A stretch of 55,463 nt of DNA, taken from positions 1-55,463 of the forward strand of contig JAFUWY010000021.1 of the NCBI GenBank assembly GCA_017477245.1. The letters are read 5' to 3'. A program made the translations under genes and the position numbers. The stretch's first letter is position 1. Each line of letters begins with the position of its first letter. The stretch is from Bacteroidales bacterium. Lineage in GTDB: Bacteria > Bacteroidota > Bacteroidia > Bacteroidales > UBA932. Of this stretch, positions 1 through 55,463 are shown piece by piece. The notes below the pieces were generated by a model. The model worked only from the letters and a program-made list of their open reading frames with translations, searched no databases and was not told the origin of the DNA.

Positions 1-619
1 GGGGTGCCTGGTTTGTTGCTTCGGTCATTCTTTTAATTGTTTCCCACCCTAACTGAGTAGACTCCCTTCTTTAAACAAAAAGTGGGACTGTTTGTCGGTA
101 AAATGGCAGTCATAGGCCAGCACCTAACAAACGGGGAAAACTAGAGCGGCAGAATCCGGTAATCCGGAAAGAGCTACGGGCGCAAAATTGCCACCATCAG
201 CTTGCTGGATCTTTGGCAAGTCTCCACTTCTCGCAAGGGGAAGTGGGTATTAAGTTACCCACCCTGTGCCGTGGTTGGCATGACCCGGGCAAGCCCGGGT
301 GATAAGGATCCTGAGGAATGCCGGAGTGAGACTGGACCGACGTTGACGGATTGTAACGCCTTGAAATACAGCTCACCTTGATTTGCGTTTTTCCTAAAAA
401 CGACTAACTTTGTAATTAGTGAAATTATGCGCCATTACCTCACGGATGTCCCGAAATCGTTCATACACGTCTTCTAAAACCCTGACAATCTATCGGGGGG
501 GGTGTCAAGTAGCTTAAAATCAATAGATTACGGGTATTATCCACTCTTTCCTGATTTCGGGGAGGAGCGGATAACTATGTCATATTCTAAAAATTACTAA
601 CCACATAACAACACTACCC
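1..619. other. Gene-free, hairpin-rich stretch; candidate structured RNA or element end
   Basis: I see no convincing gene here on either strand; the frames entering from the left edge all stop within about 60 bases. The sequence has dense dyads: 224-230 with 240-246, 243-249 with 256-262 (the two stems share bases and exclude each other), and a perfect 8-bp stem with a 2-nt loop at 283-300. A longer-range pair, around 451-460 and 552-561, brackets a G-run near 495-502. It does not match tmRNA, RNase P RNA, or a group II intron domain V that I can recognise. Its position upstream of a DGR-like target gene makes a retroelement-related RNA conceivable, but that is inference. Confidence 0.35.
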
Positions 620-985
620 ATGAGAACTGATTTAAACTTTTCCGCCATCGGTGGAGTGAGGTTCATCCAGAATTTCAACCGTTACAGCGCCAAGAATCGC
701 ACGGCTTTTCTTAATGCGCTTGCCAGCAAAGCCACGGAAGACAAGATTTTAAAGCCCAACCCCGACTGGGTCCCCCACTATCCGATCGTGGTCGAGGTGG
801 GCGGAGTCATCATCATCATTGTCTCCGGTCCCAAGCCTCGTCCTAAATACACTCCCTGTGAGATTGTCCTGAAAGAGGCCTTCGAGAAGGCCACCAAGTT
901 CGAGCGTTACCTCAAGGGAGGTGTCCAGCATCTGATTGTCATGTCCCCGGACACAAAGGTTGAGATCCTAGCGATTCCGAATTAG
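620..985 (+). CDS. Hypothetical protein, 121 aa
   Basis: I do not recognise this family. The protein has no signal peptide and no clear transmembrane helix, although a hydrophobic beta-like run (VVEVGGVIIIIVSG, about residues 57-70) sits in the middle, followed by a KPRPKY basic patch and a probable helix. Codon positions look coherent and the frame is open throughout. It lies 31 bases before the 43-aa peptide gene and on the same strand as the large lipoprotein, so the three may be co-transcribed. It does not resemble the DGR accessory protein Avd. No convincing -7 box is visible upstream; TAACTATG at 571-578 is the nearest weak candidate. Confidence 0.55.
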   Translation: MRTDLNFSAIGGVRFIQNFNRYSAKNRTAFLNALASKATEDKILKPNPDWVPHYPIVVEVGGVIIIIVSGPKPRPKYTPCEIVLKEAFEKATKFERYLKGGVQHLIVMSPDTKVEILAIPN

Positions 986-1016
986 AGAAAAGGATTAACA
1001 ACAATACATATAAGCT

Positions 1017-1148
1017 ATGGTAAATCGCGAAAAGTATATTGCACCGGAGTGTGAAGAGATTCGCATCCGTGTCGAAGAAGGAATCCTGACCGTGAGCGGG
1101 CAGGAGAACGAAAGACAACTAGGTGGTTACTGGGATGATGACGAATAA
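1017..1148 (+). CDS. Small peptide of the Bacteroidales Y-x-x-P-E type, 43 aa
   Basis: This short frame starts MVNREKYIAPECEEIRIRVE and continues ILTVSGQE, ending in an acidic WDDDE tail. From memory, Bacteroidales genomes carry many such peptides of 35-60 residues with a Y-x-x-P-E start, an amphipathic strand and a short serine/glycine segment, often just before fimbrillin-like or other surface lipoprotein genes. That is the arrangement here: the large lipoprotein starts 13 bases after the stop. Function is unknown; a role linked to the downstream surface protein is inferred from position. It is small enough to be missed by length-filtered gene callers. Confidence 0.55.
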   Translation: MVNREKYIAPECEEIRIRVEEGILTVSGQENERQLGGYWDDDE

Positions 1149-1155
1149 GGGGGAG
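1149..1155 (+). promoter_or_regulatory. Purine-rich ribosome binding site deciding the lipoprotein start
   Basis: The run GGGGGAG ends 6 bases before ATG 1162. It supports 1162, which gives a proper lipoprotein signal peptide, over the in-frame upstream ATG at 1123 that lies inside the 43-aa peptide gene. Confidence 0.5.
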
Positions 1156-1161
1156 AACGCT

Positions 1162-4100
1162 ATGAAAAGGATTAATTGCGTTTTGGCGGCCCTCGTAATG
1201 GTGCTCGCCGGATCTTGCTCCAGGATGGAGGAGAACATAGTCGGGACCGAACCGATCCAGGGATCGACGCTCACGTTCCGGGCGACCCAGGGAGACAACC
1301 CCGGGACGAAGACAGCGCTTCAGGAAGACGGCAGCATCTGGTGGTCGAAGGACGACGCCATCAATGTCTTCCACGGCAACGCCAAGGGACAGTTCACGAC
1401 GGACATCAGCACTCCAGCCGCCACCGCCACTTTCTCCGGAACGCTGGAGGGTGACGCGGGGGATGCCACCGTCTATTGGGGCGTGTACCCATACAATGAA
1501 ACCAACAGCTTCGACGGTACCGGCGTGACCCTGGTGATCCCCTCAGAGCAGAAGGGCGTCCCTGGAACCTTTGCGGACAAGCTGAACCCGAGCGTGGCCC
1601 GTTCAGAGACGGAATCCCTATCGTTCTACAACGTGGGAAGCTGGTTCGTGTTCACGGTCGGAAGCGAGGGCATCACATCCGCTACCTTCAAAGGTAACAA
1701 TGGTGAGGACATCGCTGGCAAGGTCAAGGTCACGATAGGCTCCGACGGAAAGCCCGTCGCTGAGGTTCTCGAGGGTGTAAAGTCCATCACGGTCACTCCG
1801 GAGGACGGCGGATCATTTGCCAAGGACAAGGAATACCGCATCGTTCTGCTTCCGCAAACCATGACGAAAGGATACACCATCACCCTTTACAAGGGCAACC
1901 AGTCGACCGACTGTGTGGTGAACAAAGAAGCGGTTTTCGAGCGCTCCATGTTCCGCGGTAAGCACACCGTCGACAGCGGACACTGGCATGGAGACTATGT
2001 AGACATGGGTGAAGGCCAACTGTGGGCGACGATGAATATCGGCGCCGCCTCGGAGACAGAGGTAGGAGCATATTTTGCATGGGGAGAGACAAAATCCAAG
2101 ACCAGCTATGGATGGGACAATTATGCCTGGGGAGAAAGCGGGACGAGCCTCACCAAGTATGTCCTCCAGAGTTCATATGGCACAGTGGACAACCTATCCG
2201 TTCTTAGCTCGTCTGATGACGCCGCTACTGCCTCTTGGGGCGAAGGATGGCGGACTCCGACCATGTCGGAATGGCAGTGGCTCTATAGTAATTGCGACAG
2301 ATCCATTGAGACGGTTGACGGCGTGACCGGATTCAAGTTCACAAGCCGTATCGACGGATATACCACCAACAGTATCTTCATTCCTGCAGCAAAGTATTAT
2401 GATGGCTCATCCTTGGTAGAAGGTGAGGGCAAGGTGTCGTTCTATTGGACGTCTTCGCTTCATAGCGAGAACAGTGGTTATGCACAGTCAAACGGTCTTT
2501 CCCAGACCTACGATATCCTGAACGGGGAAACTCCCAACTACCGTTATTTGGGTCTCCCTGTCAGGGCTGTTCGTACTCTGCCGACGTCTGTGACGGGGAT
2601 CGAACTTGACCAAACCTCACTTACAATGGAACTTGGAGATTCCCCGTTTACATTGGGTGCAACGGTGTCGCCTGCAAACGCCACGAACCAGACTATCCTT
2701 TGGTCAAGTTCGGACGTATCCATTGCAAGCATTGTTCCCAACGGAAACGTATGCGCCATCGGAGCATCGGGAGTCGGTTCTGCTACGATCACAGCCACGA
2801 CGGTTGACGGCGATTATTCCGCCTCCTGCGTTGTAACGGTCACGGGTGTTCAGACAACCGGTGTAACCTTGGATAAGACAACCCTGATCTTAGGTCCCGG
2901 TGAAACGTACCAGCTGACAGCCACTGTCCAACCTGAGAACGCCTCGGTCAAGACCGTAAAATGGTCCAGCAGCAACCCGGACGATGTCGCTGTCAACGAG
3001 GAAGGATTGGTCACGGCTTTAGCGTTGAACGGATCTTCCACCATTACCGCGACGACCGTCTACGGAGAACACACGGCCACCTGCGAGGTGACGGTAAAAT
3101 ACGTGGAGGTCACAAGCGTGTCTTTGGACAAGACCAGTCTTTCCCTTTCTGCCGGAGCAAGCACCACCCTGACCGCGACAACCCTTCCCGAGGAAGCCTC
3201 GAATCCGGTAGTAGTTTGGTCGAGCAGCGATGATTCCGTCGTGAAGATATCCTCCTACGACGGCCATGTCGCGACGATAACAGCCGATGCCGACTGCCGG
3301 GGAGGCACGGCGGCCATAACCGCGGCATGCGTGAACGGAACAATCACGGCGACCTGCGAGGTGACTGTGACGGTCCCCGTGGAAGAAGTAGTATTGTCAA
3401 ATGAAGAGCTACACTTATATATCGGTGATAACTTCCAACTCGGTGCTTCCGTCCGGCCTGTCTACGCGACGAATCAGAACATTACTTGGAGCAGTTCTGA
3501 CGATTCCGTGGTTTCGGTAGATTCGAATGGCCTTCTCGTGACGAAGAAGGTCGGTTCAGCCATCATAACGGTCACAACAGAGGACGGAGGACGTACCGAT
3601 ACCTGCGAGGTGACGGTGGTCTCCGGGGACCCTCTCAACGGCCATGCCTATGTTGAGATGGGAGTCACCTCAGCGGACGGCAAAGTCCTTAAGTGGGCGA
3701 CCATGAATGTTGGGGCTACATCCGAAACGGATTATGGAGAATACTTCGCATGGGGCGAAACGAAGACGAAGGAGAATTATTCCTGGGAGACCTACAAATG
3801 GATGCAGAAAGACCAGTCCGACTGGATGTACATCACAAAGTACACTTATGCTGACGGCATAACAAGCGCGATCTGGTATGACTCTGATGACAACTTCATC
3901 GGTGACGGCATCACCGAGCTGGAGAGTACCGATGACGCTGCATCCGCGAATTGGGGCAGCACATGGAGGATGCCCACGGATGATGAGTGGGCTCAGTTGA
4001 TGGATAAGAGTAATTTCACTTGGGAGTGGGATCCTACCAGGAATGGTTATACCGTCACCAGCACTATCTCCGACTACAAAGGAAACAGCATCTTCCTTCC

Positions 4101-4287
4101 CGCCGCCGGCTTCCGGGGCGGTACCGGTCTCTACAATGCCGGCTCCTACGGGTACTATTGGTCGTCCTCACTCTCCTCTTCGACCGACTCGGGCTGCGCA
4201 TGTTACGTGAAATCCGATTCGAGTAATGTCAATAGGTTCAACGACGGCCGCTCCAACGGCCAATCCGTCCGTCCCGTCTCAGAATAA
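1162..4287 (+). CDS. Surface lipoprotein: fimbrillin-like head, four BIG_2 domains, two FISUMP/lectin-like domains
   Basis: The 1041-aa protein begins with a lipoprotein signal (MKRINCVLAALVMVLAGSC, lipidated Cys19), so it should sit on the outer membrane, probably surface exposed. Residues about 30-275 resemble fimbrillin/Mfa-like lipoproteins. About 280-475 form a first FISUMP-type domain (WATMNIG, FAWGETK, WRTPTMSEW). Four bacterial Ig-like group 2 repeats follow at roughly 476-562, 564-648, 649-736 and 738-822, each with a W-S-S-S/D motif. The end, 826-1041, is a second FISUMP domain (WATMNVG, WRMPTDDEW, YYWSSSL) closing with NGQSVRPVSE. That ending is typical of Bacteroidales proteins diversified by DGRs: a C-type-lectin fold whose last 40-50 residues vary. 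Start chosen at 1162 for signal peptide and RBS. Ligand binding or adhesion is inferred. Confidence 0.8.
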   Translation: MKRINCVLAALVMVLAGSCSRMEENIVGTEPIQGSTLTFRATQGDNPGTKTALQEDGSIWWSKDDAINVFHGNAKGQFTTDISTPAATATFSGTLEGDAGDATVYWGVYPYNETNSFDGTGVTLVIPSEQKGVPGTFADKLNPSVARSETESLSFYNVGSWFVFTVGSEGITSATFKGNNGEDIAGKVKVTIGSDGKPVAEVLEGVKSITVTPEDGGSFAKDKEYRIVLLPQTMTKGYTITLYKGNQSTDCVVNKEAVFERSMFRGKHTVDSGHWHGDYVDMGEGQLWATMNIGAASETEVGAYFAWGETKSKTSYGWDNYAWGESGTSLTKYVLQSSYGTVDNLSVLSSSDDAATASWGEGWRTPTMSEWQWLYSNCDRSIETVDGVTGFKFTSRIDGYTTNSIFIPAAKYYDGSSLVEGEGKVSFYWTSSLHSENSGYAQSNGLSQTYDILNGETPNYRYLGLPVRAVRTLPTSVTGIELDQTSLTMELGDSPFTLGATVSPANATNQTILWSSSDVSIASIVPNGNVCAIGASGVGSATITATTVDGDYSASCVVTVTGVQTTGVTLDKTTLILGPGETYQLTATVQPENASVKTVKWSSSNPDDVAVNEEGLVTALALNGSSTITATTVYGEHTATCEVTVKYVEVTSVSLDKTSLSLSAGASTTLTATTLPEEASNPVVVWSSSDDSVVKISSYDGHVATITADADCRGGTAAITAACVNGTITATCEVTVTVPVEEVVLSNEELHLYIGDNFQLGASVRPVYATNQNITWSSSDDSVVSVDSNGLLVTKKVGSAIITVTTEDGGRTDTCEVTVVSGDPLNGHAYVEMGVTSADGKVLKWATMNVGATSETDYGEYFAWGETKTKENYSWETYKWMQKDQSDWMYITKYTYADGITSAIWYDSDDNFIGDGITELESTDDAASANWGSTWRMPTDDEWAQLMDKSNFTWEWDPTRNGYTVTSTISDYKGNSIFLPAAGFRGGTGLYNAGSYGYYWSSSLSSSTDSGCACYVKSDSSNVNRFNDGRSNGQSVRPVSE
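4138..4284 (+). other. Candidate DGR variable region (VR) at the 3' end of the lipoprotein gene
   Basis: The last 49 codons contain a run of NNC/NNT codons for Asp, Gly, Cys, Ser, Phe and Arg (GAC 4186, GGC 4192, TGC 4195, TGT 4201, GAT 4216, AGT 4222, TTC 4237, GAC 4243, GGC 4246) at positions that are Asn or Tyr in relatives I recall. This is the expected footprint of adenine mutagenesis of AAC/AAT/TAT template codons. The end (GQSVRPVSE) is the invariant part. Neither a template repeat nor a reverse transcriptase is visible in the window, so the call rests on the target side only. Confidence 0.4.
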
Positions 4288-4318
4288 TGTCGGCAATGGC
4301 CTTTGGCCCAGCCGTCCT

Positions 4319-4340
4319 GCTGACTGCGCATGCGGTCAGC
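4319..4340 (+). repeat. Hairpin downstream of the candidate VR
   Basis: GCTGAC at 4319-4324 pairs with GTCAGC at 4335-4340, and the intervening TGCG/TGCG can extend the stem with two G-T pairs. It starts 31 bases after the stop codon. DGR targets of the Bordetella phage type carry a hairpin or cruciform a few bases after the VR; this is a possible counterpart. Confidence 0.4.
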
Positions 4341-4374
4341 ATCAAGGAGTCAATTCTTGTGCGAAGCCCAGAAA

Positions 4375-4391
4375 AACGGCCGCAGGCCGTT
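4375..4391 (+). repeat. 7-bp hairpin AACGGCC-GCA-GGCCGTT
   Basis: A perfect 7-bp stem with a 3-nt loop, followed by GAAAAACG. It lies between the VR-proximal hairpin and the terminator. It could assist termination or be part of the VR flank. Confidence 0.4.
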
Positions 4392-4402
4392 GAAAAACGT
4401 TG

Positions 4403-4434
4403 AAGGGCGCATCCTCTTTACGGGATGCGTCCTT
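4403..4434. terminator. Bidirectional terminator hairpin between convergent genes
   Basis: AAGGGCGCATCC (4403-4414) pairs with GGATGCGTCCTT (4423-4434) with one G-T pair and an 8-nt loop. It lies between the lipoprotein gene (+) and the DUF1016 gene (-). On the minus strand a T-rich run follows after a few bases; on the plus strand ATTATTCTT follows. Confidence 0.7.
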
Positions 4435-4469
4435 CATTATTCTTCCGGTTGAAAAACAAAGGGAAGTTT

Positions 4470-5588
4470 CTACAGAAGTTTCTTGAGTTCCTCAATGTCC
4501 GGCAGTGCCTTTCTGAACTTCTCAGGCATGTCTTCCTTCGTTCGGAAAGTAGCTACGCCCATTGGCTTGTTGTAATCCTTTATGAGGTATTCTACGATGG
4601 CTTTGTCTGCGCTCTTGCAGAGAATCAAGCCAATGGAAGGGTTCTCGTTCGGCTTACGGACATAGTCGTCCAGGACGGTCAGATAGCTGTGCAACTGACC
4701 CAAATATGCCGTCTTGAAAGGTCCCCGTTTCAGTTCTACCGCTACGAGTGATCCCAACTCACGATTGTAGAACAGCAGGTCAATCTTGAAAGTATGGCCT
4801 TTGACTTCAACGGCATACTGATTCTTGATAAAGAGGAAGTCCTGACCGAACCGGAGTATGAAATCCCGGATGTTGTCAACAATCTCATTTTCCAGCACCC
4901 GTTCATCGACGTCCTCGAAGTCGCCCGCATCCAGTTCCTCCGTATTAATGAAATCCAGTAGGTACTCATCCTTGAAAGCGCGGAGAGCACGGCGGGCGCT
5001 CTTGGCGTCCGGGATGGTCGCAAGGAAGTTGTTCGGCAAGGCACCGTGGTGATGGAAATCGTCTTCTGCTATCGATTTGAGAAGCGCCTCTTTTGAAAGG
5101 TGAGACAGAGCCGTGTGGCGGATATAGAACAATCGAGCGTCGCGGTCCTTTACCTTCTCCAGAATCCGGATATGGTGCGTGAACGGGACGGCCAAGAACT
5201 CTTCCAATGGAAAGCCCTCGTAATTCGCCAATTCCGGTTGGCGAATTGCAATCGGTTCAGAATCTGATACTTGTAAATCGCCAACCGCGGTTGGCGATTT
5301 GGGCGCCTCGATTGACCAAGCCTCATAGAAAAGACGCATATTTTTGAGGCTGCTGACACCGAAGCCCATCAGCCCCGGGAGATCCTCTTTTAATTGAGCG
5401 CTGATTATTTCCAAGGCTCCAGTTCCCCAATATCCGGTGCGCGAGTTCTCAGAGATGTATCGGCCGATGGCAAAATACAACTGTAATTGCTCTTGATTGG
5501 CAAGCCGAATGGCGTTGTATTGGCTCTGGAGAATAGCCTTCTTGATTTGTTCGACGGCTTGGAGGTATTTGGGTTCTATCTTGTCCAT
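4470..5588 (-). CDS. DUF1016/YhcG-family protein with PDDEXK nuclease domain
   Basis: The 372-aa protein has the two parts of this family: an N-terminal DUF1016_N helical region (about 1-150, with GYWGTGALEIISAQLKED) and a C-terminal PDDEXK nuclease domain (about 200-372). The nuclease core reads FKIDLLFYN then VAVELKRG, giving the Asp270...Glu285-x-Lys287 signature. Members sit on mobile elements and near restriction-modification genes and are thought to cut or process DNA; the substrate here is unknown. It is preceded by a TATATTTG box (5610-5617, minus strand) 21 bases before the ATG. The linker at residues about 97-123 is encoded by two palindromes (5222-5247 and 5275-5300). The adjacent recombinases suggest transport as one cargo module. 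Confidence 0.85.
   Translation of the reverse strand: MDKIEPKYLQAVEQIKKAILQSQYNAIRLANQEQLQLYFAIGRYISENSRTGYWGTGALEIISAQLKEDLPGLMGFGVSSLKNMRLFYEAWSIEAPKSPTAVGDLQVSDSEPIAIRQPELANYEGFPLEEFLAVPFTHHIRILEKVKDRDARLFYIRHTALSHLSKEALLKSIAEDDFHHHGALPNNFLATIPDAKSARRALRAFKDEYLLDFINTEELDAGDFEDVDERVLENEIVDNIRDFILRFGQDFLFIKNQYAVEVKGHTFKIDLLFYNRELGSLVAVELKRGPFKTAYLGQLHSYLTVLDDYVRKPNENPSIGLILCKSADKAIVEYLIKDYNKPMGVATFRTKEDMPEKFRKALPDIEELKKLL
5222..5300. repeat. Two related 26-bp palindromes inside the DUF1016 gene
   Basis: 5222-5247 has 10-bp arms (AATTCGCCAA / TTGGCGAATT) around TTCCGG. 5275-5300 is a perfect 26-bp palindrome (AAATCGCCAACCG and its exact complement). They start 53 bases apart and share the half-site TCGCCAA/TTGGCGA. 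They stay in frame and code a non-catalytic linker. Confidence 0.85.
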
Positions 5589-5609
5589 AAGGCAATTGCG
5601 TTAAGCATG

Positions 5610-5617
5610 CAAATATA
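5610..5617 (-). promoter_or_regulatory. -7 box TATATTTG for the DUF1016 gene
   Basis: It matches the Bacteroidetes TAnnTTTG consensus and ends 21 bases before the ATG at 5588, so the nuclease gene can be transcribed separately from the recombinase genes upstream. Confidence 0.5.
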
Positions 5618-5657
5618 CTGAATTCAACTGGAATAAGCTTGCTATCGCGGAGCATCG

Positions 5658-6818
5658 TTAAACGAACAGTCCCTTGGTCAGATTGACCGCTTCGATCTTC
5701 TTCTCCAGATTCACCTTGGCATAGACCTGCGTTGAAACCAGGGTCCGATGTCCCAGGATCTTGCTCACCGAGTAGAGTTCCGCACCGGCGGAGATGGCCA
5801 GTGTCGCAGCCGTGTGGCGGCTGCAATGGTAGGTCAGTTCCTTACCTGTTATGCCGGCCTTGTCCCTGATACTGCAGACGTATTTCGTTATAACGCCGGA
5901 TCTTTTCGGCAGGCGAAACACGTTCTCATCCTCGTCTTCAGGGCGTGGCGGCAACAGGGAGAGGGCCAGCTCGTTCAGGGGCACCGTCACCGGACTGCCC
6001 GTCTTGTGCTGGACTATGGACACCGCCCATCCGTCTCCCAGCGGCTTGATGTTGCCCCACCTGAGCCGCTGAATGTCACCCAGCCGGAGGCCCGTCATGC
6101 ACGAGAAGCCGAAAGCTTTCTGAACCTGACGCTCATTCTCCGTTGACGGCGCCACCGCCAGGAATCGGACCAGCTCTTCCGGAGTCAGATACTCCCGGTG
6201 TTTGTCCGGGGCGTGGAACCGTTCAAGTTTGTTCAGTCCCCGCAACGGGTTGAACCCGATCCGGCCGTCACGGAGCGCCTTGTTGAAGATGGCATTGATT
6301 GTCTCTCCGAACAGGAGCAGGGAGAAATCGGCCAGACGGCCCTCCCGCACCTTGATCTGGCCGGGATTCCGGTAGTCGTTCCGCATATAGTCATACAGGC
6401 CGCTGATGACTTCTGACGTCACATCCTTTAGGAGGATGTCTGTCCTGCCGATACGGTCAAGATACTCATTGATCCGCTTGCGGACATTGTTTTTATGCTG
6501 CATCGCCGAATCACTGTTGCCGCAATCGGCGGAATACCGAATGTATTCATCACACCATTCCAGCCAGGTTGTTGTCGTGTCGATTCCATCCTCCGTCTCA
6601 GGCTTCTTCTCGAATTCCGGAGGATTGAGGAGCCTGTCGGACCGGACCGCCATGGCCTTGAGATAGGTCCTCTTGTTGATGCGCTTGGCATCTGGAGCAT
6701 CTTCCGGAATCAGATACAGATGAAGGTTCTCCCTTTTGCGGAAGCCCTTCTCGTAGTATTCCAGATACAGGCCCCGGTTTCCTCCTTTCAATGCCCTTTC
6801 CTTGATCTCTACTTTCAT
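5658..6818 (-). CDS. Tyrosine recombinase/integrase (second of tandem pair), 386 aa
   Basis: The protein has an N-terminal arm-type DNA-binding segment (MKVEIKERALKGGNRGLYLEYYEKGFRKRE in two pieces, basic), a SAM-like core-binding domain (about 90-200) and a catalytic domain. Catalytic residues visible: Arg in CMTGLRLGDIQRL, Lys in VQHKTGSPV, HCSR (H-x-x-R), His in LGHR, and the nucleophile Tyr in TQVYAKVN. It starts 2 bases after the stop of the other recombinase and is surely co-transcribed. It should catalyse integration, excision or inversion; the attachment site is not identifiable here. Confidence 0.9.
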   Translation of the reverse strand: MKVEIKERALKGGNRGLYLEYYEKGFRKRENLHLYLIPEDAPDAKRINKRTYLKAMAVRSDRLLNPPEFEKKPETEDGIDTTTTWLEWCDEYIRYSADCGNSDSAMQHKNNVRKRINEYLDRIGRTDILLKDVTSEVISGLYDYMRNDYRNPGQIKVREGRLADFSLLLFGETINAIFNKALRDGRIGFNPLRGLNKLERFHAPDKHREYLTPEELVRFLAVAPSTENERQVQKAFGFSCMTGLRLGDIQRLRWGNIKPLGDGWAVSIVQHKTGSPVTVPLNELALSLLPPRPEDEDENVFRLPKRSGVITKYVCSIRDKAGITGKELTYHCSRHTAATLAISAGAELYSVSKILGHRTLVSTQVYAKVNLEKKIEAVNLTKGLFV

Positions 6819-6820
6819 GG

Positions 6821-8026
6821 TCAGATGGCTTTTGCGGTTTGGGGATCAGGCTTTGCTGCCTGGGTGGTGAAGAGGCTATTCACAAGATTCATGGTCTCGA
6901 CCTTCTTCTGGTCCACGATCTTTGCGTACACCTCGGTCATCTGGATGCTGCTGTGCCCCATCAGTTTGCTGACAACATAGAGGTTTGCGCCCAGGGTGAG
7001 AAGCGTCGTCGCAGCCGTATGGCGGCTGCAATGGTAGGTGATATGCTTGTCTATCTTGCAATCCTTCATCCATTCCTTCAAGACGGCCTCCACCGTGCTG
7101 GTACAGACTTTCAGTCCATGGAATACATTGTCTTTTCCTTCCTCCTGCTGCGGCATCCATCGGAGCGCTTCATCGGACAGCGGTATCGTCACCATCTTCT
7201 TAGTCTTGACCTGCTTGTGCTCGATGTATTGAGTCTTCCCGTCGGCGGCGGTATGGATCTCACTCCAGAGAAGGGACTTCATGTCGCTGTAACGTAGTCC
7301 GGTGAAGCAGGAGAAGAGGAAAGCCCTCTTCACTATGTCACACCTACATGGTGTATTGATCAGTACCTTCAGTTCCTCAACAGTAAGGAACTCCCGTCTG
7401 GAGGCCGCGATCTTCGGCTTCTCCTTTGCTTCCAAAGCATTGAACGGGTTTGTCGGGATCAGACCTTCAACCACGGCCTTGTTCATGGCCGCGGCAACAC
7501 GGGACATCAGCAGCCGGGCCGTGGTGTCGCTAATCGTTTCCTTCCCCCTGTGGCATTTGCATGTCCTGAGGAATGCGACGAAACCACGGCAGAACTCCCT
7601 GTCAACGTCCGCCAGGCGCAGGTCCGGCATTCCGATGGAAGCCAGGTATTCTTCGACCCGTACCTTCGCGTTCCGTTTGCTGATCACGCCTGACGGGGAC
7701 AGCTGCGCTTCGCAGGTTACAAAGTCTTCCAGCCAAGATACCAGCGTTATCCTAGACTTCTTCAGTTTCTCCCAGTCCACGAGGCCATCCTTCTGAATAT
7801 CGAGGATCCGCTGGGCCTTGATCTGTTCGGCAAGCCTTCTGGTATTCTTGTTCTGCAACTTCGCCGCCGGGGTGGTCTCCGGGATGATGTAGAGTTTGAG
7901 CCCCTCTTTCTTTCGGTTTCCCTTGTGGTACATGTCGAGATAGAGACTGATAGTCCCGTCCCCGAGGACTTTCTCTCGGATACGGACCGGTTCTTTCACC
8001 TTGATTTCTTTTTTCTTTTTAGCCAT
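6821..8026 (-). CDS. Tyrosine recombinase/integrase (first of tandem pair), 401 aa
   Basis: It starts with a lysine-rich stretch (MAKKKKEIKVKEPVRI), followed by an arm-type domain (SLYLDMYHKGNRKKE), a core-binding domain with CKCHRGKE, and a catalytic domain: Arg in CFTGLRYSDMKSL, Lys in VKTKKMVTIPL, HCSR, His in MGHSS and Tyr in TEVYAKIV. It is homologous to the downstream recombinase but clearly divergent, so the pair is not a recent duplication. Tandem recombinases are common at one end of Bacteroidales integrative elements. A TATATTTG box at 8097-8104 (minus strand) with a TTTTTG-type upstream element probably drives the pair. Confidence 0.9.
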   Translation of the reverse strand: MAKKKKEIKVKEPVRIREKVLGDGTISLYLDMYHKGNRKKEGLKLYIIPETTPAAKLQNKNTRRLAEQIKAQRILDIQKDGLVDWEKLKKSRITLVSWLEDFVTCEAQLSPSGVISKRNAKVRVEEYLASIGMPDLRLADVDREFCRGFVAFLRTCKCHRGKETISDTTARLLMSRVAAAMNKAVVEGLIPTNPFNALEAKEKPKIAASRREFLTVEELKVLINTPCRCDIVKRAFLFSCFTGLRYSDMKSLLWSEIHTAADGKTQYIEHKQVKTKKMVTIPLSDEALRWMPQQEEGKDNVFHGLKVCTSTVEAVLKEWMKDCKIDKHITYHCSRHTAATTLLTLGANLYVVSKLMGHSSIQMTEVYAKIVDQKKVETMNLVNSLFTTQAAKPDPQTAKAI

Positions 8027-8070
8027 TTCCTTCGTTTTGTTTTCGTATCGTTTCTGATGTTAATATATTG

Positions 8071-8087
8071 TGTAACAAGCAGTTACA
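8071..8087. promoter_or_regulatory. Inverted repeat TGTAAC-N5-GTTACA in the recombinase leader
   Basis: A 6-bp perfect dyad lies between the -7 box (8097-8104) and the start codon of the first recombinase (8026). Its place in the leader fits an operator or an arm/core recombinase site; the sequence alone does not tell which. Confidence 0.35.
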
Positions 8088-8096
8088 TCGCTTGCG

Positions 8097-8104
8097 CAAA
8101 TATA
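8097..8104 (-). promoter_or_regulatory. -7 box TATATTTG for the tandem recombinases
   Basis: It matches TAnnTTTG on the minus strand, with a T-rich TTTTTG element about 20 bases further upstream, and gives a leader of roughly 65 nt. Confidence 0.55.
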
Positions 8105-8278
8105 ATTTAAACGGGACAAAAACAAGACAGAAACAGCAAAAAATGAATGAAAACATCCGATATTGATGCAATCAAAGGAAACACGATGATACTCTGCTAA
8201 AGCGTTGATGCTTCTATGATTACATCTCCCACTTAACCTATCGTTTCCGATTGTTTTCAGCGCTACAAGAAATTTTCA

Positions 8279-8286
8279 TATCTTTG
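8279..8286 (+). promoter_or_regulatory. -7 box TATCTTTG for recG
   Basis: It is a perfect consensus match ending 7 bases before the recG ATG, with TTGTTTTC about 20 bases upstream as a possible -33 element. The transcript would have almost no leader. Confidence 0.7.
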
Positions 8287-8293
8287 TGGAGAT

Positions 8294-10483
8294 ATGGGAG
8301 AGCTGAATACGAGCATACAGTACCTCAGCGGGGTCGGTCCGAAGCGGGCCGAGCTCCTGCGGCGCGAACTCGGCATCGAGACGCTCTCCGACCTGATCCA
8401 CCTCTATCCCTTCCGCTATATCGACCGCAGCGGCATCACGCCGATCGCGCAGGTCGCCCCGGACCTGGCGCATGTCCAGCTGCAGGCCACGGTCATCAAG
8501 AGGACCCTCTACGGGCCGAACAGCGCGGTCGTGTCCCAGGAGACCCAGCCGATCCACTGGGGGGCCGTCAAGCGCCTGTCCGTGATCGTCGAGGACGCTT
8601 CCGGCCAGATGGAGATGGTTTTTTTCAAGGGGATCCGCTGGAACTTCCAGCGACTCGTCCCCGGCAGCACGTTCCTCTTTTTCGGCAAGCCGCAGGCTTT
8701 CGGGAGCCGGCTCAACATCGTGCATCCGGAGGTGGATGTGCCGCAGGACGGCGCCATGTCGCAAGGAGCCTTGACGGGCGTGTATCCGAGCACGGAGCAG
8801 CTCAAGACCGGCGGCATCACCGGCAAGGTCATGTGCAAGCTCCAGTCCGCCGCCCTGACGCTTTGCCTGCCGGAGATCCAGGAGACGCTCCCGGAGTACA
8901 TCCTGCAGGCGCGCGCGCTCGTGCCGCTGCCGTACGCCTTGAAGAACATCCATTTCCCCAAGGATAGTTACGCACTCCAGAAGGCGACCTACCGCCTGAA
9001 ATTCGAGGAGCTGTTCTTCCTGCAGCTTTCGCTGCTCAAGCAGAAATACATCCGTTCCCGCGGCGAGCGGGGGATCCCGATGCCCAAGGTCGGGCCGGAT
9101 TTCCATGCCTGCTACAACGCGCTCCCCTATGCCTTGACCGGCGCCCAGCAGCGCGTGATCAAGGAGATCCGGGCCGATATGATGAGCGGGCACCAGATGA
9201 ACCGCTTGCTGCAGGGCGACGTGGGGTCGGGCAAGACGATGGTGGCGGTGCTGAGCTGCCTGATCGCCATCGGCAACGGCTGCCAGGCTTGCATCATGGC
9301 GCCGACCGAGGTGCTGGCCCAGCAGCATTATGCCAATATCCAGAAGTACCTGAAGCCTACCTCCGTGCAGTGTGCGTTGCTGACCGGCAGCACGACGCAG
9401 AAGGAGCGGCGCGGCATCCATGCCGGGCTGGAGGACGGCAGCATCGGCATCATCGTGGGTACCCACGCGTTGCTCGAGGATAATGTCGTCTTCCGGAACC
9501 TCGGGCTTGCGGTCATCGACGAACAACATCGTTTCGGTGTCGACCAAAGAGCGAAATTGTGGGCCAAAGGGCCTCTGGCCGGTGGCCACGGTCCCGGGGG
9601 GCAGGACTCCTCCGGCCAAGGCCGTATTCCACCGCACGTTCTTGTGATGACGGCGACGCCGATTCCGCGGACGTTGGCGATGACGTTGTACGGCGATCTG
9701 GACGTGTCGGTGATCGATGAGATGCCGCCGGGACGCAAGCCGGTGCAGACCATGTGCATCGGCCAGAACCGGCGGGCGGCGATGTACAAGTTCATGCGCG
9801 ACGAGATCGCCCGGGGCCGGCAGGTGTTCGTGGTGTTCCCGCTCATCTTCGAGAGCGAGAAAATGGACCTGCAGAACCTGGAGCAGGGCTACGAGGAGAT
9901 CGTCAAGGCCTTCCCGTTGCCGGACTACAAGGTAGCGATCGTCCACGGGCAGCAGACCAACGAGGAGAAGAATTTCAACATGTCCGCCTTTGCCGCAGGC
10001 CGGGCGCACATCCTGGTGTCCACGACGGTGATCGAGGTGGGCGTGGATGTGCCCAACGCTTCCGTGATGGTGATCGAGAGCGCGCAGCGCTTCGGCCTGA
10101 GCCAGCTGCACCAGCTGCGCGGCCGGGTGGGCCGCGGCGCCGAGAAATCCTATTGCATCCTGGTCAAGGACGTCAAGACCTCCAAGGAGGCCCAGCAGCG
10201 CCTGGACCTGATGTGCGCGACCGAGGACGGCTTCGAGATCGCCGAGCAGGACATGAAGATGCGCGGCCCGGGCGACCTCGAAGGCACCCAGCAGAGCGGC
10301 CTGCCCATCAGCCTCAACATCGCCTCCCTGGCCAAGGACGGGCAGATCCTCACGGAAGCCCGCCTCTATGCCGAGCGGATCCTGGATGCGGATCCCGGCC
10401 TCGAGAAGCCGCAGAACGCTCCGCTGGTACGCGAATTGCGGAAAGACAAATACGAAATCAAGGATTACAGCAAGATATCATGA
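8294..10483 (+). CDS. recG: ATP-dependent DNA helicase RecG
   Basis: The 729-aa protein remodels stalled forks and branched DNA. It has the RecG wedge/OB region (about 60-170), a DEAD/DEAH core with Walker A GDVGSGKT (308-315), DEQH at about 409-412 and TATPIPRTLAMTLYGD, then the helicase C domain (QLRGRVGRG) and the conserved end DLEGTQQSG. Start 8294 is fixed by the N-terminal motif LSGVGPKRAELLR. Between the DEQHRFGVDQRAKLW segment and PHVLVMTATPIP there are about 20 extra residues (GPLAGGHGPGGQDSSGQGR), Gly-rich and encoded by short palindromes. The stop overlaps the next start (ATGA), so the S9 peptidase is translationally coupled. Confidence 0.97.
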   Translation: MGELNTSIQYLSGVGPKRAELLRRELGIETLSDLIHLYPFRYIDRSGITPIAQVAPDLAHVQLQATVIKRTLYGPNSAVVSQETQPIHWGAVKRLSVIVEDASGQMEMVFFKGIRWNFQRLVPGSTFLFFGKPQAFGSRLNIVHPEVDVPQDGAMSQGALTGVYPSTEQLKTGGITGKVMCKLQSAALTLCLPEIQETLPEYILQARALVPLPYALKNIHFPKDSYALQKATYRLKFEELFFLQLSLLKQKYIRSRGERGIPMPKVGPDFHACYNALPYALTGAQQRVIKEIRADMMSGHQMNRLLQGDVGSGKTMVAVLSCLIAIGNGCQACIMAPTEVLAQQHYANIQKYLKPTSVQCALLTGSTTQKERRGIHAGLEDGSIGIIVGTHALLEDNVVFRNLGLAVIDEQHRFGVDQRAKLWAKGPLAGGHGPGGQDSSGQGRIPPHVLVMTATPIPRTLAMTLYGDLDVSVIDEMPPGRKPVQTMCIGQNRRAAMYKFMRDEIARGRQVFVVFPLIFESEKMDLQNLEQGYEEIVKAFPLPDYKVAIVHGQQTNEEKNFNMSAFAAGRAHILVSTTVIEVGVDVPNASVMVIESAQRFGLSQLHQLRGRVGRGAEKSYCILVKDVKTSKEAQQRLDLMCATEDGFEIAEQDMKMRGPGDLEGTQQSGLPISLNIASLAKDGQILTEARLYAERILDADPGLEKPQNAPLVRELRKDKYEIKDYSKIS
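9561..9590. repeat. In-frame palindrome cluster inside recG
   Basis: Three GGCCA/TGGCC half-sites (9562-9566, 9576-9580, 9584-9588) can form alternative 5-bp hairpins. They code the Gly-rich extra loop between the DEQH motif and TATP motif of RecG, which is short in typical RecG proteins. Confidence 0.45.
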
Positions 10484-12768
10484 AACGAATCGTCATTGCA
10501 TTCACCTGTTTGATTATGGCAATCAGTTGTGCACAACAGAAAGAAGACAGCGGCTACATCGGCCCGTCCGACATCCAGGTCGCAGACGGCGTGATGACGC
10601 CCGAGACGCTCCTCGCGCTCGGCCGCCTGTCCGACCCCCAACTCTCCCCCGACGGCAACAAGATCCTCTACGGCGTATCCTATACCTCCGTAGCGGAGAA
10701 CCGCAGCTGCCGCAACCTGTTCCTCTGCAACCCGGACGGCTCCGGCAAGGTCCAGCTGACGCGCTACGCCAAGAGCGTCAGCGCCGCGCGCTGGTCGGCC
10801 GACGGCCAGAGCATCTATTTCCTGCAGGGCGGGCAGCTCTGGAAGGCCCCGCTCAAGGGCGGCAAACTCGGCAAGAAGGTCCAGCTCAGCGACGTCCCCA
10901 ACGGGATCAGCGACTACAAGATCTCCCCGGATGAGCAGCAGGTCCTGTACGTGAGCAGCATCAAGAACACCGCCCTCCAGACCCCTGCGGACAGCGACCC
11001 GGCCCTCGACAAGGCCCAGGCCTACGCGACGGAGGACCTGATGTACCGCCACTGGGACCACTGGGTGACGGATGTCCCCCGGACCTATGTCGCCACCCTG
11101 GTCAACGGGAAGATCACGCCGGAAAGCTCCATCGACATCCTGGGCACCGACAATCTCTACGAGCTGCCCACGGAGCCGTTCGGCGGCGCCGAGCAGCTGG
11201 ACTGGGCGCCGGACAGCCGTCACATCGTCTACTCCTGCCGCAAGAAGACCGGCAAGCAGTATGCCTTCAGCACCAACACCTCCATCTATATCTACGACAT
11301 CCTGACCGGCGCCACGCTCGATGTCAAGACCGACGGCGGCTACGATACCGACCCGGTCTGGAGCCCGGACGGCAATCACATCGCCTGGGTCTCCATGGCC
11401 CGCGACGGTTACGAGGCCGACCAGCAGCGTTTGTACATCTGCGATGTCCAAACGCCGGATTCCACCCCCCGGCAATCCCCCAAGGGGGATGGTCCGCAGG
11501 ACGCTTCGCTCGCGGACGCCCCTTCGGCGAACGACAGTGACGGGCAGAGCTTCGGGCTGAAAGTCAACAATGTACGCGCGCTGCTTCCCTCCTTCGACCA
11601 CGATGTAGCCGGGCTGGTCTGGCACGGCGAAGAGCTGTTCTTCAACGCCCTCGTCGGCGAGGGCGTCCAGGCGCTCTTCTGCGCGGACCTGAACGGTGAC
11701 GTGCAGCGTATCACGGCTCCGGACTGGAACTACGACTTCTTCTCCCCCTTTGCGATCCTGGACAAGGAGGACGGCGTACAGCTGCTCGCGTCCTACTACT
11801 GCCTGAAGTTCCCCACCGAGCTGGTGTCCGTGGACATCTCCGCCAAGGAGACGACCTTCCGGCAGATCACGCACGAGAACGAGCACATCATGAGCCAGCT
11901 CGCCGACGTCACGGACGAGCGCGTGTTCGTCGAGACGGTGGACCACCAGCAGATGCTCTGCTGGGTCCTGTACCCGCCGCAGTTCGACAAGAACAAGACC
12001 TATCCGGCCATCGAGATCGTCCTCGGCGGCCCGCAGGGGTCCAATTCCCAGGACTGGAGCTACCGCTGGTGCTACCGCCTGATGGCGCAGCAGGGCTACA
12101 TCGTGATCCTGCCCAACCGCCGCGGCACGACCGCTTTCGGCCAGGCCTGGAAGGAGCAGATCTCGGGTGACTACCCGGGCCTCAACATGCAGGATTACCT
12201 GAGTGCCGGCCGTTATATCAAGAGCCAGCCGTATGTCGGCAAACTGGCTTGCGTGGGCGCCTCCTATGGCGGTTATTCCGCCTACATGCTCGAGGGCCTG
12301 CACGGAGACCTGTTCGACTGCTTCATCGCCCATGCCGGTATCTTCGACGAGAAGCAGCTCTGGTACACCACCGAGGAGATGTGGTTCGCCAACTGGGACA
12401 ACGGCGGCCTGACCGAATACGCCTACACGCCCGGCGAGACGGGTCCCCGCGGCGACGGCATCACCTTCGGCGGCATGCAGCAGGCCGGCGCCCCCTACGC
12501 CAGCACGCCCAAGGCGCAGCGCCATTATGCCAACTCCCCTTCCTCCATGGTCACCAAGTGGCATACGCCGATCCTGTGCATCCATGGCATGATGGACTTC
12601 CGTATCCCTTATGAGCAGGGCATGGCGGCTTTCAACGCCGCGCAGATGATGGGAGTCCCCTCCAAGCTGGTGGTCTTCCCGGAGGAGACCCACTGGATCC
12701 TCCAGCCGCAGAATTCCCTCTACTGGCACCGGGTCGTCTACGACTGGCTAGACCGCTGGTTGAAATAA
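10480..12768 (+). CDS. S9 family prolyl oligopeptidase-type lipoprotein
   Basis: The 762-aa protein is a serine peptidase of the DPP4/acylaminoacyl-peptidase group, exported by a lipoprotein signal (MKRIVIAFTCLIMAISC, Cys17) and thus periplasmic or outer-membrane attached. An N-terminal beta-propeller (about 40-470) shows LSPDGNKI and WSPDGNHIAW blades. The C-terminal alpha/beta hydrolase carries GASYGGY (Ser595), MMDFR (Asp706) and EETHW (His738). It should release dipeptides or short peptides for uptake. Start 10480 overlaps the recG stop. Residues about 324-358 (SPKGDGPQDASLADAPSAND within it) look like a low-complexity insertion encoded by GC-rich palindromes. Confidence 0.93.
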   Translation: MKRIVIAFTCLIMAISCAQQKEDSGYIGPSDIQVADGVMTPETLLALGRLSDPQLSPDGNKILYGVSYTSVAENRSCRNLFLCNPDGSGKVQLTRYAKSVSAARWSADGQSIYFLQGGQLWKAPLKGGKLGKKVQLSDVPNGISDYKISPDEQQVLYVSSIKNTALQTPADSDPALDKAQAYATEDLMYRHWDHWVTDVPRTYVATLVNGKITPESSIDILGTDNLYELPTEPFGGAEQLDWAPDSRHIVYSCRKKTGKQYAFSTNTSIYIYDILTGATLDVKTDGGYDTDPVWSPDGNHIAWVSMARDGYEADQQRLYICDVQTPDSTPRQSPKGDGPQDASLADAPSANDSDGQSFGLKVNNVRALLPSFDHDVAGLVWHGEELFFNALVGEGVQALFCADLNGDVQRITAPDWNYDFFSPFAILDKEDGVQLLASYYCLKFPTELVSVDISAKETTFRQITHENEHIMSQLADVTDERVFVETVDHQQMLCWVLYPPQFDKNKTYPAIEIVLGGPQGSNSQDWSYRWCYRLMAQQGYIVILPNRRGTTAFGQAWKEQISGDYPGLNMQDYLSAGRYIKSQPYVGKLACVGASYGGYSAYMLEGLHGDLFDCFIAHAGIFDEKQLWYTTEEMWFANWDNGGLTEYAYTPGETGPRGDGITFGGMQQAGAPYASTPKAQRHYANSPSSMVTKWHTPILCIHGMMDFRIPYEQGMAAFNAAQMMGVPSKLVVFPEETHWILQPQNSLYWHRVVYDWLDRWLK
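11475..11533. repeat. In-frame palindrome cluster inside the S9 peptidase gene
   Basis: ATCCCCC-AA-GGGGGAT at 11475-11490 is a perfect 7-bp hairpin. GTCCGC (11492-11497) pairs with GCGGAC (11512-11517), and CGCC-N5-GGCG follows. Together they code a Pro/Ser/Asp-rich loop between propeller strands that homologues usually keep short. Confidence 0.5.
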
Positions 12769-12792
12769 TCTAACACTGATTATCAATCACTT

Positions 12793-12832
12793 ACAAAATA
12801 ACCTTCGGAGATTTTTCCGAAGGTTATTTTGT
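12793..12832. terminator. Bidirectional terminator, perfect 17-bp stem
   Basis: ACAAAATAACCTTCGGA (12793-12809) pairs without mismatch with 12816-12832; loop of 6 nt. It lies 24 bases after the S9 peptidase stop. The stem is A/T-rich at its base, giving a U tract in either direction, and it separates two convergent operons. Confidence 0.85.
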
Positions 12833-12866
12833 AAATACCTGATTATCAAATATGTCTCACAAGAGA

Positions 12867-12884
12867 GAGGGGGAACGCCCCCTC
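12867..12884. terminator. GC-rich hairpin downstream of the thioesterase gene
   Basis: GAGGGGG-AACG-CCCCCTC, a 7-bp stem with a 4-nt loop, sits 26 bases past the stop of the minus-strand operon and is followed on that strand by TCTCTTGT. It is probably a second terminator. Confidence 0.5.
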
Positions 12885-12909
12885 GTATAGAACGGTCTTT
12901 ATCGCTTGG

Positions 12910-13662
12910 CTACTCGAAGAGGAGCCGCTCGATAAAGACCTGGTGGTCGGCGGTGCGGCCCTCAACAATGTGGCTGCCATCCGGGGCGAGAGTGTGCCAA
13001 AGTTCAACGGTCTCGCCGGGACGGGCTTCTTTGTTGAAGTTGATGGTCAGCTCTTTAAGGAACTTCTCATAAACGATTTCTTCAGGAAGCGCATCCATCG
13101 CCCAGACGGTATAACGGACATTGTTGGCGTGCTGGTTGTAGTCCACGTCCGAGTAGCGGACGACATGCGAGCCGATCAGCTCCAGCTCCGCCCCCCGGGG
13201 CGCGGCGACCTTGGCGGCCCGCTCGGCGATGGCATCGTCTGGGCTCTGCGGATCCGTGGAGACGATCTCCGACAGGAAATCGCCGCGGGCGATCCGGCGC
13301 TCTGCGATGTTCATGATCACCCACGAACTGGTGGAATTGACCGCCGGCTTCCCGTCGGCATCCAGCAGCTGGTAGTCGCGGATGAAGTACAGCCCGTCCA
13401 AGCCTTTGTGCCAGGTCAGCATCTTGATGCGCTCCTTGTGCAGGACGGGGCGCTCGAAGCGCAGGTGCTGCCGCGCCAGCACCCAGGCGCAGCCGTAGGG
13501 TGCCAGCTGGGTGTCGCCGAATTGCAGGGTATCGGCCCCGACGACGGCCATGTGCTGTGCCAAGTCCAGGAAGGCGTCCGCCCGCAGGCGCTTCCAGCGG
13601 TCGGTCATGTAGCAGGCGACAACGGAATCTTCGGTGATCTTATCTTTGAGGTAATCGTTCAT
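12910..13662 (-). CDS. Acyl-ACP thioesterase
   Basis: The 250-aa protein is a double-hotdog acyl-ACP thioesterase (FatA/FatB type) that releases free fatty acids from acyl carrier protein and ends fatty-acid elongation in the cytoplasm. The second hotdog contains the catalytic block D-x-D-Y-N-Q-H-A-N-N at residues 172-181. The N-terminal hotdog includes the conserved W-V-L-A-R segment (about 60-64). ATG at 13662 lies inside the end of the nif3-like gene (23-base overlap) and gives the normal family length; the frame extends upstream only as antisense/overlap. It is the last gene of the minus-strand operon starting with uvrD. Confidence 0.9.
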   Translation of the reverse strand: MNDYLKDKITEDSVVACYMTDRWKRLRADAFLDLAQHMAVVGADTLQFGDTQLAPYGCAWVLARQHLRFERPVLHKERIKMLTWHKGLDGLYFIRDYQLLDADGKPAVNSTSSWVIMNIAERRIARGDFLSEIVSTDPQSPDDAIAERAAKVAAPRGAELELIGSHVVRYSDVDYNQHANNVRYTVWAMDALPEEIVYEKFLKELTINFNKEARPGETVELWHTLAPDGSHIVEGRTADHQVFIERLLFE

Positions 13663-14431
13663 AGCGGATGGGATTGGTGTTGAGGGCGGTCTTGCAGACG
13701 GACAGTTCCGGGCAGTGCGCGGCCAGGTAGTCCGCCAGCAGGTCCTGCGTGAACTGTTCGCTCTGGTAGTGGCCGAGCGCGGCCAGGAGCATGCCCCGGC
13801 TCTCGAAGAAATCGTGATAGTGGAATTCGCCGCTGAGGAAGCAGTCGGCGCCGGCACGCACGGCGTCACCGAGCAGGAATGCCCCGGCGCCGCCGCACAG
13901 GGCGACGCGCCGGACCGGTCGGCCGTCCAGGGCCGAATGCTGGAGACACTCCACGCCGAAGGCATCCTGGACGCGGGCGAGGAAATCAGCGTCCCGCTCC
14001 GCGACGGGCAGTTCGCCAACCAGCCCGGAACCGGCATCCTCCCCTTCCCGGGGCGAGAGCCAGCGCAGATCCTGCAGACCCAGGCGTTCGGCGATCTTGA
14101 AATTGACTCCGCCCCGCGCGTTGTCGAGACTCGTGTGGGCGGAGTAGATGGAGATCCCGGCAGCGAGCGCCCGGACGACGCAGCGCTGCTGGTAGGTGCT
14201 GTCGGAGACCTGCCGGAGGGCCTTGAAGAGGAGCGGATGGTGCGAAACAATCATGTTACATCGCTCCGCAACCGCCTCTTCCACAACCTCTTCCGTAACA
14301 TCCAGGCAGACCAGTACGCGTCGGACTTCCGACTCCGGGAATCCGACCTGCAGGCCCGAGTTGTCCCACTCGTCCTGCAGCCGCAGCGGAGCGAGACGCT
14401 CCAGCGCGGCGACGACTTCGTGCAGTTTCAT
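13640..14431 (-). CDS. Nif3-like dinuclear metal centre protein (YbgI family)
   Basis: The 263-aa protein belongs to the Nif3/YbgI/DUF34 family, which forms hexameric toroids with a dinuclear metal site. GTP cyclohydrolase I type 2 is a frequent but poorly founded name. Metal ligands visible: SHHP (His64, His65), SAHTSLDN (His99, Asp103) and the C-terminal SGEFHYHD plus HYQSEQ. Length is typical of members without the middle PII-like insertion. It overlaps yqeY by 4 bases (ATGA) and the thioesterase start by 23 bases, so expression is tightly coupled. Biochemical role is unknown in general. Confidence 0.9.
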   Translation of the reverse strand: MKLHEVVAALERLAPLRLQDEWDNSGLQVGFPESEVRRVLVCLDVTEEVVEEAVAERCNMIVSHHPLLFKALRQVSDSTYQQRCVVRALAAGISIYSAHTSLDNARGGVNFKIAERLGLQDLRWLSPREGEDAGSGLVGELPVAERDADFLARVQDAFGVECLQHSALDGRPVRRVALCGGAGAFLLGDAVRAGADCFLSGEFHYHDFFESRGMLLAALGHYQSEQFTQDLLADYLAAHCPELSVCKTALNTNPIRYERLPQR

Positions 14432-14883
14432 CCCTGGGCGAGCAGTTGACGCACAATCCCGGACAGGGTCCGGCCGTCGGCCAGCCCGGCGAGCTCCTTG
14501 GAAGCCACGCCCATCACCTTGCCCATATCGGAAGGAGCGGACGCTCCGACGCGGGCGATGATCTCCCGGACCTTGACCTCGATCTCTTCCGGGGTCAGCT
14601 GCCGGGGGACATACTCCTCAAGGACCTTGGCCTCGGCCAGTTCGTTGTCGGCCAGTTCCTGGCGGCCGGCAGCGACGAACTGCTCGGCGGCTTCCTTGCG
14701 CTGCTTGATGAGTTTCTGGATGAGCTTGACGATATCGGTGTCTTCGAGTTCCTTCTTGCCGCCCTCGGCGGTCTTCGCCAGGAGGATGGCGGACTTGATG
14801 GACCGGACGGCGTTGGTCCGTTCGTAGTCGTGGGCCTTCATCGCGGCCATCAGGTCTTTCTGTATTTGCTGTTCCAGTGCCAT
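14428..14883 (-). CDS. GatB/YqeY domain protein
   Basis: The 151-aa protein has the YqeY fold, shared with the tRNA-binding tail domain of GatB. It starts MALEQQIQKDLMAAMKAHDY, the usual YqeY opening, so ATG 14883 is preferred over the in-frame ATG at 14928, which overlaps the upstream esterase gene. The end (SDMGKVMGVASKELAGLADG) is the conserved C-terminal helix block. Function is uncertain; binding to tRNA or aminoacyl-tRNA is suggested by homology. It sits between the esterase and nif3-like genes. Confidence 0.9.
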   Translation of the reverse strand: MALEQQIQKDLMAAMKAHDYERTNAVRSIKSAILLAKTAEGGKKELEDTDIVKLIQKLIKQRKEAAEQFVAAGRQELADNELAEAKVLEEYVPRQLTPEEIEVKVREIIARVGASAPSDMGKVMGVASKELAGLADGRTLSGIVRQLLAQG

Positions 14884-14914
14884 GGTGTTCGGTATTTTCA
14901 ATCTTCTAATATAG

Positions 14915-16375
14915 TCATTTCTTTTCAAAGGGCAAGCGGACCCGGAACTGCCGGGCCGGCAGGCCCTGGGGATTGCAGAGGTTGGTCACGGCGGCTTCAT
15001 CCCAGCCATAGCGGACCTCGACGGGCGTACGCACCCGCGAATTGGATATCAATACTTTATTCCCTTCTATCTTGACTTCCGATATAGGTTGGAAACCGCC
15101 TCCCGCCTGCGCCAGCGTGAAGTGGCGCGGCGCCTTCCCGTCCGCCGTCGCCAGCGGCTGGTCGAACTCGAGCGTCACCACGGAACCGTCCGCCGCGGCG
15201 CGCAGCAGCCGGGGCCCGTCGGCGACCAGGTCCGGCCGGCCGTAGACGCCCCGCAGCGCCTGCAGCGCCAGGCGGCGTCCCAGCTCCCACTTGTAGGTGG
15301 GGTGGATGTCGGACAGGTTGTCCACCAGGTCGTTCACCTGGACCATGGCCGCCTGCGGGATCAGGTCCAGCGAGCGCTCCTGCTGCTCCCAGAACTGCGG
15401 CAGCGTCGTCCAGTCCGACACGGACGGATCCGTACGGCGCTGCGAGTAGAGGTACGGGGCGATCTGGACGAAATAGAACGGGAATTCCTCGCCCCAGGCC
15501 GCCCGCCAGGAGCGGACCAGCAGCGCCTGCATGGCGGCATATTTCCCGGTATTGCCGGCGATGAGGTTGCTCTCGCCCTGGTACCAGATCATCCCGCGCA
15601 GGGTATACGGCGCCATCTCCCGGACCATGTGGTCGTAGCGGCGCCCCACCGGCTCCCCGTCATAGCTGCCGCCCTGCAGCCCGGCGGAGAAGGCAGGATC
15701 CTCCCGGTAGGCCTCCAGCGGGGTCCAGGACTCGATCCGGGTCCCGCCCCAGCAGGTCTCAAGGATGCCCACCGGCACCTGCAGGCTGTCGATCAGGTTC
15801 TTGGCGAAGAAATAGGCGGCCGCGGAGATCTCCGGAAGGGTCCGGGTATCGATGTGCCGCCAGCCCCGCGTCGGCAGCGAATCGGTGTTCAGCACCTTCT
15901 CCACCAGCAGGACCCGGAGCTGGGGCAGGTCGGCCTTGCGGAGCTCGATCTCCTGGATATTCTCCCCGCGCGCCGGCCGGTCCACCTTGTTGGTGGATCC
16001 GCTGCGCCAGACCGGTCCCATGTTGAACTCCATGTTGGACTGGCCGGAGGCGAGCCAGACCTCGCCGACCAGGACGTCCCGGTATTCGCGGCGCTCCCGC
16101 CCGCTGCGTACGGTCAGGATGCGCGGTTCCATGCTGGCTTCCATCGGAGCCAGGGCGACCTGCCAGGAACCGTCCGCCGCGGCGTGCGTGCGGACCGTCT
16201 GCCGGGCGAACTGCACGGTCACCCGCGCCCCGGGATCCGCCGTCCCCCAGACGGCCGCGGGTTTGCCGCGCTGGAGCACCATCCCGTCCGAGAACACGCC
16301 GGGCAGGCGGAGCTGCGCCTGCGCCAGGAGCGGCAGCAGGAGCAGGCAGAGCAAAGGGAAAAACTTCTTCATCAT
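14915..16375 (-). CDS. Sialate O-acetylesterase-like carbohydrate esterase
   Basis: The 486-aa secreted protein starts with a signal peptide (MMKKFFPLLCLLLLPLLAQA). It has an N-terminal beta-sandwich (LRLPGVFSDGMVLQR, then WGTADPG), the SGNH-type nucleophile block LASGQSNMEF (Ser113), the central MIWYQGESN block and the catalytic Asp-x-His in LSDIHP. The family removes O-acetyl groups from sialic acids or from acetylated polysaccharides such as xylan; with xylanase and galactosidase genes in the region, plant or host glycan deacetylation is plausible. A second Met at 16372 is an alternative start. It begins 3 bases after uvrD ends. Confidence 0.88.
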   Translation of the reverse strand: MMKKFFPLLCLLLLPLLAQAQLRLPGVFSDGMVLQRGKPAAVWGTADPGARVTVQFARQTVRTHAAADGSWQVALAPMEASMEPRILTVRSGRERREYRDVLVGEVWLASGQSNMEFNMGPVWRSGSTNKVDRPARGENIQEIELRKADLPQLRVLLVEKVLNTDSLPTRGWRHIDTRTLPEISAAAYFFAKNLIDSLQVPVGILETCWGGTRIESWTPLEAYREDPAFSAGLQGGSYDGEPVGRRYDHMVREMAPYTLRGMIWYQGESNLIAGNTGKYAAMQALLVRSWRAAWGEEFPFYFVQIAPYLYSQRRTDPSVSDWTTLPQFWEQQERSLDLIPQAAMVQVNDLVDNLSDIHPTYKWELGRRLALQALRGVYGRPDLVADGPRLLRAAADGSVVTLEFDQPLATADGKAPRHFTLAQAGGGFQPISEVKIEGNKVLISNSRVRTPVEVRYGWDEAAVTNLCNPQGLPARQFRVRLPFEKK

Positions 16376-16378
16376 GGT

Positions 16379-18856
16379 CTATTGTTTCAAGGGACGGAGT
16401 TTGGCGTATTTGAGCAGGAGGAGTTTCTCCCCATGCACGTCAAAACGGATCTTGGCCTTCATTTCCGGCGCCCTCCCGGACAGTTCCAGGATGGTACCAG
16501 GGCCGAAACGATTATGTTCTATACGCTGTCCGACAGTCAATTCCGTCATCGGCACTCCGACGAAATCCGCATCAGCCAGGAGGGACCTTGCGCTGCCGGA
16601 AGGCCGGGGAGCCGGTTGCCCCCGGACGGGTTCGGGACTACGTCCCTCATCCCTCCCACTGCTTCGCAGCGGGCCCCTCCCGTTCACGAAGCCACGGGCG
16701 GCTACGCCCGCCGGGGGCAACCGGCTCCCCGACCTTCCGGCAACGCCTGACCTCAGGACAGGAGACGAGCCGCCATAAGCGCTTCCTCCCATTCCGAACC
16801 GGTTCAGCCGCCCGCCGGTGAAGCGGGAACCGAATCCTCCCCACTCGTGGGTGACGCCGGAATTGTCAAAGTCCGCCTCGTCAAGCGGATTTTCGATATA
16901 CTGCGGATCGATCTCCTTCAGGAAACGGGACGGGGCGTTGGACTCGTGCTTGCCGTTGCGCATGCGCGTGCCGGCGAAGGCCAGCGCCACGGCCTTCTTG
17001 GCCCGGGTGACCGCCACGTAGAACAGCCGCCGTTCCTCCTCCACCTCGGACCGGGCCGACAGCATCGACACGCTCGGGAACAGGTTCTCCTCCAGCCCGG
17101 CGATGAACACGTAAGGAAACTCCAGGCCCTTCGAGGAATGGACCGTCATCAGCGCCACCTTATTGTTGGTGTCCTCGTCCTCGGACACGTCGACATTGCT
17201 CAGCAGCGAGACATTCTCGAGGAAATCGTCCAGGGTGAAGACCGGCTCCCCTTCGGAGGCGTTCTCCTCCAGGAAATCCTCCGCCTCCTCGCGGCGCTCC
17301 TCGACGAACTGGGCCACGCTGTTGATCAATTCGTCCAGGTTGGCCACGCGGGACAGGCCCTCGATCGAGGTATCCTGCTTGTAGAAAAGATACAGGCCGC
17401 TCTCGTCGGCGATCCGCTTGGCCAGTTCGCAGGCATCCGTCGTCGGCACCAGCGCGGACAGTTTCGCGACCATCTCGCAGAAAGGCTTGATCTTGGGCAC
17501 CTCGCGCGCGGCCTGGAAGAGCGGCCAGCCCTGCTGGCGCGCAATCTCCTCCACGGCCTGCAGGGCCTTGTCGCCGATGCCGCGGGCGGGCTTGTTGACG
17601 ATCCGCCGGAACGACTCGTCGTCCCGCAGGTTGACCACCAGCTTGAAATACGCCATCATGTCCTTGACCTCTGCCCGGTCGAAGAAGGAATTGCCCGAAT
17701 AGATCATATAGGGGATATTGCGGCGGCGGAGCTGCTCCTCCAGCGCGCGGGACTGGGAGTTGGTCCGGTACAGGATCGCGAAATCCTGGTACTGCGCCCG
17801 GGCGGTGCGCATCCGGTCCAGGATCTCCGAGACGATCATCACGGCTTCCTCCTGCTCCGTATACGCCTTGAGCAGCTTGATCCGTTCGCCGTCCTCGCCC
17901 ACGGCGTAGCACTCCTTGGGGATGCGCCCCTCGTTGTGGGCGATGACCGAATTGGCCGCGTCCACGATCACCTGCGTGGAGCGGTAGTTGCGCTCCAGGC
18001 GGAAGATCTTGCACTCGGGATAATCCTTCCTGAAATTGAGGATGTTCTCGATCTTGGCGCCGCGGAAGGCGTAGATGGACTGGCTGTCGTCGCCGACCAC
18101 GCAGATATTGCGGCTGAACTGCGCCAGCTTCTTGAGGATCAGGTATTGGGCGGCGTTCGTGTCCTGGTACTCGTCCACCATGATGTGCGTGAAACGGCCG
18201 GCGATCGCGCGCAGCGCCTCCGGATTGTCCCGCAGGAGGTAGTTCATGTTGAGCAGGATATCGTCGAAATCCATCACCCCGCTCTGCTTGAGCTTCTCCT
18301 GGTAGCGCTTGTAGACCTCGCCCAGCCGGGGGCGCTTGGCATGGTAGTCCTCGGCCTGCAGCTCCTGGCTCGCCAGGTAGGCCGTGACCGTGATGAGGTT
18401 GTTCTTGGCCTTGGATATCCGGGCCAGCACGTCGCGGGGCTTGTAGACCTTGTCGTCCAGGCCCATCTCCTTGAGGCACGCCTTGACGGCGCTCTGGGAG
18501 TCGGACGTATCGTAGATCGTAAAGTTCTGGGGATAGCCCAGGGAGTCGGCATATTCGCGCAGGAAGCGGACGAAGACAGCATGGAACGTACCCATCACCA
18601 CGCGGCGCACGTTCCGGTCGCCGACCATCGCAGCGATGCGTTCCTTCATCTCCCCTGCGGCTTTTTTGGTAAACGTCAGGGCCAGGATGCGCGCATGTTC
18701 CTGCAACGCAAGGATATAGGCGACCCGGCTGGTCAGCACGCGGGTCTTGCCCGATCCCGCCCCCGCAACGATCAGCACCGGTCCTTCCACCTGACAGACG
18801 GCATTTTTCTGCTCGTCGTTCAACTCTTCCAAGATCGTGTTCACTTTATCATTCAT
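16379..18856 (-). CDS. UvrD/PcrA-type superfamily 1 DNA helicase
   Basis: The 825-aa 3'-5' helicase acts in nucleotide excision and replication repair. Visible motifs: LNDEQKNAV (Q motif), GAGSGKTRVLTSRV (Walker A), VDEYQDTN (motif II), DDSQSIYAFRGA (III), RNYRSTQVI (IV), MTVHSSKGLEFPYVFIAG (V) and VAVTRAKK (VI). The C-terminal tail VGQRIEHNRFGPGTILEL is the PcrA tudor-like RNA-polymerase-binding domain. The start at 18856 (MNDKVNTILEE) is supported by a -7 box 7 bases upstream. Residues about 706-754, between the helicase core and the tail, are encoded by a branched palindrome with 31-bp arms. First gene of a five-gene operon. Confidence 0.95.
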   Translation of the reverse strand: MNDKVNTILEELNDEQKNAVCQVEGPVLIVAGAGSGKTRVLTSRVAYILALQEHARILALTFTKKAAGEMKERIAAMVGDRNVRRVVMGTFHAVFVRFLREYADSLGYPQNFTIYDTSDSQSAVKACLKEMGLDDKVYKPRDVLARISKAKNNLITVTAYLASQELQAEDYHAKRPRLGEVYKRYQEKLKQSGVMDFDDILLNMNYLLRDNPEALRAIAGRFTHIMVDEYQDTNAAQYLILKKLAQFSRNICVVGDDSQSIYAFRGAKIENILNFRKDYPECKIFRLERNYRSTQVIVDAANSVIAHNEGRIPKECYAVGEDGERIKLLKAYTEQEEAVMIVSEILDRMRTARAQYQDFAILYRTNSQSRALEEQLRRRNIPYMIYSGNSFFDRAEVKDMMAYFKLVVNLRDDESFRRIVNKPARGIGDKALQAVEEIARQQGWPLFQAAREVPKIKPFCEMVAKLSALVPTTDACELAKRIADESGLYLFYKQDTSIEGLSRVANLDELINSVAQFVEERREEAEDFLEENASEGEPVFTLDDFLENVSLLSNVDVSEDEDTNNKVALMTVHSSKGLEFPYVFIAGLEENLFPSVSMLSARSEVEEERRLFYVAVTRAKKAVALAFAGTRMRNGKHESNAPSRFLKEIDPQYIENPLDEADFDNSGVTHEWGGFGSRFTGGRLNRFGMGGSAYGGSSPVLRSGVAGRSGSRLPPAGVAARGFVNGRGPLRSSGRDEGRSPEPVRGQPAPRPSGSARSLLADADFVGVPMTELTVGQRIEHNRFGPGTILELSGRAPEMKAKIRFDVHGEKLLLLKYAKLRPLKQ
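16595..16741. repeat. Branched palindrome with 31-bp arms, in frame within uvrD
   Basis: Arms 16595-16625 and 16711-16741 are inverted repeats matching at 30 of 31 positions. The 85-base interior holds smaller dyads: GGGAC-TAC-GTCCC, CTGC-TTC-GCAG and GGGCG-GCTA-CGCCC. The whole element keeps the uvrD frame and codes an Arg/Gly/Ser/Pro-rich linker (GSRLPPAGVAARGF and following). Confidence 0.9.
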
Positions 18857-18863
18857 AGCGGCA

Positions 18864-18871
18864 CGAAAATA
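18864..18871 (-). promoter_or_regulatory. -7 box TATTTTCG for the uvrD operon
   Basis: It resembles TAnnTTTG with one change and ends 7 bases before ATG 18856, predicting a leaderless or very short leader. It is back to back with the nqrA promoter, 13 bases apart. Confidence 0.5.
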
Positions 18872-18884
18872 CAAAAAAAAGTGG

Positions 18885-18892
18885 TATCTTCG
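18885..18892 (+). promoter_or_regulatory. -7 box TATCTTCG for the nqr operon
   Basis: It resembles TAnnTTTG and lies 36 bases before the nqrA ATG. Divergent to the uvrD box, so the two promoters share upstream DNA. Confidence 0.5.
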
Positions 18893-18928
18893 CGTCGCGA
18901 TTTGCCAAATATTTTAACGTCATATTCA

Positions 18929-20290
18929 ATGTCACAAAACTACGTTTTGAAAAAGGGTCTGAACATCCCCGTCGCGGGAGAAGCAGAACTCCGTGTCTCA
19001 AAGACGGTAGCGCCGGGCATCGTAGCAGTACAACCAACTGATTTCAAAGGTTTCCTTCCCCGACTTCTGGTCAAGGAGGGCGACCGCGTGCTCTGCGGCT
19101 CCCCCGTCATGGCGGACAAAAAGAACGCTGACATCCTCCTGACCTCGCCCGTCAGCGGCACGGTCCGGGAGATCGTCAGAGGCGAAAAGCGCAAGCTGCT
19201 CGCCGTCCTCGTGGAGGCCGACGTGCAGCAGCAGTGCGTAGATTTCGGTGTCAAGGATGTTACCAAGCTCGACGGCAAGCAGGTCCGGGAAGCCCTCCTC
19301 GCGAGCGGCCTCTGGCCCTGGCTGGTCCAGCGTCCGTACGGCATCCTCGCCGATCCCGCCGCACAGCCGCGCGACATCTTCGTGTCTACCTTCAGCACCG
19401 CCCCGCTCGCCCCGGACGCCGCTTTCTGCTTCGGCAGCGAGCTCAAGGCCGCCCAGGCCGGCGTGTGCGCCCTGACCAAACTCACTTCCGGCAAGGTCCA
19501 TGTCAGCCTCGACAGCAACGCCGGTGATTCTCCGTTTGCGGCCCTCCAGCACTGTGAGCTCCACACCTTCCAGGGTCCGCACCCGGCCGGCAACGTCGGC
19601 GTGCAGATCAGCCACATCGCCCCGATCTGCAAGGGGGACATCGTCTGGACCGTCTCCCTGGCCGGCCTCGTGGCGATCGGCAAGCTCTTCACCACCGGCC
19701 GTTACAACGTCCGCCGCAAGGTGGCCGTCACCGGTCCGATGGCCCTGCAGCCGTCCTACATCGACGCTCTCCCCGGCACGCCCATGGCGGCCATCCGCTC
19801 CTTCTGCGGCAACACCCCCGCCGACCAGCTCCGCGTCATCAGCGGTGACATCCTCAGCGGCAAGGCCGTCGGGATGGAGGGCTATCTCGGATTCTTCGAC
19901 AACCAGGTCACCCTCGTGCGCGAAGGCACCGACCAGGAGCTGCTCGGCTGGATCCGTCCCTTCCGTTTCAACCAGTTCAGCGCGGACCGCAGCTACTTCT
20001 CCTGGCTGCTTCCCAAGAAGAAATACGCCATGGACACCAACCTCCACGGCGGTCCCCGCGCCTTCCTGATGAACGACGGCTATTATGCACGCGTGCTCCC
20101 GATGGACATCTACCCGGTCTACCTCGCCAAGGCCTGCCTGGCCGGCGAGATCGACAAGATGGAACGGTTCGGCATCTACGAAGTGCTCCCCGAAGACCTC
20201 GCCACCTGCGAGTTCGTCGACCCGAGCAAGAACAATATCCAGGAAATGATCGAGCAGGGCATCGACCTGATGCTCAAGGAAATGGCTTAA
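18929..20290 (+). CDS. nqrA: Na+-translocating NADH:quinone oxidoreductase subunit A
   Basis: The 453-aa protein is the peripheral NqrA subunit. It begins LKKGLNIPVAGEAE, the family start, and continues with a lipoyl/biotinyl-like domain (LVKEGDRVLCGSPVMADK) and the conserved GKLFTTGRYNVRRKVAVTGP block. The same frame runs open far upstream over the antisense of uvrD; 18929 is chosen because it matches the family N-terminus and lies after a -7 box. It is the first gene of an uninterrupted nqrABCDEF operon that couples NADH oxidation to sodium export, the main respiratory pump of many Bacteroidales. Confidence 0.96.
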   Translation: MSQNYVLKKGLNIPVAGEAELRVSKTVAPGIVAVQPTDFKGFLPRLLVKEGDRVLCGSPVMADKKNADILLTSPVSGTVREIVRGEKRKLLAVLVEADVQQQCVDFGVKDVTKLDGKQVREALLASGLWPWLVQRPYGILADPAAQPRDIFVSTFSTAPLAPDAAFCFGSELKAAQAGVCALTKLTSGKVHVSLDSNAGDSPFAALQHCELHTFQGPHPAGNVGVQISHIAPICKGDIVWTVSLAGLVAIGKLFTTGRYNVRRKVAVTGPMALQPSYIDALPGTPMAAIRSFCGNTPADQLRVISGDILSGKAVGMEGYLGFFDNQVTLVREGTDQELLGWIRPFRFNQFSADRSYFSWLLPKKKYAMDTNLHGGPRAFLMNDGYYARVLPMDIYPVYLAKACLAGEIDKMERFGIYEVLPEDLATCEFVDPSKNNIQEMIEQGIDLMLKEMA

Positions 20291-20294
20291 AAGT

Positions 20295-21410
20295 ATGAAC
20301 AAGATTTTCGAAAAAGGCGGCAAATTCTACTGGCTGCACTCCACGGTTGACGCTTTTGAGACATTCCTCCACGTCCCCGGCACCGTCACCCGCAAGGGTG
20401 CCCACGTGCGCGACGCCATCGATCTCAAGCGCATCCTGATCCTCGTGGTGATCGCCGCCGCTCCCGCAGCCCTCTTCGGCATGTGGAACGTCGGCTACCA
20501 GCACGGTCTCGCCATCGGCGACACCTCCCTCAACATCCTCGGCAACTTCTGGTACGGTTTCCTGAAGGTCCTGCCGCTGTACCTGGTCTCCTACATCGTC
20601 GGTCTGGGCATCGAGTTCGCCTCCTGCCAGATCCGCGGCGAGGAAGTCAGCGAAGGATACCTCGTGTCCGGTTTCTTCATCCCGCTCATCGTCCCGGTGG
20701 ACATTCCCCTCTGGATGCTCGCGCTCGCCGTCGCGTTCGCGGTCATCTTCGGCAAGGAGGTCTTCGGCGGCACGGGCATGAACATCGTCAACCCGGCGAT
20801 CCTCACGCGCGCGTTCCTTTTCTTCTCTTACCCGAACTACATGTCCGGCTCCGACTGCTGGATCGCCTACAAACCCACCGAGAAGCTGGTCGACGGCTTC
20901 ACGGGAGCCACCCCGCTCGCGCTGGACGGCGCTTCCGCCCAGTACGGCACCGGCTTCTGGGACCTGTTCATCGGTACGGTCCCCGGCTCCGTGGGTGAGA
21001 CCTCCGTCATCGCCATCCTGCTGGGCGCCATCCTGCTCATCTGGACCGGCATCGCCAGCTGGAAGATCATGTGCGCCGGCATCCTCGGCGCCCTGTTCGT
21101 GGGCGGCATCGGCGACCTCGCCGGCATCACCACGATCCCCTGCTACATGCAGCTCCTCTACGGCGGCTTCGCCTTCGGTATCGTCTTCATGGCGACCGAC
21201 CCGGTGACCTCCGCCCAGACCGAGGCCGGCAAGTGGATCTACGGCTTCCTGATCGGCGCGCTCTGCATCACCGTGCGCCTCTTCAACCCGGGCTACGCCG
21301 AAGGCATGATGCTCGCCATCCTGCTCTGCAACGTCTTCGCCCCGCTGATCGACCACTGCGTCATCAGCGCGCACATGTCCCGCAAGGCCAAGAAACTCAA
21401 AACCGCCTAG
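20295..21410 (+). CDS. nqrB: Na+-NQR subunit B
   Basis: The 371-aa integral membrane protein of the RnfD/NqrB family has about ten hydrophobic helices. The FMN-linking threonine lies in the FTGATPL motif (about residue 195-201), matching the SGAT-type site of NqrB, and it also binds riboflavin and quinone in characterised enzymes. It starts 4 bases after the nqrA stop. The GKEVFGGTGMNIVNPA loop is typical. Confidence 0.96.
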   Translation: MNKIFEKGGKFYWLHSTVDAFETFLHVPGTVTRKGAHVRDAIDLKRILILVVIAAAPAALFGMWNVGYQHGLAIGDTSLNILGNFWYGFLKVLPLYLVSYIVGLGIEFASCQIRGEEVSEGYLVSGFFIPLIVPVDIPLWMLALAVAFAVIFGKEVFGGTGMNIVNPAILTRAFLFFSYPNYMSGSDCWIAYKPTEKLVDGFTGATPLALDGASAQYGTGFWDLFIGTVPGSVGETSVIAILLGAILLIWTGIASWKIMCAGILGALFVGGIGDLAGITTIPCYMQLLYGGFAFGIVFMATDPVTSAQTEAGKWIYGFLIGALCITVRLFNPGYAEGMMLAILLCNVFAPLIDHCVISAHMSRKAKKLKTA

Positions 21411-21414
21411 CCCT

Positions 21415-22188
21415 ATGAATACCAACAGCAACGTATATACCATCATCTACACCACGCTCGTGGTCGTAGTCGTGGCTGCGGTCCTGGCCTTCACGGCCAT
21501 GAAACTCAAACCGGCTCAGAACGCCAACGCCAAGGCGGAGACCCTCCGCCAAATGATGTCCGCCGCGCAGATCAAGCCTACGGACGAGCTCTACGCCACC
21601 AAGAACGCCGGCGTACTCCAGCTGTATGCCGAGAACATCGACCGGGCCTACACGATCGGCCTGGACGGCCAGGAGAACGGCAAGCTCTCCACCGACAAGG
21701 CTTCCATCGAGCTGGTGGACAACCTCAAGCCGCAGAACAAGGCCATCAAGGACGGCGGCAACGCCACCCTTCCGGTCTATGTCTTCAAGAGCGGCGTCTG
21801 TGTGATTCCGGTCTACGGAGCCGGCCTTTGGGGCCCGATCTGGGGCTACATCGCCTTCCAGCCGGACGGCAAGACCATCGCCGGCGCCTACTTCGACCAT
21901 GAGTCCGAGACGCCGGGCCTGGGTGCCAAGATCAAGGACGAGGCCTGGTTCCGCGAGAAATTCGTGGGCCGCCAGGTCGCCTTCGGTTCCGAACAGCCCT
22001 TCAACCTCGCCAAGAACGCGGAAGCCACCGGTGCCGCCAATGCGGTGGACGCCATCACCGGCGCCACGATGACCTCCAAAGGTCTGAACGACGCCCTGAA
22101 TGTCTGGTTCAAAGCCTACGAGAAGCATCTCTCCGCCCTGGGCCAGCCGGAAGAAACTCCTGTTGAATTTAAAGTGAAGGAGGACTAA
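21415..22188 (+). CDS. nqrC: Na+-NQR subunit C
   Basis: The 257-aa protein has one N-terminal membrane helix (VYTIIYTTLVVVVVAAVLAF) and a periplasmic FMN-binding domain. The covalent FMN site is the Thr of ITGATMTSKG near residue 220. GLWGPIWGYIAF is the conserved NqrC core. It begins 4 bases after nqrB and hands electrons between FMN sites of NqrC and NqrB. Confidence 0.96.
   Translation: MNTNSNVYTIIYTTLVVVVVAAVLAFTAMKLKPAQNANAKAETLRQMMSAAQIKPTDELYATKNAGVLQLYAENIDRAYTIGLDGQENGKLSTDKASIELVDNLKPQNKAIKDGGNATLPVYVFKSGVCVIPVYGAGLWGPIWGYIAFQPDGKTIAGAYFDHESETPGLGAKIKDEAWFREKFVGRQVAFGSEQPFNLAKNAEATGAANAVDAITGATMTSKGLNDALNVWFKAYEKHLSALGQPEETPVEFKVKED
22177..22183 (+). promoter_or_regulatory. Shine-Dalgarno AAGGAGG for nqrD
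   Basis: A full AAGGAGG lies within the last codons of nqrC, 7 bases before the nqrD ATG. Strong SD sequences are unusual among genes in this window. Confidence 0.7.
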
Positions 22189-22190
22189 TC

Positions 22191-22802
22191 ATGGACCAGA
22201 AACTCAAAGAAACCATCCTCAATCCGATCCTGAAGGGCAACCCGATCACCGTCCTCATCCTCGGTATCTGCTCTTCGCTCGCCGTGACCGTGCAGCTCAA
22301 GGGCGCGCTTGTCATGGCCCTCTCCGTGACCATCGTCACGGGCCTGTCGAGCCTGGTCTGCTCGCTGCTCCGCAACACGATCCCGATGCGCGTGCGCATC
22401 ATCGTGCAACTCGTCGTCGTGGCCCTCATGGTGATCCTGGTCGACCAGATCCTCAAGGCCGGCGAAGGCACCTATGCCATCGACAAGCAGCTCTCCGTCT
22501 ACATCGGCCTGATCATCACCAACTGTATCGTGATGGGTCGCATCGAGGCTTTCGCCCTCGGCAACAAACCCATCCCTTCCCTGCTGGACGGTCTGGCCAA
22601 CGGCGTGGGCTACGGCCTGATCCTCATCATCGTGGCTTTCTTCCGCGAACTGCTCGGAAGCGGCACCCTGTTCGGATTCCAGGTCCTACCTGCCGGTTAC
22701 GTCCCCAACAACCTCGTGATCCTTCCGCCGTTCGCGCTGATCCTGCTCGGATGCATCATCTGGGTACACCGCGCCTACGACAAGGACCTCCAGGAGAAAT
22801 AA
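22191..22802 (+). CDS. nqrD: Na+-NQR subunit D
   Basis: The 203-aa integral membrane subunit has six predicted helices and the conserved motif NCIVMGRIEAFA with its Cys, which in NqrD/NqrE pairs contributes to an intramembrane iron-sulfur centre. FFRELLGSGTLFGFQVLP is typical. It starts 2 bases after nqrC. Confidence 0.96.
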   Translation: MDQKLKETILNPILKGNPITVLILGICSSLAVTVQLKGALVMALSVTIVTGLSSLVCSLLRNTIPMRVRIIVQLVVVALMVILVDQILKAGEGTYAIDKQLSVYIGLIITNCIVMGRIEAFALGNKPIPSLLDGLANGVGYGLILIIVAFFRELLGSGTLFGFQVLPAGYVPNNLVILPPFALILLGCIIWVHRAYDKDLQEK

Positions 22803-22814
22803 TCGCGAAGCCCT

Positions 22815-23429
22815 ATGGAATACATCAGCTTATTCGTCAAGTCAATCTTTGTTGACAATATGATCTTCGCATACTTCCTGGGTATGTGCTCATACCTGGC
22901 GGTATCGAAGAATGTGAAGACAGCCAACGGCCTGGGCCTCGCTGTGATCTTCGTGCTCTTCTGCACGCTCCCCATCAACTGGGTCCTCAACACCTTCGTG
23001 CTGCAGCCCGGCGCCCTCAAGTGGCTCGGCCCCCAGTTCGCGGACGTGGACCTGAGCTTCCTCAGCTTCATCATCTTCATCGCGGTGATCGCCGCCTTCG
23101 TGCAGCTCGTCGAGATGATCGTGGAGAAGTATCTCCCCTCGCTGTACGCCTCGCTCGGCATCTTCCTGCCGCTGATCGCGGTCAACTGCTCGATCCTCGG
23201 CGGTTCCCTCTTCATGCAGCAGCGTGATTTCACGGGCCTCGGTGAGTCCGCAGTCTACGCGCTCGGTTCCGGCATCGGCTGGTACCTGGCCATCGTCTGC
23301 CTCGCCGCCATCCGCGAGAAACTTTCGTACAGCAATGTCCCCGCGCCCCTCAAGGGCATCGGCATCACCTTCATCACGGTGGGTCTGATGGGCATGGCTT
23401 TCATGATCTTCATGGGTATCCAATTATAA
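22815..23429 (+). CDS. nqrE: Na+-NQR subunit E
   Basis: The 204-aa integral membrane subunit is homologous to NqrD with inverted topology. It carries [15 protein letters not shown] and [17 protein letters not shown]; the two Cys are the iron-sulfur ligands of the NqrD/E pair. It lies 12 bases after nqrD. Confidence 0.96.
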
Positions 23430-23434
23430 GGAGG
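23428..23434 (+). promoter_or_regulatory. Shine-Dalgarno AAGGAGG for nqrF
   Basis: AAGGAGG overlaps the nqrE stop and lies 8 bases before ATG 23443, fixing that start. Confidence 0.75.
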
Positions 23435-23442
23435 AACGCACT

Positions 23443-24723
23443 ATGAACATGACACCTACCATTTTGGCATCCATCGCGGTCATCGTCCTCGTGACGCTGC
23501 TGCTGGTGGTCCTCCTGCTCGTCATCAAATCCTTGGTCACCCCGAAGGGGACCATCCAGATCGATATCAACAACGGCAAGAAGACGCTCGACGTCAATCC
23601 GGGCAATTCCTTGATGAACACGCTCGCCGAGCAGAAGATCTTCCTTCCCTCCGCCTGCGGCGGCAAGGCCAACTGCGGCCAGTGCAAGGTCCAGGTCCTC
23701 GAGGGCGGCGGAGAGATCCTCCCGACCGAGGTCGGCTTCTTCAACCGCAAGCAGATCAAGGACGGCTGGCGCCTGGGCTGCCAGGTCAAGGTCAAGGATA
23801 ACCTCAAGATCCAGGTGGCCGAATCCGCCCTGTCCGTCAAGAAACTCGAATGCGAGGTGATCTCCAACAAGAACGTAGCCACGTTCATCAAGGAGTTCAC
23901 CGTCAAGCTCCCCGAGGGCGAGAACCTCGAGTTCAAGAGCGGCGAGTACATCCAGATCGACATCCCTGCCTATCACCTGTATTTCAAGGATATCGAAGTC
24001 GAACCCGAGTACCGTGGCGACTGGGAGAAGTACGGATTCTTCAACCTGGAGTCCGTCAACCCCACCCCGACCATCCGCGCTTACTCCATGGCTTCCTATC
24101 CGGGCGAGAAGGGTATCATCAAGCTCAACGTCCGTATCGCGACGCCTCCGTTCGACCGCAGCGTCCCGCGCGAGCAGGGTCCGAAGCTCCTCCCCGTCAA
24201 CCCGGGCATCGCTTCCTCCTATGTCTTCACGCGCAAGCCGGGCGACAAGGTCATGATCAGCGGCCCTTACGGCGAGTTCCTCCTGCCGAAGGACGACCCG
24301 GACAACCTCGAGTACATCTTCGTGGGCGGCGGCGCCGGCATGGCTCCCCTCCGCAGCCACATCATGCAGCTCTTCAAGACCCTCCGGACCGGCCGCAAGG
24401 TCAGCTTCTTCTACGGCGCCCGCGCCCTCGTGGAAGCGTTCTACCTGGAAGATTTCGCCGAGATCGAGCGTGAGTTCCCGAACTTCAAGTTCTACCTCGC
24501 CCTCGACCGTCCGGATCCCGCAGCCGACGCTGCCGGTGTGAAGTACACCCCGGGCTTCGTCCACAACGTGATGTACGAGACCTACCTCAAGGAGCACGAG
24601 ACCCCCGAGGACATCAAGTACTTCATGTGCGGTCCGCCCATGATGGTCTCCTCCGTCAACAACCTGCTGGATTCGCTCGGCGTCCCGCCGGAGAACATCC
24701 TCTACGACAACTTCGGAGGTTAA
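23443..24723 (+). CDS. nqrF: Na+-NQR subunit F (NADH dehydrogenase, 2Fe-2S/FAD)
   Basis: The 426-aa protein is the NADH entry point of Na+-NQR. It has one N-terminal helix, a 2Fe-2S ferredoxin domain with C-G-G-K-A-N-C-G-Q-C near residues 71-80 and the fourth Cys in LGCQVKV, an FAD domain (RAYSMASYP) and an NADH domain (FVGGGAGMAPLRSH, CGPPMM). The end YDNFGG is typical. A hairpin terminator follows 9 bases after the stop and closes the operon. Confidence 0.97.
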   Translation: MNMTPTILASIAVIVLVTLLLVVLLLVIKSLVTPKGTIQIDINNGKKTLDVNPGNSLMNTLAEQKIFLPSACGGKANCGQCKVQVLEGGGEILPTEVGFFNRKQIKDGWRLGCQVKVKDNLKIQVAESALSVKKLECEVISNKNVATFIKEFTVKLPEGENLEFKSGEYIQIDIPAYHLYFKDIEVEPEYRGDWEKYGFFNLESVNPTPTIRAYSMASYPGEKGIIKLNVRIATPPFDRSVPREQGPKLLPVNPGIASSYVFTRKPGDKVMISGPYGEFLLPKDDPDNLEYIFVGGGAGMAPLRSHIMQLFKTLRTGRKVSFFYGARALVEAFYLEDFAEIEREFPNFKFYLALDRPDPAADAAGVKYTPGFVHNVMYETYLKEHETPEDIKYFMCGPPMMVSSVNNLLDSLGVPPENILYDNFGG

Positions 24724-24732
24724 TCCTTCAGC

Positions 24733-24762
24733 AAAGAGACCTGCTTCGCGGCAGGTCTCTTT
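24733..24762 (+). terminator. Rho-independent terminator of the nqr operon
   Basis: AAAGAGACCTGC (24733-24744) pairs fully with GCAGGTCTCTTT (24751-24762), loop TTCGCG, followed by T-rich bases. Confidence 0.85.
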
Positions 24763-24849
24763 TCGTTTGCAGGATCTGCAAACGGATAAAACATCGCAAA
24801 AATCCGCATACGATTTTTTCGGTTCCTTGCCGTTCCGCCGGCCGCCCGT

Positions 24850-24857
24850 TACTTTTG
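24850..24857 (+). promoter_or_regulatory. -7 box TACTTTTG
   Basis: It matches TAnnTTTG and ends 5 bases before ATG 24863; TTGCCG about 20 bases upstream may serve as the -33 element. It decides the start of the following gene. Confidence 0.6.
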
Positions 24858-24862
24858 TCCGC

Positions 24863-25798
24863 ATGAGAAACGAACATCAACCCGGGCGCCGGCGGAATAC
24901 TTGCCTGTCCGACCTAGTCCAGCGCCGCCGCATTCTGCGGGGTGCGGGGTCATTTCTGTTCTTTTGCTACTTACTCTCGCCGCCGGCGCTGCTGGGTTCC
25001 TGTCGGAAGCTGCCGCCTGCGGGCGGCACGGAGCCGCCGGAACCGGGCGCGCCGGCGGCCGTGGATTCCGTGACGATGGAACTCCGTCTCGAGACGGCGG
25101 GAGAGACGGTCCGGAAGCTCGACCTGTTCTGCTACGGCTCGTCCGGCACGCAGGCGCTGGAGCTGCACACGCGGCTGGACAGCATCCCGCAGACCGTCCG
25201 CCTGCGGGTCCCGGAAGGAGAGAAGACGGTCGTCGGCATCGCCAACAGCCCGTACGCCTTCAATCTGGCCGCGCTGGGGCGGCTGGATGCCATGAAACAG
25301 CTCCGGTACAGCTTTGCAGACGACAATCCGCAGGCCCCGATCCTGGGCGGCCAGTCTTCCCTGCCGGCAGCGGGCGGCACCGTCCGGCTCCGCCCGCTGC
25401 TCTGCCGCGTCGTCCTGGCATCCGTAGCCAATACGATGGACGGATACGAGCTCCTGGAGTCGCCGCGCGTCCGCCTGGTGGACATTCCCGATACGGCGGA
25501 GATCCTCCGCGAAGAGGAATTCCGCCCCAGCGAGATGATCGATGCAGGGACCTGGCAGGACCTGCCGCATGACATCGGTTATTTCCCGGCGGCACCGCGG
25601 ACCACCCTCTGGTGCTACCCCAATGATACGCCGGAGAACGTCCTGGGCGCCCCGCGTCCCAGCCTCGAATTCGAATGCAGCATCCGCGGAGAGACCTGCT
25701 CGTTCTCGGTCCCGATGCCCCCGCTCCCCAGGGGAAGCACGCGCGAAGTGGAGCTGGTCATCGACGGGCCGGACGACTTTCGCTATAAAGTCAGATAA
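24863..25798 (+). CDS. Predicted lipoprotein, possibly FimB/Mfa2-like
   Basis: The 311-aa protein has a long basic N-terminus (RRRNT, QRRRILRG), a hydrophobic run and a lipobox PALLGSC (Cys47), so export and lipidation are expected although the n-region is unusually long. After a Pro/Gly linker come two beta-rich parts. The segment DSVTMELRLETAG then GETVRKLDLFCYG, followed by paired Cys and late GSTREVELVID, resembles the beta-sandwich of Mfa2/FimB fimbrial anchors, but I cannot assign it firmly. The frame is open upstream to 24767, but the promoter box at 24850-24857 favours 24863. The next gene's promoter lies in its last codons. Confidence 0.65.
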   Translation: MRNEHQPGRRRNTCLSDLVQRRRILRGAGSFLFFCYLLSPPALLGSCRKLPPAGGTEPPEPGAPAAVDSVTMELRLETAGETVRKLDLFCYGSSGTQALELHTRLDSIPQTVRLRVPEGEKTVVGIANSPYAFNLAALGRLDAMKQLRYSFADDNPQAPILGGQSSLPAAGGTVRLRPLLCRVVLASVANTMDGYELLESPRVRLVDIPDTAEILREEEFRPSEMIDAGTWQDLPHDIGYFPAAPRTTLWCYPNDTPENVLGAPRPSLEFECSIRGETCSFSVPMPPLPRGSTREVELVIDGPDDFRYKVR

Positions 25799-25804
25799 AA
25801 ACCG

Positions 25805-25812
25805 TATCTTTG
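25805..25812 (+). promoter_or_regulatory. -7 box TATCTTTG for the GT14 gene
   Basis: It is a perfect consensus ending 6 bases before ATG 25819 and sits just past the stop of the preceding gene. Confidence 0.65.
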
Positions 25813-25818
25813 TGCATC

Positions 25819-26727
25819 ATGACAGGGCACAAACACGCATATCTCCTCCTTATCCACGCCTGTCCGGACCAGGCGCGCAAACTGTTGGAACTTCTCGATG
25901 ATCCCCGCAACGACCTCTACGTCCACATCGACCGGAAGGCATCCTTCGGACCCGATGCGCTGGCCGGCTGCTGCCGCCACTCGACCGTCCGCTTCATCGA
26001 GCCGCGGCTGCGCGTCTCCTGGGGCGGCGTCAGCATCATGCGCGCCACGCTGGCGCTGCTCGAAGCCGCTGTCCCGGGCCATTATGCCTACTATCACCTG
26101 CTTAGCGGGATGGATCTCCCGCTCAAGAGCCAGGATGAGATCCACGCCTTCTTCGACAGCCATCCCGACCGGGAGTTCCTCAAGCTCTGGCCGACCGTGC
26201 CGGCCATGACCCGGCGTTTCCGCTATTATACCGTGTTTCCCGAAGGGCAGCATTTCTTCCTGACGCACTGGATCAACAGTCTGGTCAAAGCAGTCCTGTC
26301 CACCCTGCACATCAGCATCAACAAGGATATCGAATTCCGCTTCGCGGCCCAGTGGTTCAGCATTTCGGACGGTTTCGCCGCCTATGCCATCAGCCGGAAA
26401 GACTGGCTGGAGCGCGTATTCGCGCACACGGGCACATGCGACGAGGTCTTCATGCCTACCCTGCTCTGGGGTTCCCCCTTCCGTGACCGGCTGTTCGACG
26501 CTTCCGTCCACCTGGAGAAGAAGAAAGTCATCGACCCGGAGCACCTGGGCAATCTTCGCCTCATCGACTGGACCCGCGGTCCCAGCATCCGCCATCCCTG
26601 GGTCTTCCGGGCCGGGGACTGGGACATGCTCATGGGAGCGCCCTATTTCTGGGGACGCAAGTTCGATGAGCGCGTGGACGCGGAGATCATCGACCGGATC
26701 TACACGCAGCTGAAAAGCTATAAATAA
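25819..26727 (+). CDS. GT14 (core-2/I-branching type) glycosyltransferase
   Basis: The 302-aa protein is a Branch-family (GT14) beta-N-acetylglucosaminyl- or xylosyltransferase-like enzyme. Evidence: the opening HAYLLLIHACPDQARKLLELL, the NDLYVHIDRKAS motif (the DxD-like sugar-nucleotide region), YYHLLSGMDLPLKSQDEI, and the acceptor/base segment AQWFSISDGFAAY. ATG 25819 is chosen because the -7 box ends 6 bases earlier. It probably adds branching sugars to a surface glycan; the acceptor is unknown. Its 3' end overlaps the convergent gene by 10 bases. Confidence 0.85.
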   Translation: MTGHKHAYLLLIHACPDQARKLLELLDDPRNDLYVHIDRKASFGPDALAGCCRHSTVRFIEPRLRVSWGGVSIMRATLALLEAAVPGHYAYYHLLSGMDLPLKSQDEIHAFFDSHPDREFLKLWPTVPAMTRRFRYYTVFPEGQHFFLTHWINSLVKAVLSTLHISINKDIEFRFAAQWFSISDGFAAYAISRKDWLERVFAHTGTCDEVFMPTLLWGSPFRDRLFDASVHLEKKKVIDPEHLGNLRLIDWTRGPSIRHPWVFRAGDWDMLMGAPYFWGRKFDERVDAEIIDRIYTQLKSYK

Positions 26728-27425
26728 CGGATTTCGTCCCGCAGGGGACGGAAATGACGGGGCGACTCATACCCCGGGATGCCTGCCTGCCACCGCTGCA
26801 TCTGCTCGCGCGCCGCGTCGCGGTTGTAGCCGCTGCCCCGCGGATGGACCACGCGCACCCGGTCGTCTACCAGCACCAGCATCCGCTTCAGACGGGCGAA
26901 GTGGCAGAGCACCAGGTCGACGCCCCACCCGAGGCGGTTCTTGGCCAGGTCGATCGGCATCACCTCGTCCAGGATCTCGCGGCAGACCAGATGGAACCAG
27001 CCTTCCTGGAAATTGACCTTCCGCATCCGGCCGGTGAAGTGGCAGACGCTCTGGTACAAGGCTCGTCCGTGCAGGCTCCAGCCGCAACTCGGCTGATACA
27101 GACCCACGTTGGAGGTCCGCAGGATGTCGCGGATCCCGGCGACGAGCTTTTCCGCATTTGGGCCGTCGATCTCGATGTCCCCCGTCACGACCAGCAGCCA
27201 GCGGTATCCGCGCGCGACCAGCAGGTCATAGGCCTGGTTCATCAGGCCGGAATAATAGACATTGTCCAGGTGGACCGCCGCGGGATGCGGACAGGGCGGC
27301 GTACTGCCGCTGTCCAGGATCACCGTATCGAAATGCGGGGACAAAAGGTCCGCCCAGCGGGCCGCACCGTCGTGCTGGTTATGGTCGAAGACACAGCAAA
27401 GGACTTCCGGGGTCATGTTCGTCAT
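26718..27425 (-). CDS. Glycosyltransferase-like protein (GT-A fold), 235 aa
   Basis: The protein begins with a hydrophobic beta strand and CVFDHNQHDGAARWADLL, then WLLVVTGDIEIDG, which looks like a GT-A nucleotide-sugar site (D-x-E/D), and GWGVDLVLCHFAR near the end. It overlaps the preceding gene by 4 bases (ATGA) and is the last member of the wza-wzz-uvrA-glycosyltransferase run. It likely transfers a sugar during assembly of the same exported polysaccharide; the family assignment is tentative. Confidence 0.65.
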   Translation of the reverse strand: MTNMTPEVLCCVFDHNQHDGAARWADLLSPHFDTVILDSGSTPPCPHPAAVHLDNVYYSGLMNQAYDLLVARGYRWLLVVTGDIEIDGPNAEKLVAGIRDILRTSNVGLYQPSCGWSLHGRALYQSVCHFTGRMRKVNFQEGWFHLVCREILDEVMPIDLAKNRLGWGVDLVLCHFARLKRMLVLVDDRVRVVHPRGSGYNRDAAREQMQRWQAGIPGYESPRHFRPLRDEIRYL

Positions 27426-28180
27426 TTCTTGAAATACCGCCGGACCCGGGTCAGCCAGGAGCGGCGCACGTTATACACAGGTTTCTGCGGATCCCCGCCG
27501 AACGTATTGAGGTGTCCCACGATGCTGGCATGGCGGAAGCGGGAACCGCGGTATTTTTCTTGCATGTAGGCCAGCGTCTTGCGGAACCGCTCCCCAATGG
27601 TGCCGGAGGAATAATGCCGGCACGGGAAGGTGACGGACCTGGATTCGATGTCGAAACGCTCCCGCGCCGCTGCGCAGAAGTCTTCGACGTACAGGTCGAA
27701 TGCCAGGCGCTCGTCGAACCGCAGGCCGTAGCGGCGGACCAGCGAGGAATGGACCATCAGGCACTGGCAGTCGAACGTGTCCACCGGACCGTCCGGGAGC
27801 ACGCCATGGATGGTCTTGTGGTGGCGGCCATCCTTGCGGAACTGCGCCACGAATCCCCTGATATACAGGAAGTCCGCACGGTCGCAGGTCTCCAGGTAGA
27901 TGCCGATGGGCCCGTACAGGCAGTCCTTGTCCAACGGTTCCAGCACCGGACGCAGGTCGCATACCGGCTGCCAGTCTTCGTGGCAGAACACGATCCAGCA
28001 GTCTTCGGTGCACGTATCGAGAAAGCGGTTGTACAGGACCGGGACCGGAAGGTTCCCGGTACGGTTGTCCAGAGGGACCAGCGTGAGCTCCCGGCAACAA
28101 GGGTTGCCGGAGAGGCACCGCGCGTACATCTCATAATCCCTGACTACGGAAACGACTTTCACACTCACCGGCATACGCAT
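27422..28180 (-). CDS. Glycosyltransferase family 2-like protein, 252 aa
   Basis: The N-terminal VKVVSVVRDYEMYARCL followed by ELTLVPLDN and NRFLDTCTEDCWIVFCHEDW fits a GT2-like fold in which the HEDW acidic pair takes the place of DxD. DTFDCQCLMVHSSLVRRYG and VEDFCAAARE resemble the acceptor region. It starts immediately after the upstream stop (0 bases) and overlaps the next start by 4 bases. M3 at 28174 is a possible alternative start. Confidence 0.65.
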   Translation of the reverse strand: MRMPVSVKVVSVVRDYEMYARCLSGNPCCRELTLVPLDNRTGNLPVPVLYNRFLDTCTEDCWIVFCHEDWQPVCDLRPVLEPLDKDCLYGPIGIYLETCDRADFLYIRGFVAQFRKDGRHHKTIHGVLPDGPVDTFDCQCLMVHSSLVRRYGLRFDERLAFDLYVEDFCAAARERFDIESRSVTFPCRHYSSGTIGERFRKTLAYMQEKYRGSRFRHASIVGHLNTFGGDPQKPVYNVRRSWLTRVRRYFKK

Positions 28181-29013
28181 CTAGACGATATCCGCATAAC
28201 GATCCGGGATGCGGACCACGATTCTCAACTCGAACATGGCGGGCTTGTTCAGGGCGAACGGCGGACGGCAGAGGGTCTGGCAGATCCGGGCGAAGCGTGT
28301 CCACCTGTCGAAATCCCTGGCGGGAAGCTCCGTAGCGTAGCGGATGGTGCGCGCCCGCTTCTGCATATGCGGCCCCCAGCCCTGTCCGACCCGGTCGGCA
28401 TCCTGGAAGCGATCCTCGAGCCGCTTCTTGTCGAAGTAGCCGAAATGCATCAGGTACAAATCCTTGGCAATATGGAAATTGTGTCCCTTGATCCGGTGGA
28501 AGCCGGATCCCCACACACAAGGCTTGGCCACGATGGACGGCTTGGTGTAGCGCGTGCCGATCTGCGCATAATGCCGCTGCCGCAGGAAGGGCTCCGCGTC
28601 GGTGATATCGCCCTCCTCACCCAGCTTCTGGCCGAAGTCCAGGCCCAGCGCCGAGATGGAAACCCCGATTTTCTGGCGCGAGAGATATTCGGGCAAAGTG
28701 AGTCCGAGCTTGGGATCCACGACGATGAATTCGTCGGCGTCGACGCCGATGACCAGGTCATACCCCTGCGAGAGGAGCCCCGCAGCCTGCGCCGAAAGGA
28801 ACTTCAAACGGCCTTTCTCCGCGGAAACGACCTGCGATCCGATCTTCTCGTGCAGTTCGGCGTGCGTGCCGGCACAGAAATCCGCGATCTGCTGGTCCAG
28901 ACCGTCGAAATAGATATAGAGGTTCTCCCGGCCCAGTTGTGCACCGTAATATTCTACCCATTTACGCAGGTAGAAGTCGTCGTTGCGGACCATGGTCAGT
29001 GCGGCTATCTTCT

Positions 29014-29017
<4 letters not shown>
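28181..29017 (-). CDS. GT2-type glycosyltransferase, 278 aa
   Basis: The opening KKIAALTMVRNDDFYLRKWV, the YIYFDGLDQQ strand and the DxD motif VIGVDADEFIV identify a Glyco_tranf_2_4-like enzyme. Conserved LMHFGYFDKKR lies near the end. It overlaps the uvrA stop by 4 bases, so it is translated from the same message as uvrA and the export genes. Donor and acceptor are not readable. Confidence 0.8.
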
Positions 29018-31808
<2,791 letters not shown>

Positions 31809-31812
<4 letters not shown>

Positions 31813-32945
31813 GCCTGGGCGGGAGCTGCCGGTTCTTCCTCCTCATCTTCCTTCTTCTTCAGGCCGGCCAGGAAATCCCTGCCCCAGAGCACCCAGACGA
31901 TAGCGAGGACCGCTCCGAGAAACACACAGGTAACGAGGATGGTCGCCTTGGAGGGTTTGCTTTGCTTGAGCGGGACCTGAGGCGGGTTGATCACGGTAAA
32001 CACCGGCGTCTCCAGCTGGACCTTGGCTTTGGCCGCCTGGAGCTGCTGGGCGCAGCTGTTGTAAAGCTGGAAGGTGAGATTCATTTCGTTCTGCAGGCGC
32101 TCCTGCTCGGTTCTGACCCGCTGGAGGACGACGCCCTGGTTGCGGTCCACGTAGCTGGCATACCGCTGCTGGGCGCTGTAGTAATTCTCCTTGGCCTCGT
32201 CATAAAGACCCTGGTAGTAGTCCAGGTCCTTGCGGGATTTTTCCGTACGGTACCGGACCACATAGGATTGCAGTTTGTTGATTACTTCTTCCGATATCCG
32301 GGCGGCCACCAGTGGATCTTGAGCGGTGACGGAAAGAGAGATTACGGATGTCTTTTTCTCTACCGTAAGGAAGATGCTGTTCCTGATGACTTTGGCAATC
32401 CGGGACTGTTCCGCGGTAAGACGCAAAGGATCCATGTTGGCATAGCCTGTTATGGGATCCTTCTTTTCTCGGAAAAGGCCTTTGATCCAAGCCATGGCCA
32501 TAGACGGAGCTCTAGTTACGACCGTCCACCAGGGGCTGCGGGTATGCTCTTTCAGGTAGGTGTAATAATCCGCCTTCCCGTCCTTGAATTCCACCTGGAC
32601 AGGGAACAGTTCGACGATGAAGGGCGTGGACGAGACGATGTCAGGGTACAGGTCGGGATAGACGGCATCGGACGTGCTGATGGATCCCAGGTTGACACCC
32701 GCCAGGCTCGCCAACGATCCCAGGCTGCCAGTGCCGGATTTAGCGACAAGTTCGGGTGCCAGCTTTGAAGATACCGTATACTCTTTCGGGATGCTGAAGG
32801 CAATCACCAGTCCGACCACGGCGGCGATACCGCTCCATACCAGGATACGCTTCCATTCCCGAAGGAGTCTGCGGACTAACACCATGATGTCGATCTCTTC
32901 GTATTCTTCCTCTACATAGAGGGACCTATTGTCTTCTTCCATCAT
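31809..32945 (-). CDS. Wzz/chain-length determinant protein
   Basis: The 378-aa inner-membrane protein has a cytoplasmic acidic start ([19 protein letters not shown]), a first membrane helix (about 34-55), a long periplasmic coiled-coil region (about 200-320) and a second helix near the end ([19 protein letters not shown]), followed by an acidic/Lys-rich tail. [15 protein letters not shown] just before the second helix is the Pro-rich Wzz motif. No tyrosine-kinase domain is fused. It controls polymer length and contacts the Wza-type exporter encoded just upstream. Start 32945 or the next codon 32942 (ATGATG); the longer open frame overlaps wza and is rejected. Confidence 0.85.
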
Positions 32946-32959
32946 AAGGCAAGGAATCT

Positions 32960-35380
32960 TTATCGGGTAAACAGATTGACAAGCGTCGCCACCATGGTAG
33001 CCAGCGAAACGGCCGACGTGCCCAGGGACATCACCTGGGGAGCAGACATCGGAGCACGTTCCGGTTTTGCCGGAACAATGATTTCGCAACCGGGTTCAAT
33101 CTTGGCGCCTATTGAAGAGGCTCGTTTCACACGTCCGTTCATATAGACGATATATGTTTTTTTCCAACGCGCACGTTCTCCATAACCACCGGCTGCATCG
33201 ATGTAATAATCCAGGTTCTTGCCGGGGATAAAGACCGTTGTGTTGGGAAACATGACAGCACCGCTGATACGTACGGTCATGATTTCTTCCGGCACAAAGA
33301 TCCGGTCGCCGTCACGCAGGATCATATCATACTCGGAGCCGGGCTTCGTAACCGCCTTGTCCAGTTCTATACCAACCGTATAGGATTGGTCAGCAAGTAC
33401 TTGGTCCAAGTCGAGAGAATCCCGGATGGCGCTGGAAGAGGCAATCCGGCGGATGGTTCTTTGAAGATTCTGTTCCTCCTTATTCATGCGGCGGGTCAGG
33501 GTGGAGCCGTGCAGGAATGCCCGGTCGGTCTTGCCGCCGGCACGCTTGAGCAGGTCTGAGAGACGCTCACCCTCGGTCAGCAGGACATACTCACCCGGGA
33601 AGGCGACTTCCCCTTCGATCCGGACGAATTTCTGTGTACGGTAGGCCGGGCTGCGACGCACGGAAACTACATCATAAGGCTGCAGGTAGAAGTTCTCCCC
33701 ACCGTCAATCGCCAGGTTATCCTTGATGGCAAAAGAGAATGTCTCTCCAATCGTATCTTTCGGCATCGTACTGTAAGGGTCGGTGACGCGTCGCGCTACA
33801 TCCACCCGGGAATAGGAAGCGCCTTCCAACAGACCACCAGCCTGCAAGATCAGGTCTTCCACGGTCGTATTCTCGGAGAAAGGGAAAACACCCGGACTGG
33901 CCACGGCACCATTGATGGTCAGGGTTCCCCGGTCATTGATTTCGTGGATACCCGAGACGACCAGGATATCATTCTTCCGCAGGAGGACATCATCCGCCTT
34001 TCCAGAGAGGATACCCGACAGGTCCACGGAGATGGTTTCCAGGCTGAGATCATCCTTCTCACGCATGATGACGGCACGGCCCGTAAAGGCATCCTCCTTC
34101 AGACCGCCGGCACCGGCAATGAGTTGGCGCACCGTCGCAATCTCCTTGCCGAGCTCAAACATCCCCGGACGGAAAACATATCCCCGGACCTCTACCTTGT
34201 TGGCGAATCTGTCCATGCTGGCTCCAACCGTGACGTAGTCACCGTCTTCCATTCGGAAACCATCGATTTGGTCTGCCTTGACATTGAAGACCTGACGTTC
34301 CGGACCAGTCTGCCGAATCAAGCGAAAATCTTCCCGGAACGCATCGCTGGAGAAACCTCCCGCATAATCGATCAAGGTCGACAGACTCTCTCCCCCCAGC
34401 AATTCGTACGACATCGGGCGCTTGACCTTTCCGCTGACAGTCACGATATTGACGTAAGGAGGTACCATGACGACATCTCCTTCCTGCAGAGCGATATCCG
34501 TATCCGTCCGACCCTCGATCAAATAGTCATATACGTCCACGCTCGCAATCTGTTCCCCGCCCCGGATGACCTTGATGGCTCGGAGGGTTCCCCGGGAGGT
34601 CACGCCACCTGCGCGGTAGAGCGCATGAAAAACCGATGAAAAAGAAGAAAGGCGGAAAGTGCCCGGAGTTCTGACTTCTCCCATCACGTTCACCTGGATC
34701 GTTCGGATCGACCCCAATGTCACACTGACAGAAGTATTGGGCTTGCTACCTCCGATGCTCGAATATTTGGAAACCAAGGCTTTCCGGATTTTCTCCGTAG
34801 CGGCCGCAATGGTAAGGCCACTCAATTGAATCGGGCCGATCTGACTGATATAGACCCGCCCTTCCGGCGAGATCGTCAGAGTATAGCTTCCCTCGCTATA
34901 TCCCCAAATGTCTATGATGACCTGGTCACCAGGCCCCAGGCGATAATCCTGCGGCGTCGCGGCGTTTTCGTTCGGTTCGAACGTCAAGGATCGCTGTCCC
35001 CGAAACAGGTCGTGTCCGTAAATCTGCACCCCGGATCCTTCCTCGGGATCCGCAGCCTGGGCCGCCACGGAGTCTAACACACCATCACCTGGCGCGACCG
35101 CTTCCGCCCGTGAATCCCGGGATATCGTCCCATGAGAAAGAGCTTGATCGGTTACCGTCCCTTCCGAAGTCTGCTCTGCTTCGTATTTTGCCTTTATACG
35201 CTCCGCTTGCGCCTGGGTAACACCGCGAGCAAGTAGTTCCTTGCCGATCTCGTTTTGGGACTTACCTGCAGCAAGGCTGGACTTCACATAGCTAACAACC
35301 TGGTCATCGGTCATTTGCGCATATGCACCCAAGGAGAGGGAACACATTATGATGACCGCAATCAAACCCTTTTTTCTCAT
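32960..35380 (-). CDS. Wza-type polysaccharide export protein with SLBB repeats
   Basis: The 806-aa protein has a cleavable signal (MRKKGLIAVIIMCSLSLGAYAQ), a short Bacteroidetes-specific helical segment (MTDDQVVSYVKSSLAAGKSQ), the Poly_export domain (YRLGPGDQVIIDIWGYSEG, near residue 125-200) and then a series of SLBB domains (for example VNVMGEVRTPGTF, TVSGKVKRPMSYEL, VEVRGYVFRPGMF, LTINGAVASPGVF, VRIEGEVAFPGEY, VRISGAVMFPNT). A hydrophobic stretch closes the protein. It should form the outer-membrane/periplasmic channel for capsule or exopolysaccharide. No lipobox is seen, unlike E. coli Wza. First gene of the operon. Confidence 0.9.
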   Translation of the reverse strand: MRKKGLIAVIIMCSLSLGAYAQMTDDQVVSYVKSSLAAGKSQNEIGKELLARGVTQAQAERIKAKYEAEQTSEGTVTDQALSHGTISRDSRAEAVAPGDGVLDSVAAQAADPEEGSGVQIYGHDLFRGQRSLTFEPNENAATPQDYRLGPGDQVIIDIWGYSEGSYTLTISPEGRVYISQIGPIQLSGLTIAAATEKIRKALVSKYSSIGGSKPNTSVSVTLGSIRTIQVNVMGEVRTPGTFRLSSFSSVFHALYRAGGVTSRGTLRAIKVIRGGEQIASVDVYDYLIEGRTDTDIALQEGDVVMVPPYVNIVTVSGKVKRPMSYELLGGESLSTLIDYAGGFSSDAFREDFRLIRQTGPERQVFNVKADQIDGFRMEDGDYVTVGASMDRFANKVEVRGYVFRPGMFELGKEIATVRQLIAGAGGLKEDAFTGRAVIMREKDDLSLETISVDLSGILSGKADDVLLRKNDILVVSGIHEINDRGTLTINGAVASPGVFPFSENTTVEDLILQAGGLLEGASYSRVDVARRVTDPYSTMPKDTIGETFSFAIKDNLAIDGGENFYLQPYDVVSVRRSPAYRTQKFVRIEGEVAFPGEYVLLTEGERLSDLLKRAGGKTDRAFLHGSTLTRRMNKEEQNLQRTIRRIASSSAIRDSLDLDQVLADQSYTVGIELDKAVTKPGSEYDMILRDGDRIFVPEEIMTVRISGAVMFPNTTVFIPGKNLDYYIDAAGGYGERARWKKTYIVYMNGRVKRASSIGAKIEPGCEIIVPAKPERAPMSAPQVMSLGTSAVSLATMVATLVNLFTR

Positions 35381-35420
35381 ATGCCTAAACTGATTTCTTG
35401 ACAATTACTTATAAAACATA

Positions 35421-35428
35421 CAAAGATA
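35421..35428 (-). promoter_or_regulatory. -7 box TATCTTTG for the wza operon
   Basis: A perfect consensus on the minus strand, about 40 bases before ATG 35380. It is divergent to the tRNA-Asp promoter. Confidence 0.65.
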
Positions 35429-35510
35429 CTGCTTTTCCGCGTCAGAACCAAATCAGTCCTCGAATTCAGATTTTTTTTGAAAATATGCTTGCGGTTTTCC
35501 AAATTATGCC

Positions 35511-35518
35511 TATCTTTG
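35511..35518 (+). promoter_or_regulatory. -7 box TATCTTTG for tRNA-Asp
   Basis: A perfect consensus 25 bases before the tRNA, with CTTGCGG about 20 bases upstream as -33 element. Confidence 0.65.
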
Positions 35519-35543
35519 CATCCGCATTCAACGCAAAACACCT

Positions 35544-35618
35544 GGTGTGGTAGTTCAGTTTGGTTAGAATGCCGGCCTGTCACGCCGGAGGTCGCGAGTT
35601 CGAGCCTCGTCCGCACCG
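35544..35618 (+). tRNA. tRNA-Asp (GTC)
   Basis: A 75-nt cloverleaf: acceptor GGTGTGG/CCGCACC with one G-T pair, anticodon stem CCGGC/GCCGG around loop CTGTCAC (anticodon GTC), T arm GCGAG-TTCGAGC-CTCGT, discriminator G. The CCA end is not encoded and must be added after transcription. Confidence 0.95.
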
Positions 35619-35620
35619 CA

Positions 35621-35649
35621 AGAAGCCAGTCGCAAGACTGGCTTCTTTT
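35621..35649 (+). terminator. Terminator after tRNA-Asp
   Basis: AGAAGCCAGTC / GACTGGCTTCT, perfect 11-bp stem with a GCAA tetraloop, followed by TTT. Confidence 0.9.
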
Positions 35650-35786
35650 GTACTACCCTGTCCCGGCCTCTGGCCGCCCAAATCTCTCTAACCCCCTGTC
35701 GCTCCCGCGATATCCGGTATAATTGACATTTTCGGTTGGTAAAACACCCTGTAAGCATTTGATTTATTTGCATTTATATCCACTTT

Positions 35787-35887
35787 ATTGAAACTGGTTC
35801 CGATAAGGTGGTGACAGGTCAAGGTAATCTCCGTAGCACGCATACTGCGCGTGATTGAAACCGGTTTCGAAAGGTGGTGACAGGTTA
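35787..35887 (+). repeat. Two 33-34-bp direct repeats separated by 33 bases
   Basis: Copies start ATTGAAAC at 35787 and 35854 and end GGTGGTGACAGGT. They are 67 bases apart and differ at a few positions, one being a one-base deletion. The second contains the palindrome GAAACCGGTTTC. The spacing and ATTGAAAC start recall a CRISPR repeat-spacer unit, but only two copies exist and no cas gene is near. Confidence 0.6.
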
Positions 35888-36180
35888 ATAATAAAAAGAC
35901 GTCAAAGATGTCCGGGGCGGGGCTCTTCTCCCCTCGGGCTCCCCTGTCGGATTCGATTCCTAACCCTGGGACCGGGACAGACAACGTGGTGCGCAAAGCC
36001 CTTTTTTGCGTGATAAGGAAGTCGCTGATTATCAACAAGAACTAAAAATTACTATTGCTGAAAATACCACTGATTTCGAAAAGATGCACAGTATCAATTA
36101 CTTCCTCATCACGCTTCGTCGCCGAGGGAGAGAGGAGAGAGGAGAGCGAGAGAGTGTCGGCAGCGGCAAATGTATGTTGT

Positions 36181-36303
36181 GGGAAACAGGAGCACCCAAT
36201 AGAAAAGGCCTGCGGGGTGTCCGTGTTTCCCAAGGGCCGAAATCCGGCCCTTGGGAAACACCCGGGCCCAACTGAGACCGTCAGAACGGCATCCTTGTTT
36301 CCC
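36181..36303. repeat. Two 51-nt palindromic units joined by a perfect 17-bp hairpin
   Basis: Units 36181-36231 and 36253-36303 each begin GGGAAAC, end GTTTCCC and are exactly 51 nt long. Their junction, 36223-36261, is a perfect hairpin with a 17-bp stem and loop AAATC. Unit spacing is 72 nt. Confidence 0.8.
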
Positions 36304-36334
36304 ACCGCTGCGGGCTACAAACTTTTTGGCATTA

Positions 36335-36544
36335 CCAGGGGCGCACTGCCCTATCTCCGCCCCTGGCGACCTGGTTTCCTCTCTGCCAGGGGCAAAAACT
36401 AGCCTCTTTGCCCCTGGCAGGCGATTTTCCTCGTTGCCAGGGGCTGTGGGGCCTTGATTTGCCCCTGGCAGGCGGTTTTCCACGTTGCCAGGGGCTGTGG
36501 GGCCTTGATTTGCCCCTGGCAGGCATTTCCCCACGATGCCAGGG
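36335..36544. repeat. 51-bp tandem hairpin array (array 1)
   Basis: CCAGGG recurs at 36335, 36386, 36437, 36488 and 36539, a constant 51-base step. Each full unit has arms GCCAGGGGC and GCCCCTGGC, a 16-nt loop and a 17-nt linker containing TTTTCC. The two middle units are nearly identical; the outer ones diverge in loop and linker but keep the arms. Confidence 0.93.
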
Positions 36545-36572
36545 ACAGTAGGACCTGTCTTCTGATCGTGCA

Positions 36573-36689
36573 GCCGTTCGGGGAGGGTCTGGCGAAGGCT
36601 CAGCCGCAGCAGGGGCCGTCGGCTCGGCCCCGGTTCCCGCGCCAGCGGGAAGCGAGGATGGAAGCCGAGCCAGGCCCTCCCCGAACGGC
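36573..36689. repeat. Branched palindrome with 21-bp arms
   Basis: Arms 36573-36593 and 36669-36689 (start GCCGTTCGGGGAGGG) match inversely at 20 of 21 positions. The interior holds GGGGCC-N8-GGCCCC and TTCCCGC-GCCA-GCGGGAA hairpins. The plan (long arms, inner hairpins) equals that of the element inside uvrD. Confidence 0.85.
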
Positions 36690-36767
36690 AAACGGGGCAA
36701 ACGAGGCAAACGAGGCAAACGGGGCAAACAAGGCAAACAAGGCAAACAAAGCAAACGTGGCAAACGA
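36687..36767 (+). repeat. 9-bp tandem repeat GGCAAACNN, nine copies
   Basis: Nine consecutive 9-mers, eight GGCAAAC plus one AGCAAAC, with the last two bases GG, GA, AA or GT. It begins inside the right arm of the branched palindrome. Confidence 0.9.
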
Positions 36768-36848
36768 TCCGGACAGGCAAGGCCGCTTTTCACATTTGTT
36801 CCATTTGTTTTCGGAATCATGCTATCCGGTCATTTCAGTCCGGAAATC

Positions 36849-36880
36849 TTTGCGAAAACCCCCGATTGTACCTAACTTCG
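36849..36880 (+). promoter_or_regulatory. Promoter of the xylanase/esterase gene
   Basis: TTTG at 36849-36852 and TAACTTCG at 36873-36880 are 20 bases apart, matching the -33/-7 spacing of Bacteroidetes promoters; the leader would be about 15-20 nt. Confidence 0.55.
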
Positions 36881-36899
36881 TGAACCAACTGAACCTTGA

Positions 36900-39504
<2,605 letters not shown>

Positions 39505-39508
39505 AAAC

Positions 39509-41710
39509 TTATAAATTATAATTGATTCTCAATCCCCATTGCATGGGCCTGCCGGCGGCGAAGAAATCCCGCTGCAGGCTCCGGAACCAGAACACCCGGC
39601 AGGCCGTATCCGTGAGGTTCTCGCCCCACAGCGTGAGCGTCAGGGCTCCCCGGCGCACGCTGAGCGAAGCGGACAGCAGGGCGTAGAACGGCTGGCTGAG
39701 CGTATTCTCCTCATCCCACCAGATCCGGCCGATCCCCCGCACGCGGGTCCCGGCGGTCAATTCGTCCAGCCAGGTTCCGCCCAGGTCCCACCGCCGGGAG
39801 GCGGAGGCGGAAAGGGTATTCGCCGGCGCGTACGGCAGGCGCCGCCCGTCCGCAACGGCGTGCGTATAGCCGTAATCCAGGTCGAGGTCCCAGGGGCCCT
39901 TGTGCCAGACGGCGGAGCATTCGACGCCCTGCGAGCGGGAGCGGCCGGCATTGGACATCATCCGGCCCGTCCCCATCCCCGGCGCCATGACGGTGATCTG
40001 CTGGTCCACGCACTCGATGCGGAACAGCGCCGCGGTGAGCGACAGGTTCGCCGTCGGGGCATAATGCGCACCGACCTCGAAGTTCCAGGTGGATTCCGGC
40101 CGGTACTGCGTCGCGGCCGCCGAGTCGTATGCGCCGCGGCCCATCGACACGCCGAGTTCACGCATCATGCCGTCCATCATCCGGTTCTGGAGGATATCGG
40201 AAAAGAGCTGGGTGTTGAACCCGCCCGCCTTGTGGCCCCGCTGGACCGTAGCGTATAACAGTCCCTTGTCCAGCGCATAGCTGACGGACAGCTTGGGCAA
40301 CGGCACCAGGAAGGCCTGCCGCTGGCGGCCGCTGAACTCCGTGGCCAGCAGGGCGTAGTCCTGCATGACCATTGTGAAAAGGTAATGGATATCCGCCGTC
40401 GAGGCGTACCGCATGGCGGTCCACTCCGCATCCAGGCGGAGGCCGGCCGACAGGGTCCAGCGCCCAGCGGACCAGGCGGCCTCGCCGAACAGGGCAGCGC
40501 CGGCGGCCGGTATACGGAAATCACTGTTTATCAGGAAGCTTCGCTCTTCGATCCGGATTTCCTCCCCCGGGAAGGCCTTCCCGATCCCGGCATTGGCGTT
40601 CGCCAGGATCAACTCGTCGATCCCGTCCGGCTTGAAGGTCACCGGCGCGCTCATCCGGAGCCATTTCCCGAACAGGAAGGTCCCCGCCAGCCAGCGCCAC
40701 CGGCCGTCGCCGGGACGGCTGCGCAGGAGCACCTCGGCCGTGAGGCCGTGCTCCCGCTGTGCCTGCACCATGCTGAAATACGACTTCGGCGTGAAATCGT
40801 TGTCCATCTCCATCCGGTCGTCCAGATACTGCCAGGAAAGGGCGGCGGACAGTTCCGCGCGGTCCCAGGCCTTGCGGGCCGTCAGTCCTTCCAGCAGGTG
40901 CAACCTGCTGTATCCCGACGGATCGTTGTATTTCACGGGCAGGACGGTCCCGGATGACGGGTCCCACAGGCCGTAGGCATATCCCCCTTCCCGGAGCCAC
41001 CCGCCCTGCAGGCTGGCCCCGAGGTGCCAGCCGCCTTCGGGCCGCCACTGCAGGCGCCCGCGCAGCGACACGGAACGTCCGGTGTCGCAACGCTGCCCGG
41101 TATATTCATTCACGAAAAAGCCGCCCTCGCGCGCCACGGCCGCCGACGCGCTCCACGCAAAGCGCTGCGAGGGGCGCCGGTACGCGGACGCGGAAGCCCG
41201 CCAGGAACCGTTCGAAGCCGCCTCAACGGCCGTGCGGACGCCCGTCCAGTCGAATGGGGAAAGCGTCTCCAGGCGGATGACGCCGAGGCTCGTGTTGCGG
41301 CCGAACAGGACGCCCTGCGGGCCCCGGAGCACCTGGACCCGGCGCAGGTCCAGGAAATCAAAATCATAGGCATTCTTGTCCAGCAGCGGCACATCGTCCA
41401 CGTACACGCCCACGACCGGCTGGTCGATCCGGGAGCCGAAACCCCGGAAATAGATGCTGGAAGTGATGTGCGACCCGTAGCGGGGCTGGTAGAAATTCGG
41501 CGCCACGGCCGACAGGTCCCCCACGGACCTGATATTGTCCCGCTCCAGCCGCCGCAGGTTCACCTCCGTGAAAGCGAGCGGCTGGCGGGACAGCGTGTCA
41601 GACAGTTTGAAGTCCGCGGTGATCCGGGATGCCTGCAGGGTGTCGCGAACACCACCGGCGGGATGACCGCCCAGCGTCAGCAGGATCAAGGAACACACTA
41701 CGGAAATCAT
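39509..41710 (-). CDS. TonB-dependent outer-membrane receptor
   Basis: The 733-aa protein has a signal peptide (MISVVCSLILLTLGGHPAGG), a plug domain (TEVNLRRLERDNIRSVGDLS; IYFRGFGSRIDQPVVGVYVDDVPLL; VQVLRGPQGVLFGRNTSLGV) and a C-terminal barrel (YATVQRGHKAGGFNTQLF; LTLWGENLTDTAC). No SusC-type carboxypeptidase-like domain precedes the plug and no SusD partner follows, so it is more like a siderophore, haem, vitamin or metal receptor than a glycan importer. The start at 41710 rather than the in-frame ATG at 41746 is set by a TATCTTTG box 5 bases upstream and by the signal peptide. Substrate unknown. Confidence 0.92.
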   Translation of the reverse strand: MISVVCSLILLTLGGHPAGGVRDTLQASRITADFKLSDTLSRQPLAFTEVNLRRLERDNIRSVGDLSAVAPNFYQPRYGSHITSSIYFRGFGSRIDQPVVGVYVDDVPLLDKNAYDFDFLDLRRVQVLRGPQGVLFGRNTSLGVIRLETLSPFDWTGVRTAVEAASNGSWRASASAYRRPSQRFAWSASAAVAREGGFFVNEYTGQRCDTGRSVSLRGRLQWRPEGGWHLGASLQGGWLREGGYAYGLWDPSSGTVLPVKYNDPSGYSRLHLLEGLTARKAWDRAELSAALSWQYLDDRMEMDNDFTPKSYFSMVQAQREHGLTAEVLLRSRPGDGRWRWLAGTFLFGKWLRMSAPVTFKPDGIDELILANANAGIGKAFPGEEIRIEERSFLINSDFRIPAAGAALFGEAAWSAGRWTLSAGLRLDAEWTAMRYASTADIHYLFTMVMQDYALLATEFSGRQRQAFLVPLPKLSVSYALDKGLLYATVQRGHKAGGFNTQLFSDILQNRMMDGMMRELGVSMGRGAYDSAAATQYRPESTWNFEVGAHYAPTANLSLTAALFRIECVDQQITVMAPGMGTGRMMSNAGRSRSQGVECSAVWHKGPWDLDLDYGYTHAVADGRRLPYAPANTLSASASRRWDLGGTWLDELTAGTRVRGIGRIWWDEENTLSQPFYALLSASLSVRRGALTLTLWGENLTDTACRVFWFRSLQRDFFAAGRPMQWGLRINYNL

Positions 41711-41715
41711 CGGGA

Positions 41716-41723
41716 CAAAGATA
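41716..41723 (-). promoter_or_regulatory. -7 box TATCTTTG for the TonB receptor
   Basis: A perfect consensus on the minus strand, ending 5 bases before ATG 41710, with TTG about 19 bases upstream. Confidence 0.7.
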
Positions 41724-41766
41724 GCCTGCCGCCGTCCGTCCCGCAACCCTTATTTGTGAGAGTGGG

Positions 41767-42348
41767 TCAGATCGAAGACACGTCCACCAGTCCCGCCAGG
41801 ACGGCGTAGATGGTCATCCGGCCGACGGAACGCGTGCCGAGTTTCGTGCAGATGTTGTTGCGGTGGAAGATGACCGTGGTGACGGCGATGCCCAGCCGGT
41901 CGGCGATCTCCTTGTTGATCAGGCCCTGCACCAGCAGCACCAGGATGTCCTTCTCGCGGTCGGAGAGCAGGTCCGGCTCCGGCGGGCGGACGGCGCGGCC
42001 GTGCCCGCCCCAGTGGCCTTCCTGGTGGTACTGCAGCAAGGTGCGGATGAAGGCGGTCTCCCCCATCGTGCAGTCCAGCACGCGGAAACCGGCTCCCTGA
42101 TAGGCCGTGCCGGGTCCCGAGGAGAGCACGAAGGTCCGGTCCTTCAACATGTCGAATTCGTCCACGTGGGAGAACAGGATCGTATCGCGGACGAAGAAAT
42201 GGACGAAATAGCGGTTGGAGTCCGCGATGAACGCCTCCACGGACGGGTACGCCAGGATCTCCGCCCCGGTGAACATATCTCCCAGGAGGACCCGCAGCCC
42301 CGTCGCGGCCAGCACGTCGGATTCTATGATGGCGATACAAGGTGTCAT
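41767..42348 (-). CDS. LuxR/NarL-type transcriptional regulator
   Basis: The 193-aa protein has an N-terminal receiver-like region (CIAIIESDVLAATGLRVLLGD) without an obvious phospho-acceptor Asp, and a C-terminal LuxR helix-turn-helix at about 128-190 (LLSDREKDILVLLVQGLINKEIADRLGIA in two parts, then TTVIFHRNNICTKLGTRS). It is encoded just upstream of the TonB receptor on the same strand with 56 bases between, so it probably regulates that receptor and its lipoprotein; similar pairs occur in other Bacteroidales as far as I recall. The start follows a TATATTTA box by 6 bases. Confidence 0.88.
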   Translation of the reverse strand: MTPCIAIIESDVLAATGLRVLLGDMFTGAEILAYPSVEAFIADSNRYFVHFFVRDTILFSHVDEFDMLKDRTFVLSSGPGTAYQGAGFRVLDCTMGETAFIRTLLQYHQEGHWGGHGRAVRPPEPDLLSDREKDILVLLVQGLINKEIADRLGIAVTTVIFHRNNICTKLGTRSVGRMTIYAVLAGLVDVSSI

Positions 42349-42354
42349 CGCCGG

Positions 42355-42362
42355 TAAATATA
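42355..42362 (-). promoter_or_regulatory. -7 box TATATTTA for the LuxR regulator
   Basis: One mismatch from TAnnTTTG, ending 6 bases before ATG 42348. Confidence 0.45.
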
Positions 42363-42452
42363 CGTGATTTTTTGAAAATTAAAACCGCGGAAATTTGGAT
42401 ATGCGGCCGGAAATGGCGAATTTTGCGGCGCAAAACGTTAATTCATCTTTCT

Positions 42453-44048
42453 ATGAAGAAAATCATACTTCCCCTTCTGGGTCTTGCAGCCCTCGCGGCC
42501 TGCCAATCCCAGCCGGAATCCGTCAAGTCCAAGCTGGACGCGTATGCAACCGTCGAGATCGGAGGACAGTCCTTCTCCGGCATCTCCGACAACGGCAAGC
42601 AGGTCCTCGACTATTATAAACTCATCTGCGGCGAGGTGGACAACATCTACTGGGACCAGAGCTTCGGCGACCGCACCGAGATGACCAAACTGCCCACCGA
42701 CGCCCAGCGCGTCTTCGCCCTCGTCAACTACGGTCCCTGGGACCGCCTGGACGGCACTTCCTTCGTGGAAGGATACGGCGAGCGCCCGCTCGGGGCCAAC
42801 TTCTACCCGGCCGACATGACGGATGCCGAGTTCGAGGCCCTCGACGACCCGGACAAGCTCAGCCCCTATACGCTGATCCGCCGCGGCGAGGACGGCAAGC
42901 TCAAGGTAGTCTGGTACCATGACGCCTACAAGGAGTCCATCGACCGCATCGCCAATTACCTCCACGCCGCCGCCGACTACACCATCAAGCCCAGCGTCCG
43001 CAACTACCTGCTCAAGAAGATCGATGCCCTCCGCACCGACAGCTACCACGACAGCGACCTGGCCTGGATCGAGATGAACGACAGCAAGATGGACCTCGTC
43101 ATCGGCCCCAACATGACCAAGGACGACCGCCGCTACGGCATCAAGGCCTCCTACGAGGCTTACGCGCTGCTGAAGAACCTCGCCCTCACCGAGGTCCTCA
43201 GCGAATATACCGCCATGATCCCGGAGCTCCAGAAGGCGCTCCCCTGCCCGGACGAATACAAGACCTTCGTCCCCGGCACGTCCTCCAACATCTTCGCCTA
43301 CGACGCGCTCAGCTATGCCGGAGCCTCCAACGCCGGCATCAAGAAGATCGCCCTCAACCTCCCCTATGACCCGAAGGTCCAGGCCGAGGTGGGCACCCGC
43401 ACCGCCCTGCTCAACAATGTCATCCGCGCCAAGTTCAACAAGATCGTCCGCCCTGCCGGCCGCCTGCTCATCGAGAAGGAGCAGCAGCCCAACCTCGACG
43501 TCGACGCCTTCTTCTGGAACATCGCCTTCCGCGAGGTCGCGCATGGCCTGGGCGTCAAGGAGACCGTCAACGGCAAGGGCAGCGTGGCCGAGGCCCTCGG
43601 CAATGAAGCCCTGACCCTCGAGGAGATCAAGGGCGACGTGGTCGGCGTCTTCCTGAACCTCTACCTGATCGAAAAGGGACTCGTCGAGCACACCGTGACC
43701 CGCGAAGACGCCATCACCACCTTCGTCACGGGCCTCATCCGCTCCGCCCGCTTCGGCAACGCCGAAGCCCTCGGACGCGCCAACATCGTCTGCTACAACT
43801 ACCTGAAGGAGCAAGGAGCCTTCGGGCACAACCATTCAGGCCTCTACCACATCGACTATGACAAGGCCGAAGCCGCCATCGCCTCCCTGGCCGGACAGGT
43901 CCTGACCCTGCAGGCCACGGGCGACCGCGAGGGCGCCGACGCTTTCGTCGCGAAGTACAGCACCGTCGGAGAAAGCCTCAGCCAGGATTTCGCCGCCATG
44001 CTGCGCGCCGGCATCCCCACCGATGTCCGCTTCCAGTTCGTATGGTAG
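42453..44048 (+). CDS. M49-like (DPP III-related) lipoprotein with altered zinc motif
   Basis: The 531-aa lipoprotein (MKKIILPLLGLAALAAC, Cys17) belongs to a Bacteroidetes family related to dipeptidyl peptidase III and often mislabelled dihydrofolate reductase. Blocks such as PLGANFYPADMT, YHDAYKESI and RAKFNKIVRPAGRLLI are typical. Relatives I recall read HEVAHGLG for the zinc site; here it is REVAHGLG (Arg360, Glu361, His364), codon CGC at 43530-43532 instead of CAC. The second metal block reads LEEIKGD (about 389-395) where EEGKAD is usual. It may therefore be inactive or bind another ligand. Start at 42453 fits the lipoprotein signal; the transporter gene follows after 18 bases. Confidence 0.8.
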   Translation: MKKIILPLLGLAALAACQSQPESVKSKLDAYATVEIGGQSFSGISDNGKQVLDYYKLICGEVDNIYWDQSFGDRTEMTKLPTDAQRVFALVNYGPWDRLDGTSFVEGYGERPLGANFYPADMTDAEFEALDDPDKLSPYTLIRRGEDGKLKVVWYHDAYKESIDRIANYLHAAADYTIKPSVRNYLLKKIDALRTDSYHDSDLAWIEMNDSKMDLVIGPNMTKDDRRYGIKASYEAYALLKNLALTEVLSEYTAMIPELQKALPCPDEYKTFVPGTSSNIFAYDALSYAGASNAGIKKIALNLPYDPKVQAEVGTRTALLNNVIRAKFNKIVRPAGRLLIEKEQQPNLDVDAFFWNIAFREVAHGLGVKETVNGKGSVAEALGNEALTLEEIKGDVVGVFLNLYLIEKGLVEHTVTREDAITTFVTGLIRSARFGNAEALGRANIVCYNYLKEQGAFGHNHSGLYHIDYDKAEAAIASLAGQVLTLQATGDREGADAFVAKYSTVGESLSQDFAAMLRAGIPTDVRFQFVW

Positions 44049-44066
44049 AAGTCAAGTCCTGAACCT

Positions 44067-45755
44067 ATGCGAGAATTATTCCTGGGTACGGGCATCGCCC
44101 ATACCATCCTGCTCTTTGCTTTCGTGATTGCCACGGGCCTCTGGCTCGGACGGTTCAAGGTCAAGGGCGTGTCCATCGGGACCACCTGGATCCTGTTCCT
44201 GGGCATCCTGCTCAGCCACTTCGGCTTCCGCGGTGATCCGGTCGTACTGTCCTTCATGAAGGACTTCGGCCTCATCCTGTTCGTCTTCTCCATCGGCCTC
44301 CAGGTCGGTCCCGGCTTCTTCCAGTCCTTCAAGAAGGGAGGCGTGACCATGAACCTGCTCGCCGCCGGCATGATCCTGCTGGCCGTGCTCGTGACCCTCG
44401 CCATCCACTGGATCACCGGCGAGAGCCTCGTGACGATGGTCGGCGTGATGTCCGGAGCCGTGACCAACACGCCCGGCCTCGGTGCCGCCCAGCAGACCCT
44501 GACCGATGCCATGATCGCAGGCGGACAGACGCGCGAAGCCGCCGCCTCGGCCACCTCCTCCCTCGCCTCCGCCTATGCCGTGGCCTACCCGCTCGGCGTG
44601 CTCGGCGTCATCTTCATCGTCATCCTGCTCAAGGGAATCTTCAAGGTCGACCTCGAGAAGGAAAAGACGGAGCTGGAGCAGGAAGAAGTCGGCGCCCAGG
44701 ACACGGCGCGCCGCATGCACTGCGAGGTCGAGAACCCGGCCGTCTTCGGCCGCAGGCTCGCCGACGTGGTCAGCGACATGAGCAACAAGTTCGTCGTCTC
44801 GCGCATCATGCGCGACGGCGTGATCTCCATCCCCGGTCCGGACACGGTCCTGCAGCAGGGAGACAAGGTCCTCATCGTCACCTCCCAGGCCAACGTCGAT
44901 ACCGTCCGCATCATCTTCGGCGAGGAGATCCCCATGCACCTCGACGACTGGGTCCGGAAGGACGAACACCTCGTCACCCGCCGCCTGGTCATCACCAATT
45001 CCTCCCTGACGGGCAAACGCCTGCGCGACCTGCACATCCGCAAGCAATATGGCGTCTCCGTGACCCGCATCCTGCGTACCGGCCTCGAACTCGTGGCCCG
45101 GCCCAACCTGATCCTGCAGGTGGGCGACAGCGTGCTGGTCGTCGGCGAGGTCGAAGCGATCGACCGCGTGGCCGCCATCCTGGGCAACAAACCCGAAAAG
45201 CTCAGCCACCCGAACCTCGTGCCGATCTTCTTCGGCATCGCCCTCGGCGTCATCTTCGGATCCATCCCGCTCCGGTTCCCGGGCATCCCGCAGCCGGTCA
45301 AGCTCGGCCTGGCGGGCGGCCCGCTGATCATCGCCATCCTCCTGGGCCACTTCGGCCCCAAATGGAAGATTACGACCTATACGACGGTCAGCGCCAACAT
45401 GATGATCCGTGAGATCGGTATCAGCTTCTTCCTGGCGGCCGTGGGCCTGGGTGCCGGCGAGAACTTCGTCAGCGCCGTGGTGAACGGCGGATACTGGTGG
45501 ATCCTGTACGGCGCCCTGATCACCCTCATCCCGGTCCTGCTGACCGGCCTGACCGCCCGGCTGGTCTTCAAACTCAATTTCTACCAGATCTGCGGTCTGC
45601 TGTCCGGCGGCAACACCGACCCGGCTGTCCTGGCCTTCGCCCAGGGCGCCTACGGCACGGACTACACCTCCATCAACTACGCGACGGTCTACCCGCTCTC
45701 GATGTTCCTGCGCGTGCTGGCCGCCCAGCTGCTGGTCCTCTTTGCCCTGGCCTGA
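44067..45755 (+). CDS. AspT/YidE/YbjL-type transporter (AAE family)
   Basis: The 562-aa membrane protein has the duplicated Asp-Al_Ex membrane domain (about 10-190 and 385-560), with GXXSGXXTNTPGL-like GVMSGAVTNTPGLGAA in the first half and CGLLSGGNTDPAVLAFA in the second, and two RCK/TrkA-C domains between them (about 215-290 and 300-375). AspT exchanges aspartate for alanine; most relatives have unknown substrates. It probably moves an amino acid or dicarboxylate. It lies 18 bases after the M49-like gene and 1 base before the YiiX-like gene. Confidence 0.9.
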   Translation: MRELFLGTGIAHTILLFAFVIATGLWLGRFKVKGVSIGTTWILFLGILLSHFGFRGDPVVLSFMKDFGLILFVFSIGLQVGPGFFQSFKKGGVTMNLLAAGMILLAVLVTLAIHWITGESLVTMVGVMSGAVTNTPGLGAAQQTLTDAMIAGGQTREAAASATSSLASAYAVAYPLGVLGVIFIVILLKGIFKVDLEKEKTELEQEEVGAQDTARRMHCEVENPAVFGRRLADVVSDMSNKFVVSRIMRDGVISIPGPDTVLQQGDKVLIVTSQANVDTVRIIFGEEIPMHLDDWVRKDEHLVTRRLVITNSSLTGKRLRDLHIRKQYGVSVTRILRTGLELVARPNLILQVGDSVLVVGEVEAIDRVAAILGNKPEKLSHPNLVPIFFGIALGVIFGSIPLRFPGIPQPVKLGLAGGPLIIAILLGHFGPKWKITTYTTVSANMMIREIGISFFLAAVGLGAGENFVSAVVNGGYWWILYGALITLIPVLLTGLTARLVFKLNFYQICGLLSGGNTDPAVLAFAQGAYGTDYTSINYATVYPLSMFLRVLAAQLLVLFALA

Positions 45756-45756
45756 C

Positions 45757-46419
45757 ATGAAAAAATTACTATACCTCCTCCCCGCCCTCCTGCTGCTGGC
45801 TGCCTGCTCCGCAGGCGACCGCCTGAAGACCGGCGACCTCATCTTCGTCGGCATCCCCGCCGACTACAGGCTGGACACCCTATCCATGGATGCCGCCATC
45901 ACGGCCGCCACCGGCGGCGACAAGGGGCTCAACCTCATCCACGCCGCCATCGCCGAGGTGGACAAGGAAGGCCGGGCCTGGATCATCGACGCCACGATCA
46001 AGCACGGCGTGGACCGGCACCCGCTGGACACTTTCCTGCGGGATTTCACCCTCCGGGACGGATCCTATCCGGTCTTCGAGGTCATGCGGCTCCGGGACGG
46101 CCGGCGCGCACAGCCCTCCGTGGAGAATGCCAAACGTTTCCTCGGACTCCCCTACGACATTTATTTCCTCCCGGAAAACGAAGCCCTGTATTGCACGGAA
46201 TTGATCTATTCCTCGTACCGCCAGAAGGACGGGAAGCCCATCTTCACGGCCGCCCCGATGAACTTCAAGGACGCGGACGGCAACTTCCCCGTCTACTGGC
46301 AGCAGCTCTTCGAGCGGCTCGGCCAGCCGATTCCGCAGGACGTTCCCGGCACCAATCCGCAGGCCATGTCGAAAGAGCCCGCCCTGCGGCCGGTCGCAGT
46401 CGAGATTGTCAGGGAATAA
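45757..46419 (+). CDS. YiiX/YebB-like NlpC/P60-type cysteine hydrolase, lipoprotein
   Basis: The 220-aa lipoprotein (MKKLLYLLPALLLLAAC, Cys17) has the circularly permuted papain-like order: GDLIFVG (26-32), the catalytic His in NLIHAAIA (His62) and the nucleophile Cys in EALYCTELIYSSY (Cys146). The family cuts amide or ester bonds in cell-wall peptides or lipids; YiiX acts on unknown substrates. ATG 45757 is chosen over 45742 because it gives the signal peptide and starts 1 base past the transporter stop. Confidence 0.85.
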   Translation: MKKLLYLLPALLLLAACSAGDRLKTGDLIFVGIPADYRLDTLSMDAAITAATGGDKGLNLIHAAIAEVDKEGRAWIIDATIKHGVDRHPLDTFLRDFTLRDGSYPVFEVMRLRDGRRAQPSVENAKRFLGLPYDIYFLPENEALYCTELIYSSYRQKDGKPIFTAAPMNFKDADGNFPVYWQQLFERLGQPIPQDVPGTNPQAMSKEPALRPVAVEIVRE

Positions 46420-46448
46420 TCCCCTTCTTCCGGATTACAGAAATAGAG

Positions 46449-46484
46449 ATGCCCGTTGCTCCTTCCCGAAAGGTCAGCGGGCGT
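46449..46484. terminator. Terminator hairpin between convergent genes
   Basis: ATGCCCGTTG (46449-46458) pairs with CAGCGGGCGT (46475-46484) including two G-T pairs; an inner CCTT/AAGG stem extends it. TCTTCTT follows on the plus strand. It overlaps the sdaA stop codon. Confidence 0.5.
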
Positions 46485-47691
46485 TCTTCTTGTGGTTGTA
46501 GCCGCGGGCGAGGCCGCCGGTGCCCGTTTCCTTGTAGAGGGACGGAAGGTCGTGGCCGGTCTGCTTCATGACCTGGACCACCTCGTCGAAGGAGACGCGG
46601 TGGAAGCCGTCGGAGAAGGATGCGTAAATATTGGCGTCCAGCGCGCGGGCGGCCGCGAAGGCGTTCCGCTCGATGCAGGGGATCTGCACCAGGCCGCACA
46701 CCGGGTCGCACGTCATGCCGAGATGGTGCTCCAGGCCCATCTCGGCCGCGTATTCGACCTGGGTGGGCGTGCCGCCGTAGAGCCAGCAGCAGGCGGCGGA
46801 GGCCATGGCGCAGGCCACGCCTACTTCGCCCTGGCATCCCACGTCCGCGCCGGAGATCGAGGCGTTCTGCTTGACGACGTTGCCAAAGATGCCGCCGGTC
46901 GCGAGGGCATGCAGGATCCGCTTCTCGGAGAACTCATGGCTCTTGTACTGGTGGTAGAGCACGGCGGGCATCACGCCGCAGGAGCCGCAGGTGGGCGCCG
47001 TGACGATCGTGCCGCCGGAGGCGTTCTGCTCGCTCACGGCGAGCGCGTAGGAGAAGACGAGACCGCGGCTCTGGAGGTTGGGCTTGTAGCCCGTAGCCTT
47101 GATGTAGTAGGTGGCGGCCTTGCGGGAGAGGCAGAGTGGTCCCGGGAGGGCGCCGTCGGCGTCCAGGCCGGCCTCGACCGAAGCCTTCATCGCATCCCAG
47201 ACCGTCTTGAGGTAGTCCCAGATGCCGGGTCCTTCGCACTGCTCCACATACTCCCAATAGCTGCGGCCGCGCTCCTGGCACCAGGTCACGATCTCGGAGA
47301 TGGTGTTGAGGCCGTAGATGTCCGGACCCTCGTCGCACACGCCGCCGCCCTCGGAGAGGGAGCCGCCGCCCACGCTGTAGACGGTCCATTCGTCGGTCTG
47401 CGCGCCGGAGGCGTCGCGGGAGACGTATTTCATGCCGTTGGGATGGAAAGGGAGGAACACGTCCGGTTTCCAGACGATCTCCACCGGGGCCACCGGGGTC
47501 AGGGTATCGAGGATGGCCACGTCCGTAAGGTGCCCCTTGCCCGTGGCGGCGAGGCTGCCGTAGAGCGTCACCTCGAAGGAGGCGGCCTCCGGATGACGGG
47601 CGGCGAAGGCCGCCGCGGCCTTCTGCGGCCCCATGGTGTGGCTGCTCGAAGGCCCGCGGCCGATCTTGTATAGTTCGCGGAGGGATTTCAT
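46474..47691 (-). CDS. sdaA: L-serine ammonia-lyase (L-serine dehydratase), single chain
   Basis: The 405-aa iron-sulfur enzyme turns L-serine into pyruvate and ammonia. The beta-type domain comes first (MKSLRELYKIGRGPSSSHTMGP, VTLYGSLAATGKGH), followed by the alpha-type domain. Cys residues for the oxygen-labile 4Fe-4S cluster are in APTCGSCGVM and CDPVCGLVQIPC. The start overlaps the DUF3737 stop by one base (TGATG), so the two are coupled. Suits serine catabolism in an anaerobe. Confidence 0.95.
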   Translation of the reverse strand: MKSLRELYKIGRGPSSSHTMGPQKAAAAFAARHPEAASFEVTLYGSLAATGKGHLTDVAILDTLTPVAPVEIVWKPDVFLPFHPNGMKYVSRDASGAQTDEWTVYSVGGGSLSEGGGVCDEGPDIYGLNTISEIVTWCQERGRSYWEYVEQCEGPGIWDYLKTVWDAMKASVEAGLDADGALPGPLCLSRKAATYYIKATGYKPNLQSRGLVFSYALAVSEQNASGGTIVTAPTCGSCGVMPAVLYHQYKSHEFSEKRILHALATGGIFGNVVKQNASISGADVGCQGEVGVACAMASAACCWLYGGTPTQVEYAAEMGLEHHLGMTCDPVCGLVQIPCIERNAFAAARALDANIYASFSDGFHRVSFDEVVQVMKQTGHDLPSLYKETGTGGLARGYNHKKNAR

Positions 47692-48533
47692 CAGCCGATG
47701 GTGACGATGCAGTCGCCGGGGGCCTTGATGTTCTCGTCCAGGATCAGCTCGCCGCAGGAGTCGACCTTGATGGAGCCCGTGCGGGGATTCTTGATCGAGA
47801 CGACGTGCCCCTTGACCGTGGCCCGGACGTCGGAGTACTCGAAGGCCAGGTCGGCATCGGGCTCGAAGGTGCAGTCCTCGAGCACCAGCCCGTCGGCATA
47901 GCAGAGCGGCTGCGTGCCGCCGATGCGGCAGCGGACCAGGCGGACGTTCCTGGAGTGCCAGGCGAGGTACTCGCCGTTGATGAAGGAATCGTAGACCGTC
48001 ACGTTCTCCGTCTCCCAGAGGGCATCCTTGCTCTGCAGGTCGCTGTCGCGGATCTCGACGTTCTTCGCGTGCTGGAAGCCGTAGTTGCCGAACAGCTTGA
48101 GGCCGCGGACCTTGATGTTGCTGCAGTTCATGAAGATGTAGTCGGCCTCATGGGCCTCCACGTTCTCGATGTCGATGTCGTCGCAGGCCCAGAAAGTCTC
48201 CTGGGCGTGCGGCATCACGACGTTGCGCAGCTTGATGCCGGAGCTCTCGCGGAACATCTTGGGGGCTTCCTGCCGGCAGTCGCGCAGCTCCATGCCGCGG
48301 CTGTGCCACAGCGAGGAGCGGGCGCCTTCGGTGAAGACGCAGTCGGCGGCGAGGAAGTTCTCGCAGCACCAGAAGACATACTTGCCCTCGAACTGGCAGT
48401 GGTGCGCTTCGATGTCGGATCCCTCCTTGATGGAGGATTCACCCTTGTGGATGGTTACGTTCTCGAGATAAAGACCGTGTTTGTTGTACAGCGGCCGCTC
48501 GCCGCCGAATTCCTGGTTGCAGATTCTTTCCAT
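47691..48533 (-). CDS. DUF3737 family protein (right-handed beta-helix-like)
   Basis: The 280-aa protein begins MERICNQEFGGERPLYNKHG, the DUF3737 opening, and continues with short repeated strands (DIEAHHCQFEGKYVFWCCEN, FLAADCVFTEGARS, VEIRDSDLQSKDALWE) that suggest a pectate-lyase-like beta-helix of about 12 rungs. No signal peptide. Biochemical role unknown. A TATCTTTG box lies at 48572-48579; ATG 48533 is preferred over an in-frame TTG upstream. The one-base overlap with sdaA points to a functional link that I cannot specify. Confidence 0.88.
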   Translation of the reverse strand: MERICNQEFGGERPLYNKHGLYLENVTIHKGESSIKEGSDIEAHHCQFEGKYVFWCCENFLAADCVFTEGARSSLWHSRGMELRDCRQEAPKMFRESSGIKLRNVVMPHAQETFWACDDIDIENVEAHEADYIFMNCSNIKVRGLKLFGNYGFQHAKNVEIRDSDLQSKDALWETENVTVYDSFINGEYLAWHSRNVRLVRCRIGGTQPLCYADGLVLEDCTFEPDADLAFEYSDVRATVKGHVVSIKNPRTGSIKVDSCGELILDENIKAPGDCIVTIG

Positions 48534-48571
48534 AATCGTATCGTACGCCTGCGGATCCCGCAAAAAGCGTG

Positions 48572-48579
48572 CAAAGATA
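48572..48579 (-). promoter_or_regulatory. -7 box TATCTTTG for DUF3737-sdaA
   Basis: A perfect consensus on the minus strand, 38 bases before ATG 48533 and just past the stop of the M28 peptidase gene. Confidence 0.6.
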
Positions 48580-48587
48580 CGGAAAAT

Positions 48588-50006
48588 CTAGTCGGTATAC
48601 AAGCCCTCGCGCGACAACAGGTGATCCAGGTTCGCGAGGCCGTAGAGGACGACGGCCTGCACCACGGCGGAGTGCTCCATGTACTCGGGGATGCACTTGT
48701 CGTACAGGTCCAGGTCGGTGTGCCAGATCTCCCTGTAATTGAATCCGTAACCCTTGACGTCACGCAGGCCCAGCGACACGGTCGGCACGCCGTTCATCGC
48801 GAAATAGGCGTGGTCCGAACCGCCGGCGCGCGTGGGGCGCGGCCCCGGCGCGGCCGTCCGCTTGATCACCTCGAAGGGGAAATCGGGGTTGATGCCGGAG
48901 AGCGGTTCGCAGACCTGCACGAAATCGTCGTACATGGCCGGCGGGACCGTCACGGAGACCGCCACTTCGGGACCGCCGTCGCGGTTGAAGTAGTTGGAGA
49001 TCTTCTCCAGGGGCACGGTCTTGTTCTCCACGAAATACTTCGACCCGAGCAGGCCGTATTCCTCGGCTGTCCAGATGGAGAAGATGATGCTGCGCTTGGG
49101 CTTGGCGCCGGAGGTCGCGAGCAGGCGGGCCGTCTCGAGGTTGACGCTCGTGCCCTGGCCGTCGTCGATGGCGCCGGTGGCGGTGTCATAGGCGTCCAGG
49201 TGGCTGCCGGACATCACATATTCGTTCGGATATTTGCTTCCGCGCAGGATGCCGAGGATGTTATGGTACTTGACGGGACCCTCGAAGAAATGGTTGCGGA
49301 TGTCGAATTCCAGTTCGACCCGGCCGCGGGCGCGCACCTTCGCGTAGATGGCGTCGAACTGCGCCTTGTCCAGCTTGATGTCGCAGACGGTGGGCAGCGT
49401 GTCCATCGTCAGGTCGAAGCAGTGGGCCCGGTCATAGTGGATCTGGATGGGCGTCTCAGCGCCCTGGATGAATCCCAGCGCACCGGCGTCGATCAGCCGG
49501 GAGAGCATCGTGGAATCGCGGAAGCTCAGGGCAAAACCGCGCGAGGGGCTGTCCAGCAGCACCCAGGCACCCTTGACCGTGCCTTTCATGCGGTCAAATT
49601 CGCGGTCCGTCTTCGGTGCGATCACCACATGGCCGCGCTGGGGGCCCTTCGTGCCGGCCGTGTAGGACGGCGTCCCGAAGTGCAGCGGCGTGCCGCCGTC
49701 CGTCAGGTTGCGGCCATACCAGGGGCCGCGGGTGAACCCGACATTGATCTGCCCGACCTCCTGGACCTGCACTTCCAGGCCCCAGGACCGGAACTGGGCG
49801 GCCACCCATTTCTCGGCATCCTCAAGGGCGTGGGAGCCGACGATGCGCCCACCGATGCGGTTGGCCAGGAAATCTTCATGCACCATCGTGCGGTTGTCTG
49901 TCGTGCCGGTTTCGATGATTTTCTTCACCACTTTGTCCGGCGTAGCGGCGCCCAGGATGCCTATGGAGAGCACCAGGAGGACGATTGTCGAGATACTACG
50001 TTTCAT
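48588..50006 (-). CDS. M28 family zinc peptidase (carboxypeptidase Q-like)
   Basis: The 472-aa exported protein (signal MKRSISTIVLLVLSIGILGA) has a PA-type insert domain (about 100-230) and an M28 catalytic domain. The co-catalytic two-zinc ligands are visible: GSHLDAYDTATGAIDDGQG (His, Asp), WTAEEYGLLGS (Glu-Glu), NRDGG (Asp) and EIWHTDLDLYD (His). It probably trims dipeptides in the periplasm. ATG 50006 gives the signal peptide; upstream in-frame ATG at 50105 overlaps the opposite gene's start. A TATATTTG box lies 21 bases upstream. Confidence 0.93.
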   Translation of the reverse strand: MKRSISTIVLLVLSIGILGAATPDKVVKKIIETGTTDNRTMVHEDFLANRIGGRIVGSHALEDAEKWVAAQFRSWGLEVQVQEVGQINVGFTRGPWYGRNLTDGGTPLHFGTPSYTAGTKGPQRGHVVIAPKTDREFDRMKGTVKGAWVLLDSPSRGFALSFRDSTMLSRLIDAGALGFIQGAETPIQIHYDRAHCFDLTMDTLPTVCDIKLDKAQFDAIYAKVRARGRVELEFDIRNHFFEGPVKYHNILGILRGSKYPNEYVMSGSHLDAYDTATGAIDDGQGTSVNLETARLLATSGAKPKRSIIFSIWTAEEYGLLGSKYFVENKTVPLEKISNYFNRDGGPEVAVSVTVPPAMYDDFVQVCEPLSGINPDFPFEVIKRTAAPGPRPTRAGGSDHAYFAMNGVPTVSLGLRDVKGYGFNYREIWHTDLDLYDKCIPEYMEHSAVVQAVVLYGLANLDHLLSREGLYTD

Positions 50007-50027
50007 TTTCTTGGTTTTTGTTTCCTG

Positions 50028-50035
50028 CAAATATA
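50028..50035 (-). promoter_or_regulatory. -7 box TATATTTG for the M28 peptidase
   Basis: It matches TAnnTTTG on the minus strand, 21 bases before ATG 50006. Confidence 0.55.
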
Positions 50036-50056
50036 GTCTATTTGAAAGAAAAAGGG

Positions 50057-50064
50057 TATTTTTG
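50057..50064 (+). promoter_or_regulatory. -7 box TATTTTTG for the aminotransferase operon
   Basis: It matches TAnnTTTG, 29 bases before ATG 50094, and is divergent to the M28 promoter. Confidence 0.5.
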
Positions 50065-50093
50065 TAAGAATTATCGTATAAGTTAGAAGTATT

Positions 50094-51317
50094 ATGTCCG
50101 TGCACATTTCCGCCAAGACCCAGGCGATGCCGGCTTCAGCCATCCGGAAACTCGTCCCGTTGTCCGATGCCGCCACGGCCCAGGGCGTCAAGGTCTACCA
50201 CCTCAACGTCGGTGCGCCCGACATCAAATCCCCCGACTGCGCCTTCGAAGCCGTGGTCTCCCGGTGCCAGGGGATGCACCACCTGTCCTATACCAATTCC
50301 GCCGGCTTGATGGAGCTGCGCAAGGGCCTTGTCGAGAAGTACTACAAGAAGATCGGCATCGACATCGAAGTGAGCGAGCTGCTCGTCGACGTGGCCGGCA
50401 GCGAGGCTTTCGCGGTGGCCATGCAGGTGGCCGCCGACCCGGGCGACGAGATCATCGTCGTGGAGCCCTACTATACCAATTACCAGACTTTCGCCTACCT
50501 GAACGGGATCACCCTCAAGGCGGTCCCCACCGATATCCGGGAGGGGTTCAAGGTGCCCGACATCTCGGAGTTCGAGAAGCTCGTGACGCCGCGCACGCGG
50601 GCCGTGCTGCTCAGCAACCCCTGCAACCCGTCCGGCAAGCTGTTCACCCGCGACGAGATGCTCGCCATCGGCGACTTCTGCCGCCGCCACGACCTCTTCC
50701 TCATCTCCGACGAGGTCTACCGCGAGTTCTGCTACACGGACGAGCCGCATTTCTCCGCGATGAACATCCCCGGCTGCGAGCAGAACGTCATCCTCGTGGA
50801 CTCCGTCTCCAAGCGCTACAACCTCTGCGGCGCCCGCATCGGCTGCATCGTCTCCCACAACAAGGAAGTGATGGCCGCTGCGCTCAAGTTCGCCCAGTCC
50901 CGCCTCTGCCCGCCGGTGCTCGGCCAGTATGCGGCGATCGGCGCCCTGGATACGCCCTGGAGCTATTTCGACGAGGTCAAGGCCGAATACATCCGCCGGC
51001 GCGACTGCGCGCTGGAGATGCTCAACGCCATTCCCGGCGTGTTCGCCCCGATGCCCTACGGCGCCTTCTACACGGTCGTGGAACTGCCCGTGGAGGATGC
51101 GGAGGACTTCGCCCGCTGGATGCTCACCGACTTCCGGCTGGACGGCGCCACGACGATGGTCACCCCCGCCGCTTCCTTCTACAAGACCCCCGGTGCAGGC
51201 CGCAACCATGTCCGCATCGCCTACGTCCTCGAAGTGCCGGAGCTCCGCAAGGCCCTGCACATCCTGGAGGAGGGACTCAAGACCTATTGTAAACTGAAAG
51301 GCTATGCGATGGCGTAA
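50094..51317 (+). CDS. Class I/II pyridoxal-phosphate aminotransferase
   Basis: The 407-aa protein is an aspartate-type aminotransferase-fold enzyme. Visible: HLNVGAPDIKSPD, YTNSAGLMELRKGLVEKY, SNPCNPSGKLFT (substrate/PLP Asn), LISDEVYREFCY (Asp/Tyr), and the PLP lysine Lys240 in DSVSKRYNLCGARIG. RNHVRIAYVL carries the substrate carboxylate-binding Arg. Substrate cannot be read, though aspartate, tyrosine or a related amino acid is usual. It leads a four-gene run with 14- and 1-base overlaps. Confidence 0.93.
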   Translation: MSVHISAKTQAMPASAIRKLVPLSDAATAQGVKVYHLNVGAPDIKSPDCAFEAVVSRCQGMHHLSYTNSAGLMELRKGLVEKYYKKIGIDIEVSELLVDVAGSEAFAVAMQVAADPGDEIIVVEPYYTNYQTFAYLNGITLKAVPTDIREGFKVPDISEFEKLVTPRTRAVLLSNPCNPSGKLFTRDEMLAIGDFCRRHDLFLISDEVYREFCYTDEPHFSAMNIPGCEQNVILVDSVSKRYNLCGARIGCIVSHNKEVMAAALKFAQSRLCPPVLGQYAAIGALDTPWSYFDEVKAEYIRRRDCALEMLNAIPGVFAPMPYGAFYTVVELPVEDAEDFARWMLTDFRLDGATTMVTPAASFYKTPGAGRNHVRIAYVLEVPELRKALHILEEGLKTYCKLKGYAMA

Positions 51318-51858
51318 ATTCTGCGGCTGGCTGCTCCGGGTCCTCGGTTGGACGGCGGTCGAGCCGCTGCCCGAAGAGAAGAAGTGCATCATGCTCGGCG
51401 TCCCGCACACGACCGTCTGGGACTTCTTCATCTCCTACCTGTACTTCAAGTCCATCGGAGGCGACGGCCTCTGCATGATCAAGAAGGAGATGTTCTTCCC
51501 GCCCCTGGGATGGATCCTGCGGGCGATGGGCGGCATCCCCGTGGACCGCACCAACTCAGGCGCCCTCGTGCGCAGCCTGATCACCGAGATGAAGACCCGG
51601 GACACCTTCCACCTGGCCATCGCCCCGGAAGGCACCCGCAAGCCGGTCAAACGCTGGAAGACCGGATACCACCTGATCGCCCGGGAGGCCGGCGTGCCCG
51701 TCTACCTGGGATACTTTGACTGGAAGCGCAAGCGCGTCGGCCGCGGACAGAAGTTCGAGCTGACCGACGACGCAGCAGCCGACACCCGCCGGATCCAGGA
51801 GATCTACGAATCCATGGACCTGGGCGCCCGCCATCCCGAAAAATACGTCACCCACTGA
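51304..51858 (+). CDS. Lysophospholipid acyltransferase family protein (PlsC-like), short
   Basis: The 184-aa protein keeps the H-x4-D motif (HTTVWD, His35-Asp40) and the EGTR block (residues 109-112), so it transfers acyl chains to a glycerolipid or similar acceptor at the membrane. It is shorter than usual PlsC proteins (about 240) and lacks a strong N-terminal helix. It overlaps the aminotransferase by 14 bases and the acyl-CoA ligase by 1 base, suggesting a joint lipid task with the latter. Confidence 0.9.
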   Translation: MRWRKFCGWLLRVLGWTAVEPLPEEKKCIMLGVPHTTVWDFFISYLYFKSIGGDGLCMIKKEMFFPPLGWILRAMGGIPVDRTNSGALVRSLITEMKTRDTFHLAIAPEGTRKPVKRWKTGYHLIAREAGVPVYLGYFDWKRKRVGRGQKFELTDDAAADTRRIQEIYESMDLGARHPEKYVTH

Positions 51859-53474
51859 TGAGACACGACTTCAAGACCCTCGCCGACCTGTTCGACTATG
51901 CCTCGGCGCGTTATGCCGGCCGGACGGCCGCCCAGTTCACGACCGGCGGCCAGACCTACACCTATGCGCAGTACAAGGAGAGTTGCGAGAACCTCTCGCG
52001 CATCCTGTCCAATTTCGGCATCGGGGCCTTCGACAAAGTCGCCATCCTGTCGGAGAACATGCCCCACTGGGGCATCGCCTTCTTCGCCGTCACGGCCTAC
52101 GGCCGCATCGCCGTACCTATGCTCAACGAGCTGTCAGCCAGCGAGATTGATAATATCCTCGTCCATTCGGAGACCAAGGCGATCTTCGTGTCCAGGCGCC
52201 AGCTCAAGAAGTTCAGCAACGAGATGCTGGACCGGCTGAACCTCGTGATCGACATCGAGGATTTCAGTTTCATCAAGCACGACGACAACGCCTTCACCTG
52301 CGACGGCCGCGTCGCCACGCCCAACCCGATGGACATGGCCGCCCTCATCTACACGTCCGGCACGACGGGCAGCCCGAAGGGCGTGATGCTGAGCCACCGC
52401 AATTTCTGCGCATCCGTGCTCGACTCCTGGTACGCCCAGCCTGAGAACAAGCGCTCCGTCTTCCTGTCCATCCTCCCGATGGCGCACACCTACGAGATGA
52501 CGCTCGGCCTGCTGTACCCTTATTCCGTCGGCGCGCGGGTCTGCTACCTGCAGCGCGTCCCCACGCCCACCGTCCTGATCCAGACGCTCAAGGAAGTGCG
52601 CCCCACCACGATCCTCTCCGTGCCGCTCATCATCGAGAAGATGTACAAGACCAGCATCGTCCCGACCGTGCGCGGCAGCAAGTTCCTGTCCTACCTGCGC
52701 GATCATGCCCCCCGGCTGCTCTGCGCCCTGGTGGGCTTCAAGCTCCGCAAGACCTTCGGCGGCCGCCTGCACTTCTTCGGCATCGGCGGCGCCAAGCTCG
52801 ATCCGGAGGTGGAGACCTTCCTGCACCGTGCGAGCTTCCCCTACGGCATCGGCTACGGCCTCACGGAGACGGCGCCGCTCGTCTGCGCCGCCAGTCCGTT
52901 CAAGACGCACATCGGCACCACCGGGCCCCGCACCCACGGGGTGCAGATCCGGCTCGACAACATCAATCCGGAGACCGGCCTGGGCGAGATCACCGTCAAG
53001 GGCCCCAACGTCATGATGGGGTACTACAAGGACTACGAGCGCACCCAGTCCGTCCTCAGCCAGGACGGCTGGTTCCACACCGGGGACCTGGCCAGCATGG
53101 ACGCCAAGGGTCGCTTCTCCATCCGCGGCCGCCTGCGCAACATGATCGTGGGCGCCTCCGGCGAGAACATCTACCCGGAAGAGATCGAAAACGTCATCAA
53201 CAGCATGGACGGCATCAGCGAGTCGCTCGTCATCGAACGCGACGGCCGCCTGGTCGCCCTCGTGAAATACGACGAGAACGCACTCGACTGGAACCTGGAA
53301 GGCCAGGACAAGTTTATCGAGGAACTTGAAAAACGCCGTCAGGCCGTCCTCGATTTCGTCAACCAGAAGGTCAGCAAGTTCTCCAAGATCAAGGACGTCG
53401 AGATCCAGAAGGAGCCGTTCAACAAGACGGCCACCCACAAGATCCGCCGCTTCCTCTACGAGAAGAAACAGTAA
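51858..53474 (+). CDS. AMP-binding long-chain acyl-CoA ligase
   Basis: The 538-aa adenylate-forming enzyme has the P-loop-like YTSGTTGSPKGVMLSHRN, the GYGLTETAPLV block, GWFHTGDLASMD and the hinge with RGRLRNMIVGASGENIYPEEIE; the late catalytic Lys is in NKTATHKIRRF. It activates fatty acids with ATP and CoA (or acyl carrier protein). With the neighbouring acyltransferase it could recycle exogenous or thioesterase-released fatty acids into lipids. TGATG overlap with the preceding gene. Confidence 0.93.
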   Translation: MRHDFKTLADLFDYASARYAGRTAAQFTTGGQTYTYAQYKESCENLSRILSNFGIGAFDKVAILSENMPHWGIAFFAVTAYGRIAVPMLNELSASEIDNILVHSETKAIFVSRRQLKKFSNEMLDRLNLVIDIEDFSFIKHDDNAFTCDGRVATPNPMDMAALIYTSGTTGSPKGVMLSHRNFCASVLDSWYAQPENKRSVFLSILPMAHTYEMTLGLLYPYSVGARVCYLQRVPTPTVLIQTLKEVRPTTILSVPLIIEKMYKTSIVPTVRGSKFLSYLRDHAPRLLCALVGFKLRKTFGGRLHFFGIGGAKLDPEVETFLHRASFPYGIGYGLTETAPLVCAASPFKTHIGTTGPRTHGVQIRLDNINPETGLGEITVKGPNVMMGYYKDYERTQSVLSQDGWFHTGDLASMDAKGRFSIRGRLRNMIVGASGENIYPEEIENVINSMDGISESLVIERDGRLVALVKYDENALDWNLEGQDKFIEELEKRRQAVLDFVNQKVSKFSKIKDVEIQKEPFNKTATHKIRRFLYEKKQ

Positions 53475-53476
53475 CC

Positions 53477-55102
53477 ATGAGACAGCCCCTATCCCTTCTC
53501 CTCGCGCTCCTTCTCACCGGGTGCGCGCACACCGGCCTGCTATCCCCGGAAGAATCCGGCATGATCCTCCCGACCATGGGCTGGAGTTCTTGGAACACCT
53601 ACCGGGTCCATATCTCCGACTCCCTGATCATGCGGCAGGCGGATGCCATGGCCGCGAGCGGCCTGCGCGACGCGGGCTATGACCATATCAACATAGACGA
53701 CGGATATTTCGGCGGCCGCGACGCAGCAACCGGCAAGCTGCTGATCCATCCCACGCGATTTCCGGGCGGGCTGAAACCCGTGGTGGACCATATCCATGGA
53801 CTGGGGCTCAAGGCGGGTATCTACAGCGACGCCGGGACCAATACCTGCGGCAATTATTATGACCGGGACACGATCGCCCGCGGTGTGGGCTTCTACGGTC
53901 ACGACGAAGAGGATGCGGACTTTTTCTTCCGTGAGCTCGGTTTTGATTTCATCAAGGTGGATTTCTGCGGCGGCAACGCTCCGCAGAATACCGACCGGCT
54001 GGCGCTGGACCCGCAGGAGCGCTACACCGCCATCCGGAAGGCCATCGACGCCACCGGCCGCAGGGACGTGCGGCTGAACGTCTGCCGCTGGGATTTCCCC
54101 GGAACCTGGGTGCGGGACATCGCCACCTCCTGGCGCATCTCCCATGACATCACGGACCGTTGGTGGTCTGTCCGGAGCATCATCTCCCAGAGCCTCTATC
54201 TTTCCGCCTATGCGGGCGGGGGACATTATAACGACATGGACATGCTCGAGGTGGGCCGGGGATTGAGCCCCGAGGAGGACAAGACCCATTTCGGCCTCTG
54301 GTGCATCATGGCCTCCCCGCTGCTGATCGGATGCGACCTGACGACCCTGCGGCCGGAAACGCTCGACCTGCTCACCAACCGCGAGTTGATCGCCCTGGAC
54401 CAGGACCCGCTGGGCCTGCAGGCCTATGTGGCGGCGCATGAAGGCGATACCTACGTCCTTGTCAAGGACCTGCAGGAGCGCTTCGGGCGGACGCGCGCCG
54501 TGGCCTTCTACAATCCCTCCGACGGGCCCTGCACCGTCGGCGTGGACCTGGCGGACATCGAGCTGGCCGGGACCGTCCAGGTCCGGGACCTGTTCGGGCG
54601 CTGCGACCTCGCCCCCGTCTTGGGACGCCTGGAGGCCGAAGTCCCGGCGCATGGCGTGCGCATCTTCCGCCTGACCGCCGAAACGCGTACCGAGCGCCGC
54701 CGCTACGAAGCCGAGACAGCCTGGCTGAGTGATTACCAGGAGCTTTACAACCCGGTCGCCTTCCATACGGCGACCTATGCGCCCGTGGAGGGCTGCTCCG
54801 GCCGGATGGCCGTGACGCAGCTGGGCTACAAACCCACGAACGACCTGCAGTGGCGGGACATCTACAGCCGCCGGGGCGGCGAGTACCGCCTCACGCTGCG
54901 CTGCTTCTCCCCGGAGGACCGGATCATCTATCTCTCCCTCGGGACAGGGCCCGGCCAGACGGTCCGGGTGCCGGCTGCGCCCGGCTGGCAGGACGTGACG
55001 CTGACGCTCCGGCTGGAGCCCGGCGTAAACTGCCTCCGGCTCTGCAACGACCGCGGCCCGATGCCGGACATCGACTACCTGGATCTGGAGCCGCTGCGCT
55101 GA
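53477..55102 (+). CDS. GH27 alpha-galactosidase lipoprotein
   Basis: The 541-aa lipoprotein (MRQPLSLLLALLLTGC, Cys16) is a GH27 enzyme that removes alpha-galactose from galactomannan, raffinose-type sugars or host glycans. The barrel begins MGWSSWNTYRVHI and INIDDGYF; the nucleophile is Asp162 in FIKVDFCGG and the acid/base Asp224 in WRISHDITDRWWSV. GGGHYNDMDMLEVG and LDQDPLG are typical. Residues about 300-400 are the C-terminal beta domain, and about 410-541 (RRRYEAETAWLS to the end) a CBM35/CBM6-like domain. It follows the ligase by 2 bases, an odd partner for lipid genes. The 51-bp array 2 starts about 45 bases after the stop. Confidence 0.94.
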   Translation: MRQPLSLLLALLLTGCAHTGLLSPEESGMILPTMGWSSWNTYRVHISDSLIMRQADAMAASGLRDAGYDHINIDDGYFGGRDAATGKLLIHPTRFPGGLKPVVDHIHGLGLKAGIYSDAGTNTCGNYYDRDTIARGVGFYGHDEEDADFFFRELGFDFIKVDFCGGNAPQNTDRLALDPQERYTAIRKAIDATGRRDVRLNVCRWDFPGTWVRDIATSWRISHDITDRWWSVRSIISQSLYLSAYAGGGHYNDMDMLEVGRGLSPEEDKTHFGLWCIMASPLLIGCDLTTLRPETLDLLTNRELIALDQDPLGLQAYVAAHEGDTYVLVKDLQERFGRTRAVAFYNPSDGPCTVGVDLADIELAGTVQVRDLFGRCDLAPVLGRLEAEVPAHGVRIFRLTAETRTERRRYEAETAWLSDYQELYNPVAFHTATYAPVEGCSGRMAVTQLGYKPTNDLQWRDIYSRRGGEYRLTLRCFSPEDRIIYLSLGTGPGQTVRVPAAPGWQDVTLTLRLEPGVNCLRLCNDRGPMPDIDYLDLEPLR

Positions 55103-55463
55103 TCCGGTACGGCAGTTAGCACCTCGAATAAAGACGTTTCGAACATTTCCCCGTCTCTCTCCCAGGGGCGGAGATGAGGCGCAGCGCCCCTGACAGTCGG
55201 GGAAAGCGGTTGCCAGGGGCGGAGAAAGGCCTCCGTGCCCCTGGCGGACGGGGAAAGCGGTTGCCGAGGGCGCAGAAGGGGCGCAGCGCCCCGGGCAGAC
55301 GGGGAAAGCGATTGCCAGGGGCGGAGATGAGGCGCAGCGCCCCTGGTAGTCGGGGAAAGCGGTTGCCGAGGGCGCAGAAGGGGCGCAGCGCCCCGGGCAG
55401 ATGGGGAAAGCGATTGCCAGGGGCGGAGAAAGGCCTCCGTTCCCCTGGCGGACGGGGAAGCGG
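55103..55463. other. Gene-free end of window filled by repeats
   Basis: No open frame of note starts here on either strand. Apart from about 45 bases after the GH27 stop, the whole stretch is the tandem array described next, which runs off the window. Confidence 0.85.
55147..55463. repeat. 51-bp tandem hairpin array (array 2), truncated by the window end
   Basis: GGGGAAAGCG recurs with starts of the surrounding block at 55198, 55249, 55300, 55351, 55402 and 55453 (the last copy lacks one A), always 51 bases apart. Each unit has a palindrome and a 17-nt linker containing GGGGAAAGCG. Three unit types alternate: arms GCCAGGGGC/GCCCCTGGC with loop GGAGAAAGGCCTCCGT; the same left arm with GATGAGGCGCAGC; and GCCGAGGGCGC/GCGCCCCGGGC. 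The arms are those of array 1. Confidence 0.95.

Follow-up and report, generated by a model that had tools for sequence, protein, structure and literature searches.

Dispersed hairpin pairs and arrays of fixed spacing beside a divergent RAYT-like gene in Bacteroidales: a probable REP/RAYT system of unusual form

The best-studied systems of REP sequences and RAYT (TnpA-REP) transposases are proteobacterial. HUH-Y1 transposases act on single-stranded DNA, and in the minimal elements of the IS200/IS605 group (PATEs) the Y1 transposase recognises two subterminal hairpins on one strand. According to the account in PMC6006769, REP types as a rule have one full-length gene each; the same account describes for the Bacteroidetes a TnpA-REP subclass 2.6 (mean length 179 aa, motifs NH[LIV]H and YIH[QN]NP), the genes of which are flanked by 'atypical secondary structures' with copies elsewhere in the genome. 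In P. fluorescens SBW25, REPs form arrays spaced at 112/72 bp (PMC3116915), and BIME pairs are described as inverted REPs with a variable linker (PMC8266576). RAYT-like genes with flanking inverted repeats other than GTAG REPs are described as TIRtrons or TIRYTs (PMC3733652).

In this study, we analysed a DNA stretch of 55,463 bp (the window), which is the entire contig C17 of a Bacteroidales genome of 2.38 Mb in 48 contigs (G000), and followed two arrays of hairpins found in it through this genome and its relatives. For profile searches, a covariance model of the single unit (R1) was built from 45 units. The features in the window are as follows.

36317..36520, minus strand: array 1, four 51-bp hairpin units (R1 matches at 36317-36367, 36368-36418, 36419-36469 and 36470-36520, all minus)
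36334..36367: array 1, hairpin unit 1
36385..36418: array 1, hairpin unit 2
36436..36469: array 1, hairpin unit 3, with a 9-bp stem as DNA on both strands, fold z -1.4 (plus) and -2.2 (minus)
36487..36520: array 1, hairpin unit 4, with the same loop as unit 3
55161..55463, plus strand: array 2, six 51-bp hairpin units, truncated by the contig end
55212..55245: array 2, well-paired hairpin unit, DNA fold z -2.1 (plus) and -2.9 (minus)

The 51-bp hairpin arrays that a sequence-only reading had reported at these two loci are real, and every step measures 51 bp. Counted by their hairpins, array 1 (36335-36519) consists of four units (from 36335, 36386, 36437 and 36488) with three steps, and array 2 of six units (from 55162, 55213, 55264, 55315, 55366 and 55417) with five; the six and four given earlier as steps are correct as numbers of units. 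In array 1 the arms GCCAGGGGC/GCCCCTGGC enclose a loop of 16 nt, and the 17-nt linker carries an A-tract on the minus strand. This unit structure agrees with the earlier description of arms, loop and linker, but not with its constancy of the arms, as the array 2 units at 55264 and 55366 have the variants CCGAGGGC/GCCCCGGG. The opposite orientation of the arrays was upheld by the profile, and the higher-order repeats, with periods of 102 and 153 bp, were recovered as well. When the palindrome was searched with 32 nt and at most three mismatches, 11 matches were found in the window, 10 of them inside the arrays, compared to 0.92 ± 0.91 in shuffled sequence. At gathering thresholds, no Rfam family matched in the window except one tRNA. 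The arrays do not have the make-up of CRISPRs: arms, loops and linkers all drift, and loops recur between units.

The end of contig C47 carries the same array type, including a 55-nt stretch identical to array 2 (window 55171-55225; L088), and C17 and C47 may be the two sides of a single assembly break within the array. The island around array 1 (window 35620-36900) is dense in other repeats, namely a GCGTGAT...ATCACGC element at ~36005-36117 resembling one beside a RAYT-like gene on contig C43, TGGGAAACA/TGTTTCCCA hairpins at 36180-36290, a large palindrome at 36573-36689 resembling one beside a RAYT-like gene on C22, and a 9-bp GGCAAACGA array at 36687-36767. Distant from both arrays, window 12776-12853 resembles repeats near a RAYT-like gene on C27.

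Across the genome, the palindrome was found at 134 places with at most two mismatches, compared to four for the reversed control. R1 gave 163 matches with both strands counted, and a profile search of the fetched loci resolved 157 units, which fall into 31 groups and, counted by hand, into 25 loci on 18 contigs. Spacing between units was 51 bp in 119 of 126 cases, 52 in four and 50 in three, and arrays reach up to 14 units. On the A-rich strand, the consensus reads GCCAGGGGC GGAGAAGGGnCTCAGC GCCCCTGGC AGCAnGGAAAAnnnGTT. Units run head to tail; all hits lie on a single strand in 26 of the 27 groups with at least two hits, the group on C48 being mixed. The repeat is REP-like in being a 34-bp hairpin, within the 20-40 bp typical of REP palindromes, that is dispersed over 25 loci and mostly extragenic. 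A 5′ foot of the form GT[AG]G is absent, the sequence being mostly GTTG in this genome, with no fixed tetranucleotide in other arm types. The possibility that a 51-bp period is a general property of tandem repeats here was rejected, as it was seen in 0 of 20 arrays of period at least 15 in a 400-kb sample away from the known loci. Tandem repeats of 51-52 bp with another sequence (CCGGGCAGGATAAGGCC...) lie in the same islands at L083:1866-2055 (C41), L090:3352-3592 and 4208-4441 (C8) and L087:3856-3992 (C20); these may be the repeats of a further RAYT that uses the same architecture.

None of the 29 array stretches of this genome overlaps a called gene. The statement that array 2 has no open frame was wrong, as minus-strand frames cross it, and the argument against coding built on it was wrong in detail; at locus C48 the same repeat lies in frame within an ORF. 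There (L089:2087-3418), in a slightly different run of the gene caller, the units occupy 17 codons each of a methyltransferase-like ORF and encode 17-aa repeats, SPLPGAKTGPSAPGNPI; the same gene holds elements in G104 and G121 (L108, L118).

An exact-arm search of 60 relatives found nothing, probably because most arms differ. With R1 at E<=1e-3, 15 of 151 genus genomes matched, the own genome included, and exact 51-bp-step arrays were present in several; most hits after the own genome were obtained from G143 (41), with 17 in G104 and five in G087. In loci fetched from seven relatives, 30 of 34 spacings were 51 bp. Groups in the relatives (n=40) mostly comprise two hits (24), with three in five groups and one in 11, and these dimers stand alone between genes. 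In a partner test free of the motif (at least 7 of 9 bp, 16-nt loop; hits below 18 bits and all of G150 and G082 excluded), 38 of 41 hits had a palindrome at exactly ±51, compared to one hit with a palindrome at ±48. The element thus described consists of two 34-bp hairpins with centres 51 bp apart, that is, of four 9-nt half-sites in alternating orientation spaced by 16, 17 and 16 nt, often with a GGCC-like loop centre and with an A/T tract in the linker. The dimer was modelled as well (R3, a covariance model with 93 positions), with matches in 90 of 400 genus genomes at E<=1e-3, the own genome included, and at E<=1e-5 in none of 392 other genomes sampled from the order. The exact A-type pattern was found in 21 stretches of the GTDB species collection, all titled uncultured Bacteroidia or Bacteroidales bacterium and several originating from the rumen or omasum of yak, buffalo or goat; it was absent from viral contigs. 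Hairpins in the relatives are nearly symmetric, and no clear orientation of the two hairpins to each other emerged: all hits scored best on one strand in 18 groups, compared to 11 groups with mixed strands. Eight of 35 groups overlap ORF calls, and codirectional, divergent and convergent gene contexts all occur with no clear preference for gene ends.

Covariation was analysed with a single element from each of 46 genomes (93 nt in 37, 94 nt in six, and 95, 91 and 84 nt in one each); the counts use the 37 elements of exactly 93 nt, the nine others being dropped. Between species the arms vary widely, e.g. TCCGTGTGC, GCCGGGCAC, GCCGGGAGC and GCCAAGGGC. Watson-Crick pairing of the arms amounted to 90.4% and 90.7% in the two hairpins compared to 67% and 66% in shuffles, none of 1000 of which was as high; these shuffles leave species relatedness in place. 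One arm position shows all four pair types (17 GC, 11 AT, 5 CG, 3 TA). Pairing is also kept across the linker (89%) and between the outermost arms (86%), and loops and linker of the 37 elements show no covariation. The four 9-nt half-sites thereby change together between species. Mismatches in the arm cores numbered 29 within hairpins, and 35 and 31 between hairpins; hairpin and double-strand half-site recognition are not separated by these data because pairing is hardly better kept within hairpins than between them. The arm covariation expected by the sequence-only reading is therefore strong between species, but within this genome it does not exceed shuffles: arm changes are uncompensated there, with 401 of 500 shuffles as high as the observed pairing, and conservation of the structure inside the genome is unsupported. 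In alignment A4, which is mostly A-type, covariation was not seen either, probably owing to the near absence of other arm types among its rows.

To look for a partner gene, we clustered 322 proteins encoded at most 4 kb from elements at 71 loci in 23 species. Four families occurred in three species each and none in more. The earlier observation of a CAZyme gene beside each array holds for one neighbour each, a GH10+esterase gene (36903-39035) at array 1 and an alpha-galactosidase gene (53477-55102) at array 2, but the far side of array 2 is the contig end; with no family recurring in more than three of the 23 species, the CAZyme neighbours look incidental. One three-species family is a protein of 308-319 aa encoded beside elements in the own genome, G121 and G150. 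The RAYT-like gene that the earlier reading had proposed to look for was found in this family, on contig C7.

C7:27031-27978 (= L037:4532-5479), minus strand: RAYT-like gene, 315 aa, bracketed by arrays C7:26267-26989 and C7:28360-28725

The bracketing arrays have 14 and 7-8 units. In G121 the homologue lies between two dimers, and in G150 it adjoins elements of 52-bp period, with more units ~1.7 kb away on the opposite side. The C7 protein had no Pfam or NCBIfam match at E<=1, and for the G121 protein nothing relevant was found in these two collections; the G150 protein matches NF047646 (REP-associated tyrosine transposase) with E 2.9e-5. At E<=0.01, PF01797 was found in seven of 23 homologues (best 7.9e-5) and NF047646 (REP_Tyr_transpos) in 11 (best 1.8e-6). 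Curated cut-offs of the RAYT/Y1 profiles were not reached by the partner protein, and its match to IS200-type transposases in the PDB was weak (E 0.06). A single-sequence fold of one homologue (mean pLDDT 39) was too poor to use. The histidine pair of the HUH motif and the tyrosine (H79, H81 and Y137) are invariant in seven RAYT-like proteins, among them the four of the own genome that Pfam detects, and in the 23 homologues, and are probably the catalytic residues. Judged by its sequence, the C7 gene is an intact, very divergent RAYT-like HUH-tyrosine transposase gene. It was absent from the phage and plasmid records searched. Of 400 genus genomes, 331 have members of the RAYT superfamily at E<=1e-20, and therefore mere presence says little. 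In G143, G104 and G087 a close C7-type RAYT was not found (best E 1e-46, 2e-76 and 1e-32; completeness 83, 78 and 93%).

The adjacency of elements and RAYT genes was analysed at the loci of further homologues. For each of the 20 best-scoring homologues in the genus (15 via L254-L268 and five further copies via L309-L313; three of the 20 are the seeds), R3 detected an element no more than 1.5 kb away at E<=1e-3, and 14 of them have elements on either side. At the 16 lower-scoring loci (L269-L283, L314) such an element was present in two, L276 (E 3.3e-4) and L278, giving 22 of 36 RAYT loci overall. No R3 element lies within 1.5 kb of any of 17 other Y1_Tnp loci (four from the own genome, 13 from six related genomes). 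A motif-free scan for two palindromes (at least 8 of 9 pairs, equal loops of 14-18) detected hairpin pairs at 50-52 bp at 20 of 30 RAYT loci (L254-L283), two of 17 other Y1 loci, one of 100 4-kb tiles of the own genome and none of 30 block-shuffled loci; at 10 of the 30 RAYT loci no 50-52-bp pair was found. Of 13 RAYT loci without an R3 match, 10 have 50-52-bp pairs with unrelated arms, among them TTTGTTCC/GGAACAAA and TAATTGTGT/ACACAATTA; at one of these ten (L274), the pair lies ~1.2 kb from the gene. The arm types agree with the phylogeny of the transposases: when nine types, assigned by eye, were placed on a tree of 26 RAYTs from which the partial L279 and the proteins lacking an evident type had been omitted, nine changes were required (minimum 8; shuffled mean 17.5, lowest 14). 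At the genome level, a RAYT at E<=1e-100 was present in 16 genomes, 14 of which were R3-positive compared to 76 of 384 others (p 3e-8), a test that is partly circular because some of these RAYT-bearing genomes supplied R3. The two R3-negative genomes despite such a RAYT are G064 and G093, and G064 nonetheless has an element beside its RAYT.

Four further RAYT-like genes of the own genome lie at L041:1195-2076 (C16), L049:3597-4460 (C22), L050:3841-4770 (C27) and L051:3631-4548 (C43), each beside its own unrelated palindromes, like published TIRtrons. A link of the arrays to these four genes, which are detected by Pfam, was ruled out, as no R3 element was found there and the best R1 match had E 0.03.

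Evidence for mobility was obtained from one dimer of G143, which lies between two genes and is missing between their orthologues in two species, G089 having 1 bp where G143 has 138, and G008 14 compared to 155. An empty orthologous site shows gain or loss, not mechanism, and in this comparison no exact insertion ends, target duplication or cleavage site were found. The own genome has a different insert of 800 bp at the same orthologous site (L286, C13 ~91028-91827), which by eye looks like a ribbon-helix-helix/PIN toxin-antitoxin pair.

We consider it probable that the arrays are REP-type repeats belonging to the divergent RAYT-like HUH-tyrosine transposase encoded at C7, and that the hairpin pair with its fixed ruler is the substrate; among the three roles proposed by the sequence-only reading, the evidence favours that of a target for a REP-type (TnpA-REP/RAYT) transposase. 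Speaking against this assignment are the failure to find a close RAYT in G143 and G104, which are rich in elements but incomplete as genomes, and the missing GT[AG]G foot. The data establish association and covariation; we infer that this RAYT binds, cleaves and transposes the elements. The repeats would then be small, mostly non-coding elements mobilised in trans by the C7 RAYT. The protein, probably as a dimer, may bind one hairpin per subunit on single-stranded DNA such as the lagging-strand template, by which, as we propose, the linker length would be set by the protein. Cutting and rejoining near the hairpin feet could seed new pairs, and longer arrays might grow in 51-nt steps, either because strand transfer is repeated or because units slip or recombine in the ordinary way. 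The bracketed gene itself may be copied as a unit, because two or three copies of the RAYT are present in some genomes (G331, G082, G224 and G325) and every copy is flanked by elements of its own. We give about even chances to the wider proposal that a RAYT clade in one gut Bacteroidales genus uses a two-hairpin substrate with arms free to vary along with the transposase and a protein-fixed distance of 50-53 (usually 51) nt. If true, HUH-tyrosine transposases would gain a new class of substrate, whose spacing is read by a protein dimer along with its sequence and which forms tandem arrays by the addition of whole units.

The same half-site data can be read differently, as sites of a host DNA-binding protein with a nucleoid or regulatory role, the RAYT-like protein being a domesticated regulator or structural protein and the repeats having spread by recombination and not by transposition. 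The four alternating half-sites with their A-tract, their about equal covariation including the pairs across the linker and between the outermost arms, the lack of clearly stronger coupling within hairpins and of covariation in loops and linker, and a fixed spacing of about five helical turns would all suit such a protein, but the helical phasing suggested by the sequence-only reading is not established, as some lineages space their hairpins at 50, 52 or 53. With no strong gene context and all three gene orientations, with empty orthologous sites, and with a partner that keeps the HUH motif and tyrosine of a single-strand nuclease in 23 homologues, we regard this reading as unlikely. Still less likely are RNA stem-loops that act at transcript ends in termination or stability, which we rank as the least probable explanation: a mostly intergenic position and stable 9-bp stems are in line with it, but only the tRNA in the window matches Rfam, gene ends are not clearly preferred, the T-tract of the linker does not adjoin the hairpin and the loops lack internal covariation.

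Repeat dynamics without a cognate protein, i.e. plain minisatellites formed by slippage and unequal exchange, would account for the 102- and 153-bp higher-order periods with near-identical adjacent units, for the unequal number of units in the similar islands C17 and C42, and for loops that are more alike within dimers than across loci in G143 and G000, which is not clearly the case in G104. Slippage may well explain array length. It does not explain pairs at ~51 bp with unrelated arms beside a single RAYT clade, and it leaves the concerted change of arms between species and the dispersal unexplained; as a full explanation we therefore find it quite improbable. Chance duplication of a minisatellite had been named as the better explanation if the arrays were confined to two sites and lacked arm covariation, and the 25 loci of this genome and the strong covariation between species argue against it. 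The units could also be passengers in larger composite intergenic islands spread by the RAYT-like genes of C16, C22, C27 and C43, in keeping with shared stretches of up to 0.7 kb between islands at different loci and with further palindromes in these islands that are also found beside those genes. Neither these four genes nor the 13 Y1_Tnp genes of six relatives have an R3 element within 1.5 kb, and the dimers of the relatives are isolated between genes, which makes this reading very improbable.

Pfam misses 16 of the 23 RAYT homologues at E<=0.01, and therefore a transposase may exist even for repeats to which annotation assigns none. Across this single genus the architecture is retained while the hairpin sequences are replaced, which provides a natural set of matched protein and DNA variants. 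Such variants could reveal the rules of RAYT recognition, i.e. which residues read the arm bases and what sets the ruler, and the paired substrates make the open question of how RAYTs move and amplify repeats directly testable. Among the papers listed in literature searches, none describes such an element, as judged by title or start of the abstract.

Compared to known systems, the elements share with the REPtron described in PMC6006769 short dispersed palindromes that flank an HUH-tyrosine gene on one or both sides and a single palindrome type per RAYT lineage. They differ in forming pairs and arrays at a fixed 50-52 bp with a 16-nt loop and without the GT[AG]G foot, in a protein of ~315 aa that is mostly missed by Pfam, and, with respect to the single-gene rule, in the two or three RAYT copies of the four genomes named above. 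Going by the description of subclass 2.6 in that paper, phylum and unusual flanking structures are alike, whereas compared to its table the proteins here are longer (~290-320 aa) and the C7 type has SHLH and YVNRNG as motifs. A two-hairpin unit is common to REPINs and BIMEs as they are described, for which tandem arrays are known too, but the elements found here keep a fixed linker length across many species, and the units of the own genome run head to tail. The other four RAYT-like genes of this genome resemble the TIRtrons/TIRYTs as described, and the C7 clade differs from these in being flanked by hairpin pairs or arrays and not by one pair of terminal inverted repeats. In contrast to PATEs, no defined element ends were found here, and the hairpins are palindromic enough to score on both strands. 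The arrays probably represent a REP/RAYT system of unusual form, in which hairpins are paired or arrayed at constant spacing and the arm sequence is replaced along with the transposase.

What the first reader, a model, noticed from the sequence alone, without database searches (positions are those of the whole stretch)
55147..55463. Exact 51-bp tandem hairpin array shared with a second locus 19 kb away
Six consecutive steps of exactly 51 bases are seen here and four at 36335-36544. Both arrays use the same arms (GCCAGGGGC/GCCCCTGGC), a 16-nt loop and a 17-nt linker. Reversing array 1 brings its linker (GTGGAAAACCG) close to the array 2 linker (GGGGAAAGCG), so the arrays lie in opposite orientation. 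Loops and linkers drift while arms and length stay constant, and unit types alternate as in higher-order repeats. Array 2 has no open frame, so coding is unlikely. Each array is beside a secreted CAZyme gene. Possible roles: sites for a structural or regulatory DNA-binding protein, targets of a REP-type (TnpA-REP/RAYT) transposase, or RNA stem-loop clusters in 3'/5' ends. 51 bp is close to five helical turns, which would place hairpins on one face.
Basis: seen in the sequence. Interest (0 to 1): 0.75.

Follow-up and report, generated by a model that had tools for sequence, protein, structure and literature searches.

The report
Transposase-linked 51-base hairpin repeat arrays
The two hairpin arrays look like copies of a scattered DNA repeat that belongs to a little-known single-strand DNA transposase of gut and rumen bacteria; related transposases carry their own version of the repeat, and the spacing of about 51 bases stays while the hairpin sequence changes.

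The parts
36334..36546 (-). Array 1: four hairpins (arm 9, loop 16, arm 9, linker 17) plus a fifth left arm; strand given for the A-tract linker orientation
55161..55463 (+). Array 2: six hairpins at 51-bp steps, cut by the end of contig C17; strand given for the A-tract linker orientation
36008..36114 (.). GCGTGATAAGG..CCTCATCACGC palindrome module, similar to the sequence beside the RAYT-like gene on contig C43
   Evidence: local score of 35950-36130 against C43 flanks 31, best of 30 shuffles 14
36180..36306 (.). GGGAAACA/TGTTTCCC module, similar to sequence on both sides of the RAYT-like gene at C15:24910
   Evidence: local score of 36170-36310 against C15 flanks 35, best of 30 shuffles 14

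Best explanation
The arrays are REP-type elements (non-autonomous palindromic repeats) of a divergent Bacteroidales RAYT, a Y1/HUH transposase encoded on contig C7 of the same genome. The basic unit seems to be a pair of hairpins at 51-bp pitch (an 85-bp dimer). The transposase probably recognises the hairpins on one strand when the DNA is single-stranded, cleaves and joins with its tyrosine, and so scatters and chains the dimers in gaps between genes. Shown by sequence: dispersal, fixed pitch, flanking of the gene, compensatory change of the arms, agreement of arm type with the protein tree. Inferred from the enzyme family: single-strand recognition, cleavage, mobility.
Confidence: 0.84

Rival explanations
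1. Ordinary minisatellite: an imperfect palindrome amplified by replication slippage and spread with larger intergenic duplications, no transposase involved.
For: Tandem arrays; composite intergenic blocks are shared between loci, such as the C17 and C42 gaps (83% over 711 bp); imperfect pairing inside arrays. Slippage may well add units to existing arrays.
Against: The same 16-nt loop and 51-bp pitch recur with different arms in other species, arm changes are compensatory, and arm type follows a transposase tree; slippage predicts none of these.
Confidence: 0.08
2. Binding sites for a structural or regulatory DNA-binding protein on double-stranded DNA, the transposase being a passenger.
For: One arm (GCCCCTGGC in A orientation) is nearly fixed while its partner varies; pitch of 51-52 is near five helical turns; classic REP clusters bind gyrase and IHF (PMC2817692 passages).
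Against: Array neighbours and gap types are mixed, and the repeats track the transposase gene. Does not exclude a secondary role.
Confidence: 0.05
3. RNA stem-loop clusters (processing, termination or small RNA).
For: Compensatory changes in the arms.
Against: No Rfam family matched in the 7 array-bearing stretches searched, only rRNA and tRNA; A.C cells are as tolerated as G.U (21 of 79 units have A.C at pair 5, 34 of 79 G.T at pair 4, A orientation); arrays lie upstream as well as downstream of genes.
Confidence: 0.02
4. Coding repeats: 51 is 17 codons and the arrays encode repeat proteins.
For: Each of the 13 arrays has at least one of six frames without a stop.
Against: A unit of 17 codons without a stop stays open when copied, so this is expected; which frames are open differs between arrays, the gene caller put no gene across any array, and compensatory pairing is not predicted.
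Confidence: 0.01

Closest known systems
REP/RAYT systems (REPtrons, BIMEs) of gammaproteobacteria (Nunvar 2010, PMC2817692: abstract and passages seen)
   Same: Y1 transposase gene bordered by palindromic repeats that are scattered between genes; each transposase with its own repeat; coevolution; mosaic clusters.
   Different: Flank copies direct, not inverted; no GT[AG]G foot; 16-nt loop; fixed 51-bp tandem pitch; protein about 315 aa with YxNRN motif; fewer copies.
TnpA-Y1 subclass 2.6 of Bacteroidetes (Quentin 2018, PMC6006769: passages and section 12 seen)
   Same: Same phylum; genes flanked by 'atypical secondary structures' without GTAG, copies of which occur elsewhere in the genome.
   Different: Subclass 2.6 proteins are given as 179 aa with YIH[QN]NP and a median HUH-Tyr distance of 82; the C7 family is about 315 aa, YxNRN, distance 56. 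Their supplementary list of structures could not be read.
TIRYT/TIRtrons (Di Nocera 2013, PMC3733652: passages and section 16 seen)
   Same: RAYT-like genes with longer or double palindromic repeats instead of GTAG REPs, some forming repeat families, dimers and clusters.
   Different: Terminal repeats there are called inverted; a GGGGWSAS motif is shared by some; no 51-bp pitch in the section read.
IS200/IS605 family (IS608, ISDra2; background passages of PMC6006769, otherwise recalled)
   Same: Y1 HUH enzyme reading hairpins at both ends; direct orientation of the ends' hairpins would fit reading one strand.
   Different: Two hairpins per end at fixed pitch, and many stand-alone copies without the gene.
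BrickBuilt MITE of Porphyromonas gingivalis (Klein 2015, PMC4596501: abstract and outline seen)
   Same: Dispersed intergenic element of a Bacteroidales species containing a tandem repeat.
   Different: 23-nt repeat without spacers, inverted-repeat ends; no RAYT is mentioned in the abstract.

Membership tests
RAYT / TnpA-Y1 transposase (the C7 protein) | HUH motif and catalytic Tyr conserved | tested here: met
   H79, H81 and Y137 invariant in 30 aligned homologues; catalysis not tested
RAYT / TnpA-Y1 transposase (the C7 protein) | Y1 transposase fold | tested here: met
RAYT / TnpA-Y1 transposase (the C7 protein) | Match to curated family model over cut-off (Pfam Y1_Tnp, NCBIfam NF047646) | tested here: not met
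   C7: no match in Pfam or NCBIfam; 1 of 30 homologues touches Y1_Tnp at E<=0.01; paralogues C16 and C22 are over the Pfam cut-off
REPtron | Gene flanked by its own palindromic repeats, copies elsewhere in the genome | tested here: met
   C7 gene between arrays, 13 arrays; 28 of 42 homologue loci with cognate flanks
REPtron | Flanking REPs in inverted orientation (Nunvar 2010) | tested here: not met
   27 of 28 scorable loci direct; the C7 arrays themselves are inverted by linker polarity
Canonical REP | GT[AG]G tetranucleotide at the 5' foot | tested here: not met
   6 of 79 units and 3 of 36 close-clade units within 6 nt, random 125 of 3000
Canonical REP | High copy number, usually over 100 per genome | tested here: inconclusive
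   79 loose units in ten stretches of G000, 19 exact hairpins genome-wide; other genomes 1-14 exact copies, one with 40; no loose genome-wide count was made
TnpA-Y1 subclass 2.6 | About 179 aa, YIH[QN]NP, HUH-Tyr distance about 82 | tested here: not met
   315 aa, IxYxNRN, distance 56
Active transposon | Transposition or transposase-dependent copy change | not testable with these tools
   Only presence/absence at the UDG-lon site

The most novel reading that the evidence does not exclude
The 51-bp pitch is a ruler set by the transposase assembly: a RAYT dimer, or a chain of dimers, holds two hairpins of the same strand 51 bases apart. Because both gene flanks carry the same dimer in direct orientation, as an enzyme reading one strand needs, these units would still jump as single-strand elements, and the arrays would be chains made by repeated joining of 51- or 102-base steps. 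The clade would be a living link between IS200-type insertion sequences and REP systems, with arm specificity switching in step with the protein while the ruler stays fixed.
Probability: 0.35. Interest if true: 0.8.

Novelty: new variant of a known kind. Interest (0 to 1): 0.63.

Why it matters
It gives a substrate to a protein family that Pfam does not name (homologues at E<=0.001 in 160 of 299 genomes of the family) and offers a natural series in which protein and hairpin change together: three arm types in one clade, and three paralogues with three arm types in one genome, G853. Recognition, the meaning of the pitch, and the origin of REP systems from insertion sequences become directly testable. 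It also accounts for repeat-filled gaps in this genome and for the contig that ends inside an array.

Tried and rejected
Coding was considered: one search shows that all 13 arrays have at least one open frame, so stops do not exclude it; it is left as a weak rival. Rfam: only rRNA and tRNA at gathering threshold in the 7 stretches searched; the window and L018, L022 were not given to that call. CAZyme link: coincidence. Higher-order 102-bp repeat as a rule: 3 of 9 arrays only. A 51-bp pitch for every palindrome module of the genome: not so. Outside the GCCAGGGGC family lags 104, 43, 17, 24, 39 and others are as common as 51, and around 11 RAYT-like genes of G000 the strongest lag is 51-52 at C16, C22, C26 and C28, 102 then 51 at C7, a tie of single matches at C38, and 86, 46, 72, 30, 83 at C43, C27, C15a, C3, C15b. 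Module 36560-36790 matched none of the 11 flanks. An order-level search at E<=1e-100 found only the own gene (1 of 393 genomes). The exact GCCAGGGGC hairpin is rare: 3 of 299 family genomes. A named-genome scan gave 12 stretches, 5 of them titled yak, buffalo or goat rumen/omasum. Literature: searches (open-licence PMC only) listed nothing on a 51-bp pitch or direct-flank RAYT; the supplement of PMC6006769 with its 'atypical' structures could not be read, so earlier sight of some of these is possible.

Limits of the counts: one search dropped 5 single-unit hits and covers only the window and nine stretches around exact matches, so 13 arrays is a lower bound. One search's lag counts use whole 3-4 kb loci, gene included, and some loci are near copies of each other (L050/L051, L058/L066). 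One search used 42 loci (29 + 13); L047 (own), L106, L107, L108 were left out. The 44 units are 41 distinct ones from the 56 rows (11 chance hairpins dropped by eye, 4 duplicates) plus 3 of G000; one search required 8 of 9 pairs for a seed and 6 for a neighbour, so the paired percentage is biased upward and L103 gave none. Arm labels are my reading. Of 30 UDG loci, 17 were dropped because my motif was not found; of 13 read, 2 have the transposase, 4 have UDG and lon with no gap, 2 have them about 90 bp apart, 5 have other neighbours. The 40 genomes were chosen by relatedness, not at random, and several are incomplete. The chemistry of Y1 enzymes is recalled except where a paper is cited.

Full report
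Observation. The two arrays are real. Array 1 spans 36334-36546 (four hairpins and a fifth left arm), array 2 55161-55463 (six hairpins, cut by the end of contig C17, of which the window is the whole). Unit: arm 9, loop 16, arm 9, linker 17. In the own genome 19 exact hairpins occur on 9 contigs, every loop 16 although 8-30 was allowed, reversed control 0. Scanning the window and nine stretches around the matches gave 13 arrays of two or more units with 79 units; 62 of 66 steps are 51 (the others 50, 52, 52, 101). No called gene overlaps any of the 13. By my gene calls four gaps are convergent, four divergent and two tandem; three could not be resolved, one of them with only a weak call on one side.

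Setting. The gaps are long and hold other palindromic modules in similar order at several places. In the window, 36008-36114 and 36180-36306 belong to two further repeat families.

The gene. Between the two arrays of contig C7 lies a 315-aa reading frame (L018:10032-10979, minus strand) with an HLH (HUH) motif. Pfam (E<=1) and NCBIfam (E<=0.1) give it no match. Thirty homologues share invariant H79, H81 and Y137 in IxYxNRN; one of 30 touches Y1_Tnp at E<=0.01, and a profile of all 30 reaches ISDra2 transposase in the PDB only at E 0.15, over the HUH stretch. The AlphaFold model (pLDDT 79.9, pTM 0.74) matches E. coli RAYT bound to a REP hairpin best. Paralogues in the same genome (C22 30%, C16 27% identical) pass the Y1_Tnp cut-off. 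Of 527 database homologues, 120 were listed, none with a Pfam domain; four carry a visible source name, two 'hypothetical protein' and two 'REP element-mobilizing transposase RayT'. I read it as a divergent RAYT-like Y1 transposase.

Each transposase has its own palindrome. In G000, the C16 gene is bordered on both sides by GTGCAYAACGTCC dimers (lag 51), the C43 gene on one side by the GCGTGATGAG-type palindrome, and the gene at C15:24910 on both sides by the GGGAAACA module. The window modules match these flanks specifically: 36330-36550 to C7 (61 against 17 for the best of 30 shuffles), 36170-36310 to C15 (35 against 14), 35950-36130 to C43 (31 against 14). So the gap holding array 1 is a mosaic of repeats linked to three transposases.

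Other species. A family search found homologues in 160 of 299 genomes. Among 29 fetched loci the single strongest tandem lag between 30 and 110 is 50-52 in 17, with arms unrelated to GCCAGGGGC in most palindromes listed. One such family, CATCCTCA, was searched in 12 genomes: 77 copies in 7 of them, every listed match with a 14-nt loop although 12-20 was allowed, listed tandem neighbours 51 or 102 apart, control 0, none in G000. GTGCCCCGAC gave 12 copies in 6 of 12 genomes, 11 of them with a 15-nt loop; two of the three in G034 are the flanks of the gene itself, so not every family has spread.

Closest clade. A genus search at E<=1e-80 hit 13 of 400 genomes, the own one included. Of 14 foreign loci with 53-70% identity, 9 have the repeat on both flanks, 4 on one, and 1 (L106, truncated, with an in-frame stop) on none. 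They keep 9-16-9-17 and differ in arms: GCCAGGGGC or GCGAGGGGC (L098-L100), GGGAGC (L101, L102, L104, L105, L112, L113), GGGCAC (L103, L109-L111). The top lag is 51 at 11 of the 16 loci of that search, with L098 and L104 tied. In 44 units the changes are compensatory: pair 7 is AU 21, GC 14, CG 9, none unpaired; covariation score 0.330 against 0.141 shuffled and 0.013-0.117 for slid partners; but the number of pairs changed on both sides (4 against 4.0) and of pair types (9 against 11.5) does not exceed shuffles, and pair 1 is unpaired in 19 of 44. On the protein tree the three arm types need 2 changes, the least possible. At 11 of 13 loci the downstream hairpin begins within 10 bases of the stop codon or overlaps it. 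In 40 genomes, 49 GCCAGGGGC hairpins in 10 genomes all have loop 16; of 59 CCGGGCAC hairpins in 10 genomes 58 do. One of the two arm types is present in 9 of 10 genomes with a clade gene and 6 of 30 without.

Orientation. Upstream and downstream copies beat the 95th percentile of 1722 non-cognate pairs at 28 of 42 loci; 27 are direct, 1 inverted. Nunvar 2010 states that RAYTs are always flanked by inverted REPs (abstract). Direct copies are what a one-strand enzyme of the IS200/IS605 kind would need at two ends (inference). The C7 arrays are an exception, inverted by linker polarity.

Presence and absence. UDG and lon (Pfam) meet with no gap in G806, G000, G236 and G699, while G763 has dimer-gene-dimer between them and G853 has the gene next to UDG. 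This shows a difference of a whole unit, not its direction.

Within the G000 family the GCCCCTGGC arm (A orientation) is nearly fixed while its partner varies, with G.T at pair 4 in 34 of 79 units and A.C at pair 5 in 21 of 79. Pairing is thus not perfectly kept inside one genome, and copies in arrays are not independent.

Comparison. The system works like REP/RAYT and meets the REPtron criterion of a gene bordered by its own dispersed palindromes. It fails the inverted-flank and GTAG criteria and the protein signature of subclass 2.6, the Bacteroidetes subclass reported with 'atypical secondary structures'. Hence a new variant of a known kind. Against the reading stand the 14 of 42 loci without detectable cognate flanks, repeats without a detected gene, modest copy numbers, the weak sequence link to named families, and the absence of any experiment.

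Noticed in passing
window 36560-36790: Composite module CCGTTCGGGG..CCCCGAACGG followed by a 9-bp GGCAAACGA tandem repeat (36687-36767); similar blocks on C1, C9 and C42, no match to flanks of 11 RAYT-like genes.
   Followed up: partly
L048-L062 flanks upstream of the RAYT-like genes: A conserved leader (CCATAGCCANGGTGGCGTTGGAG) precedes several distant RAYT-like genes, and another (TTAAACGATTAATCGG..AAACGG) the close clade; possibly regulatory hairpins.
   Followed up: no
L099 1501-2460: The RAYT-like reading frame runs into the downstream hairpin, so its last residues (LPGAI) are encoded by the repeat.
   Followed up: no
L020 8609 and 8861, L017, L021, L023; L031 before its array: A GTGGACCAGGTCCAC module of about 110 bp borders several arrays; L031 has a similar skeleton with different arms (GGGGAAGGTC) at a similar distance, read by eye. 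Its transposase was not found.
   Followed up: partly
G853 (L100, L111, L113): Three paralogous RAYT-like genes in one genome, each beside a different arm type.
   Followed up: yes
window about 35300-35400: A tRNA-like sequence lies in the gap left of array 1; seen by eye only.
   Followed up: no
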